Shown: positions 1 through 64,000 of the stretch, in pieces
Position numbering within the stretch: position 1 is the first letter of the stretch
Layout: each line of letters begins with the position of its first letter
Assembly (NCBI RefSeq): GCF_025252405.1
Contig: NZ_CP104307.1
Span: 4,092,001-4,156,000 of the forward strand
DNA length: 64,000 nucleotides
Direction: 5' to 3'
Source of the DNA: Flavobacterium sp. TR2
GTDB taxonomy: Bacteria; Bacteroidota; Bacteroidia; Flavobacteriales; Flavobacteriaceae
Notes under the pieces: model-generated
What the model was told of the DNA's origin: nothing
The model's database searches: none
Seen by the model: the letters and a program-made list of their open reading frames with translations, nothing else
Position numbers and translations under genes: made by a program

Positions 1-329
1 AGAAATCTTGGAAAATAAATAGGTTTCAGCAGATAGTCAATTACACCATAATCGTAGCTTTCAAGTGCAAATTCAGAATACGCTGTGGTTAAAATAGTTT
101 TAGGATGCGTCGGAAGAATTTTTAGCAATTCCATTCCTGAAATCTCAGGCATATTGATGTCCAGAAACATTAAATCTACCGAATTTTCTCTAAGAAAGTT
201 CATCGCCTCAATGCCGTTATATCCTTGAAAAACCAATTCTAACTGCGGATTCTGTTTGATATAATTGGCCAGAACATAATGCGCAGCAGGTTCGTCGTCT
301 ACAATAATGCATTTCTTTATTTCTTTCAT
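1..329 (-). CDS. LytTR-type response regulator, receiver domain (3' part outside window)
   Basis: The minus strand is open from an ATG at 329 to the window edge and gives about 109 residues of a CheY-like receiver domain. The acidic pair is D11-D12 in IIVDDEPAA, the phospho-acceptor is D57 in LMFLDINMPE, T81/T82 lie in ILTTAYSE, and the conserved lysine is K102 in LLKPI. The output domain is not visible. LytTR is inferred because the partner at 326-1363 is a LytS-type kinase. The start overlaps the kinase stop by four bases (ATGA), which suggests translational coupling. Confidence 0.9.
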   Translation of the reverse strand, partial: MKEIKKCIIVDDEPAAHYVLANYIKQNPQLELVFQGYNGIEAMNFLRENSVDLMFLDINMPEISGMELLKILPTHPKTILTTAYSEFALESYDYGVIDYLLKPIYFPRF

Positions 330-1363
330 CCTACAAACTTTTTAAGCTGTATTTCTAAATCGACAACATAAATTTGTTTATCATCTTGAATGTCTAATTT
401 ATAGTCTTTTCCATAAATTAATTTCAGACGTTCGATGGTATTTTTCAAACCAATTTTAGTCGAAATCACATCATTTTTCTTCGGAATTGAATTGGCAACA
501 TGAAGATGGAGCAATCCGTTTTCTACTGAAATCGTAATTTTAACAAAGCATTTTTCGATGGCGCAGGTTCCATGTTTAAAAGCATTTTCGATAAATGCAA
601 TCAAAAGCATTGGAGAAATTTTATAGGCATTTTCGTTATCCACTTTACTTTCAAAAGTAATATCGCATCGATAGCCAACACGCTCTTTTTCAAGCTGCAC
701 ATAACTGTTTATAAATTCCAGCTCATCTTCCAAAGATACGCATTGTTTGCTGTTGCTTTCTAGCTGATAGCGCATTAGCTGCGAAACTTTCATAATCAAA
801 TCTGGCGTTCTATCTGGAAACTGAAGGCTGATTCCGTAAAGGGTATTAAAAGTATTAAACAAAAAATGCGGGTTCAATTGTCCTTTCAATGAATTCAGCT
901 GCATTTGATTGAACAATAAAGCCGCATCGGTCTGTTTTCTGTGAATGCGATAAAATTTAAAAACAATAATCGGGCTGAGAATGCAGACCAAAGTTCCTAA
1001 AACGCTTGCCAATTGATACACATAACTTCTCTGATGCGAGTTTTGGTACAAATGGCATTTGGCAAACATATCCAGCATTGTAATTTCATACAAAATGACC
1101 GAGAATACAAAAACACCAAAAAGCGTCAGGATAATATAAGTAAAAGGTTTATTCGCTTTAAATAAAATAGGAAGCAAAAAAAAGCGGTTAAACTGAGCGT
1201 GCATATATAAAATGCAATAGAAAAATATCCCCATCAAGATCGAAATGAAGGAACTAAAGAGCATCCAGTCATTTTTTAGGGTATAAATTGTAAATGAAAA
1301 AAGGACAACGGCTACCTCCTGCCACCATTTGTTATCCAATATGTTTTCAATTCTTTTGTTCAT
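326..1363 (-). CDS. LytS/YehU-type sensor histidine kinase
   Basis: A 345-aa membrane kinase. About four hydrophobic segments (residues 15-29, 36-55, 74-92, 117-137) precede a His_kinase (PF06580) domain with the phospho-acceptor H166 in LKGQLNPHFLFNTFNTLYG. A GHKL ATPase N-box follows, LLIAFIENAFKHG, around N260. No periplasmic ligand-binding domain is present, so the signal is probably sensed in or near the membrane. It is cotranscribed with the receiver gene and divergent from the efflux operon at 1540, so control of that operon is a reasonable inference, not shown. Confidence 0.92.
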   Translation of the reverse strand: MNKRIENILDNKWWQEVAVVLFSFTIYTLKNDWMLFSSFISILMGIFFYCILYMHAQFNRFFLLPILFKANKPFTYIILTLFGVFVFSVILYEITMLDMFAKCHLYQNSHQRSYVYQLASVLGTLVCILSPIIVFKFYRIHRKQTDAALLFNQMQLNSLKGQLNPHFLFNTFNTLYGISLQFPDRTPDLIMKVSQLMRYQLESNSKQCVSLEDELEFINSYVQLEKERVGYRCDITFESKVDNENAYKISPMLLIAFIENAFKHGTCAIEKCFVKITISVENGLLHLHVANSIPKKNDVISTKIGLKNTIERLKLIYGKDYKLDIQDDKQIYVVDLEIQLKKFVG

Positions 1364-1493
1364 TCTTAATTCTGAAATAGTTTACAAAGTACGAACAATT
1401 ATTTAATTATTTTTTTCAAAAAATGACCAATTCAATTCGTCATTTACTAGTGCAGTACATCACTTAACCTGACTTTTATCAGCGTAAGAGAAA

Positions 1494-1501
1494 TAAATTT
1501 G
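1494..1501 (+). promoter_or_regulatory. Candidate -7 box of the efflux operon
   Basis: TAAATTTG fits the Bacteroidota -7 consensus TAnnTTTG and lies 38 bases before the outer-membrane factor ATG at 1540. A T-rich stretch near 1474 could be a weak -33 element, with a short spacing. Confidence 0.4.
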
Positions 1502-1539
1502 TTTCATCAAAAAACATTTCTATATCACACTTTGAGTTT

Positions 1540-2925
1540 ATGTATTTCAAAAAAATTACCTTTTTATTTTTATTGATTTTTGCCTCAATCGGTTATGCTC
1601 AAACCCTGTCTTTAAAAGAAGCTTTAAAGATAGGTCTTGAAAACTACGGTTCTATCCGAGCAAAAAACAATTACACCAATGCCTCAAAAGAGACTCTAAA
1701 ACAATCTCGACGTGATTATCTGCCCAACCTGAACTTATCGGCACAGCAGGATTACGGAACCGTAAACGGACAAAATGGGCCGCTTTATGGTTTTGGAGGT
1801 TTAGGAGTTGCATCATCAGGACTTCCGCTTCCGGAGCAAAACTGGAACTCGGCTTTTGGCGCACTTTATTTAGTCAACATGAACTGGGATTTTTTCACTT
1901 TCGGAAAAACACAGGAAAAAATCAATCTCTCTAAAATTGATGTTCAGGCTAAAGAAAAAGATTTAGAGCAGGAAAAATTTCAGCAGGAAATCAAAATCTC
2001 TGCGGCTTATCTAAATTTATTGGCCAGCCAGAGATTACTGATTTCGCAAGAAAAAAACCTTTCTCGCGCAGAAGTTTTCAAAAAGACAGCGGTTGCGAGA
2101 GTTAAAAACGGATTATTGGCCGGAGTCGATTCTACCTTGGCTACAGCCGAAGTTTCTAAAGCTAAAATGGCTCTAAACCTTGCTAGAAACTTCGTTAAGG
2201 AACAAAACAACAAATTAGTCGATTTAATGGGTGTTGCTCCGCAAGATTTTGTTGCTGACACTTTGTTTGTAACTCAGATTCCGAAAGAATTAGTGACCAA
2301 AGAAACTGCCACAGACAGTCTTCATCCGTTATTGCAATTCTATAAAACCAAAATTGATTACAGCAATCAGCAGGTTAAATTGTATAAAAGATTTTACTAC
2401 CCGACAATGAGCGCTTTTGGGGTTTTACAGACCAGAGCCTCTGGATTTGACAGTTCGTATGCGACAAACCAAAACGCTTTTACCCGAAATTACTGGGATG
2501 GCGTAAATCCAGATCGTACAAACTATTTGGTTGGTGTTGGAATTACTTGGAATTTAACCACTCCTTTCAGATCAAGCAAACAAGTAAGTGCCCAAAAATT
2601 TGTATCTCAGGCTTTGCAAGAAGAATACAATCAGGCAGATAGAGAATTAAAATCTCAGCTGGCTTTCGCCGAAGATAAAATCAAAATTACTTTGGAAAAT
2701 TATGCCGAAGCACCGATTCAGGTTGATGCCGCACAAAGAGCTTACCTTCAGAAATCGACATTATACAAAAATGGCTTGACCGATCTAACCGATTTAACGC
2801 AAACCATTTACACGCTGAACCGAGCTGAAATCGATCGAGATATTGTCAATAACAATGTGTGGCAGTCGTACTTGCTGAAAGTTGCTGCAACAGGAAATTT
2901 TGACTTATTTATAAATGAATTTTAA
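1540..2925 (+). CDS. TolC-family outer membrane efflux protein
   Basis: A 461-aa protein with a signal peptide ending in IGYAQ (about residue 21). It has two outer-membrane-efflux repeats of long amphipathic helices rich in Ala, Gln and Lys, for example around residues 120-230 and 365-440, as in TolC. No lipobox cysteine follows the signal, unlike the second factor at 18082. It is first in a tight operon: the RND permease starts 12 bases after its stop. It should form the outer-membrane exit duct of a tripartite pump with the proteins at 2938 and 6441. Substrate cannot be read from sequence. Confidence 0.92.
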   Translation: MYFKKITFLFLLIFASIGYAQTLSLKEALKIGLENYGSIRAKNNYTNASKETLKQSRRDYLPNLNLSAQQDYGTVNGQNGPLYGFGGLGVASSGLPLPEQNWNSAFGALYLVNMNWDFFTFGKTQEKINLSKIDVQAKEKDLEQEKFQQEIKISAAYLNLLASQRLLISQEKNLSRAEVFKKTAVARVKNGLLAGVDSTLATAEVSKAKMALNLARNFVKEQNNKLVDLMGVAPQDFVADTLFVTQIPKELVTKETATDSLHPLLQFYKTKIDYSNQQVKLYKRFYYPTMSAFGVLQTRASGFDSSYATNQNAFTRNYWDGVNPDRTNYLVGVGITWNLTTPFRSSKQVSAQKFVSQALQEEYNQADRELKSQLAFAEDKIKITLENYAEAPIQVDAAQRAYLQKSTLYKNGLTDLTDLTQTIYTLNRAEIDRDIVNNNVWQSYLLKVAATGNFDLFINEF

Positions 2926-2937
2926 TTATAAATCCTA

Positions 2938-5900
2938 ATGAATTTAATACGTTTTGCACTCCGCAAACCCATTTCCATTTTAGTACTGGTTGCGGGTCTA
3001 TTTTTCTTCGGAATTGGTGCCATCAAAGACATTAAGGTAGACATTCTGCCAAAAATGAATTTGCCGGTTATCTACATCGCGCACCCATTTGGAGGTTATA
3101 CGCCAGACCAGATGGAAGCTTATTTTGCCAAAAACTACGTAAACGTTTTACCTTTTTCCAACGGTATCAAATCGGTAGAAACTAAAAACATTCAGGGGTT
3201 AATGATTATGAAATTAACCTATTATGAAGGAACCAATATGGCTCAGGCAGCTGCCGAATTGAGTGCGCTTTCAAACAGAATCCAAGCGGTTTTCCCTCCG
3301 GGAACGCAGCCTCCGTTTATCATTCGTTTTGATGCTTCTTCACTTCCAATCGGGCAATTGGTTTTAAGCAGTAAAATACGTTCAAATAACGAATTGCAGG
3401 ATTTGGCCAACGTTTATGTTCGTGCCTCGTTTACTTCGATTCCTGGTTTATTGTCTCCAGCTCCTTTTGGCGGAAGCCCAAGAACAATCGAGATCAACGT
3501 AGATCCAGATTTATTGCGTTCTCACAATATGACGCCAGACCAAATCGTAGAAGCGATTCGTTTAAACAACCAGACGGCTCCATCTGGAAACGTGCGTATG
3601 GGCGACAAAAATTATATAACGCCAACCAATAATACCATTAAAGAAATTAAAGATTTTGAACAGATTCCGTTATTCAAAGGCGGCGTTCAAAACTTAAAAC
3701 TAGGCGATGTTGCCAATGTAAAAGACGGTGCCGATATCACAGCAGGTTATGCATTGGTAAACGGAAAACGTTCAGTTTATATCAGTATCGCAAAAGCGGG
3801 AGATGCTTCGACTTGGGATGTGGTTCAGAAATTAAAATCGGAACTGCCTAAAATTCAGAGCACGCTTCCTGAAGATGTAAACATCACGTATGAATTTGAC
3901 CAATCTGTTTATGTAATCAATTCGGTTAAAAGTTTGATTACAGAAGGAATCATTGGTGCGGTTTTAACGGGATTAATGGTTTTATTGTTCTTAGGCGACC
4001 GTCGTGCGGCTTTGATTGTAATTATGACCATTCCGATTTCGGTTATCTCAGGAGTTTTATTCCTAAAATTATTTGGACAAACGATTAATTTGATGTCATT
4101 ATCAGGATTAGCGCTTGCAATTGGTATTTTGGTGGATGAAAGTACCGTTACAATCGAAAACATTCACCAGCATCTCGATATGGGAAAACCAAAAGCACTC
4201 GCCATTTGGGATGCCTGTAAAGAAATCGCCTTGCCAAAATTATTGATCCTTCTTTGCATCCTTGCCGTATTTGCTCCTGCGTTTACGATGGTGGGCATTC
4301 CGGGAGCATTGTTCTTGCCATTGGCTTTAGCAATTGGTTTCTCAATGGTTATTTCATTCCTATTATCTCAAACTTTTGTGCCTGTAATGGCCAACTGGAT
4401 GATGAAAGGACATGAAAAACACAATCACGGACCAGAAATTACAGATGACGAAGCGGAATTTAACGACTGCGGTTTAACGCCTGAATCTGAACAAAATCTG
4501 ATTACGCAGAAAAAAGAGTATGTAGAAAGAGAAGACACCAATAACAACGGAAAAATTAGCCCTTTCGAACGCTTCAAGATTCGTTTCATGCGAACTTTAG
4601 ATCGTTTGTTTGTTCACAAAAAGGTAACAAGCATCACTTATCTGGTTGCTGCAACTGCTCTAGCTATTTTATTCATTAGTTTTATCGGAAAAGACGTTTT
4701 CCCGAGAACCAATTCAAGCCAATTTCAATTGAGAATGCGCGCTGTTGACGGAACGCGTCTGGAAAGGACTGAAGAGCAAGCCAGAATTGTTTTAAAAGAA
4801 TTGGAGAAAATGGTCGGTAAAGATCATATCGGAATTTCGTCTGTATATGTGGGCCAGCACCCTTCTCTATTCTCCATTAACCCAATCTATCTGTTCATGG
4901 CTGGTTCTCACGAAGCGGTTTTCCAAGTGAGTTTAAAAGACTATCATGAGGATATGGATGATTTTAAAGACGAACTTAGAGCGAGACTTAAAAAATTATT
5001 GCCTGAAACCAAGCTTTCTTTTGAGCCGATCGAATTGACCGATAAAGTTTTAAGCCAAGGTTCTCCTACTCCAATCGAAATTCGAGTAGCTGGAAAAGAT
5101 AAAAAACGAAACGAATTGTATGCGACTCAAATTGTAGACAAACTGAAAGCTATTTCGTATTTCAGAGACGTTCAGATTGGGCAGCCAATACATTATCCAG
5201 CTATGAATATTGATATTGACAGAACACGCGCTGCCGAATTGGGAGTGGATATGAATGATATTTCGCGTTCGCTTGTCGCTTCGACCTCATCTTCACGTTA
5301 TACCGAAAAAAATAACTGGGTCGATGAAAAAGCAGGATTGTCATATTCTGTTCAGGTTCAAGTGCCTTTGAATAAAATGAAAAGCAAAACCGATATTGGA
5401 GAAATTCCGGTTCTTAAAAATTCGCTTCGTCCTGTTTTGAGTGACGTTGCCAAAATTACACCGGGATTTGTAAGCGGTGAAAACGACAATTTAGGGGCCA
5501 TGCCATACATTACCGTTACAGCAAACATTTATAAAACCGATTTGGGGACGGCTTCAAAAGATGTGAGCAAAACAATTAGTTCTTTGGGCGAATTGCCGCG
5601 TGGTTTGTTTATCACGCCAATAGGGCTAAGTACTGTATTAACAGAAACATTAAGCAGCTTACAGACGGGGTTATTGGTCGCTGTGTTTGTAATCTTCTTA
5701 ATGTTGGCCGCTAATTTCCAGTCGTTCAAAGTTTCGCTGGTAATCTTAACCACAGTTCCTGCCGTAGTTTTAGGAGCTTTATTAATGCTGACTATTACAG
5801 GCTCTACGCTTAACTTGCAGTCGTATATGGGAATCATCATGTCGGTTGGGGTCTCTATTGCAAACGCCGTTTTATTGGTTACAAATGCCGAACAGCTTCG

Positions 5901-6228
5901 AAAAATAAACGGAAATGCATTAGAATCTGCGAGAGAAGCTGCTGCATTGCGTCTTCGTCCGATTATCATGACCTCTGTTGCGATGATTGCGGGAATGTTG
6001 CCAATGGCAATAGGACATGGCGAAGGAGGCGATCAGGTTTCTCCGTTAGGAAGAGCGGTTATCGGAGGATTATTATTTTCTACTTTTGCTGTATTATTGA
6101 TCCTTCCGCAGATATTTGCGTGGGCGCAAGAAAAAACATCGACGCAATCTGTTTCTTTAGATCCTGAAGACGAAGAAAGCATCCATTATATCTCATCTTT
6201 AAATAAGTCTAAAGTTAGAAAGCCGTAA
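2938..6228 (+). CDS. RND-family efflux transporter, inner-membrane subunit, with an EF-hand-like loop
   Basis: A 1096-aa protein with the AcrB-superfamily layout: an N-terminal membrane helix, a periplasmic porter half, helices 2-6, a cytoplasmic linker, and the same arrangement again. The fourth-helix proton-relay motif reads AIGILVDESTVTIENI with a single Asp (D400) followed by Glu, where AcrB has Asp-Asp. The linker after helix 6 is long and charged. It contains a 12-residue stretch at 533-544 (DTNNNGKISPFE) matching the canonical EF-hand calcium loop at positions 1, 3, 5, 6, 8 and 12. The gene sits between the outer-membrane factor and the adaptor, an order opposite to the second pump. 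Confidence 0.93.
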   Translation: MNLIRFALRKPISILVLVAGLFFFGIGAIKDIKVDILPKMNLPVIYIAHPFGGYTPDQMEAYFAKNYVNVLPFSNGIKSVETKNIQGLMIMKLTYYEGTNMAQAAAELSALSNRIQAVFPPGTQPPFIIRFDASSLPIGQLVLSSKIRSNNELQDLANVYVRASFTSIPGLLSPAPFGGSPRTIEINVDPDLLRSHNMTPDQIVEAIRLNNQTAPSGNVRMGDKNYITPTNNTIKEIKDFEQIPLFKGGVQNLKLGDVANVKDGADITAGYALVNGKRSVYISIAKAGDASTWDVVQKLKSELPKIQSTLPEDVNITYEFDQSVYVINSVKSLITEGIIGAVLTGLMVLLFLGDRRAALIVIMTIPISVISGVLFLKLFGQTINLMSLSGLALAIGILVDESTVTIENIHQHLDMGKPKALAIWDACKEIALPKLLILLCILAVFAPAFTMVGIPGALFLPLALAIGFSMVISFLLSQTFVPVMANWMMKGHEKHNHGPEITDDEAEFNDCGLTPESEQNLITQKKEYVEREDTNNNGKISPFERFKIRFMRTLDRLFVHKKVTSITYLVAATALAILFISFIGKDVFPRTNSSQFQLRMRAVDGTRLERTEEQARIVLKELEKMVGKDHIGISSVYVGQHPSLFSINPIYLFMAGSHEAVFQVSLKDYHEDMDDFKDELRARLKKLLPETKLSFEPIELTDKVLSQGSPTPIEIRVAGKDKKRNELYATQIVDKLKAISYFRDVQIGQPIHYPAMNIDIDRTRAAELGVDMNDISRSLVASTSSSRYTEKNNWVDEKAGLSYSVQVQVPLNKMKSKTDIGEIPVLKNSLRPVLSDVAKITPGFVSGENDNLGAMPYITVTANIYKTDLGTASKDVSKTISSLGELPRGLFITPIGLSTVLTETLSSLQTGLLVAVFVIFLMLAANFQSFKVSLVILTTVPAVVLGALLMLTITGSTLNLQSYMGIIMSVGVSIANAVLLVTNAEQLRKINGNALESAREAAALRLRPIIMTSVAMIAGMLPMAIGHGEGGDQVSPLGRAVIGGLLFSTFAVLLILPQIFAWAQEKTSTQSVSLDPEDEESIHYISSLNKSKVRKP

Positions 6229-6411
6229 CTCGTTGAGTGTAATTATTTTTTTTAACACATAGAAACATAGATTTTAATTTTAAATAAAAAAAGGTAAAAG
6301 AAAAAACTAGTTTTCACACATAGCTATGCTTATTTTAAAAAGTGAAACGCCTTTTATGCACAAAGAAAAGCTATGTTTCTATGTGTTAAAATAATTACTC
6401 CCAAAGAGTTA
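6226..6411. repeat. Nested-palindrome intergenic element, copy A
   Basis: Outer arms TAACTCGTTGAGTG...TTTAACACATAGAAACATAG and CTATGTTTCTATGTGTTA...AATTACTCCCAAAGAGTTA are near-perfect inverted complements. Inside lies a second unit, ACTAGTTTTCACACATAG, followed by GTGAAACGCCTTTT. The first three bases are the stop codon of the RND gene. Related copies lie at 17876, 53881 and 63772. It fills most of the gap between permease and adaptor. Confidence 0.85.
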
Positions 6412-6440
6412 AAAACATATTCATTATATAAAACCAAAAA

Positions 6441-7526
6441 ATGAAAAGCAACATTATAAAATCTACAGCCCTACTATTTACAGCTTTAGTTGTACTAAGC
6501 TGCGAAAAGAAAAAAGAAGAAACTGCAAAAGCAGAGATAGAACCTAAAGTAGAAACTTTTCTTTTAGCGAAAGAAAAACTAACAACAGAATTGCGTTTGC
6601 CAGCCGAATTAACAGGTTTCCAACAAGTTGATCTGTACGCGAAAGTGAGCAGTTTCGTAAAAACTTTAAAAGTAGATATTGGTTCTAAAGTAAAAAAAGG
6701 ACAGCTTTTGATTGTTTTGGAAGCGCCAGAAATTAGTTCGCAATTGGCTGCAGCCGAATCGAGACTGAAATCTATGGAAGCGATTTATGCCACAAGCAAA
6801 AGCACTTACAACCGTTTGTACGAAACAAGCAAAGTGGAAGGAACAATTTCTAAAAACGACTTAGAAATGGCAAGCGGTAAAAAGAATTCTGATTACGCTC
6901 AGCTTCAAGCTGCCATTGCTGCTCATAAAGAAATTGCAATCATGAGAGGGTATTTAGAAATTCGTGCCCCTTTTGATGGTGTTGTAGCGGCTAGAAATGT
7001 CAATTTAGGAACATTTGTTGGGCCAGCAGGAAAAGGTTCAGATTTGCCTTTATTGACGATTCAGGAGCAGTCAAAATTACGTTTGGCGGTTTCAGTTCCA
7101 GAATTGTACACAGGCTATTTGCACCCAGGCGACGAAATGAGTTTTAATGTAAAATCTTTGCCAGATACGTTCTCAGCTAAAATTACAAGAATGTCTGGCG
7201 CTTTAGATTTGAAATTGCGTTCTGAAAGAGTCGAAATGGACGTTCACAACACCAAAGGAAACTTATTGCCTGGAATGGTTGCCGAGGTTCTGTTACCGCT
7301 TAACGCGAAAGACAGCACCTTTGTAGTGCCAAAATCGGCAGTGGTAAATTCTGCAGAGGGTCTATATGTAGTGAAAGTAGTAAACCACAAAGCAACAAGA
7401 GTGGACATCAAAAAAGGAAGAGAAATCGAAGATAAAATTGAAATTTTCGGCGATTTGACTCCAAACGATAAACTGGTAAAAATTGCCAGCGAAGAAACTA
7501 AAGAAGGCGATGTCATAAACGAATAA
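6441..7526 (+). CDS. RND efflux periplasmic adaptor (membrane fusion) lipoprotein
   Basis: A 361-aa HlyD/AcrA-type adaptor. The signal peptide ends in the lipobox VVLSC, with C21 as the probable lipidated residue. The biotinyl-lipoyl half-motif LYAKVSSFVKTLKVDIGSKV (about residues 57-76) is followed by an alpha-helical hairpin (about 90-155). The second lipoyl half, IRAPFDGVVAARN, precedes the beta-barrel and membrane-proximal domains. It joins the permease at 2938 to the TolC-like duct at 1540. The 212-base gap upstream is occupied by palindrome copy A, so its expression relative to the permease may be tuned there. Confidence 0.92.
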   Translation: MKSNIIKSTALLFTALVVLSCEKKKEETAKAEIEPKVETFLLAKEKLTTELRLPAELTGFQQVDLYAKVSSFVKTLKVDIGSKVKKGQLLIVLEAPEISSQLAAAESRLKSMEAIYATSKSTYNRLYETSKVEGTISKNDLEMASGKKNSDYAQLQAAIAAHKEIAIMRGYLEIRAPFDGVVAARNVNLGTFVGPAGKGSDLPLLTIQEQSKLRLAVSVPELYTGYLHPGDEMSFNVKSLPDTFSAKITRMSGALDLKLRSERVEMDVHNTKGNLLPGMVAEVLLPLNAKDSTFVVPKSAVVNSAEGLYVVKVVNHKATRVDIKKGREIEDKIEIFGDLTPNDKLVKIASEETKEGDVINE

Positions 7527-7638
7527 TACCGATTATGTATTCAATACAGCCTAATAAAAATTAGACTGTTTTCATACTATATCGGCATTAATAACCTGCG
7601 TTTTAGTCTTCAATTTAGTAGATTACGAAAAACTGTAC

Positions 7639-7716
7639 GCATTCTTAGGAATGCAAATTTTTAAATTTGCTTGAAAGGGCAGTTCTTCTGTAGTGGAGGG
7701 ACTGTCCTTTTTTTAT
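7639..7716 (+). terminator. Three hairpins ending in an intrinsic terminator
   Basis: GCATTC-TTAG-GAATGC and GCAAATTT-TT-AAATTTGC are followed by a 12-bp stem, AAAGGGCAGTTC with GGGACTGTCCTTT, whose G-U pairs work on the plus strand, then a T-run. This probably ends the efflux operon. The stacked hairpins could also belong to a small RNA. The rest of 7527-8038 holds only the remnant at 7821 and AT-rich sequence. Confidence 0.7.
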
Positions 7717-7820
7717 ACTTGAAAATACTTGAATACTAATTTCTAGTTTTTAATTGTTTCAATTTGTAAAAGTATCTTTGATTTTTTATATAATTTGAAA
7801 GTGTTTTTTTGTGCTCAATT

Positions 7821-7870
7821 ATAAAAATTGACTACGAAGAAACTAAGGAAGATGCTATCTTAAATAAATA
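7821..7870 (+). pseudogene. Decayed copy of the adaptor-gene 3' end
   Basis: This stretch reads KIDYEETKEDAILN in one frame and resembles the last codons of the adaptor gene (KIASEETKEGDVINE at about 7482-7523) in both DNA and frame. Homology is limited to about 45-50 bases. It lies between the operon terminator and the ATPase gene, so it may mark an old duplication or insertion junction. Confidence 0.5.
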
Positions 7871-8038
7871 TCACCTTGATAGATTTCATTTGTAAATTAA
7901 TGTATGAAAATATTTTATAATTTTTTCAATGTTAATATATATATTTGAATTGAAAATATACTATACGTTCGATTTCAAAAACATTTTAAATACTTTAATG
8001 ATATTTGCTTCTTGCAACAAAAAACTAATAAACAAAAT

Positions 8039-9712
8039 ATGAATTTAAATGAAGCCCGATTAATAAAACTAATTGAAGTAATTGAAAAAGTAAGAAGAAG
8101 AAAAGTAGTAAATTATGATAATGATGATAATATCCAATATCTAGATCCTTTAAATAATTTAGGTAAAATAAAAATCCCAAATAACCATCTAATTTTAGGA
8201 AGAAGGGGAAGTGGAAAAACAACCTTACTTTTGAGCACAATAAAAGAAGATTCTAAAAACTTTATATTGCCTATCGACTGTCAGATTTTTAGAGAATGGA
8301 AATCAGACAAAATCATTTTACATATTTTATTACAATTTGCTCAAAAATTAAAAAGTCATATCATTCGCTATACTGATTATTTTGTTCTTAATCAAGATTT
8401 TGAAAAAAGAGGATTTATAAAAAAAATCCAAAGCATTTTTAAAAGCGACGACATAACTAAATTAGACGAATATAATTTCTTAATAGGAACATTAAAAAAA
8501 ACGGAACATCTAATTGAAATAATTTCTGAACTTCCTGATGAACCAATAAAAATAGATATAAAGTCAACATCTACAAAAACGGAATCAAAAAAAATTGTCA
8601 ATAATCTCGAATTAAAAGCCATTGCTAAACTCACTGCAAAAGGAAAAGTTCCTGTTAAATTACTAACAATTGATAGTAGTCTAGAAAGTGTAATCTCAGC
8701 ATCACATGTTGCTTCTAGAGAATTAAAAACTGATAAAATTTTAAATGAATCTTTTAAATATGAGAAAACAATTAGTAAGCAAGACAAAATAGATGAATTA
8801 ATTTTTGTTTTTGCAGAGATTGCGAGTGAATTCAACAAACTTTCAGACAAACGAATTGTAATCTACTTAGATGATTTCTATCTAATTAATTGGGATTATC
8901 AACCAGACGTCATTCAATTTTTTCATGATATTTATAAAAACTCAAAAAATGATTCTTTTTGTTCTAAAATTTGTTCACTACCAAATAGAACTAAATTGAA
9001 TAAAGATGGAAAGGTTGACTTTTCAATTAAAGATGATTTTTCTCCTATACGTTTAGACAAAGAATTGTATGATTTTCAAAATCTTATAGAATTTCTTTTG
9101 AGAATAACCTCAAATTTACAGCCAGACTTAGGATTATCAACAACTGATCTAAGAGCATTATTTAGTAATGATGAAGTCTTGAATTACACAGTTGTTGCAA
9201 CTGGAGGTGTCCCTAGGGACTTTTTAGTAATTCTTTCAGAGATTATAAAAATAGCAAAATCTGATAATGCCATTTCAATAAAAAAAGAACATCTTTATTC
9301 TGCCATTAGTGATCTTCGTCAAGATAAAGAGCAAAATATTGAAATAGAATGTGATATTGCACCCGAAAAACTACGTCAAGCAATTGAAATTATTCAAAAT
9401 CAAGTTATTGGTGTCCTTAAAACAAATGTAATTTTATATCCAAGTAAACTTGTGAAAGAACATGAACTTATTCTTAAGAATTTGATTAATCTACGTTACT
9501 TGCATGTTATAAATGAAAATATGAGTTCAGAACGTAAAAAAAAGGAAAACTTTACATCTTATTTAATTGACATGACTTTTTATGCTACGGGTAAAAGACT
9601 TAAGCAAAATTTTGAGTTTAGACCATTTTGGATTCAAGATTCAGGTCATAGACACATATATTTAAGAAATGCCCCTATTTGGAATTTCGAAGATGAGTTT
9701 GCTAAAATTTAA
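8039..9712 (+). CDS. Solitary P-loop ATPase, ORC/AAA-like, function unknown
   Basis: 557 aa from the ATG at 8039; a TTG at 8012 would add nine residues, but the ATG is the likelier start. Walker A is GRRGSGKT (residues 54-61) and Walker B is RIVIYLDD (D278-D279). A following CSLPNRTKL segment sits where ORC/Cdc6-like ATPases carry sensor 1, and ATGGVPRDFL resembles a sensor-2 helix. A lysine-rich, possibly coiled region (about 110-230) separates Walker A from Walker B. The C-terminal 150 residues look winged-helix-like, ending in an aromatic-rich tail. No nuclease or membrane segment is visible. Codons are more AT-rich than in the neighbours, and no partner gene is adjacent. A defence or mobile-element role is possible but unsupported. 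Confidence 0.75.
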   Translation: MNLNEARLIKLIEVIEKVRRRKVVNYDNDDNIQYLDPLNNLGKIKIPNNHLILGRRGSGKTTLLLSTIKEDSKNFILPIDCQIFREWKSDKIILHILLQFAQKLKSHIIRYTDYFVLNQDFEKRGFIKKIQSIFKSDDITKLDEYNFLIGTLKKTEHLIEIISELPDEPIKIDIKSTSTKTESKKIVNNLELKAIAKLTAKGKVPVKLLTIDSSLESVISASHVASRELKTDKILNESFKYEKTISKQDKIDELIFVFAEIASEFNKLSDKRIVIYLDDFYLINWDYQPDVIQFFHDIYKNSKNDSFCSKICSLPNRTKLNKDGKVDFSIKDDFSPIRLDKELYDFQNLIEFLLRITSNLQPDLGLSTTDLRALFSNDEVLNYTVVATGGVPRDFLVILSEIIKIAKSDNAISIKKEHLYSAISDLRQDKEQNIEIECDIAPEKLRQAIEIIQNQVIGVLKTNVILYPSKLVKEHELILKNLINLRYLHVINENMSSERKKKENFTSYLIDMTFYATGKRLKQNFEFRPFWIQDSGHRHIYLRNAPIWNFEDEFAKI

Positions 9713-9805
9713 TCATACTCCGTAGCGAGAATTTACAACTCAATAACGGAAATTTTCAATCCGTTTACTCAAAGTAATCAACATATTATATATCCATAAA
9801 AACGT

Positions 9806-9833
9806 AAAACCTCGATCCTAAAATCGAGGTTTT
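9806..9833. terminator. Bidirectional intrinsic terminator
   Basis: AAAACCTCGAT-CCTAAA-ATCGAGGTTTT is a perfect 11-bp stem with A/T runs on both sides. It lies between the convergent ATPase gene and the 77-aa gene and can stop both. Confidence 0.85.
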
Positions 9834-9848
9834 TCCATTTTATAAACC

Positions 9849-10082
9849 TTACTCCTCACTCAAATAAGGATTCAAAATCTCTGCCAATTCGTTGAGCCAA
9901 TAATAATTGTCTTCAAAATTGGTTAGTCCAATTTGGAGGGTTTCGTGTTGTCGCATTATGCCGAGCGCTAAAATGCAATTTACTTGTCTTAAGATTTTAG
10001 CCATATCTTCGGGAGCTATAATATGGTTAAAAAAATCAATCAGCCTTGTTTCGGCTTCTTTGGAAAAGGTGTTGTTTTTCAT
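9849..10082 (-). CDS. 77-aa hypothetical protein
   Basis: A small soluble acidic protein with predicted helices: AETRLIDFFNHIIAPEDMAKILRQV, then a hydrophobic ALGIM segment, and an acidic C-terminus (NPYLSEE). I do not recognise the family. It is supported as a real gene by a good promoter at 10220-10248, a structured leader at 10106-10181 and a terminator 16 bases after its stop. There is no membrane segment, signal peptide or cysteine cluster (one Cys only). The opposite-strand frame at 9907 is a shadow. Confidence 0.6.
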   Translation of the reverse strand: MKNNTFSKEAETRLIDFFNHIIAPEDMAKILRQVNCILALGIMRQHETLQIGLTNFEDNYYWLNELAEILNPYLSEE

Positions 10083-10085
10083 AAA

Positions 10086-10216
10086 GTGAAGAATTTAAGA
10101 AAAAACCCTCATACCTTAGCAGTCTTACGCTTCTTCACGGCGTCAAAGTCCTTTCGGAGCTTTACTACATAGCACGAGGGCAAATTTTATGTTGTCTTAA
10201 TGTGAAGATTTAAGAA
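10086..10216. repeat. Imperfect direct repeats flanking the structured RNA
   Basis: GTGAAGAATTTAAGAA at 10086-10101 and GTGAAGATTTAAGAA at 10202-10216 differ by one base insertion and bracket the RNA candidate. They look like a long target-site duplication, or like paired leader elements. Confidence 0.55.
10106..10181 (-). ncRNA. Candidate structured RNA, three-way junction, in the leader of the 77-aa gene
   Basis: Read on the minus strand, the outer helix P1 pairs CCCUCGUGCU with GGUAUGAGGG (10 bp). Its G-U wobbles would be C-A mismatches on the other strand. After a small internal loop, P2 pairs GUAGU with ACUGC. Two hairpins follow: AAAG(C)UCC-GAAA-GGACUUU with a GNRA tetraloop, and ACGC-CGUGAAGAA-GCGU. 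A run of six U follows P1, so it may terminate. It lies between a TTTC-N17-TACATTTG promoter and the ATG at 10082. Riboswitch, attenuator or independent small RNA are all possible. I cannot match it to a known class. Confidence 0.6.
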
Positions 10217-10219
10217 CTT

Positions 10220-10248
10220 CAAATGTAAGAAAACTTTTTAAAAAGAAA
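10220..10248 (-). promoter_or_regulatory. Promoter of the structured leader and 77-aa gene
   Basis: On the minus strand TTTC (10248-10245), a 17-base spacer and TACATTTG (10227-10220) match the Bacteroidota -33/-7 consensus. Transcription would start near 10213 and give a leader of about 130 nt. Confidence 0.65.
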
Positions 10249-10351
10249 GATTTTTCTTTCAATACTATTTTTATATTTATCGACTTTATAATATACCAAA
10301 TGTATAAAATCGTTATTAGAAATAATCATTTTTAAAATTATATGAATTGCC

Positions 10352-10512
10352 TCGAGAAAGTCCCAGCGGGACGAAATATTTATAGAAAACAATTTTTCCC
10401 GTTTTAAAAGAGCCTCAGCGGGGTGAAATCCTATTTGCCATATGTCGCTCCGCTGGAGCTTTTGGTCGGTACGCTTTTTGAATCTATAAATATTTCATTC
10501 CTCCGGAATTTT
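10352..10512. repeat. Palindromic repeat family with GTCCCAGCGGGAC and CTCCGCTGGAG cores
   Basis: Several short hairpins occur in series: AGTCCCAGCGGGACG, CCTCAGCGGGGTG and GTCGCTCCGCTGGAGC, with conserved flanks resembling GAAATATTTATAG. A related block occurs at 28362-28440. There is no coding potential. Confidence 0.65.
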
Positions 10513-10537
10513 CTTTACAGATTTAAAAATCACATTT

Positions 10538-10710
10538 CAATTAAAAAAATAATTGCCTCCAGCTTTAGATGGAGATCTACTAGAGCGCTATAAAAATGGC
10601 TTTAGCAAAAATGCGCAATTTGGCTAAAGCCTTTCTTTTATCAACATTATCGAGTCCCCTAGTTGAAACTAGGGGCTATTGATTGCTAATCTTTGTGGAG
10701 CTGCTTGCGG
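10538..10710. repeat. Hairpin-array unit, copy 1
   Basis: About 173 bp, directly repeated at 10852. It contains the hairpins CTCCAGCTTTAGATGGAG, GGCTTTAGC...GGCTAAAGCC and CCCCTAGTTGAAACTAGGGG, and ends in GGAGCTGCTTGCGG. Between the copies lies another hairpin, CCTCTGGTTTCAACCAGAGG. The 10250-11110 gap holds only such repeats. Confidence 0.85.
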
Positions 10711-10851
10711 ATATTTGCAAAAACAAACTATTCGAAAAAAAAACGAGACATTTTTCAAGCTGAGCAATCCCAAAGCTTCACGGGAAATACCGCAATCATT
10801 TTAGAACATAGCCTCTGGTTTCAACCAGAGGAACGCAAAGATTATGGTCAT

Positions 10852-11027
10852 TCAAATTAAAAAAATCAATTGCCTCCAGCTTTAGATGGAGATCTACTAG
10901 AGCGCTATAAAAATGGCTTTAGCCAAAATATGCAATTTGGCTAAAGCCTTTCTTTTATCAACATTATCAAATCCCCTAGTTGAAACTAGGGGCTATTGAT
11001 TGCTAATCTTTGAGGAGCTGCTTGCGG
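10852..11027. repeat. Hairpin-array unit, copy 2
   Basis: Near-identical to 10538-10710 along its full length, including the three internal hairpins. Differences are mostly single bases, for example TAGCC for TAGCA in the second hairpin, where the change restores pairing. Confidence 0.85.
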
Positions 11028-11110
11028 GTAGAGATTTATTTCGCATTTTCACTATTGCTCGGGTTCCTTACAGCTAAATGGCGAACTTTATTTTAGTCTA
11101 ACAACAAAAA

Positions 11111-11545
11111 CTATCTCAAATCCTTTTTAATGACCAAATATTTCAAATCAGTTTTTCCAGCATTGCTAATTCCGTGTTCGGCGTTTGGCGGACAATAGAA
11201 ACTGGTATTTGGACCAGCTGTAATGGTTTTACCGTCAAGAAAGAATTCGGCGGTACCTTCCAAAATATAGAAAAATTCTTCCTCAGGGTGGTGATGCGGT
11301 GCGTGCGTCGATTTTCCAGGTTCTACAATACTCATTTTTAAAGTGTTTTCCTGAGTAAAATCTTTATTGGCAAACCAATATTGGTAACCTACTTTAGTTT
11401 TGGTGGCTTTGTTTATGTCAAAATGATTGACACAGTTCTCTATGGTGTATTGTGGCGTTGCGGATTCTTTTTTGGTTTCCTGGGCAAAAGATTGTTGGAA
11501 AAATAAAACTGTAATTGTAGTTTTTAGGATAGTTAGGGCTCTCAT
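11111..11545 (-). CDS. Secreted cupin-domain protein
   Basis: 144 aa from the ATG at 11545, chosen because it gives a clean signal peptide (MRALTILKTTITVLFFQQSFAQ); an upstream in-frame ATG at 11593 adds 16 non-signal residues. The single cupin fold shows the metal-binding motif in STHAPHHHPEEEFFYILEGTAEFFLDG (three His and a Glu) and the second motif PPNAEHGISNAGKTDLKYLVI. It probably acts in the periplasm as a metal-dependent small-molecule binder or isomerase-like enzyme. The reaction is not identifiable. It stands alone downstream of the repeat array. Confidence 0.88.
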   Translation of the reverse strand: MRALTILKTTITVLFFQQSFAQETKKESATPQYTIENCVNHFDINKATKTKVGYQYWFANKDFTQENTLKMSIVEPGKSTHAPHHHPEEEFFYILEGTAEFFLDGKTITAGPNTSFYCPPNAEHGISNAGKTDLKYLVIKKDLR

Positions 11546-11637
11546 TTTTTTGTTGTAATGTTGCAAAAAATTACAATTCGTCGTAGTGAACAAAAAAATA
11601 AATTATAGAGATTAACATGAAAATTAGACTTTTGTCT

Positions 11638-11664
11638 TAACTTTGTTTACCAACTTTAGTAAAC
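11638..11664 (+). promoter_or_regulatory. Toxin-antitoxin promoter and operator
   Basis: A -7 box TAACTTTG (11638-11645) overlaps the inverted repeat GTTTAC-N8-GTAAAC (11645-11664), just ahead of the antitoxin ATG at 11672. The arrangement suits autorepression by the toxin-antitoxin complex. Confidence 0.6.
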
Positions 11665-11671
11665 TTATATC

Positions 11672-11899
11672 ATGCAAGCAATTAACATCACAGCATATAC
11701 AGAAGATGCTTCTCAAATTGAAGCTGTAAAAGCTTTTATGAAAGCACTAAAAATCAAATTTGAGATCGCAAATGTAAAACCATATGAGCTATCTGACGAA
11801 CAACAACATATATTAAATGATCAAGTTGTTTCAGATAAAAATCTCTACACTGATGCTGAATCTCTTTATACCGATTTAAAAAAGAAGTATGAATTATAA
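11672..11899 (+). CDS. Antitoxin of a type II toxin-antitoxin pair
   Basis: A 75-aa protein resembling the DUF2683-type antitoxins found with ParE/RelE toxins in Bacteroidota. It has an N-terminal segment INITAYTEDASQIEAVKAFMKALKIKFEI that could form the DNA-binding or dimer part, then a charged helical C-terminus (YTDAESLYTDLKKKYEL) that should wrap the toxin. It is translationally coupled to the toxin by an 11-base overlap. An inverted repeat on its promoter suggests autoregulation. Confidence 0.8.
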   Translation: MQAINITAYTEDASQIEAVKAFMKALKIKFEIANVKPYELSDEQQHILNDQVVSDKNLYTDAESLYTDLKKKYEL

Positions 11900-12188
11900 G
11901 ATTATAGTTTCTCCAATTGCATTAAAAAATATTGAAGAAGCTGTTGAATATTATATTTTAAAAGTTAGCAAAAAAGTTGCCTTAGATTTTCTTGATGATT
12001 ATAAAAAAGCTTATAAAACCTTACAGCTAAATCCTTTCTTTCAATTTCACGATACTAATTATCGTTATCTTCCACTTAAAAAATTTCCTTACGTCGCATT
12101 TTTTATTGTTGATGAATTATCAAAAACGGTGTTTTTAAATGCAGTTTTTCATACTTCTCAAAATCCCGAAAAATATCCTGTAAAATAA
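11889..12188 (+). CDS. RelE/ParE-family toxin
   Basis: A 99-aa protein with the ParE/RelE fold pattern: MNYKIIVSPIALKNIEEAVEYYI, a long helix through VALDFLDDYKKAYKTLQLNP, then RYLPLKKFPYVAFFIVDE and a final strand VFLNAVFHTSQNPEKY. The 'R..P...FPY...F' segment is typical of ParE-like toxins. Whether it cuts mRNA or inhibits gyrase cannot be decided from sequence. The full-length frame suggests an active module. Confidence 0.85.
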   Translation: MNYKIIVSPIALKNIEEAVEYYILKVSKKVALDFLDDYKKAYKTLQLNPFFQFHDTNYRYLPLKKFPYVAFFIVDELSKTVFLNAVFHTSQNPEKYPVK

Positions 12189-12200
12189 AGAGCAAAATAA

Positions 12201-12362
12201 ATGCGAAATCTAATGAAAAATACAAATTCTCTCCTAGCCCTGATCGAAACGGCATCTCCCGATTTAGAAAAACAAGGCTTTTTAGCCGTAGTTTTTGTTG
12301 ATCGGGAATACAGTGAAGAGCAGGACAAATATTTTGAAAATCCTAAATTTTACTGCTCCTAA
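12201..12362 (+). CDS. 53-aa ORF behind the toxin, possible gene remnant
   Basis: An ATG 12 bases after the toxin stop opens 53 codons (MRNLMKNTNSLLALIETASP...FENPKFYCS), with normal-looking composition and a hydrophobic FLAVVFVDREY core. I do not recognise it. It ends abruptly and no continuation appears in another frame, so it may be a truncated gene or a small third member of the operon. Confidence 0.4.
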   Translation: MRNLMKNTNSLLALIETASPDLEKQGFLAVVFVDREYSEEQDKYFENPKFYCS

Positions 12363-12459
12363 AAAAATCAAGCAAAGAAAAACCCCAATAAAATAAAGGC
12401 TTGCCAAAGATTTTTTGAAATACTTATTGCACGATAAGAAAATATTATGATAAAAATAT

Positions 12460-12489
12460 TTTGAAATTCGAAAAACTGCCATACATTTG
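12460..12489 (+). promoter_or_regulatory. tetR-family gene promoter
   Basis: TTTG (12460-12463), an 18-base spacer and TACATTTG (12482-12489) are a near-ideal -33/-7 pair. The first operator-like repeat begins at 12491, on the predicted start of transcription, which indicates autorepression. Confidence 0.75.
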
Positions 12490-12490
12490 C

Positions 12491-12514
12491 CTAACAGTGT
12501 TAAACGATTTAATA
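12491..12514. promoter_or_regulatory. Operator-like repeat 1 (CTAACAGTGTTA)
   Basis: The core TAACAGTGTTA is palindromic and is followed by AACGATTTAATA. It matches four sites at 13136-13356 and sits 11 bases before the regulator ATG, over the predicted transcription start. Confidence 0.7.
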
Positions 12515-12524
12515 CTTGAATACA

Positions 12525-13118
12525 ATGGCTAGCAAAGATCGAATTTTAAGACAAAAAGAAGAGACAAGAAATAATATTCTTGGCGCTGCTTATGATATCG
12601 TAAAAGAAGAAGGCTGGAATGGTTTGAGTATGCGTAAAATTGCCGACAGAATCGAATATACCGCTCCTATTATTTATGAATATTTTTCGAATAAAGAAGC
12701 TATTTTAGAAGAACTGACAGGCAAAGGTTTTGTTAAGCTGACTAAGGAGTTACAGACTGCTATAGACAAGTTTGAAAAACCCGAAGATCAATTGGAAGCC
12801 ATGTGGATGACTTACTGGGACTTCGCTTTTACTAATACTGAAATGTATCAACTGATGTTTGGTGTTCAAATGACCTGCTGTGCACAACGATGTTCGGCTC
12901 AAGAGGGACCTTACAAATTATTTACTCAAGTGATTGCTGAAGTCATGAAAAACAGCAACCCGAGTCAAGATATCATTAAACAGAAGTACTTCACTTTCTT
13001 TTCTGTTATTCATGGTTTAATCGCCATCAACATCATTAACAAAAGTGATATTTTAGAAACAATTAATGCTCAGATTTTGAAAGATGCTATTGGCGGCATC
13101 ATCAAATCAATACAATAA
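12525..13118 (+). CDS. TetR-family transcriptional regulator
   Basis: 197 aa from the ATG at 12525 (a TTG at 12516 is in frame but less likely). The N-terminal helix-turn-helix is GLSMRKIADRIEYTAPIIYEYFSNKEAI (residues 33-60), the TetR signature. The C-terminal domain carries a TetR_C-like region with a CCAQRCSAQ cysteine cluster near residues 124-129. It lies directly upstream of an RND operon, and five copies of one palindromic motif occur around it, so it almost certainly represses itself and the pump. Confidence 0.93.
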   Translation: MASKDRILRQKEETRNNILGAAYDIVKEEGWNGLSMRKIADRIEYTAPIIYEYFSNKEAILEELTGKGFVKLTKELQTAIDKFEKPEDQLEAMWMTYWDFAFTNTEMYQLMFGVQMTCCAQRCSAQEGPYKLFTQVIAEVMKNSNPSQDIIKQKYFTFFSVIHGLIAINIINKSDILETINAQILKDAIGGIIKSIQ

Positions 13119-13135
13119 AAAAATTTTCAATTTTA

Positions 13136-13356
13136 CTTAACAGTGTAAAATGATTTAAACGGGATAACATAAAATCCTTTTTTTTATAACTTTCGCTTAA
13201 CACTGTTAGAAAATTTAATAAAGGTAATAAAAGCTCTTTTTTTAGGCTTTTACTTAACATCGTTAGATAATTTAATACTGATTTTGAAATAGAATTGGAA
13301 AGGCTTACTGTATGGAAATTTGCGCACATTTACTTAACAATGTTAGATAATTTAAT
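13136..13356. promoter_or_regulatory. Array of four operator-like repeats upstream of the RND operon
   Basis: Copies start at 13136, 13196, 13253 and 13333, consensus CTTAACAnTGTTAGAtaATT followed by TAAT. The core TTAACAnTGTTA is palindromic. The spacers between the first three copies (TTTTTTT, then TTTC or TTTTAC) resemble each other, so the whole unit of about 60 bp looks tandemly duplicated. Most of the 317-base gap between regulator and adaptor is this array. Site 1 is at 12491. Confidence 0.75.
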
Positions 13357-13435
13357 TCAATTAAATATGAATCCCGAGAATGCCAGAATACCAAAGAATT
13401 TTATCCGAGAAAATGTTCAACCAATTAAAACCACA

Positions 13436-14584
13436 ATGAAAATGAAAAATGTAATTATAACCAGTTTTATTCTGGCCTTAGTTTTAAGCAGCTGTGCCGA
13501 CAAAAATCAGGCTCCTACTGCTCCGCCTCCACCGGTTTTACCCGTTTTGGCTATCACAAGTGCAAATACAACAACTGACTCTGAATATCCTGCTTCTATA
13601 CAAGGAACTGTTGATGTTGAAATTCGCCCTCAAGTGAGCGGAAACCTTGACAGAATTTATGTAGACGAAGGCGCTTATGTAAACAAAGGACAAACTTTAT
13701 TTAAAATAAATGAGCGTCCATTCCGTGAGCAGTTAAACAACGCTCTGGCAAGTCTTCACGCTGCAGAAGCAGCTTTGATCAACGCTAATTTGGAAGTGGA
13801 TAAACTGACTCCGCTAGTGCAGAACAAAGTAGTTTCTGACTATCAATTGAAAACAGCTAAAGCTTCTCAAAAAATTGCTGCTGCAAATATCGAACAAGCA
13901 AAAGCAATGGTAGGTTCTGCTAAAATTAATTTAGGATATACTAACGTAACGGCTCCAGTGAGCGGTTACATTGGAAGATTGCCTAAAAAACAGGGAAGTT
14001 TAGTTTCTGCTACAGATATTGAGCCTTTAACCACTTTATCAGACGTTCATGAAGTATTTGCTTATTTCTCTTTGGGTGAAACCGATTTCATCAACTTTAA
14101 AGAGCAATATGCAGGAAATTCATTAGGCGACAAAATCAAAAAACTGCCACCAGTAACTTTGATTTTAGCTGATAATAGCGCTTACCCAAAAACAGGAAAA
14201 ATCGACATGGTTGACGGTCAGTTTGACAAAACTACTGGAGCAATCACGATTAGAGCAACTTTCCCAAATGCAAACGGGACATTGCGTTCTGGAAACACGG
14301 GAAGAATCCGTTTAGGATTACAGCACGACGATGCGATTTTAGTTCCACAGGCTGCTACAGTAGAAATGCAGGATAAAGTATTTGTTTTCACTGTAGGCAA
14401 AGACAACAAAGTGACTAAAATGCCTATAACGGTTGTAGGCAAAAGTGGAACCAATTATTTAATTAAAGAAGGTGTAAAAACCGGTGACCAAATCGTGTTG
14501 AGCGGTATTGACAAACTTCAGGATGGACAAGCGATTCAGCCAGAAAAATCAACTAAAGTTGCCGAAGTAACTAATCAAAAATAA
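13436..14584 (+). CDS. RND efflux periplasmic adaptor lipoprotein
   Basis: 382 aa from the ATG at 13436, chosen because it starts the lipoprotein signal MKMKNVIITSFILALVLSSC (C20 lipidated); the frame is open further upstream through the operator array. A proline-rich linker (APTAPPPPVLPVL) leads into the lipoyl half-motif GNLDRIYVDEGAYVNKGQTLFKI, a helical hairpin, the second half VTAPVSGYIGRL, and the beta-barrel and membrane-proximal domains, as in AcrA/MexA. It is the first gene of a TetR-controlled pump operon; the permease starts 12 bases after its stop. Confidence 0.93.
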   Translation: MKMKNVIITSFILALVLSSCADKNQAPTAPPPPVLPVLAITSANTTTDSEYPASIQGTVDVEIRPQVSGNLDRIYVDEGAYVNKGQTLFKINERPFREQLNNALASLHAAEAALINANLEVDKLTPLVQNKVVSDYQLKTAKASQKIAAANIEQAKAMVGSAKINLGYTNVTAPVSGYIGRLPKKQGSLVSATDIEPLTTLSDVHEVFAYFSLGETDFINFKEQYAGNSLGDKIKKLPPVTLILADNSAYPKTGKIDMVDGQFDKTTGAITIRATFPNANGTLRSGNTGRIRLGLQHDDAILVPQAATVEMQDKVFVFTVGKDNKVTKMPITVVGKSGTNYLIKEGVKTGDQIVLSGIDKLQDGQAIQPEKSTKVAEVTNQK

Positions 14585-14596
14585 TTCTAAAACAAA

Positions 14597-17500
14597 ATGT
14601 TCAAAATATTTATACAAAGACCTGTACTGGCAACCGTAATCTCCATATTGCTGGTGATTCTTGGGGTACTGGGTTTAACTAAACTGCCTTTACAACAGTT
14701 TCCTGATATTGCGCCGCCATCGGTTTTGGTAACGGCGGTATATCCGGGAGCCAACGCAGAAACGGTTTTGCGTTCTGTGGCACCTTCTATCGAAGAATCT
14801 ATAAATGGTGTAGAAAACATGACTTACATGAGTTCTACAGCCAGTAATGACGGTACTTTGGCCATTACAGTTTTCTTTAAACTGGGTACAGATGCCGATC
14901 AAGCTGCGGTCAACGTACAAAACAGAGTTGCACAGGCAACGAGCCAGCTTCCTGCCGAAGTTGTACAGCAAGGTATTGTTACGGCGAAACAGCAAAACAG
15001 TTTCATCATGGCGATTGGTATGTACACGGATGATGAAGCAAAATACGATCAGACGTTTGTTGCCAACTATGCACAGATTAATATTATTCCAGAACTAAAA
15101 CGTATTCCGGGTGTGGGTTCTGCCAGCATTTTTGGAGGTGTAAAAGATTACTCTATGCGTGTTTGGCTAAATCCAACACAGATGTCTGCTTACAAAGTGA
15201 CGCCAAGCGAAGTTATGGGAGCGATTCAAGACAAAAGTTTGGAAGCTGCTCCAGGTAAATTTGGAGAGCGAAGCAAAGAGGTTTTTGAATACGTTATTAA
15301 ATACAAAGGGAAATTAACTAAACCAGAAGATTATGAAAATATTGCTATACGTTCTAATGCAGATGGCTCAGTACTTCGCTTAAAAGATGTAGCGAGAGTT
15401 GAACTTGGCGCTTACTCTTACAACAGTTTAACTCGTTTAAATGGTAAAAAAGGAATTGTAATTGGCGTTATTCAGTTAGCTGGATCCAACTCAAATGATA
15501 TTCAGATTGCGATTAACAAAATGATGGAAAAGGCTTCTAAAGATTTTCCAAAAGGCATAAAACACAATATTTTCTATAGTACAAAAGTATCACTTGACCA
15601 ATCTATCGAACAAGTTGAGCATACTTTACTAGAAGCTTTTATACTGGTATTTATTGTGGTATTTATCTTCTTGCAAGATTTTAGATCAACATTAATCCCG
15701 GCTATTGCTGTACCTGTAGCAATTTTAGGAACGTTCTTCTTCATGCAGTTATTCGGCTTTTCGATCAACCTTTTAACACTTTTCGCCTTAATTCTGGCGA
15801 TTGGTATTGTGGTCGATGATGCCATTGTGGTAGTCGAAGCGGTGCACGCGAAAATGGAGCACAAACGCTTGTCTCCAAAAATCGCAACCCATGAAGCAAT
15901 GCACGAAATAACGGGTGCTATTATCTCGATTACGCTGGTAATGGCTGCTGTATTCCTGCCGGTTGGTTTTATGGAAGGCTCAACAGGAGTTTTCTATCGT
16001 CAGTTTGCCTTTACGATGGCCATTGCAATTGTAATTTCGGCTGTAAATGCATTAACATTGAGTCCGGCGCTTGCAGCATTGTTTTTAAAAGATAACCACG
16101 GAGCACACGATCATGACGCACCTCATGTGAAAAAAGGATTTAAGGAAAAATTCTTCACTGCTTTCAACAGCAGTTTTGAATCATTGACCAACCGTTACGT
16201 TGGCGGACTAAAATTCTTAATCAGAAGAAAATGGTTGAGCATGGGCGGATTGGCTCTGATTGTTGTAGCTACTATTGTGATGGTCAAAACAACTCCGGCA
16301 GGATTTATTCCGACAGAAGATCAAGGATTTATCGCTATTGCAGTAAATACGCCATCTGGAACATCATTAGACGGAACTCAAAAAGTAATGACTGAAGCCG
16401 AGAATACATTAAAATCATTAGAAGCTTCAAGATTCGTTACCGCAATTTCAGGTTTCAACTTATTAACCAATTCTACAAGCCCGTCTTCAGCAGTAATTTT
16501 CGTGCTGCTTAAACCAAACGAAGAGCGTGGAGAAATAAAAAATATTGACGAATTCATGAATCAGGTTCGCGGTAAACTAGGCGGAATTTCTGGAGGAAGT
16601 TTCTTCGTTTTCAGTTTCCCAACTGTTCCCGGATTTAGTAACGTTGAGGCTCTAGATTTAGTTCTTCAGGATAAAACGGGAGGAAAACTGGATAAATTCA
16701 GTGGAATCTCTCAAGAATTTATCGGAGCATTAATGAAACGCCCAGAAATTGCAGTTGCTTTTACTTCTTTCAAAGCAGATTATCCACAATTGCAATTGGA
16801 AGTTAACGATGAAAAAGCAAATCAATTGGGCGTAAATGTAAAAGACATTTTACAAACTATGCAAGCTTATTTTGGTAGCGCACAGGCCTCTGACTTTAAC
16901 CGATTTGGTAAATATTACCGAGTAGTCGTTCAGGCCGATATCGAAGACAGAGCCGACCCAACAGCAATTGACAGAGTCTTTGTAAAAAACAAAACTGGCG
17001 AAATGGTGCCAATAAATACTTTAGTAAAACTAACCCGTATTTATGGTTCTGAAACCGCTTCTAGATATAATTTGTTTAACTCAATTTCTATTAATGCGAT
17101 TCCGAAACCTGGATTTAGTTCTGGAGATGCCATTAAAGCTATTGAAGAAGTTGCGAAACAACAACTGCCTGCAGGTTACGGGTTTGAATTCTCGGGCCAA
17201 ACGCGTGAGGAGATTTCGTCAGGAGGACAATCTGCAACTATATTTTTACTGTGTTTGATATTCGTTTATTTCCTACTTGCTGCACAGTACGAAAGTTACA
17301 TTTTGCCTTTGGCAGTAATCTTGTCAATCCCTGCAGGTATTTTTGGAGTATTTGTGGCTATTGGTTTAACTGGAATTGAAAACAACATTTACGTACAGGT
17401 TGCACTTGTCATGCTGATCGGACTTCTTGCCAAAAATGCCATTTTGATTGTGGAGTTTGCAGCGCAACGAAGAAGATCTGGACAAGGTTTAGTCGCAGCT

Positions 17501-17761
17501 TCAATCATGGCAGCAAAATTACGTTTGCGACCAATTATCATGACGTCTCTTGCTTTTGTGGTAGGTTTAGTGCCAATGATGAGTGCCAAAGGCCCATCAG
17601 CACAAGGTAACCACTCCATCAGTATCGGGGCAGCTGGAGGGATGCTTTCAGGAGTAATTCTAGGTTTGTTCATCATTCCTGTTTTATTCATCATCTTCCA
17701 GCATTTACAAGAAAAAGTGAGCGGGAAACCAATCGCTGTAATTCATAACGAAGAAAAATAA
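14597..17761 (+). CDS. AcrB/MexB-type RND multidrug efflux permease (HAE1)
   Basis: A 1054-aa protein of standard HAE1 length. The proton-relay motif GIVVDDAIVVVEAV has D407-D408 at the same numbering as AcrB. The N-terminus MFKIFIQRPVLATVISILLV is typical, and the second-half motifs AIGLTGIENNIYVQVALVMLIG and AAKLRLRPIIMTSLAFV are present. A His-rich cytoplasmic linker (DNHGAHDHDAPH) lies after helix 6. It works with the adaptor at 13436 and the outer-membrane factor at 18082, and probably exports hydrophobic drugs or dyes, in which case the TetR protein would respond to such compounds. Confidence 0.96.
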   Translation: MFKIFIQRPVLATVISILLVILGVLGLTKLPLQQFPDIAPPSVLVTAVYPGANAETVLRSVAPSIEESINGVENMTYMSSTASNDGTLAITVFFKLGTDADQAAVNVQNRVAQATSQLPAEVVQQGIVTAKQQNSFIMAIGMYTDDEAKYDQTFVANYAQINIIPELKRIPGVGSASIFGGVKDYSMRVWLNPTQMSAYKVTPSEVMGAIQDKSLEAAPGKFGERSKEVFEYVIKYKGKLTKPEDYENIAIRSNADGSVLRLKDVARVELGAYSYNSLTRLNGKKGIVIGVIQLAGSNSNDIQIAINKMMEKASKDFPKGIKHNIFYSTKVSLDQSIEQVEHTLLEAFILVFIVVFIFLQDFRSTLIPAIAVPVAILGTFFFMQLFGFSINLLTLFALILAIGIVVDDAIVVVEAVHAKMEHKRLSPKIATHEAMHEITGAIISITLVMAAVFLPVGFMEGSTGVFYRQFAFTMAIAIVISAVNALTLSPALAALFLKDNHGAHDHDAPHVKKGFKEKFFTAFNSSFESLTNRYVGGLKFLIRRKWLSMGGLALIVVATIVMVKTTPAGFIPTEDQGFIAIAVNTPSGTSLDGTQKVMTEAENTLKSLEASRFVTAISGFNLLTNSTSPSSAVIFVLLKPNEERGEIKNIDEFMNQVRGKLGGISGGSFFVFSFPTVPGFSNVEALDLVLQDKTGGKLDKFSGISQEFIGALMKRPEIAVAFTSFKADYPQLQLEVNDEKANQLGVNVKDILQTMQAYFGSAQASDFNRFGKYYRVVVQADIEDRADPTAIDRVFVKNKTGEMVPINTLVKLTRIYGSETASRYNLFNSISINAIPKPGFSSGDAIKAIEEVAKQQLPAGYGFEFSGQTREEISSGGQSATIFLLCLIFVYFLLAAQYESYILPLAVILSIPAGIFGVFVAIGLTGIENNIYVQVALVMLIGLLAKNAILIVEFAAQRRRSGQGLVAASIMAAKLRLRPIIMTSLAFVVGLVPMMSAKGPSAQGNHSISIGAAGGMLSGVILGLFIIPVLFIIFQHLQEKVSGKPIAVIHNEEK

Positions 17762-17764
17762 TAA

Positions 17765-17878
17765 ATGGAAAACTATATCACAACCATACTTGTAGCCATC
17801 ATATTTGGCATCGGATACATATCGTACAGAATCTCAAAAGATCTTGAAACCAGAAAAGATACTTGTACAGAAATTTAA
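17765..17878 (+). CDS. 37-aa single-span membrane peptide after the RND permease
   Basis: An ATG three bases after the permease stop codes for MENYITTILVAIIFGIGYIS then YRISKDLETRKDTCTEI: one transmembrane helix (about 5-20) and a charged tail with one Cys. The stop codon TAA is the first triplet of palindrome copy B, as the permease stop is in copy A, which supports a genuine gene end. By position it could be an accessory subunit like AcrZ in enterobacteria, an inference only. The Bacteroidota FeoB-associated small proteins are an alternative likeness. Confidence 0.55.
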   Translation: MENYITTILVAIIFGIGYISYRISKDLETRKDTCTEI

Positions 17879-18060
17879 CCCACTGAGTGAAAAAATATTT
17901 TAACACATAGAAATATAGAATTTTTATATCGAAAAAAGAGATTAGAAGAAACTAGTTTCCACACATAGCAAAACTATGTGTATTTAAACTAGTGAAACGC
18001 CTTTTTTAAAGCCTTTATAAACTATGTTTCTATGTGTTTAAAAAACACCCAACGGATAAA
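17876..18060. repeat. Nested-palindrome intergenic element, copy B
   Basis: Outer arms TAACCCACTGAGTG...TTTAACACATAGAAATATAG and CTATGTTTCTATGTGTTT...AACACCCAACGGATAAA pair with each other. The inner hairpin is ACTAGTTTCCACACATAG with CTATGTGTATTTAAACTAGT, then GTGAAACGCCTTTT. It starts at the stop codon of the 37-aa gene and separates it from the outer-membrane factor. Confidence 0.85.
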
Positions 18061-18081
18061 AAAATTTAATAATAAAGACTA

Positions 18082-19500
18082 ATGAAAAATCATATAATCA
18101 AAATCGTGACCTTCGCCATTCTGATCACGACTTTAATATCCTGTAAAGTTTCTAAGGATATTGAAACTCCAAAAGATGCATTTCCTGAGAATTTCAGGAA
18201 TGCATCGGTTTCGAGTGATACAACAAGTATTGCTGATGTGGAGTGGAAAAACTTCTTTACAGAAAAAGATATTATCAAACTGATTGACAGCGCCGTTGCG
18301 AGAAACAATGACCTTCAGATTGCCGAAAAGAACATCGAAATTGCTGAGTACCGCTTTACACAGTCAAAATGGGGAAATGTGCCTCAAGTTAATTTATTTG
18401 TAAACGCCAGCACAAGCAATCCGTCAGACAATAGTTTTACGGGATTAAATTTAAATCAGGCAATTGGTGCCAAACATATTGACGACTATTCTGCTGGAGC
18501 TTCTCTTTCTTGGGAGGCTGATATTTGGGGAAAGATCAGAAACCAAAAGAAAGGGGCTTACGCAGGATATCTTCAGTCTGAAGAAGTAAAAAAAGCATTG
18601 CAGACTAATATAGTTGCCAATGTTTCAAGAGGATATTACAACCTTTTGATGCTGGATGCTCAATTGGATATTGCCAGACAAAATCTTCGTTTAAATGATA
18701 GCACAACCAATATTATCAAATTAAAATACGATGCTGGCCAAGTAACCACTTTAGCGATTCAGCAGTCTGAAGCACAGAAACTAAACTCAGCGCAGTTAAT
18801 TCCGTTATTGGAACAAAATATTGCGATTCAAGAAAATGCTTTGAGTGTTTTAACAGGTTCTTTTCCTAATTCAAAAGAAAGATCAATCCGTTTAAGCGCG
18901 ATTGAGGTGAAACACAATACAGCAATCGGAGTCCCGTCTGCCTTAGTAAGCAAACGACCTGATGTAAAAAGTGCCGAACTGGCTCTTAAAGCTGCCAATG
19001 CAAATGTCGGTATCACGAAAGCGGATTTATACCCAGCTCTCAGAATTACGGCTCAAGGCGGCGTAAACTCTTTCGAAACCAGCAACTGGTTTAATATTCC
19101 TGCTTCTTTATTCGGAACTGTTGCAGGTGGCTTGACACAGCCGCTTTTGAACAACAAAAGACTTAAAACGCAGTATAATATTGCTGTTGCAGAAAGAGAG
19201 AAAGCAGTTTTAGCTTTTAGACAATCTGTTTTGGTTGCGGTAAGCGAAGTTTCAGATGCTTTGGTTAAAGTAGAGAAATTACAGCAGCAGGAAACTTTCT
19301 TGAAAGAAAAAGTAAAAACATTACAGCAAGCTATAAAAAATGCAAACCTTTTGTTCAAAAATGGTTTAGCAGAATATCTTGAAGTTTTAACAGCACAGGC
19401 AAATCTTTTGCAAAGCGAATTGGAACTAGCAGATCTAAAAAGACAGCAGCTTACAGCCAATACAGATTTATACCGCGCTCTTGGTGGAGGCTGGAAATAA
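18082..19500 (+). CDS. NodT/OprM-type outer-membrane efflux lipoprotein
   Basis: A 472-aa lipoprotein with the lipobox LISC (C21). Two outer-membrane-efflux domains follow, with the family motifs DYSAGASLSWEADIWGKIRNQ (about 133-153) and VSKRPDVKSAELALKAANANVGITKADLYP (about 292-321). Lipidation and these motifs separate it from the non-lipidated TolC-like protein at 1540. It completes the second tripartite pump; palindrome copy B lies upstream, so it probably shares the operon transcript. Confidence 0.94.
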   Translation: MKNHIIKIVTFAILITTLISCKVSKDIETPKDAFPENFRNASVSSDTTSIADVEWKNFFTEKDIIKLIDSAVARNNDLQIAEKNIEIAEYRFTQSKWGNVPQVNLFVNASTSNPSDNSFTGLNLNQAIGAKHIDDYSAGASLSWEADIWGKIRNQKKGAYAGYLQSEEVKKALQTNIVANVSRGYYNLLMLDAQLDIARQNLRLNDSTTNIIKLKYDAGQVTTLAIQQSEAQKLNSAQLIPLLEQNIAIQENALSVLTGSFPNSKERSIRLSAIEVKHNTAIGVPSALVSKRPDVKSAELALKAANANVGITKADLYPALRITAQGGVNSFETSNWFNIPASLFGTVAGGLTQPLLNNKRLKTQYNIAVAEREKAVLAFRQSVLVAVSEVSDALVKVEKLQQQETFLKEKVKTLQQAIKNANLLFKNGLAEYLEVLTAQANLLQSELELADLKRQQLTANTDLYRALGGGWK

Positions 19501-19818
19501 TACCCGTTACATTACCCGTTAATTATTTATTTTTTGAGATGAAAACGTTGTGGAGCTTAGGTTTCATGGCGTTTTTTGTTTTTCTTAATTTGCCACGAAG
19601 ACACAAAGCCACGAAGTTTTTTTATCTAGATAAAAAGCTAAATTTTTGTCTCACGCAGATTTATACTCACTTCCTGTCCTTCTGAGCATCGCAAATTTCT
19701 AATGAAAATTCTCCTTCGTAGAAAAGACAAAATAAAACTTATTTTTCTTACTTTTGAACAAGAAAACTGAATGTTTATCAGCCTTTACGCCACAATAACA
19801 ATTAACAAATTTAAACTA
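19501..19818. other. Gene-free gap with GCCACGAAG repeats
   Basis: Contains the low-complexity palindrome-like text GCCACGAAGACACAAAGCC that recurs near 20341. A 48-codon frame from 19539 runs through this repeat and is not credible. No clear promoter box was found for the lipoprotein at 19819. Confidence 0.5.
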
Positions 19819-20277
19819 ATGAAGAAAATAGCATATTTAGCGTTTTTAGCTTTACTATTTACAAATTGCAAACAAAACAACTCTGAGAAAGAAACAGAAT
19901 CAGCTAAAACTCCTGCTGATACTCTTACTGCAATCAAAGAAGAAAAAACTCCCAAGAAAGAAGAAGAAGATTGCAAAGATATAGAAGTAGAAATGGGGTC
20001 AGGAAGAGAATGTATTCTAAAAGATACAGATATTAATCAGGCTTACCAAGATATTATTAAAAACAAAGAAGTAGATGAATCAGAATATTATTTAACTACT
20101 ATTCCAACTGAAAAAAAATCTATTGAAGTAAACAAAGAAGGTTTAATCTCTATTGATTATGAAATCAGTAAAGATAAAGTTGCTATTTCAATGAACTATG
20201 CAGGTGGCGTAACAGAAGTAACGCTTGAAAAAATAGATAATAATGTTAAACGAAGCATTTATCATTATGCTGACTAA
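19819..20277 (+). CDS. Small acidic lipoprotein, unknown function
   Basis: 152 aa from the ATG at 19819, selected because it begins the lipoprotein signal MKKIAYLAFLALLFTNC (C17); the longer frame from 19771 has no signal at its start. A Lys/Glu-rich linker (residues 20-55) leads to a pair of cysteines in EEDCKDIEVEMGSGRECILKD and a C-terminal beta-rich part (ISMNYAGGVTEVTLEKIDN). The family is not recognised. It is probably periplasmic or surface-anchored and stands alone, with a terminator 30 bases downstream. Confidence 0.75.
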   Translation: MKKIAYLAFLALLFTNCKQNNSEKETESAKTPADTLTAIKEEKTPKKEEEDCKDIEVEMGSGRECILKDTDINQAYQDIIKNKEVDESEYYLTTIPTEKKSIEVNKEGLISIDYEISKDKVAISMNYAGGVTEVTLEKIDNNVKRSIYHYAD

Positions 20278-20306
20278 AAAACAATTACAATAACATTTTT
20301 GAATAC

Positions 20307-20340
20307 AACCGCTAAAAGCTCTGAGTTTCTGGCGGTTTTT
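20307..20340 (+). terminator. Intrinsic terminator of the lipoprotein gene
   Basis: AACCGC...GCGGTT stem around an internal CTCTGAG loop, followed by a T-run. Confidence 0.7.
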
Positions 20341-20430
20341 ATTTTGTTGAGAAAACGCAAAGCCACGAAGTTTTTTGTTTGCCACGAATCTCACTAATTT
20401 TCACTAATTTCTTTTTCTTTCTTGAAATAA

Positions 20431-20746
20431 TTATAAAAATAATTCGTGAAATTCGTGGCAGTTAACTTTGTGACTTAGCGCCTTCGCGACAAAACCAAAA
20501 CAGGCAAAAATAATTCGCGAAAATTTGTGAAATTCGTGGCAGTTAACTTTGTGACTTAGCGCCTTCGCGGCAAAACCAAAACAGACAAAAATAATTCGCG
20601 AAAATTTGTGAAATTCGTGGCAGTTAACTTTGTGACTTAGCGCCTTTGCGGGAAAACCAAAACAGGCAAAAATAATTCGCGAAAATTTGTGAAATTCGTG
20701 GCAGTTAACTTTGTGACCTAGCACCCTCACGGCAAAACCAAAACAA
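20431..20746. repeat. 81-bp tandem repeat, four copies
   Basis: The segment GTTAACTTTGTGACTTAGCG starts at 20461, 20542, 20623 and 20704 (the last copy diverged), an exact 81-base period. Each unit also contains AATTCGCGAAAATTTGTG and the motif AATTCGTGGCAG. It ends four bases before the Crp/Fnr-type gene. The period is a multiple of three, so it also produces a spurious repetitive reading frame. Confidence 0.92.
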
Positions 20747-20749
20747 GCT

Positions 20750-21355
20750 ATGACTTTCAATAAAGAAATATACCTCAATAATCTAAAACAAACCATAGAA
20801 AGTTACTACCCGCTTTCTGATCAGTCCTGGAAACAGATTGAAAGCACTACGCATTTCCAAACGCTAAAAAAAGGAGAAATACTATTGCAGAATGGTGAAG
20901 TCGCTAAAAATCTTCATTTTATTGCAAAAGGAATTTTAAGGGCTTTTATAACAGACGAGCAGGGAAATTACTATAACAAAAATCTTTTTCTTGAGAATTA
21001 TTTTGCAGGTTCTAAAGTTTCGCTGATGCTGCAAACTCCGTCCAATTTTACAATTGAGGCACTAGAGGATTCAATTATCATCAACATCAATTATAAAAGA
21101 TACATGGAGCTCATCTATCAAAACGATGATCTCAAAAACTTTTATATTGCCCATTTAGAAAAAAATTGGATTATAGATAAAGAACAGAGAGAAGTGGCGC
21201 TTGTTATGCAGAATGCTACAGAAAGATACGTCAGCCTTTTGCAGAAGCATCCAACGATTGCAGACCGTGTTCCTCTGATGCATATTGCTTCACATTTGGG
21301 CATCACGCCAACGCAGTTGAGCCGAATCAGAAAAAATCTTGAAAAAGATTTGTAA
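20750..21355 (+). CDS. Crp/Fnr-family cyclic-nucleotide-binding-domain regulator
   Basis: A 201-aa protein. The N-terminal cNMP-binding beta-roll is seen in LKKGEILLQNGEVAKNLHFI and GILRAFITDEQGNYYNKNLF (about 38-80). The C-terminal helix-turn-helix is MHIASHLGITPTQLSRIRKNL (about 177-197). It lacks the Arg/Ser phosphate-binding cassette of true CRP and Fnr-type cysteines, like the many Bacteroidota members of unknown ligand. Its 5' region is the 81-bp repeat array, so its promoter must lie in or before the repeats. Confidence 0.9.
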   Translation: MTFNKEIYLNNLKQTIESYYPLSDQSWKQIESTTHFQTLKKGEILLQNGEVAKNLHFIAKGILRAFITDEQGNYYNKNLFLENYFAGSKVSLMLQTPSNFTIEALEDSIIININYKRYMELIYQNDDLKNFYIAHLEKNWIIDKEQREVALVMQNATERYVSLLQKHPTIADRVPLMHIASHLGITPTQLSRIRKNLEKDL

Positions 21356-21392
21356 ATCAACATATGTAAAGGCTTTTCTGAAAGAACCGATT

Positions 21393-21400
21393 TATCTTTG
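21393..21400 (+). promoter_or_regulatory. Candidate -7 box of the acetyltransferase gene
   Basis: TATCTTTG fits TAnnTTTG, 26 bases before the ATG at 21427. A TTTC lies upstream at a short 14-base spacing, so the -33 element is weak. Confidence 0.45.
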
Positions 21401-21426
21401 CTCTATAATTAAAACTCGTCATAAAA

Positions 21427-22158
21427 ATGAACCATATAAACCTCATCAAAGACAATATAGACAATCTTACCACGCTTTGGAAAACCGTTGCCACTCCTCT
21501 CCTTTCCTATCATAAAAATGATCCTTTTGAATTTTCTCAAATCAAAAATTCAGGCTGGCCAAATCGTTTATGGTCTCGAGAAGATATTACTGAGGAAAAC
21601 TTTTCGCAGATTCTAAAAACGATGGAAAAAAATCCAGGTTTGGTTATTCCGTATTGGGATATTTTTGGAAGCAATTCTAAAGAAATTTTCGAAAAAAATG
21701 GCTTTCATATCCGAATTCAGCTTGTAGCTATGGCTTTAAAACTAGGAGAAAAGTTTCCGTTGCAAAACAATCTTACTTTCAAAAGAGTTTTAAATGAAGA
21801 AGACGCCAAAACTTGGTCAGATATTTATCCGCTATCTTTTAGCTATGTAATCAGCAAAGAAACTTTGGTTGCCAATTACGAAAATGCAAAATTTTATTTA
21901 GTTCATTTTGAAGGAAAAGCCATTGGAACGCTTACGCTTTTTCAGACTGGAAACATCATGGGAATTCACGGTGTCGGCGTTATTCCAGAAATGCGTAAAA
22001 GAGGTTTTGCAGAAGAAATCATGAAATTTGCCATCAACGAAGCCATTGATGCTGATTGCGATTATGCACAATTGCAGGCATCGGCTCTAGGAAAAGGAAT
22101 TTATACAAGATTAGGATTTGAGGATTTGTTTACGATTACGAATTACCAAAGAGCTTAA
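21427..22158 (+). CDS. GNAT-family N-acetyltransferase
   Basis: A 243-aa protein. The C-terminal half carries the acetyl-CoA site GVGVIPEMRKRGFAEEIMKFAI (about 182-203, the R/Q-x-x-G-x-A loop) and a final LQASALGKGIYTRLGFED strand-helix typical of GNAT. The N-terminal half (about 120 residues) is GNAT-like but degenerate, as in two-domain members. Substrate unknown. It has its own -7 box and a strong terminator at 22211. Confidence 0.88.
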   Translation: MNHINLIKDNIDNLTTLWKTVATPLLSYHKNDPFEFSQIKNSGWPNRLWSREDITEENFSQILKTMEKNPGLVIPYWDIFGSNSKEIFEKNGFHIRIQLVAMALKLGEKFPLQNNLTFKRVLNEEDAKTWSDIYPLSFSYVISKETLVANYENAKFYLVHFEGKAIGTLTLFQTGNIMGIHGVGVIPEMRKRGFAEEIMKFAINEAIDADCDYAQLQASALGKGIYTRLGFEDLFTITNYQRA

Positions 22159-22210
22159 TTTTTAAATTTCAATTCCAAAAAATTTCAAATTCCAAATCGT
22201 GGTGTTAGAC

Positions 22211-22246
22211 CTTTGTCAAAGTTTGAAACTTTGACAAAGTTTTTTT
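22211..22246 (+). terminator. Intrinsic terminator
   Basis: CTTTGTCAAAGTTT and AAACTTTGACAAAG form a stem of about 13 bp, followed by a seven-T run. Ends the acetyltransferase transcript. Confidence 0.85.
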
Positions 22247-22270
22247 GATTCCAATTTTCCTCGTTTTATG

Positions 22271-22325
22271 TCCTCCTGAGCGAAGTCGAAAGATCTCATG
22301 TATGTCCTTCGACTTCGCTCAGGAG
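22271..22325. repeat. Inverted repeat with CTGAGCGAAGTCGAA arms
   Basis: TCCTCCTGAGCGAAGTCGAA and TTCGACTTCGCTCAGGAG flank a spacer of about 15 bases. A degenerate relative is at 36733-36819. The remainder of 22247-22480 shows only direct copies of short AT-rich words such as TTCACAATTCACAA. Confidence 0.75.
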
Positions 22326-22480
22326 AACAAAACTTTGTGGGGCAACTTGTGGAGATTCCTCGTTCCTCGGGATCACAAACTATGTGTCACTTCACCACAA
22401 TTCACAATTCACAACTCATAATTCATAACTCGAAAAAAAAATCTTGTCCCAAATGCCCCCAAAATAGTCATAAATAGGTA

Positions 22481-22510
22481 TTTCGCAGAAAAATAAGAAT
22501 AGTACATTTG
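22481..22510 (+). promoter_or_regulatory. Promoter of the DoxX-like gene
   Basis: TTTC (22481-22484), an 18-base spacer and TACATTTG (22503-22510) fit the Bacteroidota consensus; the start codon is 38 bases downstream. Confidence 0.65.
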
Positions 22511-22548
22511 TAATACATTAACTAATAATTGTTTAAAACAAATACCTC

Positions 22549-22929
22549 ATGAAAACAACCAAAATCATTTTCTGGACTACTACTATTTTAATCTTTTTAT
22601 TTGAAGGCGTTATGCCGGCATTAACTTCTCAAACAGAATTAGCCAAAGAAGGAATCAGACATTTAGGCTATCCAGAATATTTCGGGAATGCATTAGTCGT
22701 GTTTAAAATCCTTGGAGTTTTAGCTTTGATCATTCCGCAAGTGCCGGGAAGAATCAAAGAATGGGCTTACGCCGGATTTGCCTTCGACTTTATTTTTGCT
22801 TCCATAAGCCACTTTGCAATTGACGGAATCGGCTTTCAAGGCTTCTTTCCTTTAATCGTTTTAGCGATATTAATTATTTCGTATGTAACATATCATAAAA
22901 TACAGCGTTATAAAAACATAGCGCTCTAA
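22549..22929 (+). CDS. DoxX-like (DoxX_2) membrane protein
   Basis: A 126-aa protein with four predicted transmembrane helices (about 4-22, 48-65, 73-92, 97-115). The motif RHLGYPEYFGNALVVFKILGVLALI, with GRIKEWAYAGFAFDFIFASISH after it, is characteristic of DoxX-like proteins of Bacteroidota. Such proteins are linked to redox or stress functions, but the activity of this group is unknown. It probably forms an operon with the 69-aa gene 13 bases downstream. Confidence 0.88.
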   Translation: MKTTKIIFWTTTILIFLFEGVMPALTSQTELAKEGIRHLGYPEYFGNALVVFKILGVLALIIPQVPGRIKEWAYAGFAFDFIFASISHFAIDGIGFQGFFPLIVLAILIISYVTYHKIQRYKNIAL

Positions 22930-22942
22930 AATTCAAAACTTT

Positions 22943-23152
22943 ATGATTGAAGTTTTTAAAACAAATGTTCAAGAAGAATCTCAATGCACGATAATCATTG
23001 AGAAACTTCTTGAGCATTATCCAAATAGCTCGATCAACTTCGATTTAGAAGATTGCGACAAAATCCTCCGTATTCATGCCCAAGCCATTTCGAATACAAA
23101 AATTATCGACATTTTAAACTCGCACGGTTACTTCTGCGAAGCGCTTCCCTAA
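22943..23152 (+). CDS. 69-aa HMA-like small protein, metal site absent
   Basis: The pattern of strand MIEVFKTNV, helix ECSQC-region to LLEHYP, strands SSINFDLEDCDKILRIHA and helix TKIIDILNSHGYFCEAL resembles the beta-alpha-beta fold of heavy-metal-associated domains. The metal-binding CxxC at the first loop is not present (it reads EESQCTII). A protein-interaction role or unrecognised metal use is possible. It follows the DoxX-like gene closely. Confidence 0.65.
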   Translation: MIEVFKTNVQEESQCTIIIEKLLEHYPNSSINFDLEDCDKILRIHAQAISNTKIIDILNSHGYFCEALP

Positions 23153-23206
23153 AAAAATTAACACTTTTCAAATATCTGATTTATAACATTTTAATGTTTT
23201 TTATTG

Positions 23207-23214
23207 TATATTTG
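23207..23214 (+). promoter_or_regulatory. Candidate -7 box of the DinB-like gene
   Basis: TATATTTG fits TAnnTTTG; the leader to the ATG at 23330 would be about 110 nt and contains a hairpin, CTTGAGGTTT-CTA-AACCAAG. Confidence 0.45.
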
Positions 23215-23329
23215 AGGGAGTATCATTTCCCCTAATTCTATAAATTTAATTTCACAGATAATCACTTGAGGTTTCTAAACCAAGGTAATTATATACTGTA
23301 GATTTTCTCAATTTCTAAAATTTAAAAAA

Positions 23330-23839
23330 ATGAAAAGCGCTATTCAAAATACTATACTGGAAACCTACAGTAAACTTGGCGACCTGATTTCCTCTTTTTC
23401 AAAAGAAGAAATCAATATTGTTCCATTTGAAGGAAGCTGGACAGCTGGACAAACCGCCCAGCATATTATTCTAGCCAGCTCGGGCCTAACGATGCTGTTT
23501 GCAGGAAAAACAGAAAAAACAACCAGAAAACCTGATGAAAATACAAAAGCGCTAGATTCCATTTTTTTAGACTACAACACTAAATACCAATCACCCGAAG
23601 ATATAAAACCTCCTGCTATTGATTATGAAAAGGGGACTCTGCTGGCCTCTGTCAAAAAAATACAAAATGATTTATTTGAAGCCGCAGAAACTTACGATTT
23701 AACGCTGACGTGCATGGATGCTAAAGTCCCTGGATTTGATCATTTTACGATTTACGAATGGCTTCATTTTGCCATTGTGCATACGCAGAGGCATACTCAC
23801 CAATTAAAATCGATTTACGAACATATCAAAAAACAATAG
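23330..23839 (+). CDS. DinB-like superfamily protein
   Basis: A 169-aa four-helix-bundle protein. The metal-ligand histidines of DinB/YfiT-like proteins are visible: H in WTAGQTAQHIILASS (about residue 45) and HxxxH in FAIVHTQRHTHQLKSI near the C-terminus. Families with this fold include thiol-dependent transferases and damage-inducible proteins. The substrate is unknown. The membrane protein at 23864 follows after 24 bases and may be cotranscribed. Confidence 0.85.
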   Translation: MKSAIQNTILETYSKLGDLISSFSKEEINIVPFEGSWTAGQTAQHIILASSGLTMLFAGKTEKTTRKPDENTKALDSIFLDYNTKYQSPEDIKPPAIDYEKGTLLASVKKIQNDLFEAAETYDLTLTCMDAKVPGFDHFTIYEWLHFAIVHTQRHTHQLKSIYEHIKKQ

Positions 23840-23863
23840 ATCAGTTAACTCTAAATAATTTTT

Positions 23864-24331
23864 ATGAGATCAAAAGTAAGGACCATTGTTTCGTCTGGTT
23901 TAGTTGCGGGAACATTAGATATTACTGCCGCTATTTTGATTTATGCAGTAATATTACATAAAACAACGGCCGAAAAGATTTTACAGTCCATAGCTAGCGG
24001 CATTTTTAAAAAAGAAGCTTACACGGCTGGAACAGAAATGACTTTTGTGGGTTTGGGACTTCATTTCTTAATTGCTTTTATTTTTGCTTGGTTTTATTTT
24101 AAGATTTTTCCCTACATCCCATTTTTTAAAATAAATACTTTGCTCTCAGGAATCTCTTATGGTTTCTTTATCTGGATTGTAATGAATTTGGCTGTTCTGC
24201 CCATTGTATTTCCGGTTCTGCCAGAGAAGAATTTAGATTTAGCGCTTTTGCTTTCTATTCTTATTGTGATATGCTGTGTCGGAATTCCGATAGCTTTTAT
24301 AACTCGGAAATATTATGCGAAATGGTATTGA
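23864..24331 (+). CDS. 155-aa inner membrane protein, YagU/DUF1440-like
   Basis: Four hydrophobic segments (about 9-29, 58-80, 90-114, 123-145). The opening SSGLVAGTLDITAAILIYAVI and the LQSIASGIFKKEAYTAGTEM segment resemble DUF1440/YagU-like proteins. There is no signal peptide and no catalytic motif. Function unknown. It ends at a palindromic repeat shared with the convergent DUF1328 gene. Confidence 0.75.
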   Translation: MRSKVRTIVSSGLVAGTLDITAAILIYAVILHKTTAEKILQSIASGIFKKEAYTAGTEMTFVGLGLHFLIAFIFAWFYFKIFPYIPFFKINTLLSGISYGFFIWIVMNLAVLPIVFPVLPEKNLDLALLLSILIVICCVGIPIAFITRKYYAKWY

Positions 24332-24340
24332 GATTCTGTT

Positions 24341-24460
24341 TCAAAGGTGCAGAGGCTCAAAGGTGCAAAGCTACAAAGGCTCTGTAGATAAAGACCCAAA
24401 GGATTAAAGTTGCAAAGATTAAAAACTTTGAACCTTTGCAACTTTAAACCTTTGAACCTT
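24341..24460. repeat. Imperfect palindrome of the GCAAAGG family
   Basis: AAAGGTGCAGAGGCTCAAAG ... CTTTGAACCTTTGCAACTTT forms a long imperfect inverted repeat between convergent genes, so it may terminate both. Relatives are at 41443, 42549, 46352-47020, 50074 and 62394. Confidence 0.7.
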
Positions 24461-24468
24461 AAAAAAAA

Positions 24469-24630
24469 CTAAACTTTTCGTCTTCCTGTAATTAAAGAGA
24501 TAATAAACAGGACTAGAAAGATGAAGAATAAAATTTTTGCAATGCTAGCGGCTCCGGCAGCGATACCGCCAAAACCAAAAATTCCGGCTATGATGGCCAA
24601 AATGATAAATATAACTGTCCAACGTAACAT
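24469..24630 (-). CDS. DUF1328 (YtjA-type) small membrane protein
   Basis: A 53-aa protein read on the minus strand: [20 protein letters not shown] then [20 protein letters not shown] and a C-terminal [10 protein letters not shown]. Two transmembrane helices flank a GGIAAGAA turn, the DUF1328 signature. Members are widespread and often stress-induced, with no known activity. It is monocistronic, convergent with the 155-aa gene and divergent from the GH130 gene. Confidence 0.93.
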
Positions 24631-24901
24631 AATATTTGATTTTTAAGTTCTTATTAAGACTGTTTTACAAGCCTTTTATATCTATCTTCAAAGTTCTTTT
24701 ATTCCTACAAATCCTATTAACTCTATGCGCTTTATTATTATCGCAATAAATTAAAACAACACTAGGCTACAAGCCACTTTCACTATTATTTGCAAGCCTT
24801 ACAGAATTACCATGTTGATGCTTTTGAGTTAATTTTTTGATCGATTGGATTAATTACCGCTTCGATCTCAAAGTAATTTTAGATAAAATTTTATACGGGT
24901 A

Positions 24902-25960
24902 ATGAAAGAGGCTAAAAAACATGGTGTCATTTTAGAAAAAACAGATCGAACTTTTGAAGAATTAGGTGTTTTAAATCCAGCCATTTATCAAGACGGAAAT
25001 ACTGTCCATATGTTTTACAGAGCGGCCAAAAAAGGAAATTTTTCTACCATTGGGTACTGCCGTTTTGAAGGCCCAACCACTTTGGTTGAAAGAAATACAC
25101 AGCCCATTTTTGTTCCCGATTATATTTATGAAATTCATGGTGTAGAAGATCCGAGAATTACTAAAATAGACGACCGATTTTATATGACGTATGTCACTTA
25201 TGACGGAATTAACGCCTGTGGAGCTTTGGCTGTATCAAAAGATTTAAACGTTTTTAAAAAGAAAGGAATTATAACGCCAAAATTTATTCTTAATGAGTTT
25301 ACAAACCTCATTAGAAAACATTTACAAAATCCGAGCATTGCAAAGATTCTGGCTTTTAATACTGAAAGAAATTACCCGCTGACAGAAACAATTAAGGAGA
25401 ATCTGTTTGTTTGGGACAAAAATGTGGTTCTTTTTCCGAAGAAATTTAATGGAAAGTTTGTTGCTCTGCACCGCTTATTTCCATCCATTCAGATTTTTTC
25501 GTTTGAAAAGAAATCAGAACTTACAGAAGATTTTTGGAAAGATTATCTGAAAAATCTTCCCGACCATATTGTAATGGAACCAAAATATGATCACGAAACC
25601 AGTCATATTGGTCCAGGAGCCCCGCCAATAGAAACAGCAGATGGCTGGCTCTTAATTTATCATGCTGCTGAAAGAAGAGAGAAAGGCTTGGTTTATCATG
25701 CTGCCGCCGTTTTACTGGATTTAGAAAATCCGTCCAAAATTATTGCGAGACTGCCTAAACCCATTATTACTCCTTCTGAATATTACGAAAGACATGGTTA
25801 TGTCAATTACGTGGTTTTCCCGACAGGAACTGCCATTTTTGATGACCAACTATATATTTATTATGGCGCTGCCGATGATAAGATTGCGGTGGCATCTCTG
25901 AACCTTAACGAGTTATTAACCGAACTTAAAATGAATCCTCATGAAAACAATATCAAATAA
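24902..25960 (+). CDS. GH130-family glycoside phosphorylase
   Basis: A 352-aa five-bladed beta-propeller enzyme. The family motifs are YRAAKKGNFSTIGYCRF, the catalytic-acid region IHGVEDPRITKIDDRFYMTY (about 82-101) and SHIGPGAPPIETADGWLLIYH (about 237-257). GH130 enzymes reversibly phosphorolyse beta-mannosides, releasing mannose 1-phosphate. No signal peptide is present, so it is cytoplasmic. Its last 20 bases overlap the glycosyltransferase gene, a tight coupling that suggests a shared glycan; direction (synthesis or breakdown) is not decidable. Confidence 0.92.
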   Translation: MKEAKKHGVILEKTDRTFEELGVLNPAIYQDGNTVHMFYRAAKKGNFSTIGYCRFEGPTTLVERNTQPIFVPDYIYEIHGVEDPRITKIDDRFYMTYVTYDGINACGALAVSKDLNVFKKKGIITPKFILNEFTNLIRKHLQNPSIAKILAFNTERNYPLTETIKENLFVWDKNVVLFPKKFNGKFVALHRLFPSIQIFSFEKKSELTEDFWKDYLKNLPDHIVMEPKYDHETSHIGPGAPPIETADGWLLIYHAAERREKGLVYHAAAVLLDLENPSKIIARLPKPIITPSEYYERHGYVNYVVFPTGTAIFDDQLYIYYGAADDKIAVASLNLNELLTELKMNPHENNIK

Positions 25961-28211
25961 ATCAAAAATCGTTTTTTTATCCACTTTTCCGCCTACGCAA
26001 TGCGGCATAGCAACCTATACTCAAGATACCATCAAAGGAATCACAGATGTTTACGGTAAATCTATCAAATGCGAAATATGTGAACTTGTTGATAAACCCA
26101 AAGACCAACCAACACAGGCATTTACCTTAAATACCAAAAACCGAGAAGAGTACGCTAAAGTAGCCGAGGAAATTAATCAGGATGAAACTGTGAAATTAGT
26201 TCATATCCAACATGAATTTGGTTTGTTTTCAGGAAATTACGGCGATCATCTTTTAGATTTTCTAAATGTCATTAAAGCGCCTGTTACTTTTACTTTTCAC
26301 AGTGTAATTCCGAATCCGAATGACGAATTGAGAACATTTGTTCGATTACTTTTGAGCTACAGCAATTCGGTTTTTGTCATGACTAATAAATCGAAAGAAA
26401 TTCTAATTAACGACTACGACATCAATGAAGAAATAATTACTTGCGTACCTCATGGAACTCATATTGTGATATACGAAACTCCGCAACAGGCCAAAGAAAA
26501 ATTAAACATTGAAGATCGATTGGTGCTTTCTACTTTCGGCCTTTTGGGAGAAGGAAAAAATATAGAAACGGGCTTGCAGGCTTTACCAAAAATAATCGAA
26601 AAAGCGCCCAATGCTTTGTATCTGATTATCGGAAAAACACACCCGAATTTAATTAAAGACGGAGTTGATGCCTATCGCGATAAATTGGAAGGTTTGGTTA
26701 AAGAATTAAATCTTCAAGACAATGTTCGCTTCATCAATACATATTTGGATACCGATGAACTTCTAGAATATCTGAAAGCAACAGACATCTATATGTTTAC
26801 ATCCAAAGACCCGAATCAGGCTGTGAGTGGCACTTTCGCGTATGCGATGAGCTGTGCTTGCCCAATAGTGGCATCTAAAATTCCGCATACCAAAGAAGTT
26901 TTAACAGCAGATTCTGGAATTCTGTGCGATATTGGAGATTCGGATCAATTTGCAGCAGCGGCCATCAAACTGATCGAGGATGAAAATTTAAGACACGAAA
27001 TGGGAATCAATTCATTTACAAAAATGAGAGCTTCATCTTGGGAAAATGTCGGCATTACTCAAATGAATACGTATAAAAACCTAATTAAAAATCCGTCAGA
27101 AATTAAATACAGCTACCCTCCTATCCAGTTAAAACATATCAAAAAACTGACTACCGAATTAGGAATTATCCAGTTCAGTAAAATTTCTATACCAGATTTA
27201 GATTCAGGATACACTCTAGACGATAATGCGAGAGCTTTAATTGCGTTCTGTATGCATTACAAACTGACTCAGGACAAAGATGATCTGGCGTATATTTTAA
27301 TCTATTTAGATTTTATCCAGCGCTGCCAAAAACCAAAAGGAGATTTTATCAATTACGTCGATCAGGAAAATCGCGAACATATTGAGCAAAATGCCGAAGT
27401 AAATCTTGAAGATTCAAATGCTAGAGCCATTTGGGCATTGGGAACTGTTGTTTCTATGTCTGATATTCTTCCAGAAGCAATTACCAAAAAAGCGACAAGA
27501 TGCTTATTGAACACCTTAAAATGGGCAGAAAATATTCAGTCGCCCCGTTCAATTGGTTTTGCTACAAAAGGCTTGTACTTGTATCATTCGACAATTCCGA
27601 ATCTATACGTTGCGGCAATCATCAATAAGCTCAATGCAAAACTACTGGCAAATTACGAAGATACTGCAACTGAAGACTGGCAATGGTTTGAAAATTATCT
27701 GACTTACGGAAACAGCATTTTGCCAGAATCAATGCTCTATGCTTATTTAATTACCAACAAACCTGTCTACAAAAAAGTAGCGCTAGACTCATTGGATTTC
27801 TTGATTTCTAAAACATTTATAAATGGAACATTCAAAGCCATTTCGAACCAAAGCTGGCATCACAAAGGTTCTGAACCAAGCCACTATGGCGAACAGCCAA
27901 TAGATGTTACCTACACGATTCAGACTTTAAATGCTTTTTATAATGCTTTTAAAACTCCAGAATACAAAAAGAAAATGAAGGCTGCTTTTAACTGGTTTTT
28001 AGGCAAAAATCATTTAAATCAGATTATGTACAACCCGGTAAGCGGCGGCGGTTATGACGGACTAGAAAAACATAATGTAAACCTAAATCAAGGCGCAGAA
28101 TCGACTGTCTGTTATCTTACTGCAAGACTATTAATGGAGAAATTGGCTATGTCACAATCACGCGTAATTCCTTTAATGAAATCACGAAGCGGCATTGCCA
28201 TAAATTTATAA
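25941..28211 (+). CDS. GT4-type glycosyltransferase with C-terminal alpha/alpha-toroid-like domain
   Basis: A 756-aa protein. Residues 1-380 are a GT-B fold: N-terminal FLSTFPPTQCGIATYTQDT, nucleotide-sugar half STFGLLGEGKNIETGLQALPKI, and the donor-site motif NQAVSGTFAYAMSCACPIVAS with KEVL following. Residues about 390-756 form a helical domain (LDDNARALIAFCMHYKLTQ, NLEDSNARAIWALGTVVS, GAESTVCYLTARLLMEKLA) like the (alpha/alpha)6 barrels of glycoside hydrolases. A transferase and a hydrolase or lyase-like module in one chain, coupled to GH130, point to a mannose-type oligosaccharide pathway, by inference. Confidence 0.88.
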   Translation: MKTISNKSKIVFLSTFPPTQCGIATYTQDTIKGITDVYGKSIKCEICELVDKPKDQPTQAFTLNTKNREEYAKVAEEINQDETVKLVHIQHEFGLFSGNYGDHLLDFLNVIKAPVTFTFHSVIPNPNDELRTFVRLLLSYSNSVFVMTNKSKEILINDYDINEEIITCVPHGTHIVIYETPQQAKEKLNIEDRLVLSTFGLLGEGKNIETGLQALPKIIEKAPNALYLIIGKTHPNLIKDGVDAYRDKLEGLVKELNLQDNVRFINTYLDTDELLEYLKATDIYMFTSKDPNQAVSGTFAYAMSCACPIVASKIPHTKEVLTADSGILCDIGDSDQFAAAAIKLIEDENLRHEMGINSFTKMRASSWENVGITQMNTYKNLIKNPSEIKYSYPPIQLKHIKKLTTELGIIQFSKISIPDLDSGYTLDDNARALIAFCMHYKLTQDKDDLAYILIYLDFIQRCQKPKGDFINYVDQENREHIEQNAEVNLEDSNARAIWALGTVVSMSDILPEAITKKATRCLLNTLKWAENIQSPRSIGFATKGLYLYHSTIPNLYVAAIINKLNAKLLANYEDTATEDWQWFENYLTYGNSILPESMLYAYLITNKPVYKKVALDSLDFLISKTFINGTFKAISNQSWHHKGSEPSHYGEQPIDVTYTIQTLNAFYNAFKTPEYKKKMKAAFNWFLGKNHLNQIMYNPVSGGGYDGLEKHNVNLNQGAESTVCYLTARLLMEKLAMSQSRVIPLMKSRSGIAINL

Positions 28212-28256
28212 AAAAAGAAATTGAAGCTAACCAAATACTTCACTTTTTTAAACCCG

Positions 28257-28290
28257 AAAAAGGGGCTGCTCAAAAGAACAGCTCCTTTTT
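28257..28290 (+). terminator. Intrinsic terminator of the GH130-GT4 operon
   Basis: AAAAAGGGGCTG pairs with CAGCTCCTTTTT with one G-U pair, followed by T residues. Confidence 0.85.
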
Positions 28291-28361
28291 TGTATGCTTC
28301 GGAGAAACTAAATATCTATAGTTTAAACATTCACAATATAAAGCTAGATCTTTAAAAAAAT

Positions 28362-28440
28362 ATGTCGCTCCTCTGGAGCTTTTTTACACTGAGCTTATTC
28401 AAATTCTATAAATATTTTACCCCGAAGGGGTATTTACAGA
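28362..28440. repeat. Palindromic repeat related to 10352-10512
   Basis: ATGTCGCTCCTCTGGAGCTT and CTATAAATATTTTACCCCG with CCCCGAAGGGG recur in the same order as in the array near 10450. It lies between the GT4 operon terminator and the convergent lipoprotein fragment. Confidence 0.65.
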
Positions 28441-28449
28441 CCATCTGTT

Positions 28450-28551
28450 TTATAAATATCCCGTAAAATCATCTTCCATCTTTTTGCTATTTGAATTATT
28501 GCAGCACACAAAAAACAAACAGCTTGCAGCGATCAATAAATAATTTCTCAT
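28450..28551 (-). pseudogene. Truncated DUF2931-type lipoprotein gene
   Basis: 33 codons: MRNYLLIAASCLFFVCCNN then SNSKKMEDDFTGYL. The leader with lipobox cysteines is intact, but the mature domain is missing after 16 residues. The segment CNNSNSKKME and its DNA are identical to the start of the mature DUF2931 protein encoded just upstream, while the signal sequences differ. It begins four bases after that gene's stop, so it looks like the remains of a second, paralogous lipoprotein gene or a recombination scar. Confidence 0.7.
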
Positions 28552-28555
28552 GCAA

Positions 28556-29590
28556 CTAATTCTTCCACATTCTAACAACCGTTTTCTCCAGAGGAATTTC
28601 ATCTCCTTCGCACCTTACTGCAAACGTTGTCGTTTTATACATAAAGGCGACTTTGGCTTCTATTTCAATCTTTTTGCCGGGATGCGCGGCGGCAAGTTTT
28701 TTAAAGGCTTTTAGCACTTCTTCTCCATCAAATTCTGCTTCTGCATTATACTGGCTAAACCAAAACCTGCAATACGATGGCAGCGGTTTGGTCTGATAGG
28801 CATTTAAATCCTCAACACTCATGATTTCTTTCTCTCCGTTTACATATTCTGTCTCCCTGTCCGAACTTTCTTTATCTGCTTTGTAAAAATGAATATTGAA
28901 ACGGTAATTGTATCTGGTTCTAAACTCTTTCCATAGCTTTACAGGAACTCCGTTCCTTTTGATATAAGCTTGGGTTTCTTTAGATATAGAAGCATCATAG
29001 TAGTAATCATAAAATTCCTGTTGAGTAAGTTCGCGAGGATTTCTATAAAACTCATTTGCGCTTACATCAGTTTCCACTGCTTGATAATGTGCTATTTCTA
29101 CCTTTTTATTCAAACCTGAAAGCCATAAAACAACTGTGCCTCCCGGTGCCAGTCCTACTGTGATTTTTTTGTATGTAATATGCGATAGTTTACCATTTTT
29201 TGCTTTGCGCATATAACCTTCTTCAAACAATTGCCTGATTTTATCCTGAGTAGTTTTGTCTATCGAAGTTTCGATCTTCCAAAATTTCTTTTCGGCATAG
29301 CTTATCCAAGTAAGAGATAAAAGTGTCGGGATTTCATTACCTCCCGATAACGCATCTCCGTCATAAACCCAACCATCTTCGGTAAGACCTGTACTTATAA
29401 ATGCTGCCATCATTTTTTTGTCATTGCCCAAATATCCCCTATGTATCTCTATAGGATAATTAAATGGTGCTGTAACTGTAACTGCCCAACTAAAATTTTC
29501 TTTGCCTTCCATCTTTTTGCTATTTGAATTATTGCACGATAAAAGCATTATTGCCATTATTATACTTACTATTTGGTGTACTGCTTTCAT
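28556..29590 (-). CDS. DUF2931 family lipoprotein, candidate immunity protein
   Basis: A 344-aa lipoprotein: signal with lipobox LLSC (C19) and then CNNSNSKKMEGKENFSW. The DUF2931 pattern shows in WAVTVTAPFNYPIEIHRGYL and in GLTEDGWVYDGDALSGGNEIPTLLSLTW, with LAPGGTVVLWLSGLNKKVEI in the middle. DUF2931 proteins of Bacteroidota occur beside DUF2235-type effectors, and lipoproteins in such places commonly serve as periplasmic immunity. Here the start follows the 928-aa hydrolase stop by 3 bases on the same strand, which fits that role. Immunity is inference. Confidence 0.75.
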   Translation of the reverse strand: MKAVHQIVSIIMAIMLLSCNNSNSKKMEGKENFSWAVTVTAPFNYPIEIHRGYLGNDKKMMAAFISTGLTEDGWVYDGDALSGGNEIPTLLSLTWISYAEKKFWKIETSIDKTTQDKIRQLFEEGYMRKAKNGKLSHITYKKITVGLAPGGTVVLWLSGLNKKVEIAHYQAVETDVSANEFYRNPRELTQQEFYDYYYDASISKETQAYIKRNGVPVKLWKEFRTRYNYRFNIHFYKADKESSDRETEYVNGEKEIMSVEDLNAYQTKPLPSYCRFWFSQYNAEAEFDGEEVLKAFKKLAAAHPGKKIEIEAKVAFMYKTTTFAVRCEGDEIPLEKTVVRMWKN

Positions 29591-29593
29591 TTC

Positions 29594-32380
29594 TTATCCG
29601 TTTATCTTTCTTTTTCGTTTGCCCCCTTCAAAATTGGGTTTATTGGCTTGCACTAAAGTATTTATGACTCCTTCTCCGTAAACCGCGTTCCAATGCAGGT
29701 ACTCATGACGCAGTTTTTTTAATAGGGCATTATGGCTGTCTTCTTCTTTTTTCCTTCTTTCCTCTTCTTTCGCAACAGCTGTATGGTCATCGGCGCTATA
29801 CACTATCGTGCGCATAGGGATGGCTTCATAAACAAAAGGACTGCCATCATGAAAAGCATATTCTTCCAATCGCGTTTTTACATTTTGTAAAAAAGAAATG
29901 TTAGAAAATTTTGTATTCTTAAAAGCATAGCCATCCGTTATTCCTTTTAAATAGATTGGAAGTTCTTTATCCAAACAAAATTTAACCATCAGATGCAGGG
30001 GTATGTAGCTGTACTGATTGCTTATGGCTTCTCTATTTGAAGACAGCACCCAAGCTGGGCCATTTATGACTGTTCGCTGTAAATTGTCTCCATGAATGGT
30101 CAATTCTTTTGGTTTAAACCATCCTTCAGTAATAAGGCGTTCTTTTTCTTTTTCAAGTTCATCACCAAACATTAAATTCGAAACCAGCAATCGTCCATTG
30201 ACTTCTTTTCTGCCTTCTACGTAACTGCCTCCCACATCGCAATGCACTCCCGGCAGGTAAAGTTCGATCCCGCGATCGGTTTTTCCTCCTCCTTTTTTTC
30301 CTGTTATACACGAAATGTCTACCAAGTCAAAATTGGCTCGATGCTCATCTGCCGCTACCATGTGCACCGTATATTTGGCTTTGCTGATTGAGTTAAGGCC
30401 TAAATCCTTAACATCGTTCCATTGCACAAAGCCATGATGTGGCACGGTATCATACAAGCCTGCAAAGCGAATGATTAAGCGGTCAAAAGTAATTGGGTTC
30501 TCTATTTCTGTTAAATGGTATCCTAACCTTCCGTTACTTGGCAATTTTTTATCGCTGTATTTGCTGCTTACTTCATGACCGTTTGCATCTTCATAATAGG
30601 TCTCCCTTCTATAATTCTTAGCTGTTGCCATATAAGCTTGTCTGGTAATCTCGTGAACAAAACAGCGGACTGATGCCGCGCCCCGGCTAAAACCAAAAAC
30701 ATCGACTGTTATTGTCCCCACTTCAGTTTCGCCACTTTCAATAATTTTATCAGCCATCAATTTTACAGCTCTTTCCACGCGATGTATAATCCCTGCTTTC
30801 CCTTGCCCAAAACCGGGCCCTTGCATTAAATCGTCTTGTTTATAATTTTCTAGAGGCAAAATTCCCGTTTCAGCTTTTTCCTCATCATCATTTAAAGTAT
30901 TGGTTCCCATCCCTTCAGTATAGATTTTATATACTGGATGTAATTTATTTTTATTGTTTTTTAGATAATTTTTATAAATAATTGCAGGATTGCTTAAGTC
31001 GTTTTCAAAACTATTATCGTCTGAATATTTATACTTGCTATCTTTTTCTTTTCCTATTTGTTTCTGGCTAGATGCTGCTACTTTTAAATGTTCTTCGGGA
31101 TTTTCTACTAGTATTTGCTGTTCTTCATGGGAAAGGTTAGAATGTTTTTTCTTAATTTGATCTTCTTCCCAAGATTGCCTTGCAATTGTATTGTACATAT
31201 TGTTTAACGTCCCATCGATAAAAACCCCAAACGTAAAATCGATTTTCTTTTTTTCTTCTGGCGCACCGTTTTTACCTGGTTCGCCTACTACTAAAGGACT
31301 ATTGCCTTTTAGCTCACCTTTTTGTAGCACTCCATTTTTAGAAACTTTAAGCACGCAATCGTCCAAATCTTTTTTCTGGTCTTGTATTTTAGAATGGAAC
31401 ACTATTGGGTTAATAGCTAATTTTTCGCCACTGTCTAGAAATCCTGCGCCTTGAAACTGCCAAGCGTGTTCGATAAAAACAGGAAAGACACATTTTTGCA
31501 CATTCGAAACAGAAAATTGCCCTTTTTCTTTTTCGGTCACTATTCCGTTAGTAATAGCCCCAGCAGGCGGTTTAGTCGCATTATTGTATTGATGTATTTT
31601 TACAGTACGGGTAAATCTAGTTAAGGGTTTTGCTTCTAGTCTCTGTATAGGGTCTCCATCTTCATCGCTTGGTGTAGGCGTTAAATCGGCATTTGCAAAT
31701 TTTGTGTCACGCAATTGTATTTCTATATTCTGTCCGTACAAAGCCTCTGTATAAATATGCAGGAAAACGGTAGAACCAAAAGCAATTTCTTCGGTAATAA
31801 GCTGTCCTGTATAATCGCGCCATTCTGCCGCAATAACTTTAGGCGTTCCTACTGCGCTCACAAATATTCCGTGAGGCAATTTTCCTGTTGCGGGGTCATT
31901 TTTTGTAAAAACTTCTAACCATGTAAGACCGCCGCCTTCCAATAATTTGGGAAACTTTATCTGTTTGCATAAATCATCTGGAAGCCCTTTTGAAAATGAA
32001 TTGTTATGTACAATTTTTCTTCCTGCCATTCCTTTCCCAACAATTTCCCAGCACCAGCTTAGATCATTTAGCTCTTCTTGAAGTTTTTTATTAAAGGCTT
32101 CTTTTTCTTTATTATATTTTGCCTCATCCTTATCTCTTTGCTTATGTGCCTCAAAAATCCAATATCTGGTGTCGTAATCTTTTATTTTCCAAACCTCTTC
32201 CTGAGTTCTCCTGTTAAATGGAGGCAATTTTTTAGGTGCGTTTTTGTGCAGTGCATCGGTTTTAGTAATTTCGACCGTAAATGTGCCTGCATTGGCAAGT
32301 ACTAAATGTCCTTTCTCAGCATTCCATTTTTGCCCTTTTGCAAGCGGTTTTTTAGGCACAATATGTAATGTCTTACTCAT
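29594..32380 (-). CDS. DUF2235 alpha/beta hydrolase, Tle1-like phospholipase effector candidate
   Basis: A 928-aa protein without signal peptide. The N-terminal 375 residues are beta-rich and not recognised. A DUF2235 hydrolase follows: TFGVFIDGTLNNMYNT near 390, the nucleophile elbow GFSRG with S565 in VDVFGFSRGAASVRCF, and the acidic residue D715 in LPGVHCDVGGSYVEG, matching the GxSxG and H-x-DVGG motifs of T6SS Tle1 lipases. A charged Lys/Glu-rich C-terminal helix (about 875-915) ends it. It sits 1 base after the DUF4280 PAAR-like gene, so it is likely loaded on a contractile-system tip. No structural T6SS genes are in the window. Confidence 0.85.
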   Translation of the reverse strand: MSKTLHIVPKKPLAKGQKWNAEKGHLVLANAGTFTVEITKTDALHKNAPKKLPPFNRRTQEEVWKIKDYDTRYWIFEAHKQRDKDEAKYNKEKEAFNKKLQEELNDLSWCWEIVGKGMAGRKIVHNNSFSKGLPDDLCKQIKFPKLLEGGGLTWLEVFTKNDPATGKLPHGIFVSAVGTPKVIAAEWRDYTGQLITEEIAFGSTVFLHIYTEALYGQNIEIQLRDTKFANADLTPTPSDEDGDPIQRLEAKPLTRFTRTVKIHQYNNATKPPAGAITNGIVTEKEKGQFSVSNVQKCVFPVFIEHAWQFQGAGFLDSGEKLAINPIVFHSKIQDQKKDLDDCVLKVSKNGVLQKGELKGNSPLVVGEPGKNGAPEEKKKIDFTFGVFIDGTLNNMYNTIARQSWEEDQIKKKHSNLSHEEQQILVENPEEHLKVAASSQKQIGKEKDSKYKYSDDNSFENDLSNPAIIYKNYLKNNKNKLHPVYKIYTEGMGTNTLNDDEEKAETGILPLENYKQDDLMQGPGFGQGKAGIIHRVERAVKLMADKIIESGETEVGTITVDVFGFSRGAASVRCFVHEITRQAYMATAKNYRRETYYEDANGHEVSSKYSDKKLPSNGRLGYHLTEIENPITFDRLIIRFAGLYDTVPHHGFVQWNDVKDLGLNSISKAKYTVHMVAADEHRANFDLVDISCITGKKGGGKTDRGIELYLPGVHCDVGGSYVEGRKEVNGRLLVSNLMFGDELEKEKERLITEGWFKPKELTIHGDNLQRTVINGPAWVLSSNREAISNQYSYIPLHLMVKFCLDKELPIYLKGITDGYAFKNTKFSNISFLQNVKTRLEEYAFHDGSPFVYEAIPMRTIVYSADDHTAVAKEEERRKKEEDSHNALLKKLRHEYLHWNAVYGEGVINTLVQANKPNFEGGKRKRKING

Positions 32381-32381
32381 T

Positions 32382-32867
32382 TTATCTGTTGTTAATTAGT
32401 AGGCTCTCCTCCTCTAAATCGCTAAAATTTACTCCAGGCAGAATTTCAGCCAATATTTGAGGCGAACTATTTTTGATGTTTTTCTCTGTCAGTTCTACTG
32501 TTTGCCCGTGATTTTTAATCGATATACAGTCTGGAGCACCTTTAGGGCAAGTTGCTTTACTATCTTCCAGCAATGGTTTTCCGTTGTTTGAATAGGTTAC
32601 TTTTTCATAAATGCCAGACCATTTGGCAACATCAATTATACAAGGCAAATAATCATTCCCCGAAGGCTGTTTCTTGCATTTGCCAAAAGTATTTTTCTTC
32701 ATGGTGCAGCCAATTTCTTTGTCAGTGCCAATAAGTTTATCTTTTCCTTCGCTGTCATTGGCATAATGTTTCAAATGTGTTTTTACGAGCAGAATATCGG
32801 TTTTTGGTTCAACACTAAATTTACATTCACAAACTGCTCCCTGAACTACATAATGTTTCTCGCTCAT
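32382..32867 (-). CDS. DUF4280 PAAR-like protein (secretion-tip protein)
   Basis: A 161-aa protein opening MSEKHYVVQGAVCECKFSV, with paired cysteines (C13, C15), GCTMKKNTFGKCKKQPS (about 53-69), and ATCPKGAPDCISIKNHGQTV near the C-terminus, all hallmarks of DUF4280. Family members are PAAR-like tips of T6SS-iii and related contractile systems. No signal peptide is present, as expected. It lies directly upstream of the 928-aa hydrolase (1-base gap), which marks that protein as probable cargo. Confidence 0.87.
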   Translation of the reverse strand: MSEKHYVVQGAVCECKFSVEPKTDILLVKTHLKHYANDSEGKDKLIGTDKEIGCTMKKNTFGKCKKQPSGNDYLPCIIDVAKWSGIYEKVTYSNNGKPLLEDSKATCPKGAPDCISIKNHGQTVELTEKNIKNSSPQILAEILPGVNFSDLEEESLLINNR

Positions 32868-32890
32868 AATTTTATATTTTAAGTTTTGAC

Positions 32891-34081
32891 TTATTTTTTC
32901 TTTTTAAAAATCGATTTTATCCAATCCCAAAAACTAAGGTTTGCCTTTACATTATCTACTACTTCAACAAAAAGTTCAATTCTTTCCTGCGGAGGTTTTA
33001 CCACTTTGGGCTGCGGAGCATTTGGCACTTGCCATTTGGGTTTAGAAACATCTATTATATCGTCGTCTTCTGCCGTCTGCCAAGACTGGAACATCTGCTG
33101 AAATGCTTTCTTTTTTTCGTCGCTCTCAGGTCTGTATGATGAACTTTCTGTTAAATGATAAATTTCAATCTCAATTCTTTGATTCGTTTTTTCATCAATT
33201 TTCGTTTCAAAAGCTCCCGTAACTGATGAAATGCTTCGATCTTCTTTGTACAATTTGTAGTCTACATTCAGCTTAGATTCGACAAAGTCAGCTTCGGATT
33301 CCGAAAATTTTGATTTTGAAAAGCTATAGCCAGATAAAATTTCATCTATAGTTCTTTCGTCAATAGAAATTCCGTCAGCGTTTACGCTTATTTTATCATC
33401 ATCCGTATAGTTTTCCTTTACACTCTGCACAACGCCATATTCTATAGATTGATTTCCAAAAATTGGCGATTTCCAAATGTGCTTAACGCTGCGTTTTTCT
33501 GAATAATTGATATAAAGAGGTTTGAAGAAAAGATGAAAAAACCAGTTTTGAGCAATTGACTCCTCCAAAAGACTGTCATTCAAAAATAATCGGTCAATTT
33601 TAGAAATTATTTTTTCTGCTACTTCCCCTATATAATATTCTAAGAGCTTTTTACGGTTAACAGACCATCTCTTTCTAATCTCATCCAGATTAAGAATTTT
33701 ATCAATTTGACCATCTCGCTTTAGTTTTACGCAAACTGGAAAAAGAGCATTTGAAGCAGTATTTGCAATTTTCTCTATTTGCGAATAGTTTATTTGATTG
33801 TTTATATAGATTTCCCTTCTATCTATTTCTAATATGTGATAGCCTCCCAAATCCTTAAAAACTATTTCTAGCTCATAAAACAACTGGGTTTTTAAGATAT
33901 TGTTCTCAAAATTTTCGTATGCATACCCATAAACCCTTTCTTGACTATCTGCACCAAAATCTAAACTAAAATTAGATTCAAATTTTACTTTTCTTTCACT
34001 CATACTTATGCGATCTAAAAAACACAATCCTTTTAAAGTAAGATTATTATTACCTTTTTTGCTAATATACAGAATTGACAT
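32891..34081 (-). CDS. 396-aa protein at the head of the effector-like module, unknown role
   Basis: Soluble and charged; I do not recognise the family. The ATG at 34081 is used here; an internal ATG at 34003 (MSERKVKFESNFSLDFG) is a possible start. The middle has a helical stretch with WSVNRKKLLEYYIGEVAEKI. The C-terminus has a Pro-rich linker (KPKWQVPNAPQPKVVKPP) ending in an amphipathic helix FWDWIKSIFKKKK. It is 23 bases before the PAAR-like gene on the same strand. Position suggests an adaptor or loading chaperone, by inference only. Confidence 0.65.
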   Translation of the reverse strand: MSILYISKKGNNNLTLKGLCFLDRISMSERKVKFESNFSLDFGADSQERVYGYAYENFENNILKTQLFYELEIVFKDLGGYHILEIDRREIYINNQINYSQIEKIANTASNALFPVCVKLKRDGQIDKILNLDEIRKRWSVNRKKLLEYYIGEVAEKIISKIDRLFLNDSLLEESIAQNWFFHLFFKPLYINYSEKRSVKHIWKSPIFGNQSIEYGVVQSVKENYTDDDKISVNADGISIDERTIDEILSGYSFSKSKFSESEADFVESKLNVDYKLYKEDRSISSVTGAFETKIDEKTNQRIEIEIYHLTESSSYRPESDEKKKAFQQMFQSWQTAEDDDIIDVSKPKWQVPNAPQPKVVKPPQERIELFVEVVDNVKANLSFWDWIKSIFKKKK

Positions 34082-34324
34082 TTACATTTAATATAAAATT
34101 CTTACAAAATATAAACATTAACATTTAAATCAAGTTTCGCGCGCCCAACGCCAATTCGTTTTTAATTATTGTGGGTTTATGAAAATTATATAAGGCTCTA
34201 AAAAAGTTTTGTAATATATTTTAACAAGTATTGGGCTAACTTTCATATATCATTTAATGAGTTGATAAAAACTGTTAAATAATTGATTTTCAAATTACAT
34301 AATTCACATTAAAACAAAAACATT

Positions 34325-35083
34325 TTGATTCTCGATATTAAAAATACATTCGCCGAAATTGGAGAAACAACCATATTCGCCAAAAGGTTTTTTAAGGAGG
34401 TTTTTATTCCTCCTTATGAAACCAGAGAATTTCTGAAACAATGTTATGTTATAGGCTACAAATCTCTGCCTTTGGTTGCCATTACAGGTTTCATTATGGG
34501 ATTGGTGCTTACGCTCCAATCGCGCCCGACATTGGTACAGTTTGGCGCAGAATCTTGGTTGCCAGGAATGGTGGCGCTTTCGCTAATAAGAGAAATTGCT
34601 CCCGTAATTACTGCTTTAATCTGTGCCGGGAAAATTTCGTCAGGAATTGGAGCCGAATTAGGATCTATGAAAGTTACCGAACAGATTGACGCCATGGAAG
34701 TTTCGGCTGTAAACCCTTATAATTATTTGGTCGTGACAAGAGTTTTGGCCTGCACGCTTATGGTTCCAATTTTAGTCTTTTTTGCCGATGCTATCGGAAT
34801 TATTGGCGGTTATGTGGGTATAAATATTCACGGAGATGTCAATTTTTACAGGTTTTTAACTCAAATCATCCAATCCTTAGAATACTTAGACCTGCTTCCA
34901 GCAACGCTAAAAACCTTCTTTTTTGGCTTTTTTATCGGAATGATTGGCTGTTATAAAGGTTTTAATGCTTCTAACGGAACAGAAAGTGTTGGTCAAGCTG
35001 CCAATTCTGCTGTTGTGACCGCTTCTTTAAGCATTTTTATTATTGATATGGTTGCTGTTCAAATAACCGATTTATTCTTTTAA
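34325..35083 (+). CDS. MlaE-family ABC transporter permease
   Basis: A 252-aa MlaE/TIGR00056 permease with five predicted membrane helices: motifs SLPLVAITGFIMGLVLTLQS, REIAPVITALICAGKISSGIGAELGSMKVTEQIDAMEV (about 90-128) and FFGFFIGMIGCYKGFNASNGTESVG. The MlaE signature GAELGSMKVTEQIDAM is complete. The start is TTG at 34325, as no ATG fits the conserved N-terminus (ILDIKNTFAEIGE). It is the membrane part of a lipid (phospholipid) transporter with the next two genes. Confidence 0.93.
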   Translation: MILDIKNTFAEIGETTIFAKRFFKEVFIPPYETREFLKQCYVIGYKSLPLVAITGFIMGLVLTLQSRPTLVQFGAESWLPGMVALSLIREIAPVITALICAGKISSGIGAELGSMKVTEQIDAMEVSAVNPYNYLVVTRVLACTLMVPILVFFADAIGIIGGYVGINIHGDVNFYRFLTQIIQSLEYLDLLPATLKTFFFGFFIGMIGCYKGFNASNGTESVGQAANSAVVTASLSIFIIDMVAVQITDLFF

Positions 35084-35084
35084 G

Positions 35085-35864
35085 ATGATGAAGGAAAAAG
35101 TACATAAAGAACCTCAGACAAAAGAAAAAGATCAGACTCCAATTATTGAGATTAAAGATCTGCATAAAACTTTTGGAAAAGATAATGCCGTTTTAAAGGG
35201 CGTAAATCTGACTTTGAATAAAGGCGAAGATTTAGTGGTTTTAGGCCGATCAGGATCTGGAAAATCGGTAACCATAAAATGTATCGTTGGATTGATTGAA
35301 CCTGATAAAGGCGAAATTAAAGTTTTTGATGAAAATGTTCTTAACATATCAAAAAAACAGCTGAATGAAATTAGAGTCCGAATCGGATTTTTGTTCCAAA
35401 GCGGGGCACTTTACGATTCGATGTCCGTAAGAGAAAATCTCGCTTTTACCCTGACCAAACACAAACGCGATTTAAGCGCTGAGGAAGTCGAAAATGAAGT
35501 AATGGAGGCGCTGGAAAATGTTGGTCTGGCAGAAGCGGTTGACAAAATGCCTTCTGAACTATCTGGGGGTATGAAAAAGAGAATTGGTCTCGCACGCACG
35601 CTAATCTTAAAACCCGAGATTATTTTGTACGACGAACCCACAACGGGATTGGACACGATCACTTCAAGAGAAATCAGCGAACTGATTTTGGACATTAAAC
35701 ACAAACAAAAAACCTCATCGATCATTATTACCCACGATATGGCCTGCGCAAAATTGACGGCTGACCGAATTGTGGTTTTAAAAGATGGCGTGATTCACGC
35801 CGAAGGAACCTACGAAGAATTAGAAAAAGACGAAGACGAATGGGTACGCTCATTTTTTGAATAA
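35085..35864 (+). CDS. MlaF-type ABC transporter ATPase
   Basis: A 259-aa ATPase: Walker A GRSGSGKS (residues 54-61), Q-loop LFQSGALYDSMSVRENLAF, ABC signature LSGGMKKRIGLART and Walker B IILYDEPTTGLD. The SGALYDSMSV segment is typical of MlaF. The ATG is separated from the permease stop by one base, so the two are coupled. It powers lipid transport between inner and outer membranes. Confidence 0.95.
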   Translation: MMKEKVHKEPQTKEKDQTPIIEIKDLHKTFGKDNAVLKGVNLTLNKGEDLVVLGRSGSGKSVTIKCIVGLIEPDKGEIKVFDENVLNISKKQLNEIRVRIGFLFQSGALYDSMSVRENLAFTLTKHKRDLSAEEVENEVMEALENVGLAEAVDKMPSELSGGMKKRIGLARTLILKPEIILYDEPTTGLDTITSREISELILDIKHKQKTSSIIITHDMACAKLTADRIVVLKDGVIHAEGTYEELEKDEDEWVRSFFE

Positions 35865-35886
35865 AGCAAAATAAATATTAGAAATC

Positions 35887-36699
35887 ATGGAAAAGCAATC
35901 GGGATATACTTGGAAATTAGGAATGTTTGTAACGATAGGTTTACTCCTTTTTATAATGGCCGTATATTTTATAGGAAAACAGCAAAACCTTTTTGGATCT
36001 ACCTTTCATATCACCTCCCAATTTAAAACTGTTAGCGGTTTGGAAGTCGGAAACAATGTTCGCTTCTCTGGAATTAATGTTGGGACTGTAGAGCAAATTC
36101 AGCTAAAAAATGATTCAACCGTTATGGTTGTTTTAGTCATGAAAGAAGATGTTCGAAAATTTATTAAAACTGATGCTACCGCCAGCATTGGATCGGATGG
36201 TTTAATGGGTGACAAAGTTTTGACAATTTCGCCAGGCGCTAAATCTAAAAAAGTGATTGAAGACAACGGACAGATTGCTTCTGTTGACGGAATAGAAATG
36301 CACGACATTATGAAAAGCGTGAAGAAAAGCGTTGATAATATAGGTGTGATTTCAGACGAAATAGCCATTTTTAGCCATAGCATGAACAACGGAAATGGTG
36401 CTTTAGCAAGATTAGTTAAAGACGATAAAATGGCTAATAGCGTTTCGAATACCTTATCCAATCTAGAAACAGGCACAAAAGGCTTCAGCGAAAACATGGA
36501 AGCGGCTAAAAGCAATTTCTTATTCAGAGGTTATTTCAAGAAAAAAGAGAAGGAGAAAAAGGAAAAGGAAGAGGAAAGACTGGAGAAGCAGGAAGAAGCG
36601 AAAAAAGAGAAACAAGAAGCAAGAAAAGAGAAGCAAGAGAAGCAAGAGGAACAGCAAAAACAGGAAGAGGCTAAAAAGGCAGAAAACGAGAAAAAGTAA
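35887..36699 (+). CDS. MlaD/MCE-family lipid-binding protein with a charged C-terminal tail
   Basis: A 270-aa protein: one membrane anchor (about 11-30) and an MCE domain, FKTVSGLEVGNNVRFSGINVG (about 46-66) to TASIGSDGLMGDKVLTISPG. Helical regions follow. The last 60 residues consist almost only of Lys, Glu, Gln and Ala (KKEKEKKEKEEERLEKQ...), a probable long coiled coil or disordered tail that is unusual for MlaD and may be a repeat expansion. It belongs to the Mla operon, 22 bases after the ATPase. Confidence 0.92.
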   Translation: MEKQSGYTWKLGMFVTIGLLLFIMAVYFIGKQQNLFGSTFHITSQFKTVSGLEVGNNVRFSGINVGTVEQIQLKNDSTVMVVLVMKEDVRKFIKTDATASIGSDGLMGDKVLTISPGAKSKKVIEDNGQIASVDGIEMHDIMKSVKKSVDNIGVISDEIAIFSHSMNNGNGALARLVKDDKMANSVSNTLSNLETGTKGFSENMEAAKSNFLFRGYFKKKEKEKKEKEEERLEKQEEAKKEKQEARKEKQEKQEEQQKQEEAKKAENEKK

Positions 36700-36732
36700 C
36701 GCAACTTTTAAATTGCAAATTCAATATTTCAT

Positions 36733-36819
36733 GTTCTCCTAAGCGGAGTCCAAGTACACGCACTGTAAAACACACAGCATAGATTAAGCTTGCGATCCTT
36801 CGACTCTGCTCAGGAAAAC
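36733..36819. repeat. Degenerate inverted repeat like 22271-22325
   Basis: GTTCTCCTAAGCGGAGTC and CCTTCGACTCTGCTCAGGAA are degraded arms of the CTGAGCGAAGTCGAA element, in the 198-base gap after the MCE gene. Confidence 0.5.
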
Positions 36820-36897
36820 AAGCATGAAAAAAAAATTTGAAATCTAGCATATCACAACTCACATTTCGCATCTCACATTTCACAATCAAAAAAATAT

Positions 36898-39720
36898 ATG
36901 CCAAGTTCAATCAAACATACCGCCTTAAAAGTTTTAAAAATTACTGGAATTACGATTGCGGCAATTTTGTTTTTGCTATTCATTATTCCGCTGCTTTTTC
37001 CTGGCAAAATTGCATCGGAAGTAAAAAAAATTGCAAACGAGCGACTGGATACCAAATTGGAGTTTACCAAATCTAAACTTTCATTTTTTACTCATTTTCC
37101 ATCATTGACTGTTTCTCTAGACGATTTGTATCTCACAGGTTCCAAACCTTTCAGCAACGACACTTTGTTAAAAGCAGATCAGGTTGCTTTTGGAATTGAT
37201 ATTAAAAGACTGCTTTTTGACAATGAAGTAAAAATTAATAAACTCTATGTTTCTGATGCTTTGATAAATGTAATGGTCAACCAAAAAGGTCAGGCCAATT
37301 ATAATATTTATGTTGCCCCAGAAGACAGAAAAAACAAAAAAGAAGATCCTAATGCTCCAGAAGAAGGAACAGCTATACGTTTGGAACGCATTGATTTACA
37401 AAATTGTCATGTAAAATATAATGATCGTTCTGCGAAAATTTTGGTTGACGCAAAAGGCTTTAATTATATCGGTAAAGGAAACCTCAGCGAGGATATTTTT
37501 GACCTCGCAACTGATGCCAAAATAGATAATCTCGACTTCTTTTATGATCGAACAGGTTATTTGAGAAGAAAAAAAGTAAGTGCCGATTTAATTACCCGAA
37601 TCAATACGCACGCTCTTACGTTTATTCTTCAAAAAAATGAACTTCATATCAATAAGCTTCCGCTAAAGTTTACCGGTTTATTCAGCATTTTAAGAGATGG
37701 ATATAAAATCAATATTAAAGCCGCTTCAGAAAATACAACCGTAAAAGATCTGCTTTCTGTAATGCCGCCAGAATATCTCACATGGCTTGAAAAGACAGAA
37801 ATTTCAGGAAGAAGCGATTTGTTGCTTAGTTTTAAAGGTGATTATAATGTTCAGAAAAAACAAAAACCAAACTTGGCTTTCAATTTAAAAATCAACGAAG
37901 GCTCAGTAAACTATAAAAATGCTCCAGTTCCGTTGACCGATTTTCAAATGGATTTAAATGCCATGCTCCCGTCTCTGGATGCCGAACAATTGCTGGTTAA
38001 TCTGAGAACCTTAAAATTTAAAGTTGGAGAAAAAGATTATTTTAATGCTTATCTGCAGAGCAAAGGCTTGAACGAAATGTCGATTAATGCAAGCGTGAAA
38101 GGCGCTTTAGACCTTGCTGTAGTAGATGCAGCTTTAGGATTAGAAAATATTGACCTGAAAGGAATTTTGAAAACGGATATTCAAGCGCGAGGGCTTTTCA
38201 GCACTTCCAAAAAATTATTTCCAAAAACTATCGGAGGAATTTCTTTGCGAAACGGATGGCTAAAAACAAAATACTATCCAAATCCAATTACCAATATCAC
38301 TTTTATAGCCAATATGCTTAATAAAGCAGGAACCTATCAGGATTTGATTGTTGCCGTAGCACCTGCATCTTTTGTTTTTGAAGGAAATCCGGTTTATGTT
38401 AACGCTACATTATCAGATTTTAGCGATTTGGCTTATAATGCCAAAATTAAAGGCGAGCTGAATGTGGGCAGAATCTATCAGGTATTCTCTCAAAATGGTC
38501 TGGATTTAACAGGTTATGCCAAAGCAGATCTTTCATTGAAAGGGAAACAAAGCTACGCCACCACAGGCCAATACGACAAACTTGATAATAGAGGGACATT
38601 ATTAATTAAAAATATTAAAGCGACGTCTGAACTATTTCCAAAAGCTTTCTTTATCAAACAAGGAAACTTCCGTTTTCAGAACGAAAAAATGTGGTTTGAA
38701 AAATTCAACGCTTCCTACGGAAAATCAGATTTTGACATCAATGGCTATCTGCTTAATACCATCAATTATTTCTTAGAATCGAAAGGAACTCTGAGCGGCA
38801 ATTTCAACTTAAAATCAAAACTGATTAATGTGGATGAATTTATGGCGCTTAAAGAAGGCGAAAACAAAGACCGAAATATCGAAGTGGAATATGCCAAAGA
38901 AGACCATCCGAAAATGAGCGGTGTAGTCATCATTCCAAGAAACCTTAATGTCAGTTTAAATGCAAAGGCTGATAAAATAGAATACAACAAATTGGTTTTT
39001 AACAAACTAAATGGAAAAATAGGTGTAAAAAATGAAGGATTTTACTTAGAAAATGTTACCTTTAGTATTATTGACTGCATTTTAGGAATTGATGCGCTGT
39101 ACAGAGACGAAACTCCAACCTCTGCACACTTTGATGCTCATTTTACAGCAAACAATTTTGATGTCCAGCGAGCCTACAAAGAAATTCCGATGTTTCATGA
39201 TATGGTTACTGCGGCCGAAAAAGCGCACGGAATAATCTCTGTTGATTATAAAGTAAAAGGAGATTTGAACGGAAATATGGGACCAATTTATGAATCTATG
39301 CAAGGCGGAGGAACCATTAATTTACGCGATGTAAAAATTAAAGGTCTTAAACTTTTTGACGGAATCAGTTCTAAAACAGGGCAAAGCGGTTTGAACAATC
39401 CTGATATGAAAGGAATTGAAATCAAATCGACTATAGATAAGAATCTTATAAATATTGAGCCATTTACCTTTAGTGTAGCTAGTTTTAGGCCAACAATAAA
39501 AGGAACTACAAGCTTTGACGGACTTTTGGATCTGAGAATGCGTTTAGGCCTTCCGCTTTTCGGAATCATTGGTTTTCCGATTGTAATTACCGGAACGCAT
39601 GAAGCTCCAAAAATTAAAATATTCAGCAAAACAGGACAAGAAATCGATCCTGCTGTTTATGACGAAAAAAACAATAAAGTCATTCGAAAAGAAAAAGTCA
39701 GTAAAACCAAAACGAAATAG
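36898..39720 (+). CDS. AsmA-family protein
   Basis: A 940-aa protein. One N-terminal membrane helix (about 14-37) is followed by a long beta-rich AsmA-like domain with repeated motifs (FTKSKLSFFTHFPSLTVSLDDLYLTGS; ANIMNYNIYVAP-type blocks), an AsmA_2 domain near 600-900 (INLRDVKIKGLKLFDGISSKTG) and a basic C-terminus (KEKVSKTKTK). AsmA-like proteins are bridge-type lipid transporters or membrane-assembly factors. Adjacency to the Mla genes makes a lipid role plausible. Confidence 0.88.
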   Translation: MPSSIKHTALKVLKITGITIAAILFLLFIIPLLFPGKIASEVKKIANERLDTKLEFTKSKLSFFTHFPSLTVSLDDLYLTGSKPFSNDTLLKADQVAFGIDIKRLLFDNEVKINKLYVSDALINVMVNQKGQANYNIYVAPEDRKNKKEDPNAPEEGTAIRLERIDLQNCHVKYNDRSAKILVDAKGFNYIGKGNLSEDIFDLATDAKIDNLDFFYDRTGYLRRKKVSADLITRINTHALTFILQKNELHINKLPLKFTGLFSILRDGYKINIKAASENTTVKDLLSVMPPEYLTWLEKTEISGRSDLLLSFKGDYNVQKKQKPNLAFNLKINEGSVNYKNAPVPLTDFQMDLNAMLPSLDAEQLLVNLRTLKFKVGEKDYFNAYLQSKGLNEMSINASVKGALDLAVVDAALGLENIDLKGILKTDIQARGLFSTSKKLFPKTIGGISLRNGWLKTKYYPNPITNITFIANMLNKAGTYQDLIVAVAPASFVFEGNPVYVNATLSDFSDLAYNAKIKGELNVGRIYQVFSQNGLDLTGYAKADLSLKGKQSYATTGQYDKLDNRGTLLIKNIKATSELFPKAFFIKQGNFRFQNEKMWFEKFNASYGKSDFDINGYLLNTINYFLESKGTLSGNFNLKSKLINVDEFMALKEGENKDRNIEVEYAKEDHPKMSGVVIIPRNLNVSLNAKADKIEYNKLVFNKLNGKIGVKNEGFYLENVTFSIIDCILGIDALYRDETPTSAHFDAHFTANNFDVQRAYKEIPMFHDMVTAAEKAHGIISVDYKVKGDLNGNMGPIYESMQGGGTINLRDVKIKGLKLFDGISSKTGQSGLNNPDMKGIEIKSTIDKNLINIEPFTFSVASFRPTIKGTTSFDGLLDLRMRLGLPLFGIIGFPIVITGTHEAPKIKIFSKTGQEIDPAVYDEKNNKVIRKEKVSKTKTK

Positions 39721-39722
39721 CA

Positions 39723-40238
39723 ATGAATTCAAAATCTCAACATAAAAGCAACGCATTCGAAAAATTTGCCACAAAAGTTTCAAAAGCAGCAGGAAGCACT
39801 CCTGCTTTTATTGGTGCATTTACTCTGGTAGTGGTTTGGGCTGCTTCGGGGCCTATTTTCGATTATTCCGAAACTTGGCAATTGGTCATTAATACAGGCA
39901 CAACGATTATTACTTTTTTGATGGTCTTTTTAATTCAAAAAGCGCAAAATAAAGATTCGCTTGCCATTCAGCTAAAACTAAACGAGCTTGTAGCGTCAAA
40001 CGATTTGTCTAGCAATAGTCTTGTCGATATAGAAAATATGACCGAAGAAGAAATGGTTATTATTCAGAAATACTACCGCCATTTAAGCCAATTGGCAAAA
40101 AAAGATTCAACCATAAGAACTTCACATTCAATTGCCGAGGCAAATGAACTTCATAATCGTAAAAAAGAAAAAAATGTAAAACCAGATAGCACCAAAAAAA
40201 CTGCCAAAAATCCCCCTAAAAAAATAACCAAAAAATGA
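39723..40238 (+). CDS. Low-affinity iron permease-like membrane protein (PF04120)
   Basis: A 171-aa protein with two close membrane helices: AFIGAFTLVVVWAASGPIF and SETWQLVINTGTTIITFLMVFLIQKAQNKDSLAIQLKLNEL, the PF04120 signature. A basic Lys-rich tail (KKEKNVKPDSTKKTAKNPPKKITKK) follows. The family name derives from yeast Fet4; iron transport in bacteria is not established. It follows the AsmA gene by 2 bases, and its stop overlaps the next start (ATGA). Confidence 0.87.
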   Translation: MNSKSQHKSNAFEKFATKVSKAAGSTPAFIGAFTLVVVWAASGPIFDYSETWQLVINTGTTIITFLMVFLIQKAQNKDSLAIQLKLNELVASNDLSSNSLVDIENMTEEEMVIIQKYYRHLSQLAKKDSTIRTSHSIAEANELHNRKKEKNVKPDSTKKTAKNPPKKITKK

Positions 40239-41434
40239 AATTGAGCTCTACTGAAACCTATTGGCCTTTAAAAAATGCCATAAAGCAAAGCTATCCTTCA
40301 ATAGATTCTGATATTACCACCGACATTTTGATAATTGGCGGCGGCATTACAGGAGCTTTAATTGCTTATAAATTATTAAATGAAGGAAAAAAAATTGTTC
40401 TTGCAGATCGCCGCGATGTCTGTGGCGGCAGCACTTCGGGCAGCACAGCCTTACTGCAATATGAAATTGATGTTCCCCTACATCAGCTCATTAAACTTCG
40501 TGGCGCGAGATGTGCCGTAGACAGTTATCAAAATGGAAAAAAAGCCATTTTTGATCTTCGAAATATTATTGATGAAGTAGGCTGCGATTGTGGTTTCGAA
40601 TTTAAAAAAAGCATTTATTTTACAACTTTAAAAAAAGATGTACCTTATTTAAAAAATGAGTTTAAGGCCAGAAAACAGCATGGTTTTGAAATCAGCTGGC
40701 TAGGACGATCAGAATTGCAGAAAATGGGTCTGAATGCTATTGCTGCAATAGAATCTAAAACTGCTGCGGTTATGGATCCTTTTAAACTCGCTAGCGATCT
40801 TTTGTTTCATTGCCATGAAAAAGGAATGCAGATTTTTGACCGAACCAATATTGCTTCCATTCAGCACCAGAAAGGCAAAATTATTGCCACTACCGATTCT
40901 AAATGTGTGATAACAGCCGACCACATTATACATTGCACGGGTTACGAAAGCACAGAAACGTTAAAAGAAAAAGTGGTCGATTTAAAAAGCACTTATGTCA
41001 TTGCTTCAGAATGCCAGTCTGATCTGCCTGAAAATTTTAAAAACGCAATCTTTTGGGACACTGCATCACCTTATCATTACATTCGAACAACAGATGACAA
41101 TCGCATCATTATGGGCGGAGGTGACGAAGATTTTAAAGACACCACCAAACGCGATAAATTGCTTCCTAAAAAAGAACAGTATCTTCTGAAACAATTTTTT
41201 AAACGATTTCCTGATTTGAACTTTAAAATTGATTATTCTTGGGCAGGCACATTTGGCGAAACCAAAGACGGCCTTCCCTACTTCGGAAAACCAAATCCGA
41301 GAAAAAATGAGCACTACATTCTAGGCTTTGGCGGAAATGGAATCACGTTCAGCGTCATCGGAATGAATTCTATCCTGGATTCGCTAAACAACAAAAAAAA
41401 TACAGATTTAGATTACTATCGGTTTGGAAGATAG
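40235..41434 (+). CDS. FAD-dependent oxidoreductase, DAO family
   Basis: A 399-aa flavoenzyme. The dinucleotide-binding motif DILIIGGGITGALIAYKLL lies at residues 30-48 (GGGITG at 35-40), with LADRR at the end of the second strand. The GGSTSGSTALLQYEIDVPLHQL segment and the C-terminal NEHYILGFGGNGITFSVIGMN (about 361-381) are typical of DAO-type amine/glycine oxidases. The substrate is unknown. The stop of the preceding membrane gene overlaps its start. Transcription probably ends in the palindrome at 41443. Confidence 0.9.
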   Translation: MKLSSTETYWPLKNAIKQSYPSIDSDITTDILIIGGGITGALIAYKLLNEGKKIVLADRRDVCGGSTSGSTALLQYEIDVPLHQLIKLRGARCAVDSYQNGKKAIFDLRNIIDEVGCDCGFEFKKSIYFTTLKKDVPYLKNEFKARKQHGFEISWLGRSELQKMGLNAIAAIESKTAAVMDPFKLASDLLFHCHEKGMQIFDRTNIASIQHQKGKIIATTDSKCVITADHIIHCTGYESTETLKEKVVDLKSTYVIASECQSDLPENFKNAIFWDTASPYHYIRTTDDNRIIMGGGDEDFKDTTKRDKLLPKKEQYLLKQFFKRFPDLNFKIDYSWAGTFGETKDGLPYFGKPNPRKNEHYILGFGGNGITFSVIGMNSILDSLNNKKNTDLDYYRFGR

Positions 41435-41442
41435 TTTTAGCT

Positions 41443-41520
41443 GCAGAGGTGCAAAGGCGCAAAGGTGCAAAGGTTTCTTAACTTTGCGCTTAAACCTTTG
41501 CAACTATGCACCTCTGAACC
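41443..41520. terminator. Bidirectional palindrome, GCAAAGG family
   Basis: AGAGGTGCAAAGG ... CCTTTGCAACTATGCACCTCT forms a long inverted repeat between convergent genes, followed by a T-run on the plus strand. A likely shared terminator. Confidence 0.7.
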
Positions 41521-41526
41521 TTTTTT

Positions 41527-42477
41527 TTACAACACCAACTCCATCTGAATATTACATCTCTTGTAAGGTGTTTCGAGGCCAAAAACTTTTTCAAAACCTA
41601 ATTTATAATATAGATTTATAGCTGGTTTTAAGATCGTGTTGCTTTCTAAATATATTTTTTTTGCGCCAAGTTCTTTTGCCTTTTCTGCAATTGCTTTTCC
41701 AAGAAGCCATCCAATGCTTTTTCCTTGGGCTTTGGGTGAAACAGCCATTTTTGCCATTTCAAAATCATATTCAGAATTATTCATTTTAATCAATGCGCAG
41801 ACACCCACAGGTTCATTTTCATATAGAGCCACGAGAATTTTCCCTCCTTTTTTCAAAATATAATCGTCAGGATTGTCTAATGCTTTGTAATCTGCTTCTT
41901 CCATTTCGAAATAAGCTGATATCCATTCTACATTCAGGGCTCTAAAAGCTTCCTGATATTTTGGTTCGTAATCAACTATTTGCACATCCTTACTTTCTCT
42001 CTTTTTCTTTTGTTGGCTCACTCTTTTGATTAGTGATTTTTGCTCCAGTAAAAATTCCCATTCTTCTAGTGCGGCCCACAAATTATGTTTGCTTTCAGCA
42101 ATTATTTCTTCAACTGCAACATCTATATCTTCCAATTGCTGCTTCATTTGCTTCGAAACCAAAATGCCTTTTTCAGTCAAAGCAACGTTATTCTTGCGTT
42201 TATCATCAGATTTTGCATTTTCCTGAATTAGTCCCGCAGTGATCAATTCCTGAATAATTTTACTCACAGATGGCTGCGAATGCCCAATTTCATTAGCAAT
42301 TTCAGTGATTGTAATTTCGCGTTCTTCAGCCAATGTGTAAAATACGGGAAACCATTTTGGCACAAAATCAACCCCGTACAATTCGTATATTTTAGCTGCA
42401 TCATCTGTAACTATAGCTGTCATTAAACGTAAACGGCTTCCGAGAGCTGCTTTTCCAACTTTATCAAAAAATTCCAT
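41527..42477 (-). CDS. MarR regulator fused to a GNAT acetyltransferase
   Basis: A 316-aa two-domain protein. Residues 1-150 are a MarR winged helix: EITITEIANEIGHSQPSVSKIIQELITAGLI (about 54-84) and NAKSDDKRKNNVALTEKG. Residues 165-316 are a GNAT domain, with acetyl-CoA loop PKAQGKSIGWLLGKAIAEKA and ILKPAINLYYKLGFEKV. Such fusions are common in Bacteroidota; substrate unknown. It is monocistronic, with a palindrome ATAACTAGTTAT over its own promoter. Confidence 0.9.
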   Translation of the reverse strand: MEFFDKVGKAALGSRLRLMTAIVTDDAAKIYELYGVDFVPKWFPVFYTLAEEREITITEIANEIGHSQPSVSKIIQELITAGLIQENAKSDDKRKNNVALTEKGILVSKQMKQQLEDIDVAVEEIIAESKHNLWAALEEWEFLLEQKSLIKRVSQQKKKRESKDVQIVDYEPKYQEAFRALNVEWISAYFEMEEADYKALDNPDDYILKKGGKILVALYENEPVGVCALIKMNNSEYDFEMAKMAVSPKAQGKSIGWLLGKAIAEKAKELGAKKIYLESNTILKPAINLYYKLGFEKVFGLETPYKRCNIQMELVL

Positions 42478-42494
42478 AACAAATAATTAATTAT

Positions 42495-42515
42495 ATAACT
42501 AGTTATGCAAATGTA
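42495..42515 (-). promoter_or_regulatory. Promoter and palindromic operator of the MarR-GNAT gene
   Basis: TACATTTG (42515-42508 on the minus strand) is a -7 box. The perfect 12-bp palindrome ATAACTAGTTAT (42495-42506) covers the predicted transcription start, which fits autorepression by the MarR domain. Confidence 0.6.
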
Positions 42516-42548
42516 AAAAAAATCTTTTTCCAAAAGATTTTTTAGGCA

Positions 42549-42687
42549 CAAAGTTTCAAAGATTCAGAGGCGCAAAGTTTTTTTCGCAAAAAAGAGTCTA
42601 AGATTTATAAATCTTAGACTCTCTATATATATTGCTTAATAGCTAACTACATTATTTACGAAAAACTTTGCACCTCTGAACCTTTGT
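42549..42687. repeat. Nested palindrome, GCAAAG family with a 28-bp core
   Basis: Outer arms GATTCAGAGGCGCAAAG and CTTTGCACCTCTGAACC enclose the perfect palindrome GAGTCTAAGATTTATAAATC-TTAGACTC (42594-42621). It lies beyond the stop of the AraC gene and may be its terminator. Confidence 0.75.
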
Positions 42688-42694
42688 CCCTCAA

Positions 42695-43720
42695 TTACGC
42701 CGTAATTGCCAAAGAATTCAAATTAAACTTATATTCTTTTGGACTGCAGTTGAATTTTTGCTTGAAAATTTTGGAGAAATAGCTTCTGCTGGTAAAGCCA
42801 ATGCAGTATACGATTTCTGAAATATTTAGGTCAGAAGTTCTGATCAGGATTTCTGCTTTCAGCACTCGCATATGCGTAATGTAATCGTTGACGGTGCGAT
42901 TGTGGATCATTTTGAAGCCTTCCTGAAGTTTGTTTGGAGAAAGACCCGACTTTTTGCTCAAAGATTTGATTGAAAACGCTTCTTCGGGATTTGATTTTAT
43001 AAACTCTGAAAGTTCTTTTACTTCTTCCAACTCTCTTAATGTCAATCCGTTTGAATCGTTTGCAAAAGCATTTAGATCATCAGAATGCTGTTGGATTTCC
43101 ATGGCCAGAATGATTCTCATGATTCCTTCTTTCAATAAATTTCTAACAATTCCAGTTTGCGTAATCGAATTAAGCTGCTCAATTTTCTCTGCAATCTGCA
43201 AATTATATGATCCAATATAGAAGAATTCTGATGTCTGGCTGTTTTCAAAAAATGTATCTTTTACCTGCTGATTTAAAGAATGTGTCTGGTAATCAGTGTC
43301 AATCTGCGTTCCTACAATAATTAATGTCAGCTTTGTATTTTTTCCTTTTTCAAAAAACAGAACATTATCCTGATTTTGTTTAGACGATACAATTGCCGTC
43401 TGAAAGGTTTTTAGTTTTCGCTCTTCCCCATTCAATCCAAAACTGTGAGAAAGATTTCCTTTAGAACAATAAGCAAAATAAACCGGAGACGATTTTACAT
43501 TTAAAAAATCCAATCTGACATCTGTCGAAAATGTCATATCAAACTGAACATAGGAAATATTATCATTAAAAGAAGCTCCGATAATTGAACCTTCAGCAAA
43601 ACTATTTTCTACCTCGAGTGTATATTCGTCTAAGTCAAAAGTAACTTTTCCGTCAAAACTAGTCTGAAGCTCTTCAAAAATATTTTGAGTTTTTTCTGTA
43701 TTTATAGTAACAATTTTCAT
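42695..43720 (-). CDS. AraC-family transcriptional regulator
   Basis: A 341-aa protein. The N-terminal 230 residues form an unassigned ligand or dimer domain with a beta-rich start. The C-terminal AraC domain has two helix-turn-helix units: AFSIKSLSKKSGLSPNKLQEGFKMIH and LNISEIVYCIGFTSRSYFSKIFKQKFNCSPKEYKF, ending near the C-terminus. Target genes and signal unknown; no adjacent regulated operon is obvious. Confidence 0.9.
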   Translation of the reverse strand: MKIVTINTEKTQNIFEELQTSFDGKVTFDLDEYTLEVENSFAEGSIIGASFNDNISYVQFDMTFSTDVRLDFLNVKSSPVYFAYCSKGNLSHSFGLNGEERKLKTFQTAIVSSKQNQDNVLFFEKGKNTKLTLIIVGTQIDTDYQTHSLNQQVKDTFFENSQTSEFFYIGSYNLQIAEKIEQLNSITQTGIVRNLLKEGIMRIILAMEIQQHSDDLNAFANDSNGLTLRELEEVKELSEFIKSNPEEAFSIKSLSKKSGLSPNKLQEGFKMIHNRTVNDYITHMRVLKAEILIRTSDLNISEIVYCIGFTSRSYFSKIFKQKFNCSPKEYKFNLNSLAITA

Positions 43721-43892
43721 GGTTCGCCGGATTTAAAATTATAATTTGCCAAACAGATTATTTTGTCGAAATCTGAAAGTCAAAGTTCGTTTAAAGGCAA
43801 GCCTAATCTGTTATATAATTTTTCGGTTTTGTTTTATAATTCCTTATAAATGTTTATTTTAACGAATAGCACAATTTAGTAAAGAAATAAGT

Positions 43893-44378
43893 ATGGAGAG
43901 TTTTTCGTTTGCCCCAATCAGTTCATCAACTTCTAAAATTCTGATTTTAGGCACTATGCCTGGAACAAAATCTTTAGAACTCAACCAATATTATGGACAC
44001 AATCAGAATAACTTTTGGAAATTTATGTTTCAGGTTCTCGGAGAAGATTTTTCTAACGATTATGAAATGAGAAAAAGCTTGTTAATTAAAAATAATATCG
44101 CGCTCTGGGATGTCTTACAATTTTGCGAACGTGTTGGCAGTTTGGACAGTGCCATAAAAAATGAAATCGCAAATGATTTTGAAGATTTCTTAGCAACTCA
44201 CCCCAAAATAGAAAGCATTCTTTTTAACGGACAAAAAGCCGCGGCGTTTTTTAAAAAATATGTCCATTTAACAAAAGAATATAAAACATTCACACTCCCA
44301 TCAACAAGTCCTGCCAATGCCAGCAAGGCTTTTCAAGATAAGTTAAACGAGTGGAGCATCATTAAAACTTTATTGTAA
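43893..44378 (+). CDS. DNA-deoxyinosine / mismatch uracil-DNA glycosylase family protein
   Basis: A 161-aa protein of the uracil-DNA glycosylase superfamily. The active-site motif SSTSKILILGTMPGTKSLEL and QYYGHNQNNFWKFMFQVLGEDF (about 30-51) match hypoxanthine/uracil glycosylases, and FTLPSTSPANASKAFQDKLNEW is the late motif (residues 131-152) of that family. It would remove deaminated bases. It stands alone, between the AraC gene and a short leader hairpin. Confidence 0.9.
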   Translation: MESFSFAPISSSTSKILILGTMPGTKSLELNQYYGHNQNNFWKFMFQVLGEDFSNDYEMRKSLLIKNNIALWDVLQFCERVGSLDSAIKNEIANDFEDFLATHPKIESILFNGQKAAAFFKKYVHLTKEYKTFTLPSTSPANASKAFQDKLNEWSIIKTLL

Positions 44379-44603
44379 AGGCCAGTCTTTTATACAATTA
44401 AAATGTAAATATTGGAATCATGTAACTTTTTCCCTTTAAAATATAACAAAAAACAACTGCTCTCGAGCTAATTTTACATCAAAGAAAAATAAGCCATATT
44501 GAAGATTTGATCTAACGAAATGAAAAGGCTTTCTTCTTATTAAAATTTACAAAGCAAACTGTAAAAAGTTTAGTCTATAAAGAGAACATTGGTTATGTTA
44601 GTT

Positions 44604-44653
44604 TATTTTTGGGAAAAAGCTACTCTATAGAAATATAGAGTAGTTTTGTTTTT
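44604..44653 (+). promoter_or_regulatory. Promoter box followed by a perfect hairpin in the leader
   Basis: TATTTTTG (44604-44611) fits TAnnTTTG. Nine bases later comes CTACTCTATA-GAAA-TATAGAGTAG, a perfect 10-bp stem with a GAAA loop, then TTTTGTTTTT. It lies 26 bases before the ATG at 44680: an attenuator, a 5' stabiliser or a short terminated RNA. The rest of 44379-44603 shows nothing clear. Confidence 0.6.
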
Positions 44654-44679
44654 ATAGGCTACCATTTAAAGTTGAAAAC

Positions 44680-45114
44680 ATGAAAATCCAGACATACTAT
44701 AATCATATACGGTTTTATACCCCGCACCATTTTATATATTATCCTGTTTTAATTTTATTTTTAATCGCCAGCATCTACTTTGGAATTACAACAGAAGATC
44801 ATTTAATATGGGCATTTATAAGCGTGGCTTTTATATTTCTTTTCGTATTGGCCTATATGTTGCGCCAGCACTACGCGCTAACGCTGCAAAACAGAATTGT
44901 ACGTTTGGAAATGCGTTACCGTTATTTTAGCCTGACAGGCAAAAGATTTGAAGAATTTGAGTACAAGCTTACAGACGATCAAATATTTGCATTGCGTTTT
45001 GCGCCAGACAACGAGTTGATTCCTCTTATAGAGGATGTTCTAAAAAACAGCTTAACCGGCGATGCCATCAAAAAAGGAATAGTACACTGGAAAGCAGATT
45101 ATCACAGAGTTTAA
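44680..45114 (+). CDS. DUF6526 family membrane protein
   Basis: A 144-aa protein with two membrane helices (about 16-35 and 42-60: FIYYPVLILFLIASIYFGI and LIWAFISVAFIFLFVLAYML). A charged C-terminal cytoplasmic part follows: LQNRIVRLEMRYRYFSLTGKRFEE, the DUF6526 hallmark. Function unknown. It is monocistronic with its own leader hairpin and a terminator 22 bases downstream. Confidence 0.85.
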   Translation: MKIQTYYNHIRFYTPHHFIYYPVLILFLIASIYFGITTEDHLIWAFISVAFIFLFVLAYMLRQHYALTLQNRIVRLEMRYRYFSLTGKRFEEFEYKLTDDQIFALRFAPDNELIPLIEDVLKNSLTGDAIKKGIVHWKADYHRV

Positions 45115-45136
45115 AATAGTAATGCTATTAAAATAA

Positions 45137-45171
45137 AAAAGCTCAATTTGAATATTTCAGATTGAGCTTTT
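45137..45171. terminator. Bidirectional intrinsic terminator
   Basis: AAAAGCTCAAT and ATTGAGCTTTT form a 10-bp stem with a T-run, between the convergent DUF6526 gene and the membrane protein at 45185. Confidence 0.8.
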
Positions 45172-45184
45172 CTATTGAATTTTG

Positions 45185-46351
45185 CTATTGAACTTTCTTT
45201 TTATTAAAAATAAGATAAAACAAAAAGAGCACGATCCAGACGGAAACAATTACAGCAAAATAGATTCCGATAATATTGGGGTGCAAGTAATTAGGTTCGT
45301 AAAAAAGCTTGTCTAAGGTGGTAAATTTTTCTGCTAAAGCTTTCCTATCAAAACTATTTCTAATTCCGTTGAGAGGCTCGTCTTGATGATCTCTGTAATG
45401 ATACACATCTTGAGTAAGCTGTTTCGGAACCAAACTGGTTTCTATATTGTATTTTCTTAAAATCGTGTCTAATCTCTGAAAAGTATACGTCAATGAATCC
45501 TTCTTAGAATTATACAGCAATTTGTAACGATCTACAGCTGCCTGAAAAGTCTGCCCATAGATAGAATCTCCTTTTACAGGCTTAAATAACGATTTGTTTT
45601 CTAAGAAAATGCAAATATTCTTATCATGTTCCGGATGCACAGAAACGCTCTTAAAAACAATTTCTATACTGTCGCCAGCAACCGTTTTTGAGATAACTCT
45701 TTTGTACAATTCTTCTTTATCAAAACCAAGAAGATCAAAAATACTATCTGCCTTATTTGTTGTTTTATCAAAAGTGCTTGTTAGCGCTTTGATGGTATCT
45801 ATGCTATAGTAACTGGTTTCTGTAATTGGATATTCGCCCGTGACAATCGTATCTTCCTGTTTGATTACAGGATATGGTTTTGGATATAAAATATTTTCAT
45901 AGTTGAATAATTTCTCCGAACTGTAAGAAGTATATCCATACAAAAACGGATTTAAAACATTCAGGAGTTTTTTATCATTATTAAAATCATTTTCAGACAA
46001 TTCAGACTTCAATTTTGCATTCATTCCGAAACTGTAACTGACAAAAAATGAAAAAGTCAAAAATGAAATCAGCAGCAGGCAAATGGCAACTTTAAAAAGA
46101 TTGCCACCTTTGTAATTTTCTCTCGAATGATTGCGAACCAAAAATATCAAAAAGAGGAGCAAAAACAATCCGCTTACAAAAAAGTGCGAAATCGAAACGT
46201 CATCGTAAAATTTAAAACGATAAAATTCGGTGTAAATGTTAATATTCTTCAGCCCTTTAAAAGTAAAAAAACCGTATAAAAAATATGCTAAATGAATTAA
46301 GGCAAGTACAATAATAGATTTTATGAAATAACGCTTTAGTTTTTCTGTCAT
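45185..46351 (-). CDS. 388-aa membrane protein, unknown function
   Basis: Predicted helices at about 12-30, 53-73 and 85-107 and a C-terminal one at about 362-382; a long periplasmic or cytoplasmic middle part (about 110-355) holds repeated Asp/Lys-rich stretches (ADSIFDLLGFDKEELYKRVIS). No family is recognised. Its first 16 codons and 5' region are duplicated 360 bases upstream (46665-46980). Expression control is unclear. Confidence 0.7.
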   Translation of the reverse strand: MTEKLKRYFIKSIIVLALIHLAYFLYGFFTFKGLKNINIYTEFYRFKFYDDVSISHFFVSGLFLLLFLIFLVRNHSRENYKGGNLFKVAICLLLISFLTFSFFVSYSFGMNAKLKSELSENDFNNDKKLLNVLNPFLYGYTSYSSEKLFNYENILYPKPYPVIKQEDTIVTGEYPITETSYYSIDTIKALTSTFDKTTNKADSIFDLLGFDKEELYKRVISKTVAGDSIEIVFKSVSVHPEHDKNICIFLENKSLFKPVKGDSIYGQTFQAAVDRYKLLYNSKKDSLTYTFQRLDTILRKYNIETSLVPKQLTQDVYHYRDHQDEPLNGIRNSFDRKALAEKFTTLDKLFYEPNYLHPNIIGIYFAVIVSVWIVLFLFYLIFNKKKVQ

Positions 46352-46980
46352 TTTAAAAGGTGCTAAGGTTCTGAGATGCTAAGATACTAAGGTCCTTAAA
46401 ATTTATTTTGGCTTTCGCAAAAATATATTTTAGAAAATTAAAAAGACGCACAATGTGCGTCTAAAATGCAGGATTCGCAATCTTCAAATCTTTCTTTAGA
46501 TGCACTGCAGTGCATCTCTACAGAATTACAGAACTTGATTCTACAATTTTTAACTCCTGTAAAAAGACTGCCTCAATTTGAGGCAATCCACACAAACCTT
46601 TGAACCTTTGAACCTTTGAACCTTTGAACCTTTGAACCTTTGCAACTTTAAACCTAATAAAGCTAGTACAATAATAGATTTTATGAAATAACGCTTTAGT
46701 TTTTCTGCCATTTTAAAAGGTGCTAAGGTTCTGAGATGCTAAGGTACTAAGGTACTTAAAATTTATTTTGGCTTTCATAAAAATATATTTTAGAAAATTA
46801 CAAAGACGCAAAATGTGCGTCTAAAATGCAGGATCCGTAATCTTCCAATCTTTCGTTAGATGCACTGCAGTGCATCTCTACAGAATTACAGAACTTGATT
46901 CTACAATTTTTAACTCCTGTAAAAAGACTGCCTCAATTTGAGGCAGTCCAAACAAACCTTTAAGCCTTTGAACCTTTGCA
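46305..46980. repeat. 316-bp direct duplication, offset 360 bp
   Basis: 46305-46620 and 46665-46980 are near-identical, including AGTACAATAATAGATTTTAT, the start codon of the membrane protein gene, hairpin GACGCAC/GTGCGTC, palindrome ATGCACTGCAGTGCAT and ACTGCCTCAATTTGAGGCA. Between them are short TTTGAACC tandem repeats, the probable site of slipped or unequal recombination. The 46352-47023 gap holds only this material. Confidence 0.9.
46550..46711 (-). pseudogene. Duplicated 5' fragment of the 388-aa membrane protein gene
   Basis: MAEKLKRYFIKSIIVLALL matches the N-terminus of the 388-aa protein (MTEKLKRYFIKSIIVLALI), then runs into translated TTTGAACC repeats (QRFKGSK-type) and stops at 46550. 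The fragment could still be expressed if the duplicated upstream region holds the promoter. Confidence 0.65.
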
Positions 46981-47023
46981 ACTTTAAACCTAAGAACCTT
47001 AGCATCTTAGCATCTCAGAACCT

Positions 47024-48445
47024 TTACTTAGAAATATCAAACCCTTCCTTTACAATTTCGCTTTCTACCTTATCAATCAATTTATTGATTTTGCCCGTCA
47101 ATCTTTCTTTCTTCCAATCGCCCTTTGCGTATATTGCAACGGTGATTAAAGCAGTCACAACAGAAGAAATCGGAAAAGCCCACCAGATTCCAATTTTTCC
47201 CAAAGAAGTATTATGGGACAAAATGTAAGCAAGCGGAAACTGTATTACCCATTGCGAAACTAGTGTCAGAATCATGGGCAGTTTTGTATTTCCAACAGCA
47301 CGAAAAACACCCGTCAGGCAAAGCTGCAGCCCTAAAAAACCCCAAGAAAGACAAGTGATTCTCAGCAATTCTGTTCCGCCCTCAATAACAGCTTGATCAT
47401 TTGGAACAAAGAAAGCAATCAAATAAGGAGCAAAAATAAACGCTATGATTCCGAGACCTGTTAATAATCCGAAACCTAGATATGCTCCAAGTTTTGATAT
47501 TTCGGCCGCTCTATCAACATTTCCTGCTCCAATATTCTGGCCTACAAGAGTGGCAATCGCCATTGATAATCCCAAAGCTGGAATCAAAATCAGCTGAATC
47601 AAATTGGAACCTGCTCCATAAGAAGCAACTGTCAATGTACCAAAGCGAACAATCAAAAAAGTAATAGCCATCATGCCCAAAGCACGCATCGACTGCTCGA
47701 TTGAAGATGGAAAACCAATTTCAAAAGCTCTTTTAATATGCTTGTAATCAGGTTTAAAATCGGCAATGCGAAGATGGATTCCGTGTTTTCCTCTAAACAG
47801 AATCGCAAATCCGATTATAATAGCCAGAAGCTGTGTAGATAAAGTCGCCAGAGCGGCACCTTTTACGCCCAAAGCAGGAATAAAATTCCATCCGTAAATA
47901 AACAGCGGATCTAGAGCAAAGTTCAAAATCACAGTTCCCAAAACTATATACACAGGCAACGTTACGCGCCCCACTCCACGCATAATGGACTGGAAAATCA
48001 TAAATCCGAAACTAAAAACCAGACCGATAAATGCCACACGCATAAATCCTAAGGCATCTGCATAAACCGTTGGCGTGACCTTTAGCAGATATAAAAAATA
48101 CGGACTCAAAATGTATCCTATAATTGACAAGACTACAGATACAATAATCACCATCGACAAAGTCTGAGCCGCCACATGATTGACCATTTTCTGGTTTCCG
48201 GCCCCAAAATATTGCGCAATTAAAATAGAACCCGCAATAGCCAATCCGGTTCCTAAAGCAATGGTAAGAAATATTACCGGCGTACTAATTGAAACCGCAG
48301 CAACTGCATCTCCGCCCAAACGTCCTACCCAAAAAGCATCTACCAACTGATATGCGGCTTGTAATAAATTGGCAATCATAATAGGAACTGCCAATTTTAA
48401 TAATGAAGAAAGGATTGGCCCTTCTAACAATTCATTTTTTTTCAT
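47024..48445 (-). CDS. MATE-family multidrug efflux transporter
   Basis: A 473-aa protein with 12 hydrophobic segments in two MatE halves. The first opens LLKLAVPIMIANLLQAAYQLVDAFWVGRLGGDAVAAVSIST; the second has GFPSSIEQSMRALGMMAITFLI and VGQNIGAGNVDRAAEISKLGA. Probably a Na+- or H+-coupled drug exporter. It lies 60 bases after the MarR gene, and a perfect palindrome AAGTTGATATATCAACTT fills that gap, so the regulator very likely controls it. Confidence 0.93.
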   Translation of the reverse strand: MKKNELLEGPILSSLLKLAVPIMIANLLQAAYQLVDAFWVGRLGGDAVAAVSISTPVIFLTIALGTGLAIAGSILIAQYFGAGNQKMVNHVAAQTLSMVIIVSVVLSIIGYILSPYFLYLLKVTPTVYADALGFMRVAFIGLVFSFGFMIFQSIMRGVGRVTLPVYIVLGTVILNFALDPLFIYGWNFIPALGVKGAALATLSTQLLAIIIGFAILFRGKHGIHLRIADFKPDYKHIKRAFEIGFPSSIEQSMRALGMMAITFLIVRFGTLTVASYGAGSNLIQLILIPALGLSMAIATLVGQNIGAGNVDRAAEISKLGAYLGFGLLTGLGIIAFIFAPYLIAFFVPNDQAVIEGGTELLRITCLSWGFLGLQLCLTGVFRAVGNTKLPMILTLVSQWVIQFPLAYILSHNTSLGKIGIWWAFPISSVVTALITVAIYAKGDWKKERLTGKINKLIDKVESEIVKEGFDISK

Positions 48446-48470
48446 TTTTTCAAAATAATTATTTAAAAAT

Positions 48471-48488
48471 AAGTTGATATATCAACTT
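48471..48488. promoter_or_regulatory. Palindromic operator ahead of the MATE gene
   Basis: AAGTTGATATATCAACTT is a perfect 18-bp palindrome, of the TTGATATATCAA type common for MarR proteins, located 26 bases before the MATE start. Confidence 0.7.
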
Positions 48489-48505
48489 TTAAAAGTTAAA
48501 AAAAA

Positions 48506-48982
48506 TTAAAGCATTTCGAGCTTATCGGCATAAGACCTTACAGCATTTAGCGCTTCGATTTTTTCTTTTGGAGAAAAAACAGACATAACCTCCTCTTCTG
48601 CCCTTTTCATGAGAGAACGGATGCTTTTTGCCAATACAGTTCCTTCATTGGTAAGACTCACAATGTTTTTGCGTTTATCCATTTTATCTTTTACGACCTC
48701 AACCAATTTCTTTTTTTCAAGTGCCGAAATGCTTCTTAAAATAGACGATTTGTCGCGCATAGTCTTATCTGACAACTCTCTCTGCGAAAGACTTTTGTGA
48801 TGCAGAATCATAAGCAAGGGCAATTGTTCCAGCTGCAATGTAATTCCTGCTTCATTCATTAACGCGTTTGTACGTCTGAAAATTGCACGCTTTATACGAT
48901 GAATCTGAAAGAAGAAACTATCTGATATTTCCTCTTTCCAAAAATTTGAAAAACCTTCTTTATCGGTATGTTTTTTTTCCAT
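48506..48982 (-). CDS. MarR-family transcriptional regulator of the MATE gene
   Basis: A 158-aa winged-helix protein: LPLLMILHHKSLSQRELSDKTMRDKSSILRSISALEKKKLVEVVKDKMDKRKNIVSLTNEG (about 54-114) is the recognition region and wing. Related half-sites lie upstream of it (49003, 49043) and ahead of the MATE gene. The -7 box ends four bases before the ATG, so the mRNA may be leaderless. It is likely autorepressed and represses the MATE exporter; an inducing drug is likely but unknown. Confidence 0.9.
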   Translation of the reverse strand: MEKKHTDKEGFSNFWKEEISDSFFFQIHRIKRAIFRRTNALMNEAGITLQLEQLPLLMILHHKSLSQRELSDKTMRDKSSILRSISALEKKKLVEVVKDKMDKRKNIVSLTNEGTVLAKSIRSLMKRAEEEVMSVFSPKEKIEALNAVRSYADKLEML

Positions 48983-48986
48983 GATG

Positions 48987-49053
48987 CAAAATTACAAAAA
49001 AGAGTGATATGTCAACTATTTTTCAAAACAATCCTTATTTTATTGATATACAA
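48987..49053 (-). promoter_or_regulatory. marR promoter with operator half-sites
   Basis: TAATTTTG (48994-48987, minus strand) is the -7 box. AGTGATATGTCAACT (49003-49017) and TTGATATACAA (49043-49053) resemble the perfect operator at 48471 and overlap or flank the -33 region. Confidence 0.55.
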
Positions 49054-49156
49054 ACCATTCACAAAAATAATTAGGCTATAAAAACAAAAATGAACGATTA
49101 TTTTTACTAACTTTAATTGTTAAATATTGCCTAATAAAAACTTAAAAATTACTCTG

Positions 49157-50068
49157 ATGAAACAATTATTTATTTTTTTGGTAATGATGCTCCTTTGGAT
49201 TCCGCTAAACGCTCAGACAGTTGCCGAAACCAGCAAAGATGAAGACTTAACGACTTTTAAAACTGAAACAGACGATTTTCAAAATAATAGTGTAGATGAT
49301 CTGCCCTGGCACAATAGAAAATTTAAAGTTACTGCCGGCGGTTTTTTTCCCGTAAACAATACTCAAGTTAAAGTTGAAGGCAACAACGGAAATATAGGAA
49401 CTGAAATTGATCTTGAAAGCGATTTAGGTTTTACTAAATCAAGTGCTTCTTTTTTAGGAACATTTGACTGGCGCATTTCCAAAAGATCCCGATTAGGTTT
49501 TGAGTATTTTGTGCTTGATAGAACTGCGACCAAGACGCTGCAAAAAGATATTACTTTTGGAGATCACACTTACCCGATAGACGGAAGGGTTCAAGGTACT
49601 TTTAATGTGCAGATTGCCAGAATTGCTTATGGCTATGCCATTCTCTCCAAACCTAAATACCAAGCTGGCCTATTGATTGGAGCGCACGTGCTTTTTGCAG
49701 ATTTAGGCCTAAAATTAGAAGCTAACACGCAAAGTTTAGAGTATCGTGATACTTTTGACTTTACTGCTCCTCTGCCTGATGTTGGAATTTGGGGAGAATT
49801 TGTTCTTGGAAAACGCTGGGGTTTATATGCCAACGTAAATTATCTTGCCGTAAAAATTAATGATACCGACGGACGAATCATAAGCTACAATTTATCTGTT
49901 TTGTATAATGTTGTTCAAAACTTTAGCCTTACTGCTGGTTATACTGGTTTGAATTTTAGAATAGATACTGTTCAAGACCGATTAAATGGTTTCTTAAAAT
50001 GGGGCTATAACGGACCAACGATAACAGCTGTGTATACTTTTGGAAAACACGTTAAGGTTACTAAATAA
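49157..50068 (+). CDS. Outer-membrane beta-barrel-type protein, unknown function
   Basis: 303 aa from the ATG at 49157, which starts the signal peptide MKQLFIFLVMMLLWIPLNAQ; a TTG at 49127 is in frame but less likely. The mature part is beta-rich with alternating strands: FKVTAGGFFPVNNTQVKVEG, RRLGFEYFVLDRT-type, FNVQIARIAYGYAIL, SLTAGYTGLNFRI and a C-terminal YTFGKHVKVTK. It resembles Bacteroidota outer-membrane barrel proteins of unknown role. It is divergent from the marR gene. Confidence 0.75.
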   Translation: MKQLFIFLVMMLLWIPLNAQTVAETSKDEDLTTFKTETDDFQNNSVDDLPWHNRKFKVTAGGFFPVNNTQVKVEGNNGNIGTEIDLESDLGFTKSSASFLGTFDWRISKRSRLGFEYFVLDRTATKTLQKDITFGDHTYPIDGRVQGTFNVQIARIAYGYAILSKPKYQAGLLIGAHVLFADLGLKLEANTQSLEYRDTFDFTAPLPDVGIWGEFVLGKRWGLYANVNYLAVKINDTDGRIISYNLSVLYNVVQNFSLTAGYTGLNFRIDTVQDRLNGFLKWGYNGPTITAVYTFGKHVKVTK

Positions 50069-50073
50069 AAGTT

Positions 50074-50460
50074 GCTAAGGTTCTGAGATGCTAAGATGCT
50101 AAGTTTTTTTTAACGCAAAGGACGCAAAGTTTTTTCGCAAAGGGCGCTAAGTTTTTTTAGAGTCATTAAAATGAAAAAGTTCGCAAAGCTTGTTTTTATA
50201 AAACTTTGCGAACTTTGCATTTTATAAAATCTCATCTAAATTCTCAATAAAAGCTTCTTAACTTCCCGAAGCTTCGGAATTGCGAAAAAGCTTTGCGGAC
50301 TTTGCATTTTATAAAATCTCACAAAAAAACTTTGCCTCCCCTTTGCGAAAAAACTTTGCGGGCTTTGCGTTTTATAAAGTCTCAAAAAAAACTCTGCGTC
50401 CCGAGGCTTCGGGATTGCGAAAAAACTTTGCGAGCTTTGCGATCAAAATTATACTCAAAG
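50074..50460. repeat. Low-complexity AACTTTGCG-type repeats
   Basis: Repeated variants of TTGCGAAAAAACTTTGCGGG and GCTTTGCGTTTTATAAAATCTCA, with inverse copies (AACGCAAAGGACGCAAAG). It lies between convergent genes. Frames through it (from 50280) are repeat translations, not genes. Confidence 0.75.
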
Positions 50461-50478
50461 TATATAAACAAAAAAAAC

Positions 50479-50508
50479 AAACCCGATAACTCTCCAGCTA
50501 TCGGGTTT
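50479..50508. terminator. Intrinsic terminator of the PUL operon
   Basis: AAACCCGATA-ACTCTCCAGC-TATCGGGTTT, a perfect 10-bp stem with A/T runs, between the convergent 49157 gene and the GH97 gene. Confidence 0.85.
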
Positions 50509-50559
50509 ATTGCCAAACTTAAACTTACTTAACTTAACTCAAAATAAAACTTAACTAAT

Positions 50560-52578
50560 TTATTTTTCGATCGGAGTGAATTTTACTGCTGTTCCTCCGC
50601 CAGCTGCCAATTTGATATCTAAAACGGTTTTGCTGTTTACTTTTTGTTTAGAGATTGTAACCGGATACGGATTTGTTTTATAATTTGCTCCTGGTCCGTC
50701 TGCGTAGATTTCGGCTTCGTATTCTTTGTTTTTATCCAAGAATGAAAGCGTTACTTTTAAGTCTCTTGCATTTCTATTGGTAATCGATCCTAAATACCAG
50801 TTTTTCTCGTCCCAATCTTTACGAGCAATTGTTGTGTAATCTCCAATTTTAGAATCTAAAACTTTAGTGTCTGACCAAGTGCAAGGCACATCTTTTATGA
50901 ATTGGAATTCTGGCTTGCCTTCATAATTTTCAGGCAAATCTGAAGCCATTTGCAGGGGACTGAAAATAATTACGTACAATGCCAATTGATTTGCCAACGT
51001 TGTCTGCACTTTTGCTCCAGAAGGTGTTTTGTAATCAAAATTGAAGTTTCCAGGCGTATAATCAAACGGACCTGAAAGCATTCTCGTAAATGGCAGTGTT
51101 GTTAAATGCTCTGGCGTATTTCCTCCATCTACAGACCATGCGTTATACTCTTGTCCGCGACCGCCTTCTTGCGACATAAAATTCGGATAGGTACGCTGCA
51201 ATCCTGTTCCTTTCATCGGCTCGTGATTATCAATCATAATATGATATTTAGCGGCCGTCTCGATTACTTTTCTATAATGACGTGCTCCATACTGGCTGTC
51301 ATGCCATTCTTTTTTGTCCAAATATTTATTTACATAACCCGTCTTTACTGAGTTTACCCCCATTTTCTGATACAGTTTAAAAGCATCTTCCAACTGATTT
51401 TCATAGTTTTTGGTTGCTCCAGCCGTTTCATGATGTCCGATTAAACGAACATTTTTTATGGCTGCATATTTGGTGATTTCTTCCAAATTAAAATCTGGAT
51501 AGGCTTTTACGAAACTAAACGCAGAACCGTCTGCTGTCCAGTCGCCATCCCAGCCTTCATTCCATCCTTCAACTAAAACTCCATCAAAACCATTTTTCGC
51601 AGCAAAATCGATGTACTCTTTTGTGTTTTTGGTTGTTGCGCCGTGTTTTGGCCCTTGCCCCCAAGTGTATTTTTCTAAATGCATTCCCCACCAGATTCCG
51701 ATATATTTGGATGGCGTGATCCAAGATAAATCTTCAATTTTTGAAGGTTCGTTTAGATTTAACATAATAGTTGAAGTTGCTACTTCACCAGGATTTTTAC
51801 CTACTACAATGGTTCTCCAAGGCGTTTTAAAAGGTGTTTCTGCATACACTTTTACACCATCTGCCCACGGCACTAAATCACTTTTATACTGCTTGTCTGT
51901 AGTTTTTAAAAGCGTCATTGAGGCAAAATCTGTTAGGTTGGCTTCATGAATGGCTACATACAATTTGTCTTTAGTTTCAAAAGTTGCCGGGGTATTGATA
52001 GTATCAGTTTTACTCATTAAGGTTTTACGGTATTCGCTTTCGTAATAACTGTTTTCGCGATGAACAGGAATCCACCAAACGTCATTGTTATCTTTGAAAG
52101 TAAATTGAGTCACTTCATTAGAGATCTTGACCTTCCCTAAATGAGGCTGTTTTGGAAATTCATAACGAAATCCGACACCATCGTCAAAAACTCTAAAAAT
52201 GATATCCACTAGACGCTCTTCGCCTTTTGCTTCTTTTAGGTGAACAATCAGTTCGTTATGATGGTCTCGCACTTTTTTGAATTCGCCCCAAGGCTGCTCC
52301 CAAGTTTCATCTTTCGTTTTTTCTTCTGTCGAAACAACTTCAAAACCGTCTGTCATTTTGGCTAATCCTTGAAATTCAAATCCCATAAGAGAAGGTTCAA
52401 TAACCGATTTTCCGTTAGAAGAAAAACTATATTGAGGCTGTCCAGAAGGCGTTAATTCAAAAGTTAATTCAGAGATTTTTTCAGGAGAACTGATTTTATA
52501 CGTTTTTTTAGTACTGCAAGCCATAACCAGCATTAATGCTAAAGCCACAAGACAGTATCTATATTTTCTGTTTTTCAT
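50560..52578 (-). CDS. GH97 family glycoside hydrolase (SusB-like) lipoprotein
   Basis: A 672-aa protein, lipobox LVMAC (C21). The GH97 N-terminal beta domain (KISELTFELTPSGQPQYSFS) leads to the (beta/alpha)8 barrel: YIGIWWGMHLEKYTWGQGPKHG, FDGVLVEGWNEGWDGD and IMIDNHEPMKGTGLQRTYPNFMSQEGGRGQEYNAW. The glutamates in NHEPMKG and QEGGRGQEYNAW fit the inverting, SusB-type subgroup that acts on alpha-glucosides, rather than the retaining alpha-galactosidases. It is the last gene of a six-gene leftward polysaccharide-utilisation operon. Confidence 0.92.
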   Translation of the reverse strand: MKNRKYRYCLVALALMLVMACSTKKTYKISSPEKISELTFELTPSGQPQYSFSSNGKSVIEPSLMGFEFQGLAKMTDGFEVVSTEEKTKDETWEQPWGEFKKVRDHHNELIVHLKEAKGEERLVDIIFRVFDDGVGFRYEFPKQPHLGKVKISNEVTQFTFKDNNDVWWIPVHRENSYYESEYRKTLMSKTDTINTPATFETKDKLYVAIHEANLTDFASMTLLKTTDKQYKSDLVPWADGVKVYAETPFKTPWRTIVVGKNPGEVATSTIMLNLNEPSKIEDLSWITPSKYIGIWWGMHLEKYTWGQGPKHGATTKNTKEYIDFAAKNGFDGVLVEGWNEGWDGDWTADGSAFSFVKAYPDFNLEEITKYAAIKNVRLIGHHETAGATKNYENQLEDAFKLYQKMGVNSVKTGYVNKYLDKKEWHDSQYGARHYRKVIETAAKYHIMIDNHEPMKGTGLQRTYPNFMSQEGGRGQEYNAWSVDGGNTPEHLTTLPFTRMLSGPFDYTPGNFNFDYKTPSGAKVQTTLANQLALYVIIFSPLQMASDLPENYEGKPEFQFIKDVPCTWSDTKVLDSKIGDYTTIARKDWDEKNWYLGSITNRNARDLKVTLSFLDKNKEYEAEIYADGPGANYKTNPYPVTISKQKVNSKTVLDIKLAAGGGTAVKFTPIEK

Positions 52579-52603
52579 TATTTAAATTGTATTAATTACC
52601 GCT

Positions 52604-53848
52604 CTATTTTATTTCGCTTATTACTTGTTTTGCTTTTGCTGGCTGCATCGAAACAAAATAATTAAACGCTTGGTCGAGTTTTTTCTGTATTTCGACATTT
52701 CCCTTTTTCTGTACGCGTAAATCATACAATTTGCTGATGTCAGGAAATACGCTTTCGGTGTTTTTTACGCCCGAAAACGTTTTTATTTTTTCTATAAAAG
52801 AGTAACCAAATTCAACTGTTGGTTCCATCATTGTACCCTCTCCGAAATCATTCCACGTAATCAGCTGCAGGTAATTTACATTGGCATTTTTAGCTAGAGC
52901 AAGCGTTTCATCTAGCGTTGCACCGTTATTGTGTTCAATCGTCCAGCCGATCGCAGCACCGCCTCCGCCTTGGGCATAAAAATCTTTAAAACCAGGATAA
53001 GCACTTCCCATTGCTACGCTCAATTTTGGTTTGGTATTGGTATAAAAATTTGTCAGATAGCTATTGTCTTTATATACCCATGCATATTCGCCAGAAGCAT
53101 TTTCTCCTGCTTTTGCAGAATGATCCCAAAGTGTGAGAAAAGTCGGTTTTGCAGTCAAAGTATTAAAGACATTTGTCCATTCTGCAGGAGTCTCTAGCAC
53201 GATTGGTCCAAAATTCATTAAGAGCGGTTTGCCATTAATTTTGATATAATTAGCATCAGAAAAATAATTATTCTGCACATAAGCTAAATCTGTTTTTGCT
53301 GCACTGGTTACCGAAATTGCTTTTCCTGCATTGACAACATTGGTCAGAAATCGGTCTTCGTATACAATGGCATATTCCAAACCTACTTTATCAAGCATTT
53401 CAATAAGCTGATCTGTATTTTCTTTAACCATTCTGTAATCATTTACGTCGTAAGTGCCGTACCAATCGATCAAAATTCCATCGATTCCTGAATATTTCAT
53501 CAATAGCAAATGATTTTCGATCACATTTTTATCTCCTGAGTGATAAGGCCCAATCAGCGGATAATAATAAGATGCAATTTCTCTTCGGCCGTTTGCTCCT
53601 ACGTTGTTCGGATTTTTGTTTGCCATCGTCCAATGATATCCCCATTTTTTATCGGCACTGCTTTCGTTGGTTTCAAACCACGGCATATAGTGCATATAAA
53701 TTTTGGTGCTGTTGGTTTTCTCAATCGCAACAGGTGCTGTTTTTTCTGGTTCTATAGGTTTGTCCGAGCCTTTGTCATCGCTGCTGCAGCTGGCAGCCAT
53801 CACAATGCTCATCAAACCAAAAACCAACGATGTGATATATCTTTTCAT
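52604..53848 (-). CDS. GH71/GH99-like glycoside hydrolase lipoprotein
   Basis: A 414-aa protein, lipobox ASC (C21), linker CSSDDKGSDKPIEPEKTAPV. The catalytic domain opens IYMHYMPWFETNESSADKKW and has HLLLMKYSGIDGILIDWYGTYD (about 108-129) and a late QLITWNDFGEGTMMEPT, a pattern of the GH71/GH99-like clan used by Bacteroidota. It resembles endo-acting enzymes on alpha-glucans or alpha-mannans; the exact family needs a profile search. It is 25 bases before the GH97 gene, in the same operon. Confidence 0.82.
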   Translation of the reverse strand: MKRYITSLVFGLMSIVMAASCSSDDKGSDKPIEPEKTAPVAIEKTNSTKIYMHYMPWFETNESSADKKWGYHWTMANKNPNNVGANGRREIASYYYPLIGPYHSGDKNVIENHLLLMKYSGIDGILIDWYGTYDVNDYRMVKENTDQLIEMLDKVGLEYAIVYEDRFLTNVVNAGKAISVTSAAKTDLAYVQNNYFSDANYIKINGKPLLMNFGPIVLETPAEWTNVFNTLTAKPTFLTLWDHSAKAGENASGEYAWVYKDNSYLTNFYTNTKPKLSVAMGSAYPGFKDFYAQGGGGAAIGWTIEHNNGATLDETLALAKNANVNYLQLITWNDFGEGTMMEPTVEFGYSFIEKIKTFSGVKNTESVFPDISKLYDLRVQKKGNVEIQKKLDQAFNYFVSMQPAKAKQVISEIK

Positions 53849-53880
53849 ATTGAGATACTATTTTATTTATACTTAATAAT

Positions 53881-54000
53881 TTAAACACATAGAAACATAG
53901 CTTTTGAAACTTCGAAAAAGGCGTTTCTCTCACATAAACACACATAGAGTTTCTTTCCTCCTTCTTTTTACACATAAAAACCTATGTTTCTATGTGTTAA
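53881..54000. repeat. Nested-palindrome intergenic element, copy C
   Basis: AACACATAGAAACATAG and CTATGTTTCTATGTGTT arms, with a reverse-oriented inner AAAAAGGCGTTTC (the complement of GAAACGCCTTTTT). It fills half of the 248-base gap between susD and the GH71/GH99-like gene, the only long gap in the operon. Confidence 0.85.
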
Positions 54001-54096
54001 ATATATTTTAGCACTTTAGAATCTATTTAATGTAAATATTTAAAAACATATCAGCCTTCCACGACTAACCAACATGGAAGACTGACATTTAATAAC

Positions 54097-55602
54097 CTAA
54101 TACCCAGGATTCTGTTTTAGGTTTTTGTTTGTAGTTAAAACGGTACTCGGAATTGGGAAAATTGCTCTGTATTTTTCCGTTGTGCCTTTTGACCACCATG
54201 GCTCGAAGAATGTTCCGAAACGAATGTTGTCTGTTCTTCTTCTTCCTTCAAATGTGAATTCTTTCAATAACTCTTGATCAATAAATTTAAGGTCAATTGT
54301 TGTTGGCAATTCTTCACCTGCGCGAGATGCAACTTGCTGTACAAATGGTCTTGCTAAGTCTGGAGAACCCAAACGAACATAACATTCTGCTTGCATCATT
54401 AAGATTTCTGCATAACGAATTAACACAAAATCGTGATCACGCTCCCATTGCTCCCCTGCTTTCATTTCGTATTTATGCAAACGAACTCCTTCATTTTCTT
54501 TTGCATCTTCAAGACTTGTTAGATTCTCTGTATAAGTAAGAGGCTCTCCGTTACTCATGATAATTACACTTCCTGTCGCAAGATTGATCTGATCGCCTTC
54601 TAGCATACATTTTTTTCTTTTGTCTGTATCTGCAAAAGAAGAATAAACTCCTGGCTGCGCGCACATTCCGTTTGCGCTCCAAGGATAATTATTTGGAATT
54701 GCAGAAATAGCTAGATTTTGACTGTAATGGCAAGACATTGAGTTCATGTAGTTTCCAACTGTTCCTGCTTTTGAATCGTAAGGAATTGCAAAAATAATTT
54801 CAGGAGAAGTTTGATTTTCTGTCACGAAATTGGCAAAGAAGTCTGGTGTCAAGCTGTATCCTGTGATTTTCTGGCATATGTTAATACAATCTTGCCAACG
54901 TGGCTGGCCAATAAACGCTTCTGAATTAAGATACAATCTAGCCAAAACAGCATACGCAACATTTCTAGTCATTTTAGAATACACCACATTTGGATTTAAA
55001 TGCGGAATAGCGTCTGTCAATTCTTTTTCAACAAAATCATAAACTTGTTTTCTTGTTGAATTGGTCGGAAGATCTGTATCTTCAAAATTGGTTACAATTG
55101 GCACATTTCCGAATAAATCTAAAAGATTGTAATAGTAATATGCTCTAAGCGCTTTTAATTCGGCAAAAATCGGTTCTTTCGATTTATCGCTTAAAGATGA
55201 TTTATTGATTTGATAGATAATTGCATTGATTTTAGCGATTCCGGTATAGTTGTAACGCCAAGCCGAAAGAATCATTCTATTATCTGATTTCCAAGTATGC
55301 TTTTGCGCATCTTGGTATTGTCCTCCATCGTACCAGTTTGTACCTCTTGTCGGAATTGTAGCTTCGTCTGAAACTACTTCATTCAAAAAGAAAACATATT
55401 CGCAAGTTGGATAATTATTTGAGATATCATCTTTGAATCCTCTCAATGAAGAGTATGCTCCACCTACCAGCGCATCAACTTCTTTGGTTGTATTTCCGAA
55501 ATTTCCATCTTCTACCTGATCATACAGCTGCTCGTTCAAATCAGTACAAGATACCGTAAAAAGCATGCTTAAAAGTATTGCTGCTGTTATTTTGATTTTC
55601 AT
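54097..55602 (-). CDS. SusD/RagB-family nutrient-binding outer-membrane lipoprotein
   Basis: A 501-aa SusD-type protein. Signal with lipobox TVSC (C19) followed by CTDLNEQLYDQVEDGNFGNTT. The SusD-like tetratricopeptide parts include AELKALRAYYYYNLLDLFGNVPIV (about 148-171), and the C-terminus has the RagB pattern FVLIRYAEILMMQAECYVRLG and NLKQNPGY. It is the surface glycan-binding partner of the SusC channel 28 bases upstream. Confidence 0.95.
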   Translation of the reverse strand: MKIKITAAILLSMLFTVSCTDLNEQLYDQVEDGNFGNTTKEVDALVGGAYSSLRGFKDDISNNYPTCEYVFFLNEVVSDEATIPTRGTNWYDGGQYQDAQKHTWKSDNRMILSAWRYNYTGIAKINAIIYQINKSSLSDKSKEPIFAELKALRAYYYYNLLDLFGNVPIVTNFEDTDLPTNSTRKQVYDFVEKELTDAIPHLNPNVVYSKMTRNVAYAVLARLYLNSEAFIGQPRWQDCINICQKITGYSLTPDFFANFVTENQTSPEIIFAIPYDSKAGTVGNYMNSMSCHYSQNLAISAIPNNYPWSANGMCAQPGVYSSFADTDKRKKCMLEGDQINLATGSVIIMSNGEPLTYTENLTSLEDAKENEGVRLHKYEMKAGEQWERDHDFVLIRYAEILMMQAECYVRLGSPDLARPFVQQVASRAGEELPTTIDLKFIDQELLKEFTFEGRRRTDNIRFGTFFEPWWSKGTTEKYRAIFPIPSTVLTTNKNLKQNPGY

Positions 55603-55630
55603 TGTTAATATTTTTTGGTTATCAATTCGC

Positions 55631-58600
55631 TTAGTTATTCAGCGTAAAATTTAATCCAACAGAAATAGTAGTTGGTCGAGGATAATTGTTGTATCTATCA
55701 ATTCCAGGAGCTGCCAAACCAGTTTGATCCATTACTCCAGTCTGGCCAATTCCGTCCTGAGCATTTAAACCAATCTCTGGATCTACACCTTTGTAACCTG
55801 TAATTACAAATAAGTTTTCTCCCATTACATACATTCTAACTTTTGATTTTTTGTATTTTAATGGTAAAGTGTAACCAAAAGTTAAGGTCTGAAGTCTAAA
55901 GAAAGAAGCATCTTCGATCCAGTAATCAGAATACTTAGGCGCAGAAGTGATGCCGCTGCTTAAGAAAGCATCTGGCACATTATAAGCTGGCAATCTAGTC
56001 GGATCGTTCAGCATCATGTTTGTCGCGTTCAACGCTTTTTGTCCAAACATTCCGTATCCTGAAAGTCCAAGATCAAAATTTCCGTAAGTAAAATTCATTC
56101 CGATACCTAATGTCAAATCTGGCTGAATGTTTCCTAAATCTGTTTTGTCAGCATCAACCAAAGCACTTTCATCTACTACTTGTCCTGCAGCATTGTAATA
56201 CTGTATTTTTCCATTAGGATCTAAACCTGCGTTTTTGAATCCCCAGAAAGTTCCAACAGGATATCCTTCGGCAATAATTTGAGAATACTGTCCAGACATA
56301 CCTGCCAGACCATGAAGAGATCCGCTGTAGATAACATCTGTTTTATAAGTTGGATTCGAAAGTTTTTCAATTTTCTGAACGTTGTGCCCAAGCGTTAAAT
56401 TAGCATTCCAATTGAATTTATCTCCTCTGATAATGTCAGCATTCAAAGTTAACTCTACCCCTTTGTTTGACATTTCTCCAACGTTTGCCAGCATTGTTCC
56501 TACTAAATATGGCGGCTGAGGCACTTCGTAAGTATATAACAAATCTCTTGTTGTTTTAGAATACCATTCGAAAGATCCTGTAATTCTGTTGAAGAGACCA
56601 AAATCAAAACCAATATTAACCTGCTCTGTAGACTCCCATTTCAAATCGGGATTTGGGTTTTGTTTTGGAGAATAAGCCAAGCTCCAAGTTTTAGTAACTG
56701 GATCGTAGTAGCTGTCGCTTCCAACTCCTAAGATAGAAAGCGATTTGTACTCCCCAATTCCGTCTTGGTTTCCTGTAATCCCCCAACCTACTCTTAATTT
56801 TAAGTTGTCTAACCATCCTTTTGAAGATTCCATAAATTCTTCATTAGAAACTCTCCAAGCAGCAGACGCAGACGGGAAAGTTCCCCATTTATTATTTTCT
56901 CCAAAACGGCTTGATCCGTCACGTCTTACTGTTGCTGTCAATAAATATTTTCCATCGTAGCCATAGTTAGCACGGGCATAAAAAGACACTAAATTTGATT
57001 TTCCTTTGTATGAATACACATCGCTTAAACGATAGTTGTAACCAGCTCCTAAATTATTGTAGCTGAAAGCATCTGTTACAAATCCGCCTCTCTGTGCTCC
57101 AAAACCTTCGTAGATATTTTCAAGATAAGAATAACCAGCCAAAGCGCTAATATTATGCTTGTCGATAATCTTGCTGTAATTTACATAAAGCTCTCCTTGT
57201 GCATTTGTGTATTCTGCGTAAGTTCTTTGTGCAAAACCTCCTTCAGTCTGTCCTTCCATAACTGCATAAGATGGTTTGTAAGTTCCTCCTTTTACCGCAT
57301 TGTGCTCTAACGAAATATTTGCAGTGGCAGTAAAGTCATTCAAGAATTTCACATCAGTTTTAAAATAGCCTAAAAGTCTGTGTCTTTCGTTGTCAAAAGT
57401 TCTGTTGGTTAAAATCTCAACTGGATTTTGGTAAAGGTTTCCTGTTACAACACTAAAATTTCCATCTGCATCGTAAACCGGAATTGTTGGATTTAAGTTG
57501 TAAGCTCTTTCAAAAATTCTGTAATCAATTGGGTGCCATTTGTCAATGTTTGCAAATAATCCCATATCAAATTTCACTTCTTTGTTGTCTCCCAAAAATT
57601 GGTAGGCGCTAACATTTCCGCTTAATCTTTCTAAGCCAGATTTTTTAATAACCCCTTCATTGTTTAGGTAAGAAAGTGAAGTTCTAAAACCACTGTCTGC
57701 TTTTCCAGAATTGATGCTCAAAGTATGGGACTGAGAAATTGCAGTCTGCTCGATTGCTTTCTGCCAGTTTGTATTTGCACCGTAATCAACAGCATCAGCA
57801 ATTCCGTTCTGGCGAACATATCCTCTCCATTGGTTTGCAGATAATAAATCTAAGTTGTCATTTACATATCCTACACTAGATAAGCCGCTGTACACTACAG
57901 AAACTCCTTTTGTCCCCGATTTTGTTGTAATCATGATTACCCCATTTGCTCCTCGAGAACCGTAAATTGCAGTTGCCGAAGCATCTTTAAGAACGTCAAC
58001 CGACTTAATGTCTGAAGGTTGAACCACGTTAATATCAACACCAGCAATTCCATCCACAACGATTAGCGGACTGTTGCTTGCTGTTAAGGAAGTTCCTCCA
58101 CGAAGACGGATTGTAGAACCCGCTGCCGGGTCTCCAGAAGGGCGAATAATATTTAATCCCGCTACTTTTCCTTGCAGCACCTGCTCTGTCGAAGAAATAG
58201 TTCCTTTTACTAAATCATCTGCTCCAACTGTAGAAATGGCTCCAGTCAAATCTGCTTTTCTCACTTTTCCGTAACCCACAGAAACCACTTGAACCTCAGC
58301 TAAACTATATCCATCATTTTGCAGACGCACTTCAACATTAGCAGTACTTCCCGTAATCTGGATTTTTTGTGTTGTCGATCCTATAAACGAAACTTCAATT
58401 GCACCTCCTACGGCTACCTGAAGACTGAATTTACCATCAAAATCTGTTGTAGTTCCGTTTTTTGTTCCTACTTCAATGATAGAAGCTCCCGGCAATACCG
58501 TACCCGTATTGTCATAAACGGTTCCTGAGATTTGTTTTTTCGTCTGCGCGAATGTGCCAGCAGAAAGAAAAAGCATAAAAATCATCAATACCGCTCCTTT

Positions 58601-58648
58601 AGCAGTCCACATTTGATGCAGGACGCTTTTTGTATTTTTACTATTCAT
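55631..58648 (-). CDS. SusC/RagA-family TonB-dependent outer-membrane receptor
   Basis: A 1005-aa protein. After a long signal-type N-terminus (MLFLSAGTFAQ about 26-35), a carboxypeptidase-regulatory-like domain (KKQISGTVYDNTGTVLPGAS) precedes the plug (VLQGKVAGLNIIRPSGDPAAGSTIRLRGG and PLIVVDGIAG) and the 22-strand barrel, ending TTISVGLNFTLNN. It imports glycan fragments with SusD. It follows the 360-aa secreted protein gene by 28 bases. Confidence 0.96.
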   Translation of the reverse strand: MNSKNTKSVLHQMWTAKGAVLMIFMLFLSAGTFAQTKKQISGTVYDNTGTVLPGASIIEVGTKNGTTTDFDGKFSLQVAVGGAIEVSFIGSTTQKIQITGSTANVEVRLQNDGYSLAEVQVVSVGYGKVRKADLTGAISTVGADDLVKGTISSTEQVLQGKVAGLNIIRPSGDPAAGSTIRLRGGTSLTASNSPLIVVDGIAGVDINVVQPSDIKSVDVLKDASATAIYGSRGANGVIMITTKSGTKGVSVVYSGLSSVGYVNDNLDLLSANQWRGYVRQNGIADAVDYGANTNWQKAIEQTAISQSHTLSINSGKADSGFRTSLSYLNNEGVIKKSGLERLSGNVSAYQFLGDNKEVKFDMGLFANIDKWHPIDYRIFERAYNLNPTIPVYDADGNFSVVTGNLYQNPVEILTNRTFDNERHRLLGYFKTDVKFLNDFTATANISLEHNAVKGGTYKPSYAVMEGQTEGGFAQRTYAEYTNAQGELYVNYSKIIDKHNISALAGYSYLENIYEGFGAQRGGFVTDAFSYNNLGAGYNYRLSDVYSYKGKSNLVSFYARANYGYDGKYLLTATVRRDGSSRFGENNKWGTFPSASAAWRVSNEEFMESSKGWLDNLKLRVGWGITGNQDGIGEYKSLSILGVGSDSYYDPVTKTWSLAYSPKQNPNPDLKWESTEQVNIGFDFGLFNRITGSFEWYSKTTRDLLYTYEVPQPPYLVGTMLANVGEMSNKGVELTLNADIIRGDKFNWNANLTLGHNVQKIEKLSNPTYKTDVIYSGSLHGLAGMSGQYSQIIAEGYPVGTFWGFKNAGLDPNGKIQYYNAAGQVVDESALVDADKTDLGNIQPDLTLGIGMNFTYGNFDLGLSGYGMFGQKALNATNMMLNDPTRLPAYNVPDAFLSSGITSAPKYSDYWIEDASFFRLQTLTFGYTLPLKYKKSKVRMYVMGENLFVITGYKGVDPEIGLNAQDGIGQTGVMDQTGLAAPGIDRYNNYPRPTTISVGLNFTLNN

Positions 58649-58676
58649 TAGAATTGGTGTTTTAATTTAATAGTGA

Positions 58677-59759
58677 TTATTTATCTAAAGTTTTAAGCGG
58701 AATCGTCGTATCCGAAATCGTTTTGTCTTTATTGTCTTTTACCAAAACGTGGATTTCACTTAAATTTGGAACTCCGTTTAGTTCTGAAACCAGATTGACA
58801 AAACCTTTAATTTCTGCAGTTCCTCCAGTAAACTCACCAGAAATTGTCTTTGGTCCAGCGGTAATTGTGTAAAGCAATTTGTTTACACCCGCCTCATTAT
58901 TTTTTCTTGACATCCCAAGAAAATCTTTTTGGCTGATTTGCGATGGAAAGAAAGCAAAACTTGGCGGCGGCGGCGGAATAAATTCTCCTGCATAAATAAC
59001 CTGATCGCCAGAATTTGCTGTCCAATTCTCTGCTACCATTAGGAAATTTATCTTTTCCATTACAAAATCATCCGGTGCATTAAAATATTGCTTAGGAATA
59101 AAATCCATTTTATAAAAACCGTTGCCTAAGTCTTTTAATTTTGTTTTTGCAGCAACATCTGGTTTAGCAGCTTCGTACATTTGCTGAATAGCCCAGTCAT
59201 TTAATCCACCATGCATATGCACACTAGGCGTGCCAGCAAAGGCAGGGTTAAGATTTGCATTAAACAAAATACTTATCGGTTTATCAATTAAAGGTTTTGA
59301 TGGGTATGGTCTAAACAATTCGCCAGAAGTATAAAATGACGAGAAATCAGTGTACGCTACATTGGCAACATCACTCTGTTTAGATCCGTTTTTATTTTTT
59401 AATCGAAACCAAAATCCGTCGCTCTTAGCGATTTGCTCAGGTGTTTTAGAAAAATAAACGGTTGGAGTTAGAGTAAAACTCCAGATTTTGTTTCCTTCAT
59501 ATTTCAGTTTGGCAAAATCTGAAGAATTTTCCCAGTGACCCGCGTCTGGTTCAGATGGAGACCAGATCCAGATGTATAAATCTTCTGTTTCTGCAAATGT
59601 CGATGCAGACATATCAAAATACCACGTAACCTGTTCATCATATTTGTACACAACAGGAAATGATGATATTGGCCCTACAGCTCCAGCGGCTTCTTGTGCC
59701 ATAATAAAATTAGGAGCCATCAACAAGGCAAGTAAAATTGTATATATAAACTTTTTCAT
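58677..59759 (-). CDS. Secreted PUL surface protein, SusE/F-like position
   Basis: A 360-aa protein with a signal peptide (MKKFIYTILLALLMAPNFIMAQ). Two beta-rich Ig-like blocks are suggested: EQVTWYFDMSASTFAETEDLYIWIWSPSEPDAGHW (about 43-77) and KPLIDKPISILFNANLNPAFAGTPSVHMHGGLND. Aromatic side chains such as W47, W66 and W75 suit glycan binding. No catalytic motif is recognised. It lies between the DUF5004 lipoprotein and SusC, so it is likely a surface or periplasmic carbohydrate-binding part of the locus. Confidence 0.7.
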   Translation of the reverse strand: MKKFIYTILLALLMAPNFIMAQEAAGAVGPISSFPVVYKYDEQVTWYFDMSASTFAETEDLYIWIWSPSEPDAGHWENSSDFAKLKYEGNKIWSFTLTPTVYFSKTPEQIAKSDGFWFRLKNKNGSKQSDVANVAYTDFSSFYTSGELFRPYPSKPLIDKPISILFNANLNPAFAGTPSVHMHGGLNDWAIQQMYEAAKPDVAAKTKLKDLGNGFYKMDFIPKQYFNAPDDFVMEKINFLMVAENWTANSGDQVIYAGEFIPPPPPSFAFFPSQISQKDFLGMSRKNNEAGVNKLLYTITAGPKTISGEFTGGTAEIKGFVNLVSELNGVPNLSEIHVLVKDNKDKTISDTTIPLKTLDK

Positions 59760-59767
59760 ATTACTTT

Positions 59768-60289
59768 TTAATTAATAGCATTTAATTTAAACACATAGGA
59801 CACAAAATCTACACCTCCAGAAGAATGCGCCAATTGAATCTGCATTTCCTTGTTTTTACCAGGAACCGAAATCAGCCTCAACTCATCTGTTTTCTGCGTT
59901 TTTTGCGCATCGCTGTACAAATAGATTTTTGTTCCAACACCGTTGGTCGGCTGAAAATCTGAGCTTAATGCCCAATACCCTTTTGGAGCAAATAACGGAG
60001 GGACATCTCCTGTTACTTCATAACTTGTTGGGTTGTTCTTATCGTCTACGTTAAATTTGATTTTAAAATCTTCGTAGTTAAAATAAGTACTCAAGTTTTC
60101 TTCGTTTGGTTCGATCTTATTTGCTTTCGCAACTTCATCTACCATTTTCAGATTTGTTAATCCCCAATTTCCATTTACTTTTTCATAAAGGGTAATCGGT
60201 TCTACGTAGCTTCCGTCATCTGTGTTATCGCATCCGATTACAAAAAAACACATCATAAAAGCTAACCAATAAAGACTTTTACATTTCAT
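59768..60289 (-). CDS. DUF5004 family lipoprotein, first gene of the PUL
   Basis: A 173-aa lipoprotein, lipobox VIGC (C20). The mature part begins CDNTDDGSYVEPITLYEKVNGNWGLTNLKMVDE, the DUF5004 pattern, with a lipocalin-like beta structure and a C-terminal strand VDFVSYVFKLNAIN. Such proteins accompany Sus-type systems and may bind glycan. It overlaps no gene; the next starts 8 bases downstream. Confidence 0.8.
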   Translation of the reverse strand: MKCKSLYWLAFMMCFFVIGCDNTDDGSYVEPITLYEKVNGNWGLTNLKMVDEVAKANKIEPNEENLSTYFNYEDFKIKFNVDDKNNPTSYEVTGDVPPLFAPKGYWALSSDFQPTNGVGTKIYLYSDAQKTQKTDELRLISVPGKNKEMQIQLAHSSGGVDFVSYVFKLNAIN

Positions 60290-60773
60290 AAATTTTTGGT
60301 TTTCGTTAGTTTGTTATCCCCTTCAAAAGGATACAGCGAAACTAGACCTTAAATAAATCCTAAAAAAAAAATCCGAGAAAAATCAAGATGAAATTCAAGC
60401 AATAAAAAACACAAATAACTAACAATCAATTATTTATATTTTTACAGAGAAGTAAAAAATCAAGACGCTGTTTAGATGAAAATGGGCCGTTTTTTAATGG
60501 TAAAAATGACAATATGTAAAATAATGAGCATATTTTTTTCACTATGCATATATATAAATGGTTTTTATTGTATAATTGCAAATAAATTACCTGTTTTTAA
60601 CATTTACAGCTTATTTTCAGTCAGAAAATCCCCTTCTAAAGCAATGTTATTAAACAATTTACAAGATTCTAAAAAAACAGGTTTAGCTTAATCTCAAACT
60701 TATTCTTAATTTTAAAACGAATTAACTAATTATATCTATCAATCAACCTTTCTCCCTAAACCAAAATAAAATC
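60290..60773. other. Divergent intergenic region between the PUL and its regulator
   Basis: AT-rich and gene-free. A TTATTTG stretch near 60415 on the minus strand is a weak -7 candidate for the PUL; no clean TAnnTTTG box was found. A 71-codon frame from 60476 has no plausible start signal or family and is not accepted. Possible regulator-binding repeats were not obvious. Confidence 0.4.
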
Positions 60774-62372
60774 ATGCAAAGAATATTGATGCTGCTTTTC
60801 TTCCTGGGCGGTTTTTCTCTTATTGCAAAAGAGACAAATCCTTATTTAGAAGAACTAGATCAGGCACTCTTGAAAAAAGATGTTTACCTGAAACAGAAAT
60901 ATCGAAAAATTGAATCTTTAAAGAAAAATGTATCTAAGTTTACCCTTAACCAAAATAATGAAGAGCTGTACAACTGCTATATGTCGCTGTTTGATGAATA
61001 CAAATCTTTTAAATATGACTCTGCTTACTACTATTTAGAACAGTCTAAAATCAAAGCTAAAATTCTAAAAGATCCAAAATATTTATCTAAAAGCCGAATC
61101 AAAGAAGGTTTTGTGCTTCTGTCTTCGGGACTTTTTAAAGAGGCAATCGATACTTTAAACGTTATTGATGACACTAAACTGGATCTCAAAAACAAGTTTG
61201 AATATTACAACATCAAAGCCCGTGCGTATTATGATTTAGCCGATTATAACCGTGACCAGCGCTTTAATATTCATTATGTGCAACAGGGAAATCATTTCTT
61301 AAAGAAAGCTTTAGAATTAATCGGAACCAATACCAATGAGTACTGGGCAGCAGAAAGTTTGAAACGCCTTAAGCAGCAGGACTGGCGAGGTGCCGAATTT
61401 GCATTCAGCTACTGGATTAACAATTACAATTTGCCTCCTGATTATTACGGAATCGCAACTTCGAGTCTTGGTTATATTTATTCCGAAAGGGGCTATACTA
61501 AAAAAGCCATTCAATATCTGGCTCTGGCAGCAATTGCCGATGTTAAAAATGCAACGAAAGAAACTGTTGCGCTTCGAAATTTAGCCAATGAACTATTTAA
61601 AATGGGGTATTTGGATAAAGCAAACGAGTACATTAATATCGCGATGGATGATGCTACTTTTTATAACGCAAGACATCGAAAAATTGAAATTTCATCGATT
61701 TTACCGATTATTGAAAAAGCGCAGCTGAATAATGTAAAAGATAAGAATGATAAACTCGAAAAGATTATTATTCTTTTGACAATTCTTACGGTTATCATTT
61801 TTGTTTTCTTGGGCATCATTTTCAAACAATTGAAAGAAAAAAATAAAGCGAGAAAAATCATGGCCGATTCGTACTTGCAATTGCAGGAAATGAACGTGAG
61901 TTTGAGCGAAGCCAATGCAATCAAAGAAGAATATATTACCTATTTCATTAAAGCAACTTCGGCTTTCATTAACAAAATAGATCATATTCAAAAGAGTACG
62001 CTGCATAAAATCATCACCAAAAAAACCGATGAAGTTATTGCGAGTTTAAAGCGCTATAATGTAAAGGAAGAGCGCGAAAATCTTTTCCATCAATTTGATG
62101 AAATCTTCTTGAAGCTCTTCCCGACATTTGTAACCGATTTCAATAATTTATTTCCAAACGATCATAAAAGTATTGTCAAAAAAGGCGAACTGCTGAATAC
62201 CGAATTACGAATTTTTGCCTTGTACAGATTAGGAATTCAAGACAGCAGCCAAATGGCAGAATTTCTGGAACTTTCTGTAGCTACAATCTATACCTACAAA
62301 ACCAGAATTAAAAGCAAATCTGATTTTAAAGATACTTTTGAGCAGAAAATTATGGAGATTAAGACGATCTAA
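60774..62372 (+). CDS. DUF6377 family SusR-like membrane regulator
   Basis: A 532-aa protein. Signal-type start [20 protein letters not shown], a periplasmic TPR-like helical domain (about 25-310, e.g. [42 protein letters not shown]), one membrane helix (about 328-348), a coiled-coil ([24 protein letters not shown]) and a C-terminal helix-turn-helix ([28 protein letters not shown]) typical of DUF6377. It is divergent from the PUL and likely activates it on glycan sensing. Confidence 0.9.
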
Positions 62373-62393
62373 GTTGTTAAGATGCTGAGATGC

Positions 62394-62513
62394 TAAGTTT
62401 TTTTTAGCCACGAATTCACGAATTTTTATTTAAAATGATACGTGAAATTTGTACGCAACAATTACGCGAATAGATATTAAAAAATAATTCGTGAATTCGT
62501 GGCTAAAAAAAAA
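62394..62513. repeat. Inverted repeat with GCCACGAATTCACGAATT arms
   Basis: TTTTAGCCACGAATTCACGA and its complement TCGTGAATTCGTGGCTAAAA flank a spacer of about 80 bases, between convergent genes. A relative of the AATTCGTG units of the 81-bp array. Probably a shared terminator. Confidence 0.75.
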
Positions 62514-62514
62514 A

Positions 62515-63738
62515 TTACTCCACAGATTCCAACTGCAAAATGGTATTTTGATAAATCGTACTTAATGAAAACAGTTGCTCAGCAAAAATCATAGCAGCAA
62601 TTGGAACAAAGAAAAATGCGATTAAATCTTCTTCATATAGAAAGTAAGTCGAAATCATAGCTAAACGAGCATATTCCAGATAATAAATCCATTTGCGCTG
62701 TTCTAATAAAGCACCACAATTAATTAAGGTGATAATTACAAAAGAAAGGACAAACATTTTATCATACAATTCTAAATAATCAAAATAATACGTAAAAATA
62801 GTCAGAATCAAGGTGCAGATTCCTAATTGCACATAAAGGTAATTTTTAAATCGGAGCCTCTGGTTTGGAGCTGCTTTATCCTGCAGAAAACGTTTTTCCA
62901 AAATCGGGCGAATATCCTGATCCATATCGGCTGGACTCCCAAAAACAGCATTCCATTTGGCTTTGAATCCGCTGGAGCGTTTCCATAATTCGTAGATTTC
63001 AAAATAGTAATGAAAATGCTGCCACAAAAAACTATAGCTTTTCAGCGGATGCGTTAATCCATATTTTGGTTTTTCTTCTTCGGTTTGGAAAGTTCCAAAA
63101 AGGCGATCCCAAAAGGTGAACATATCGCCATAATTTTTGTCTAGGTATTTTTCGTCAGAAGCATGATGCACTCCATGAACAGAAGGCGTTACGAAAACAT
63201 ATTCCAGCCATTTTATTTTTCCTATAAGCTGCGTATGCGTGAAGAACGAGTAAGCACCGTGCACAATCAGCATGGTAATGACCATACTTGGATGAAAACC
63301 AATTAGAGGCAGCACACACCAAAATCCAGTCCTAATAATCGCCTGAAATGTAGTAATTCTTGCCGCTGCGGTAAAATTAAATTCTTCGCTGTGATGATGG
63401 ACAATATGCGCCGCCCAGAAAAAATTGACTTCGTGCCCTAATCTGTGATACCAATACCAGACAAAATCGGTAGCGAGAATTAATCCGATCCAAACTAAAG
63501 CATTACTCGGAATCTCAAATATTCTATAATCGTCGTAAATCAAATAATACAACTGATAAAAACTGGCCGCAACAAATAAGTTAATCAATCGTTCTGCAAT
63601 TCCGATCGAGATATTGGAGACGGAACTTTCATAATTGAAAATTTCAGGCTTTTTTCTGCGTTGAGCAAGCTTATATTCCAAAAACAAAAAAAGAAAAAAG
63701 GCCGGCATGGCAAATGCTAGAAAATTGATGTTTTTCAT
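62515..63738 (-). CDS. Sterol desaturase / fatty-acid hydroxylase family membrane protein
   Basis: A 407-aa protein with hydrophobic helices (about 3-21, 48-66, 78-95, 132-150, and later ones) and the eight-histidine set of the family: WYWYHRLGHEVNFFWAAHIVHHHSEEFNFT (about 93-122) and VHGVHHASDEKYLDKNYGDMFTFWDRLFGTF (about 182-212). A diiron active site at the membrane is expected. Substrate (lipid, carotenoid or hopanoid) cannot be assigned. The gene is monocistronic. Confidence 0.92.
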   Translation of the reverse strand: MKNINFLAFAMPAFFLFLFLEYKLAQRRKKPEIFNYESSVSNISIGIAERLINLFVAASFYQLYYLIYDDYRIFEIPSNALVWIGLILATDFVWYWYHRLGHEVNFFWAAHIVHHHSEEFNFTAAARITTFQAIIRTGFWCVLPLIGFHPSMVITMLIVHGAYSFFTHTQLIGKIKWLEYVFVTPSVHGVHHASDEKYLDKNYGDMFTFWDRLFGTFQTEEEKPKYGLTHPLKSYSFLWQHFHYYFEIYELWKRSSGFKAKWNAVFGSPADMDQDIRPILEKRFLQDKAAPNQRLRFKNYLYVQLGICTLILTIFTYYFDYLELYDKMFVLSFVIITLINCGALLEQRKWIYYLEYARLAMISTYFLYEEDLIAFFFVPIAAMIFAEQLFSLSTIYQNTILQLESVE

Positions 63739-63771
63739 TTAATATGATACTTTTCGATTCTAAAAATTTAT

Positions 63772-63952
63772 GTATTGAGCAATTTAATTTTAACACATAG
63801 AAACATAGATTTTCATTACTTCTGCTTGAGATTACAAAAAAAGCAAGCTTTAACACACATATATAGCTATGTGTATTGAAATTAGTGAAACGCCTTTTTC
63901 TAAACTTGCAAAGACTATGTTTCTATGTGTTAGAATTTCAACTCACGAGTTA
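63772..63952. repeat. Nested-palindrome intergenic element, copy D
   Basis: Arms TTTTAACACATAGAAACATAG and CTATGTTTCTATGTGTTA...AACTCACGAGTTA, inner unit CACACATATATAGCTATGTG and GTGAAACGCCTTTTT. The right end coincides with the stop codon of the gene that continues past the window. Confidence 0.85.
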
Positions 63953-64000
63953 AAAATTATACTTAACCGCACAAACGAAAAAGACATTTCCATCAATTAC
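63950..64000 (-). CDS. 3' end of a probable outer-membrane beta-barrel protein gene
   Basis: The last 17 codons read VIDGNVFFVCAVKYNF then a stop, with the alternating pattern and terminal Phe of an outer-membrane barrel C-terminus. The stop codon is part of palindrome copy D. Too short to name the protein. Confidence 0.45.
   Translation of the reverse strand, partial: VIDGNVFFVCAVKYNF

Follow-up and report, generated by a model that had tools for sequence, protein, structure and literature searches.

A small folded RNA encoded on the minus strand of the Flavobacterium sp. TR2 chromosome, directly before a 77-aa gene, carries two short guides, each complementary to two sites, one upstream of the RNA (T1) and one where the gene begins (T2), and the same anatomy recurs in the relatives of this RNA, where guides and targets covary. 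The locus, which lies in the 64,000-nucleotide stretch of DNA analysed here (the window; NZ_CP104307.1, positions 4,092,001 to 4,156,000), is very probably a chromosomal, multi-copy antisense module of the C4 type that blocks translation of the 77-aa protein. In phage P1, cleavage of a longer transcript yields the C4 RNA, which acts on icd/ant and so helps to silence the antirepressor operon. On this reading, an Rfam family known just as an sRNA would gain a testable role, and C4-type antisense control would be extended from proteobacterial phages to chromosomes of the Flavobacterium group and to Bro-N/KilA-N prophages.

The c4-2 RNA and its gene in the window

An Rfam scan of the window placed a c4-2 RNA (RF02944, typed by Rfam as an sRNA) at 10181-10103 (-), a member of the family by score (52.3 bits against a gathering score of 41) that covers the full model, positions 1-79. 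The Rfam clan CL00128 unites C4, c4-a1b1 and c4-2, and at overlapping matches the scan gives the best clan member only, which here is c4-2. Flavo-1 (RF01705), a family with which a sequence-only reading of this DNA had proposed a comparison, occurs separately, at 12232-12331 (+) with 47.3 bits. The minimum free energy fold of the minus strand (-37.4 kcal/mol, z -2.09; as good in 6 of 200 shuffles) contains the P1, P2, GAAA hairpin and ACGC/GCGU hairpin which that reading had drawn. The plus strand, folded as a control, gave a z of -0.34, with folds as good in 72 of 200 shuffles; the fold is therefore strand-specific, and the structure first described is confirmed. The RNA forms a three-way junction with a short hairpin 2 and a guide-bearing hairpin 3, as in C4-type RNAs (Table 1). 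In the c4-2 consensus, UAUGG and CCUAA face each other and are accompanied by a GAAA loop, together presumably the 11-nt GAAA-tetraloop receptor and its partner, of which the window RNA has a variant.

No description of a function or target of c4-2 was found in the literature searched, which excluded the family's source paper. That paper is reportedly Weinberg 2017. Among the papers listed in the searches, one mentions RF02944, within a table only.

Table 1 Features of the c4-2 unit on the minus strand of the window, in order of transcription.
Feature	Position	Strand	Basis
Promoter -7-like box TACATTTG	10220..10227	-	Sequence; motif of Bacteroidota type
T1, upstream target near predicted transcript 5' end: a-site UCUUA 10215-10211, b-site UCUUCAC 10208-10202	10202..10216	-	Complementarity to a' and b'
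c4-2 RNA (RF02944), three-way junction, 79 nt	10103..10181	-	52.3 bits vs gathering score 41
P1 5' strand, pairs with 10114-10105	10172..10181	-	Covariance-model alignment and fold
UAUGU, 5' half of element resembling 11-nt GAAA-tetraloop receptor (family consensus UAUGG/CCUAA)	10167..10171	-	c4-2 consensus; presumed receptor
Hairpin 2, GAAA tetraloop at 10155-10152	10145..10164	-	Covariance-model alignment and fold
Hairpin 3, variable guide in loop	10127..10143	-	Covariance-model alignment and fold
b' guide GUGAAGAA in hairpin-3 loop	10131..10138	-	Complementary to b-sites; covariation in relatives
a' guide UAAGA in junction after hairpin 3	10123..10127	-	Complementary to UCUUA of T1 and T2
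GCUAAG, 3' half of receptor-like element	10115..10120	-	Covariance-model alignment
P1 3' strand	10105..10114	-	Covariance-model alignment and fold
T2, target at translation start: a-site UCUUA 10100-10096, b-site UUCUUCAC 10093-10086	10086..10101	-	3 nt before ATG
77-aa gene, no Pfam or NCBIfam match	9849..10082	-	ORF
Terminator-like hairpin closing one-gene unit	9806..9833	-	Sequence

Together, positions 10230-9806 of the minus strand form a one-gene unit in which a TACATTTG box, which we take to be a Bacteroidota-type promoter -7 motif, is followed by T1 (15 nt), the RNA (79 nt), T2 (16 nt), the 77-aa gene and a terminator-like hairpin. The first description was accurate for the box (10227-10220), for the U6 run that follows P1, for the ATG at 10082 and for the direct repeats on either side of the RNA (10216-10202 and 10101-10086). 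These repeats are explained by the loop of the second hairpin (10138-10131), because both are reverse-complementary to it, over 7 nt at the T1 b-site (10208-10202) and 8 nt at the T2 b-site (10093-10086). Guides that match both an upstream site and a site at the downstream ORF start, as in C4 systems, are thus present in the window, and they recur in relatives. The guide helices are short and AU-rich, with predicted duplexes of -13.5 kcal/mol for T1 (random 25-mers from the window averaged -7.4, and 156 of 4000 were as strong) and -14.3 kcal/mol for T2 (96 of 4000 as strong). A second c4-2 copy in the host genome precedes a paralogous 77-aa gene and has a different guide with its own matching T1 and T2. 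For each of the two host-genome guides, the exact two-part target occurs at exactly two sites in 5.1 Mb, flanking its own RNA, a count that is no more than chance since reversed control patterns likewise gave two genome matches per search.

The 77-aa protein has a predicted three-helix structure (mean pLDDT 78.4), with no match to Pfam or NCBIfam profiles, no similar fold in the PDB down to an E of 0.001, no relatives found among phages, plasmids or IMG/VR, and no alignment to P1 Icd. None of the 120 matches listed, out of 132 protein matches in all, has a Pfam domain, and the named organisms among the matches are Flavobacterium or close kin; one match, 86% identical, bears the name Flavobacterium johnsoniae. 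No antirepressor gene follows it; the 77-aa gene is succeeded by the terminator-like hairpin and a convergent gene. Elsewhere around the locus, two very similar stretches of about 170 bases (TTGCCTCCAGCTTTAGATGGAG...) were seen by eye between the RNA and a cupin gene (about 10544-10720 and 10867-11030), and two adjacent small genes at 11672-12188 (+) resemble, also by eye, a RelBE-type toxin-antitoxin pair.

Guides and targets across the genus

Across a sample of 150 genomes of the genus, c4-2 was found in 27, at 105 places and with up to eight per genome; all 105 were retrieved and 104 scored, one having no GAAA anchor. An ORF of at least 40 aa starts within 45 nt downstream in 98 of the 104 scored copies, and among these 98 a guide match of at least 6 nt was present for T2 in 92, for T1 in 96 and for both in 91, with at least one match missing in seven. 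Over 64 unique guide regions, the mean match was 7.02 to the RNA's own T2 versus 4.39 for other pairs, and 7.86 to its own T1 versus 5.30; none of 2000 permutations reached the observed mean, for T1 or T2 alike. The hypervariable guide address tracks its own targets. An extended set, in which 31 of 36 further places from family and phylum searches brought the total to 136 copies (123 with the anchor and an ORF of at least 35 aa), gave a matched T2 in 116 and a matched T1 in 121 of the 123. The 64 distinct guide regions of this one genus sample make up a natural set of covarying guide-target pairs. Selection against cross-reacting guides within genomes was not significant (14 cross pairs against 19.6 expected; 321 of 2000 shuffles were as low).

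Copies follow two layouts, type A and type B, the latter with 20 copies in the extended set. Among copies with both matches, 74 of the 96 of type A have a T2 match that stops 2-3 nt short of the ATG, whereas in 18 of the 19 of type B it overlaps the start codon, to which the junction guide of this type pairs. Of the 102 type A copies with a T1 match (103 examined), 80 have a TAnnTT(T/C) box whose end lies 11-13 nt upstream of T1; from a random position, such a box is met within 24 nt only 10% of the time. The junction guide varies in step with its targets: a' UAAGA is accompanied by UCUUA in T1 of 10/10 and in T2 of 9/10 type A copies, and a' UAGGA by UCCUA or UCCUUA in T1 of 78/86 and in T2 of 61/86, with the T2 a-site unrecognised in 19 of these 86. 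For the b'-T2 helix, 26 of the 29 type A rows, those with a 78-nt RNA, were aligned. The helix showed 79 cells with changes on both sides, compared with 25.8 in shuffles and 1-17 in versions slid out of register, and 89.9% of its cells were paired (57.4% shuffled; 29-45% with slid partners), while two of five measures did not exceed the shuffles (pairs with a double change, 135/500; pair types, 209/500). With all six helices combined, 95.4% of cells were paired. The earlier proposal of a regulatory leader RNA for the 77-aa gene is supported by this covariation and by the position of 98 of 104 genus copies directly before an ORF.

The same data bear on two other accounts of the RNA. The sequence-only reading had also offered an insertion, in which a mobile element would have left the direct repeats as target-site duplications. 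An RNA flanked by direct repeats and dispersed in up to eight copies per genome would suit such an element; however, the repeats vary between loci and, in 91 of 98 genus copies, can base-pair with the internal guide, they stand at narrow distances from the promoter-like box and the start codon, and the window copy and its relatives have common flanks, the flanking sequence being retained in close relatives. An insertion is contradicted by these locus-specific, guide-complementary repeats and is extremely improbable. Alternatively, c4-2 could be an independent sRNA that acts in trans, mainly on other mRNAs, in keeping with its Rfam typing and with the occurrence of tandem RNA copies that have no gene between them. 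Against this, a search for exact matches in the 5.1-Mb host genome found no further exact two-part target for either guide, and nearly all scored genus copies have an ORF directly downstream; we consider this account quite improbable.

Tandem c4-2 RNAs lie 42 nt (L181/L168, genome G511), 91 nt (L037, G113) and 97 nt (L183/L169, G578) apart, and there is therefore no room for an intervening gene. Separately, no intact downstream gene was found at five c4-2 copies (L050, L060, L069, L070 and L065), where the gene is broken or there is none.

Exchangeable proteins and phage copies

Outside the genus c4-2 is rare, being found in 7 of 199 genomes in a family search (host genome included) and in 11 of 395 genomes in a phylum search, where all but one of the 11 belonged to the same genus. 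For eight of the nine family-search copies outside the host genome, an ORF lies within 25 nt and the guide matches both sides over at least 7 nt, a raw count that includes one copy (L120) in which T1 and T2 are matched by different parts of the guide. The proteins behind five such RNAs (L114, L116, L118, L119 and L121) have no detectable similarity to the 77-aa family, and the same is true of two other protein families that stand behind c4-2 in the genus. Judged from sequence, the RNA module is the constant part and the downstream protein is exchangeable.

Copies were also found in prophages. For example, one prophage, which has a Mu-type portal, contains a weak c4-2 match (28.8 bits) immediately upstream of a Bro-N gene (PF02498, 3.8e-25); the guide of this copy is complementary to 13 nt of T1 and 8 nt of T2. 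In a second prophage (L112:5882-11867), c4-2 is followed by genes for proteins of 109 and 131 aa, by a KilA-N gene (PF04383) and by a phage tail gene, an order that in outline is that of c4-icd-ant in phage P1.

This variety of genes bears on the riboswitch that had been proposed earlier, in which the three-way junction with its GAAA loop and receptor-like element would bind a small molecule and the pairing of the guide with T1 or T2 would serve as the expression platform. In its favour are the compact fold with this loop and receptor-like element, and the two mutually exclusive partners of one guide. However, c4-2 stands before genes of at least four small-protein families that share no detectable similarity, as well as phage Bro-N and KilA-N genes, no metabolic or ligand theme was seen in the gene context, and the fold is accounted for as a guide scaffold, as in C4. 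The conserved logic is base pairing of a variable guide with the start region, positive evidence for ligand binding is absent, and a riboswitch is accordingly quite unlikely.

Among viral sequences, 78 IMG/VR loci with relatives of the Bro-N gene were taken, of which 70 had a usable start. Guide matches of at least 7 nt to both sites were found in 19 of the 70, compared with 0-3 in ten shuffles of the upstream bases, although simple sequence underlies a few of these matches, which may be due to chance (L233, L247). Further viral Bro-N loci were seen by eye at shorter match length, five of them with an equal upstream score (L192-L196). When 13 viral Bro-N loci were scanned with Rfam, four matched c4-2 with an E of at most 1, none of them reaching the threshold. 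A control of 30 class-wide Bro-N loci gave three with the layout, versus 0-3 in 20 shuffles; the layout is therefore a property of one phage Bro-N subset and not a general feature of Bro-N genes in the class. The type A core pattern was found in no IMG/VR contig and the type B pattern in one. Strong guide-T1-T2 matches were observed in five viral Bro-N leaders (L253, L258, L202, L198 and L191), three of which (L202, L198 and L191) had no c4-2 or C4 match in an Rfam scan; by their sequences, the five are candidates for new C4-type RNA families.

Proposed mechanism and family members without c4-2

The record of phage P1 annotates a1, b1, the C4 RNA, a2, b2 and the 73-aa icd in this order on one c4 icd ant mRNA. 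Its C4 RNA, an antisense RNA shared with phage P7 (RF01695; c4-a1b1, RF03163), resembles the window RNA in its three-way junction, in guides placed in the junction and in the hairpin-3 loop (for P1, by our own reading of its sequence), and in paired targets, one set upstream (a1, b1) and the other preceding a small ORF (a2, b2). In contrast to C4, which has a UUCG loop, the window RNA has a GAAA loop and a receptor-like element; the a and b sites of its module are nearly adjacent; b' varies in c4-2 of type A while a' is nearly constant; the window has no ant gene; and the c4-2 module occurs in several chromosomal copies per genome. In the portion of the text available, one paper describes b' of P1 C4 as partly overlapping the ribosome-binding site and the RNA as trimmed by RNase P to about 77 nt (PMC5320573). 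The Group 1 sRNAs of Acinetobacter baumannii, as presented in the same portion of that paper (PMC5320573), are likewise numerous chromosomal C4-like RNAs in one genome, with a variable a' region and apparent processing from longer transcripts, but they carry the proteobacterial C4 motif, and paired targets before paralogous small genes are not described there.

By analogy with phage P1, pairing in the c4-2 module would repress its gene. The predicted promoter would give a transcript ordered T1, c4-2 RNA, T2 and 77-aa gene, in which the folded RNA would display b' in the loop of hairpin 3 and a' in the junction that follows this hairpin. Both guides would pair with T2 and mask the region just upstream of the start codon, so that translation of the 77-aa gene would be blocked. 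T1, as a second copy of the start region, may keep the guides occupied up to the processing of the RNA, or may compete with T2 for them. We lean slightly towards a guide RNA that can act in trans over one that acts in cis only. Two facts count against this model, namely the absence of an antirepressor gene at the window and the many places of the 77-aa family without a nearby c4-2 (55 of 128).

A more speculative and rather unlikely extension is that these modules are chromosomal RNA-addressed switches derived from phage C4-type immunity that serve RNA-based immunity or phage sensing. A Flavobacterium genome would then hold up to eight switches, their addresses mostly different, and an invading element that shared an address would be subject to silencing in trans; alternatively, the invader might titrate the guide, so that the small protein is released to act as an alarm or arrest factor.

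The 77-aa family occupies 128 places in 26 of the 150 genomes, and c4-2 lies within 120 nt at 73 of them. Forty loci, representing 41 of the 55 places without c4-2, were examined. Ten of these (L123-L131, L143) have a T1 of the window type but a reduced RNA with no guide, and in all ten the predicted fold pairs T1 directly with the segment before the ATG over 8-15 nt. When T1 was shuffled, the mean fell below the observed value in 10/10 leaders, with 6-65 of 200 shuffles per leader reaching it, and this predicted direct pairing is suggestive rather than proven. At two further loci (L134, L135), a UCCUAAA at the 5' end is predicted to pair with UUUAGGA before the ATG. These twelve leaders perhaps represent a cis-only version of the switch, in which case one gene family may show two routes to the same outcome, one through an antisense guide and one in which the 5' end pairs directly with the start region. 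A lenient classing of 80 named loci (48 guide, 14 T1-only, 15 none and 3 without a start) was set aside as support, since shuffles alone yield 9-21 guide calls.

Expression of the 77-aa family held down by one of several means would fit a further group among the 40 loci. Fourteen of them (L136, L137, L144, L146, L148, L149, L151, L152, L155, L156 and L159-L162) adjoin a divergent small ORF that begins with M(D/N)ISEExF, the N-terminal motif of the HTH gene at L146, whose product, the one of the 14 compared with Pfam, matches HTH_3 at 4.1e-16.
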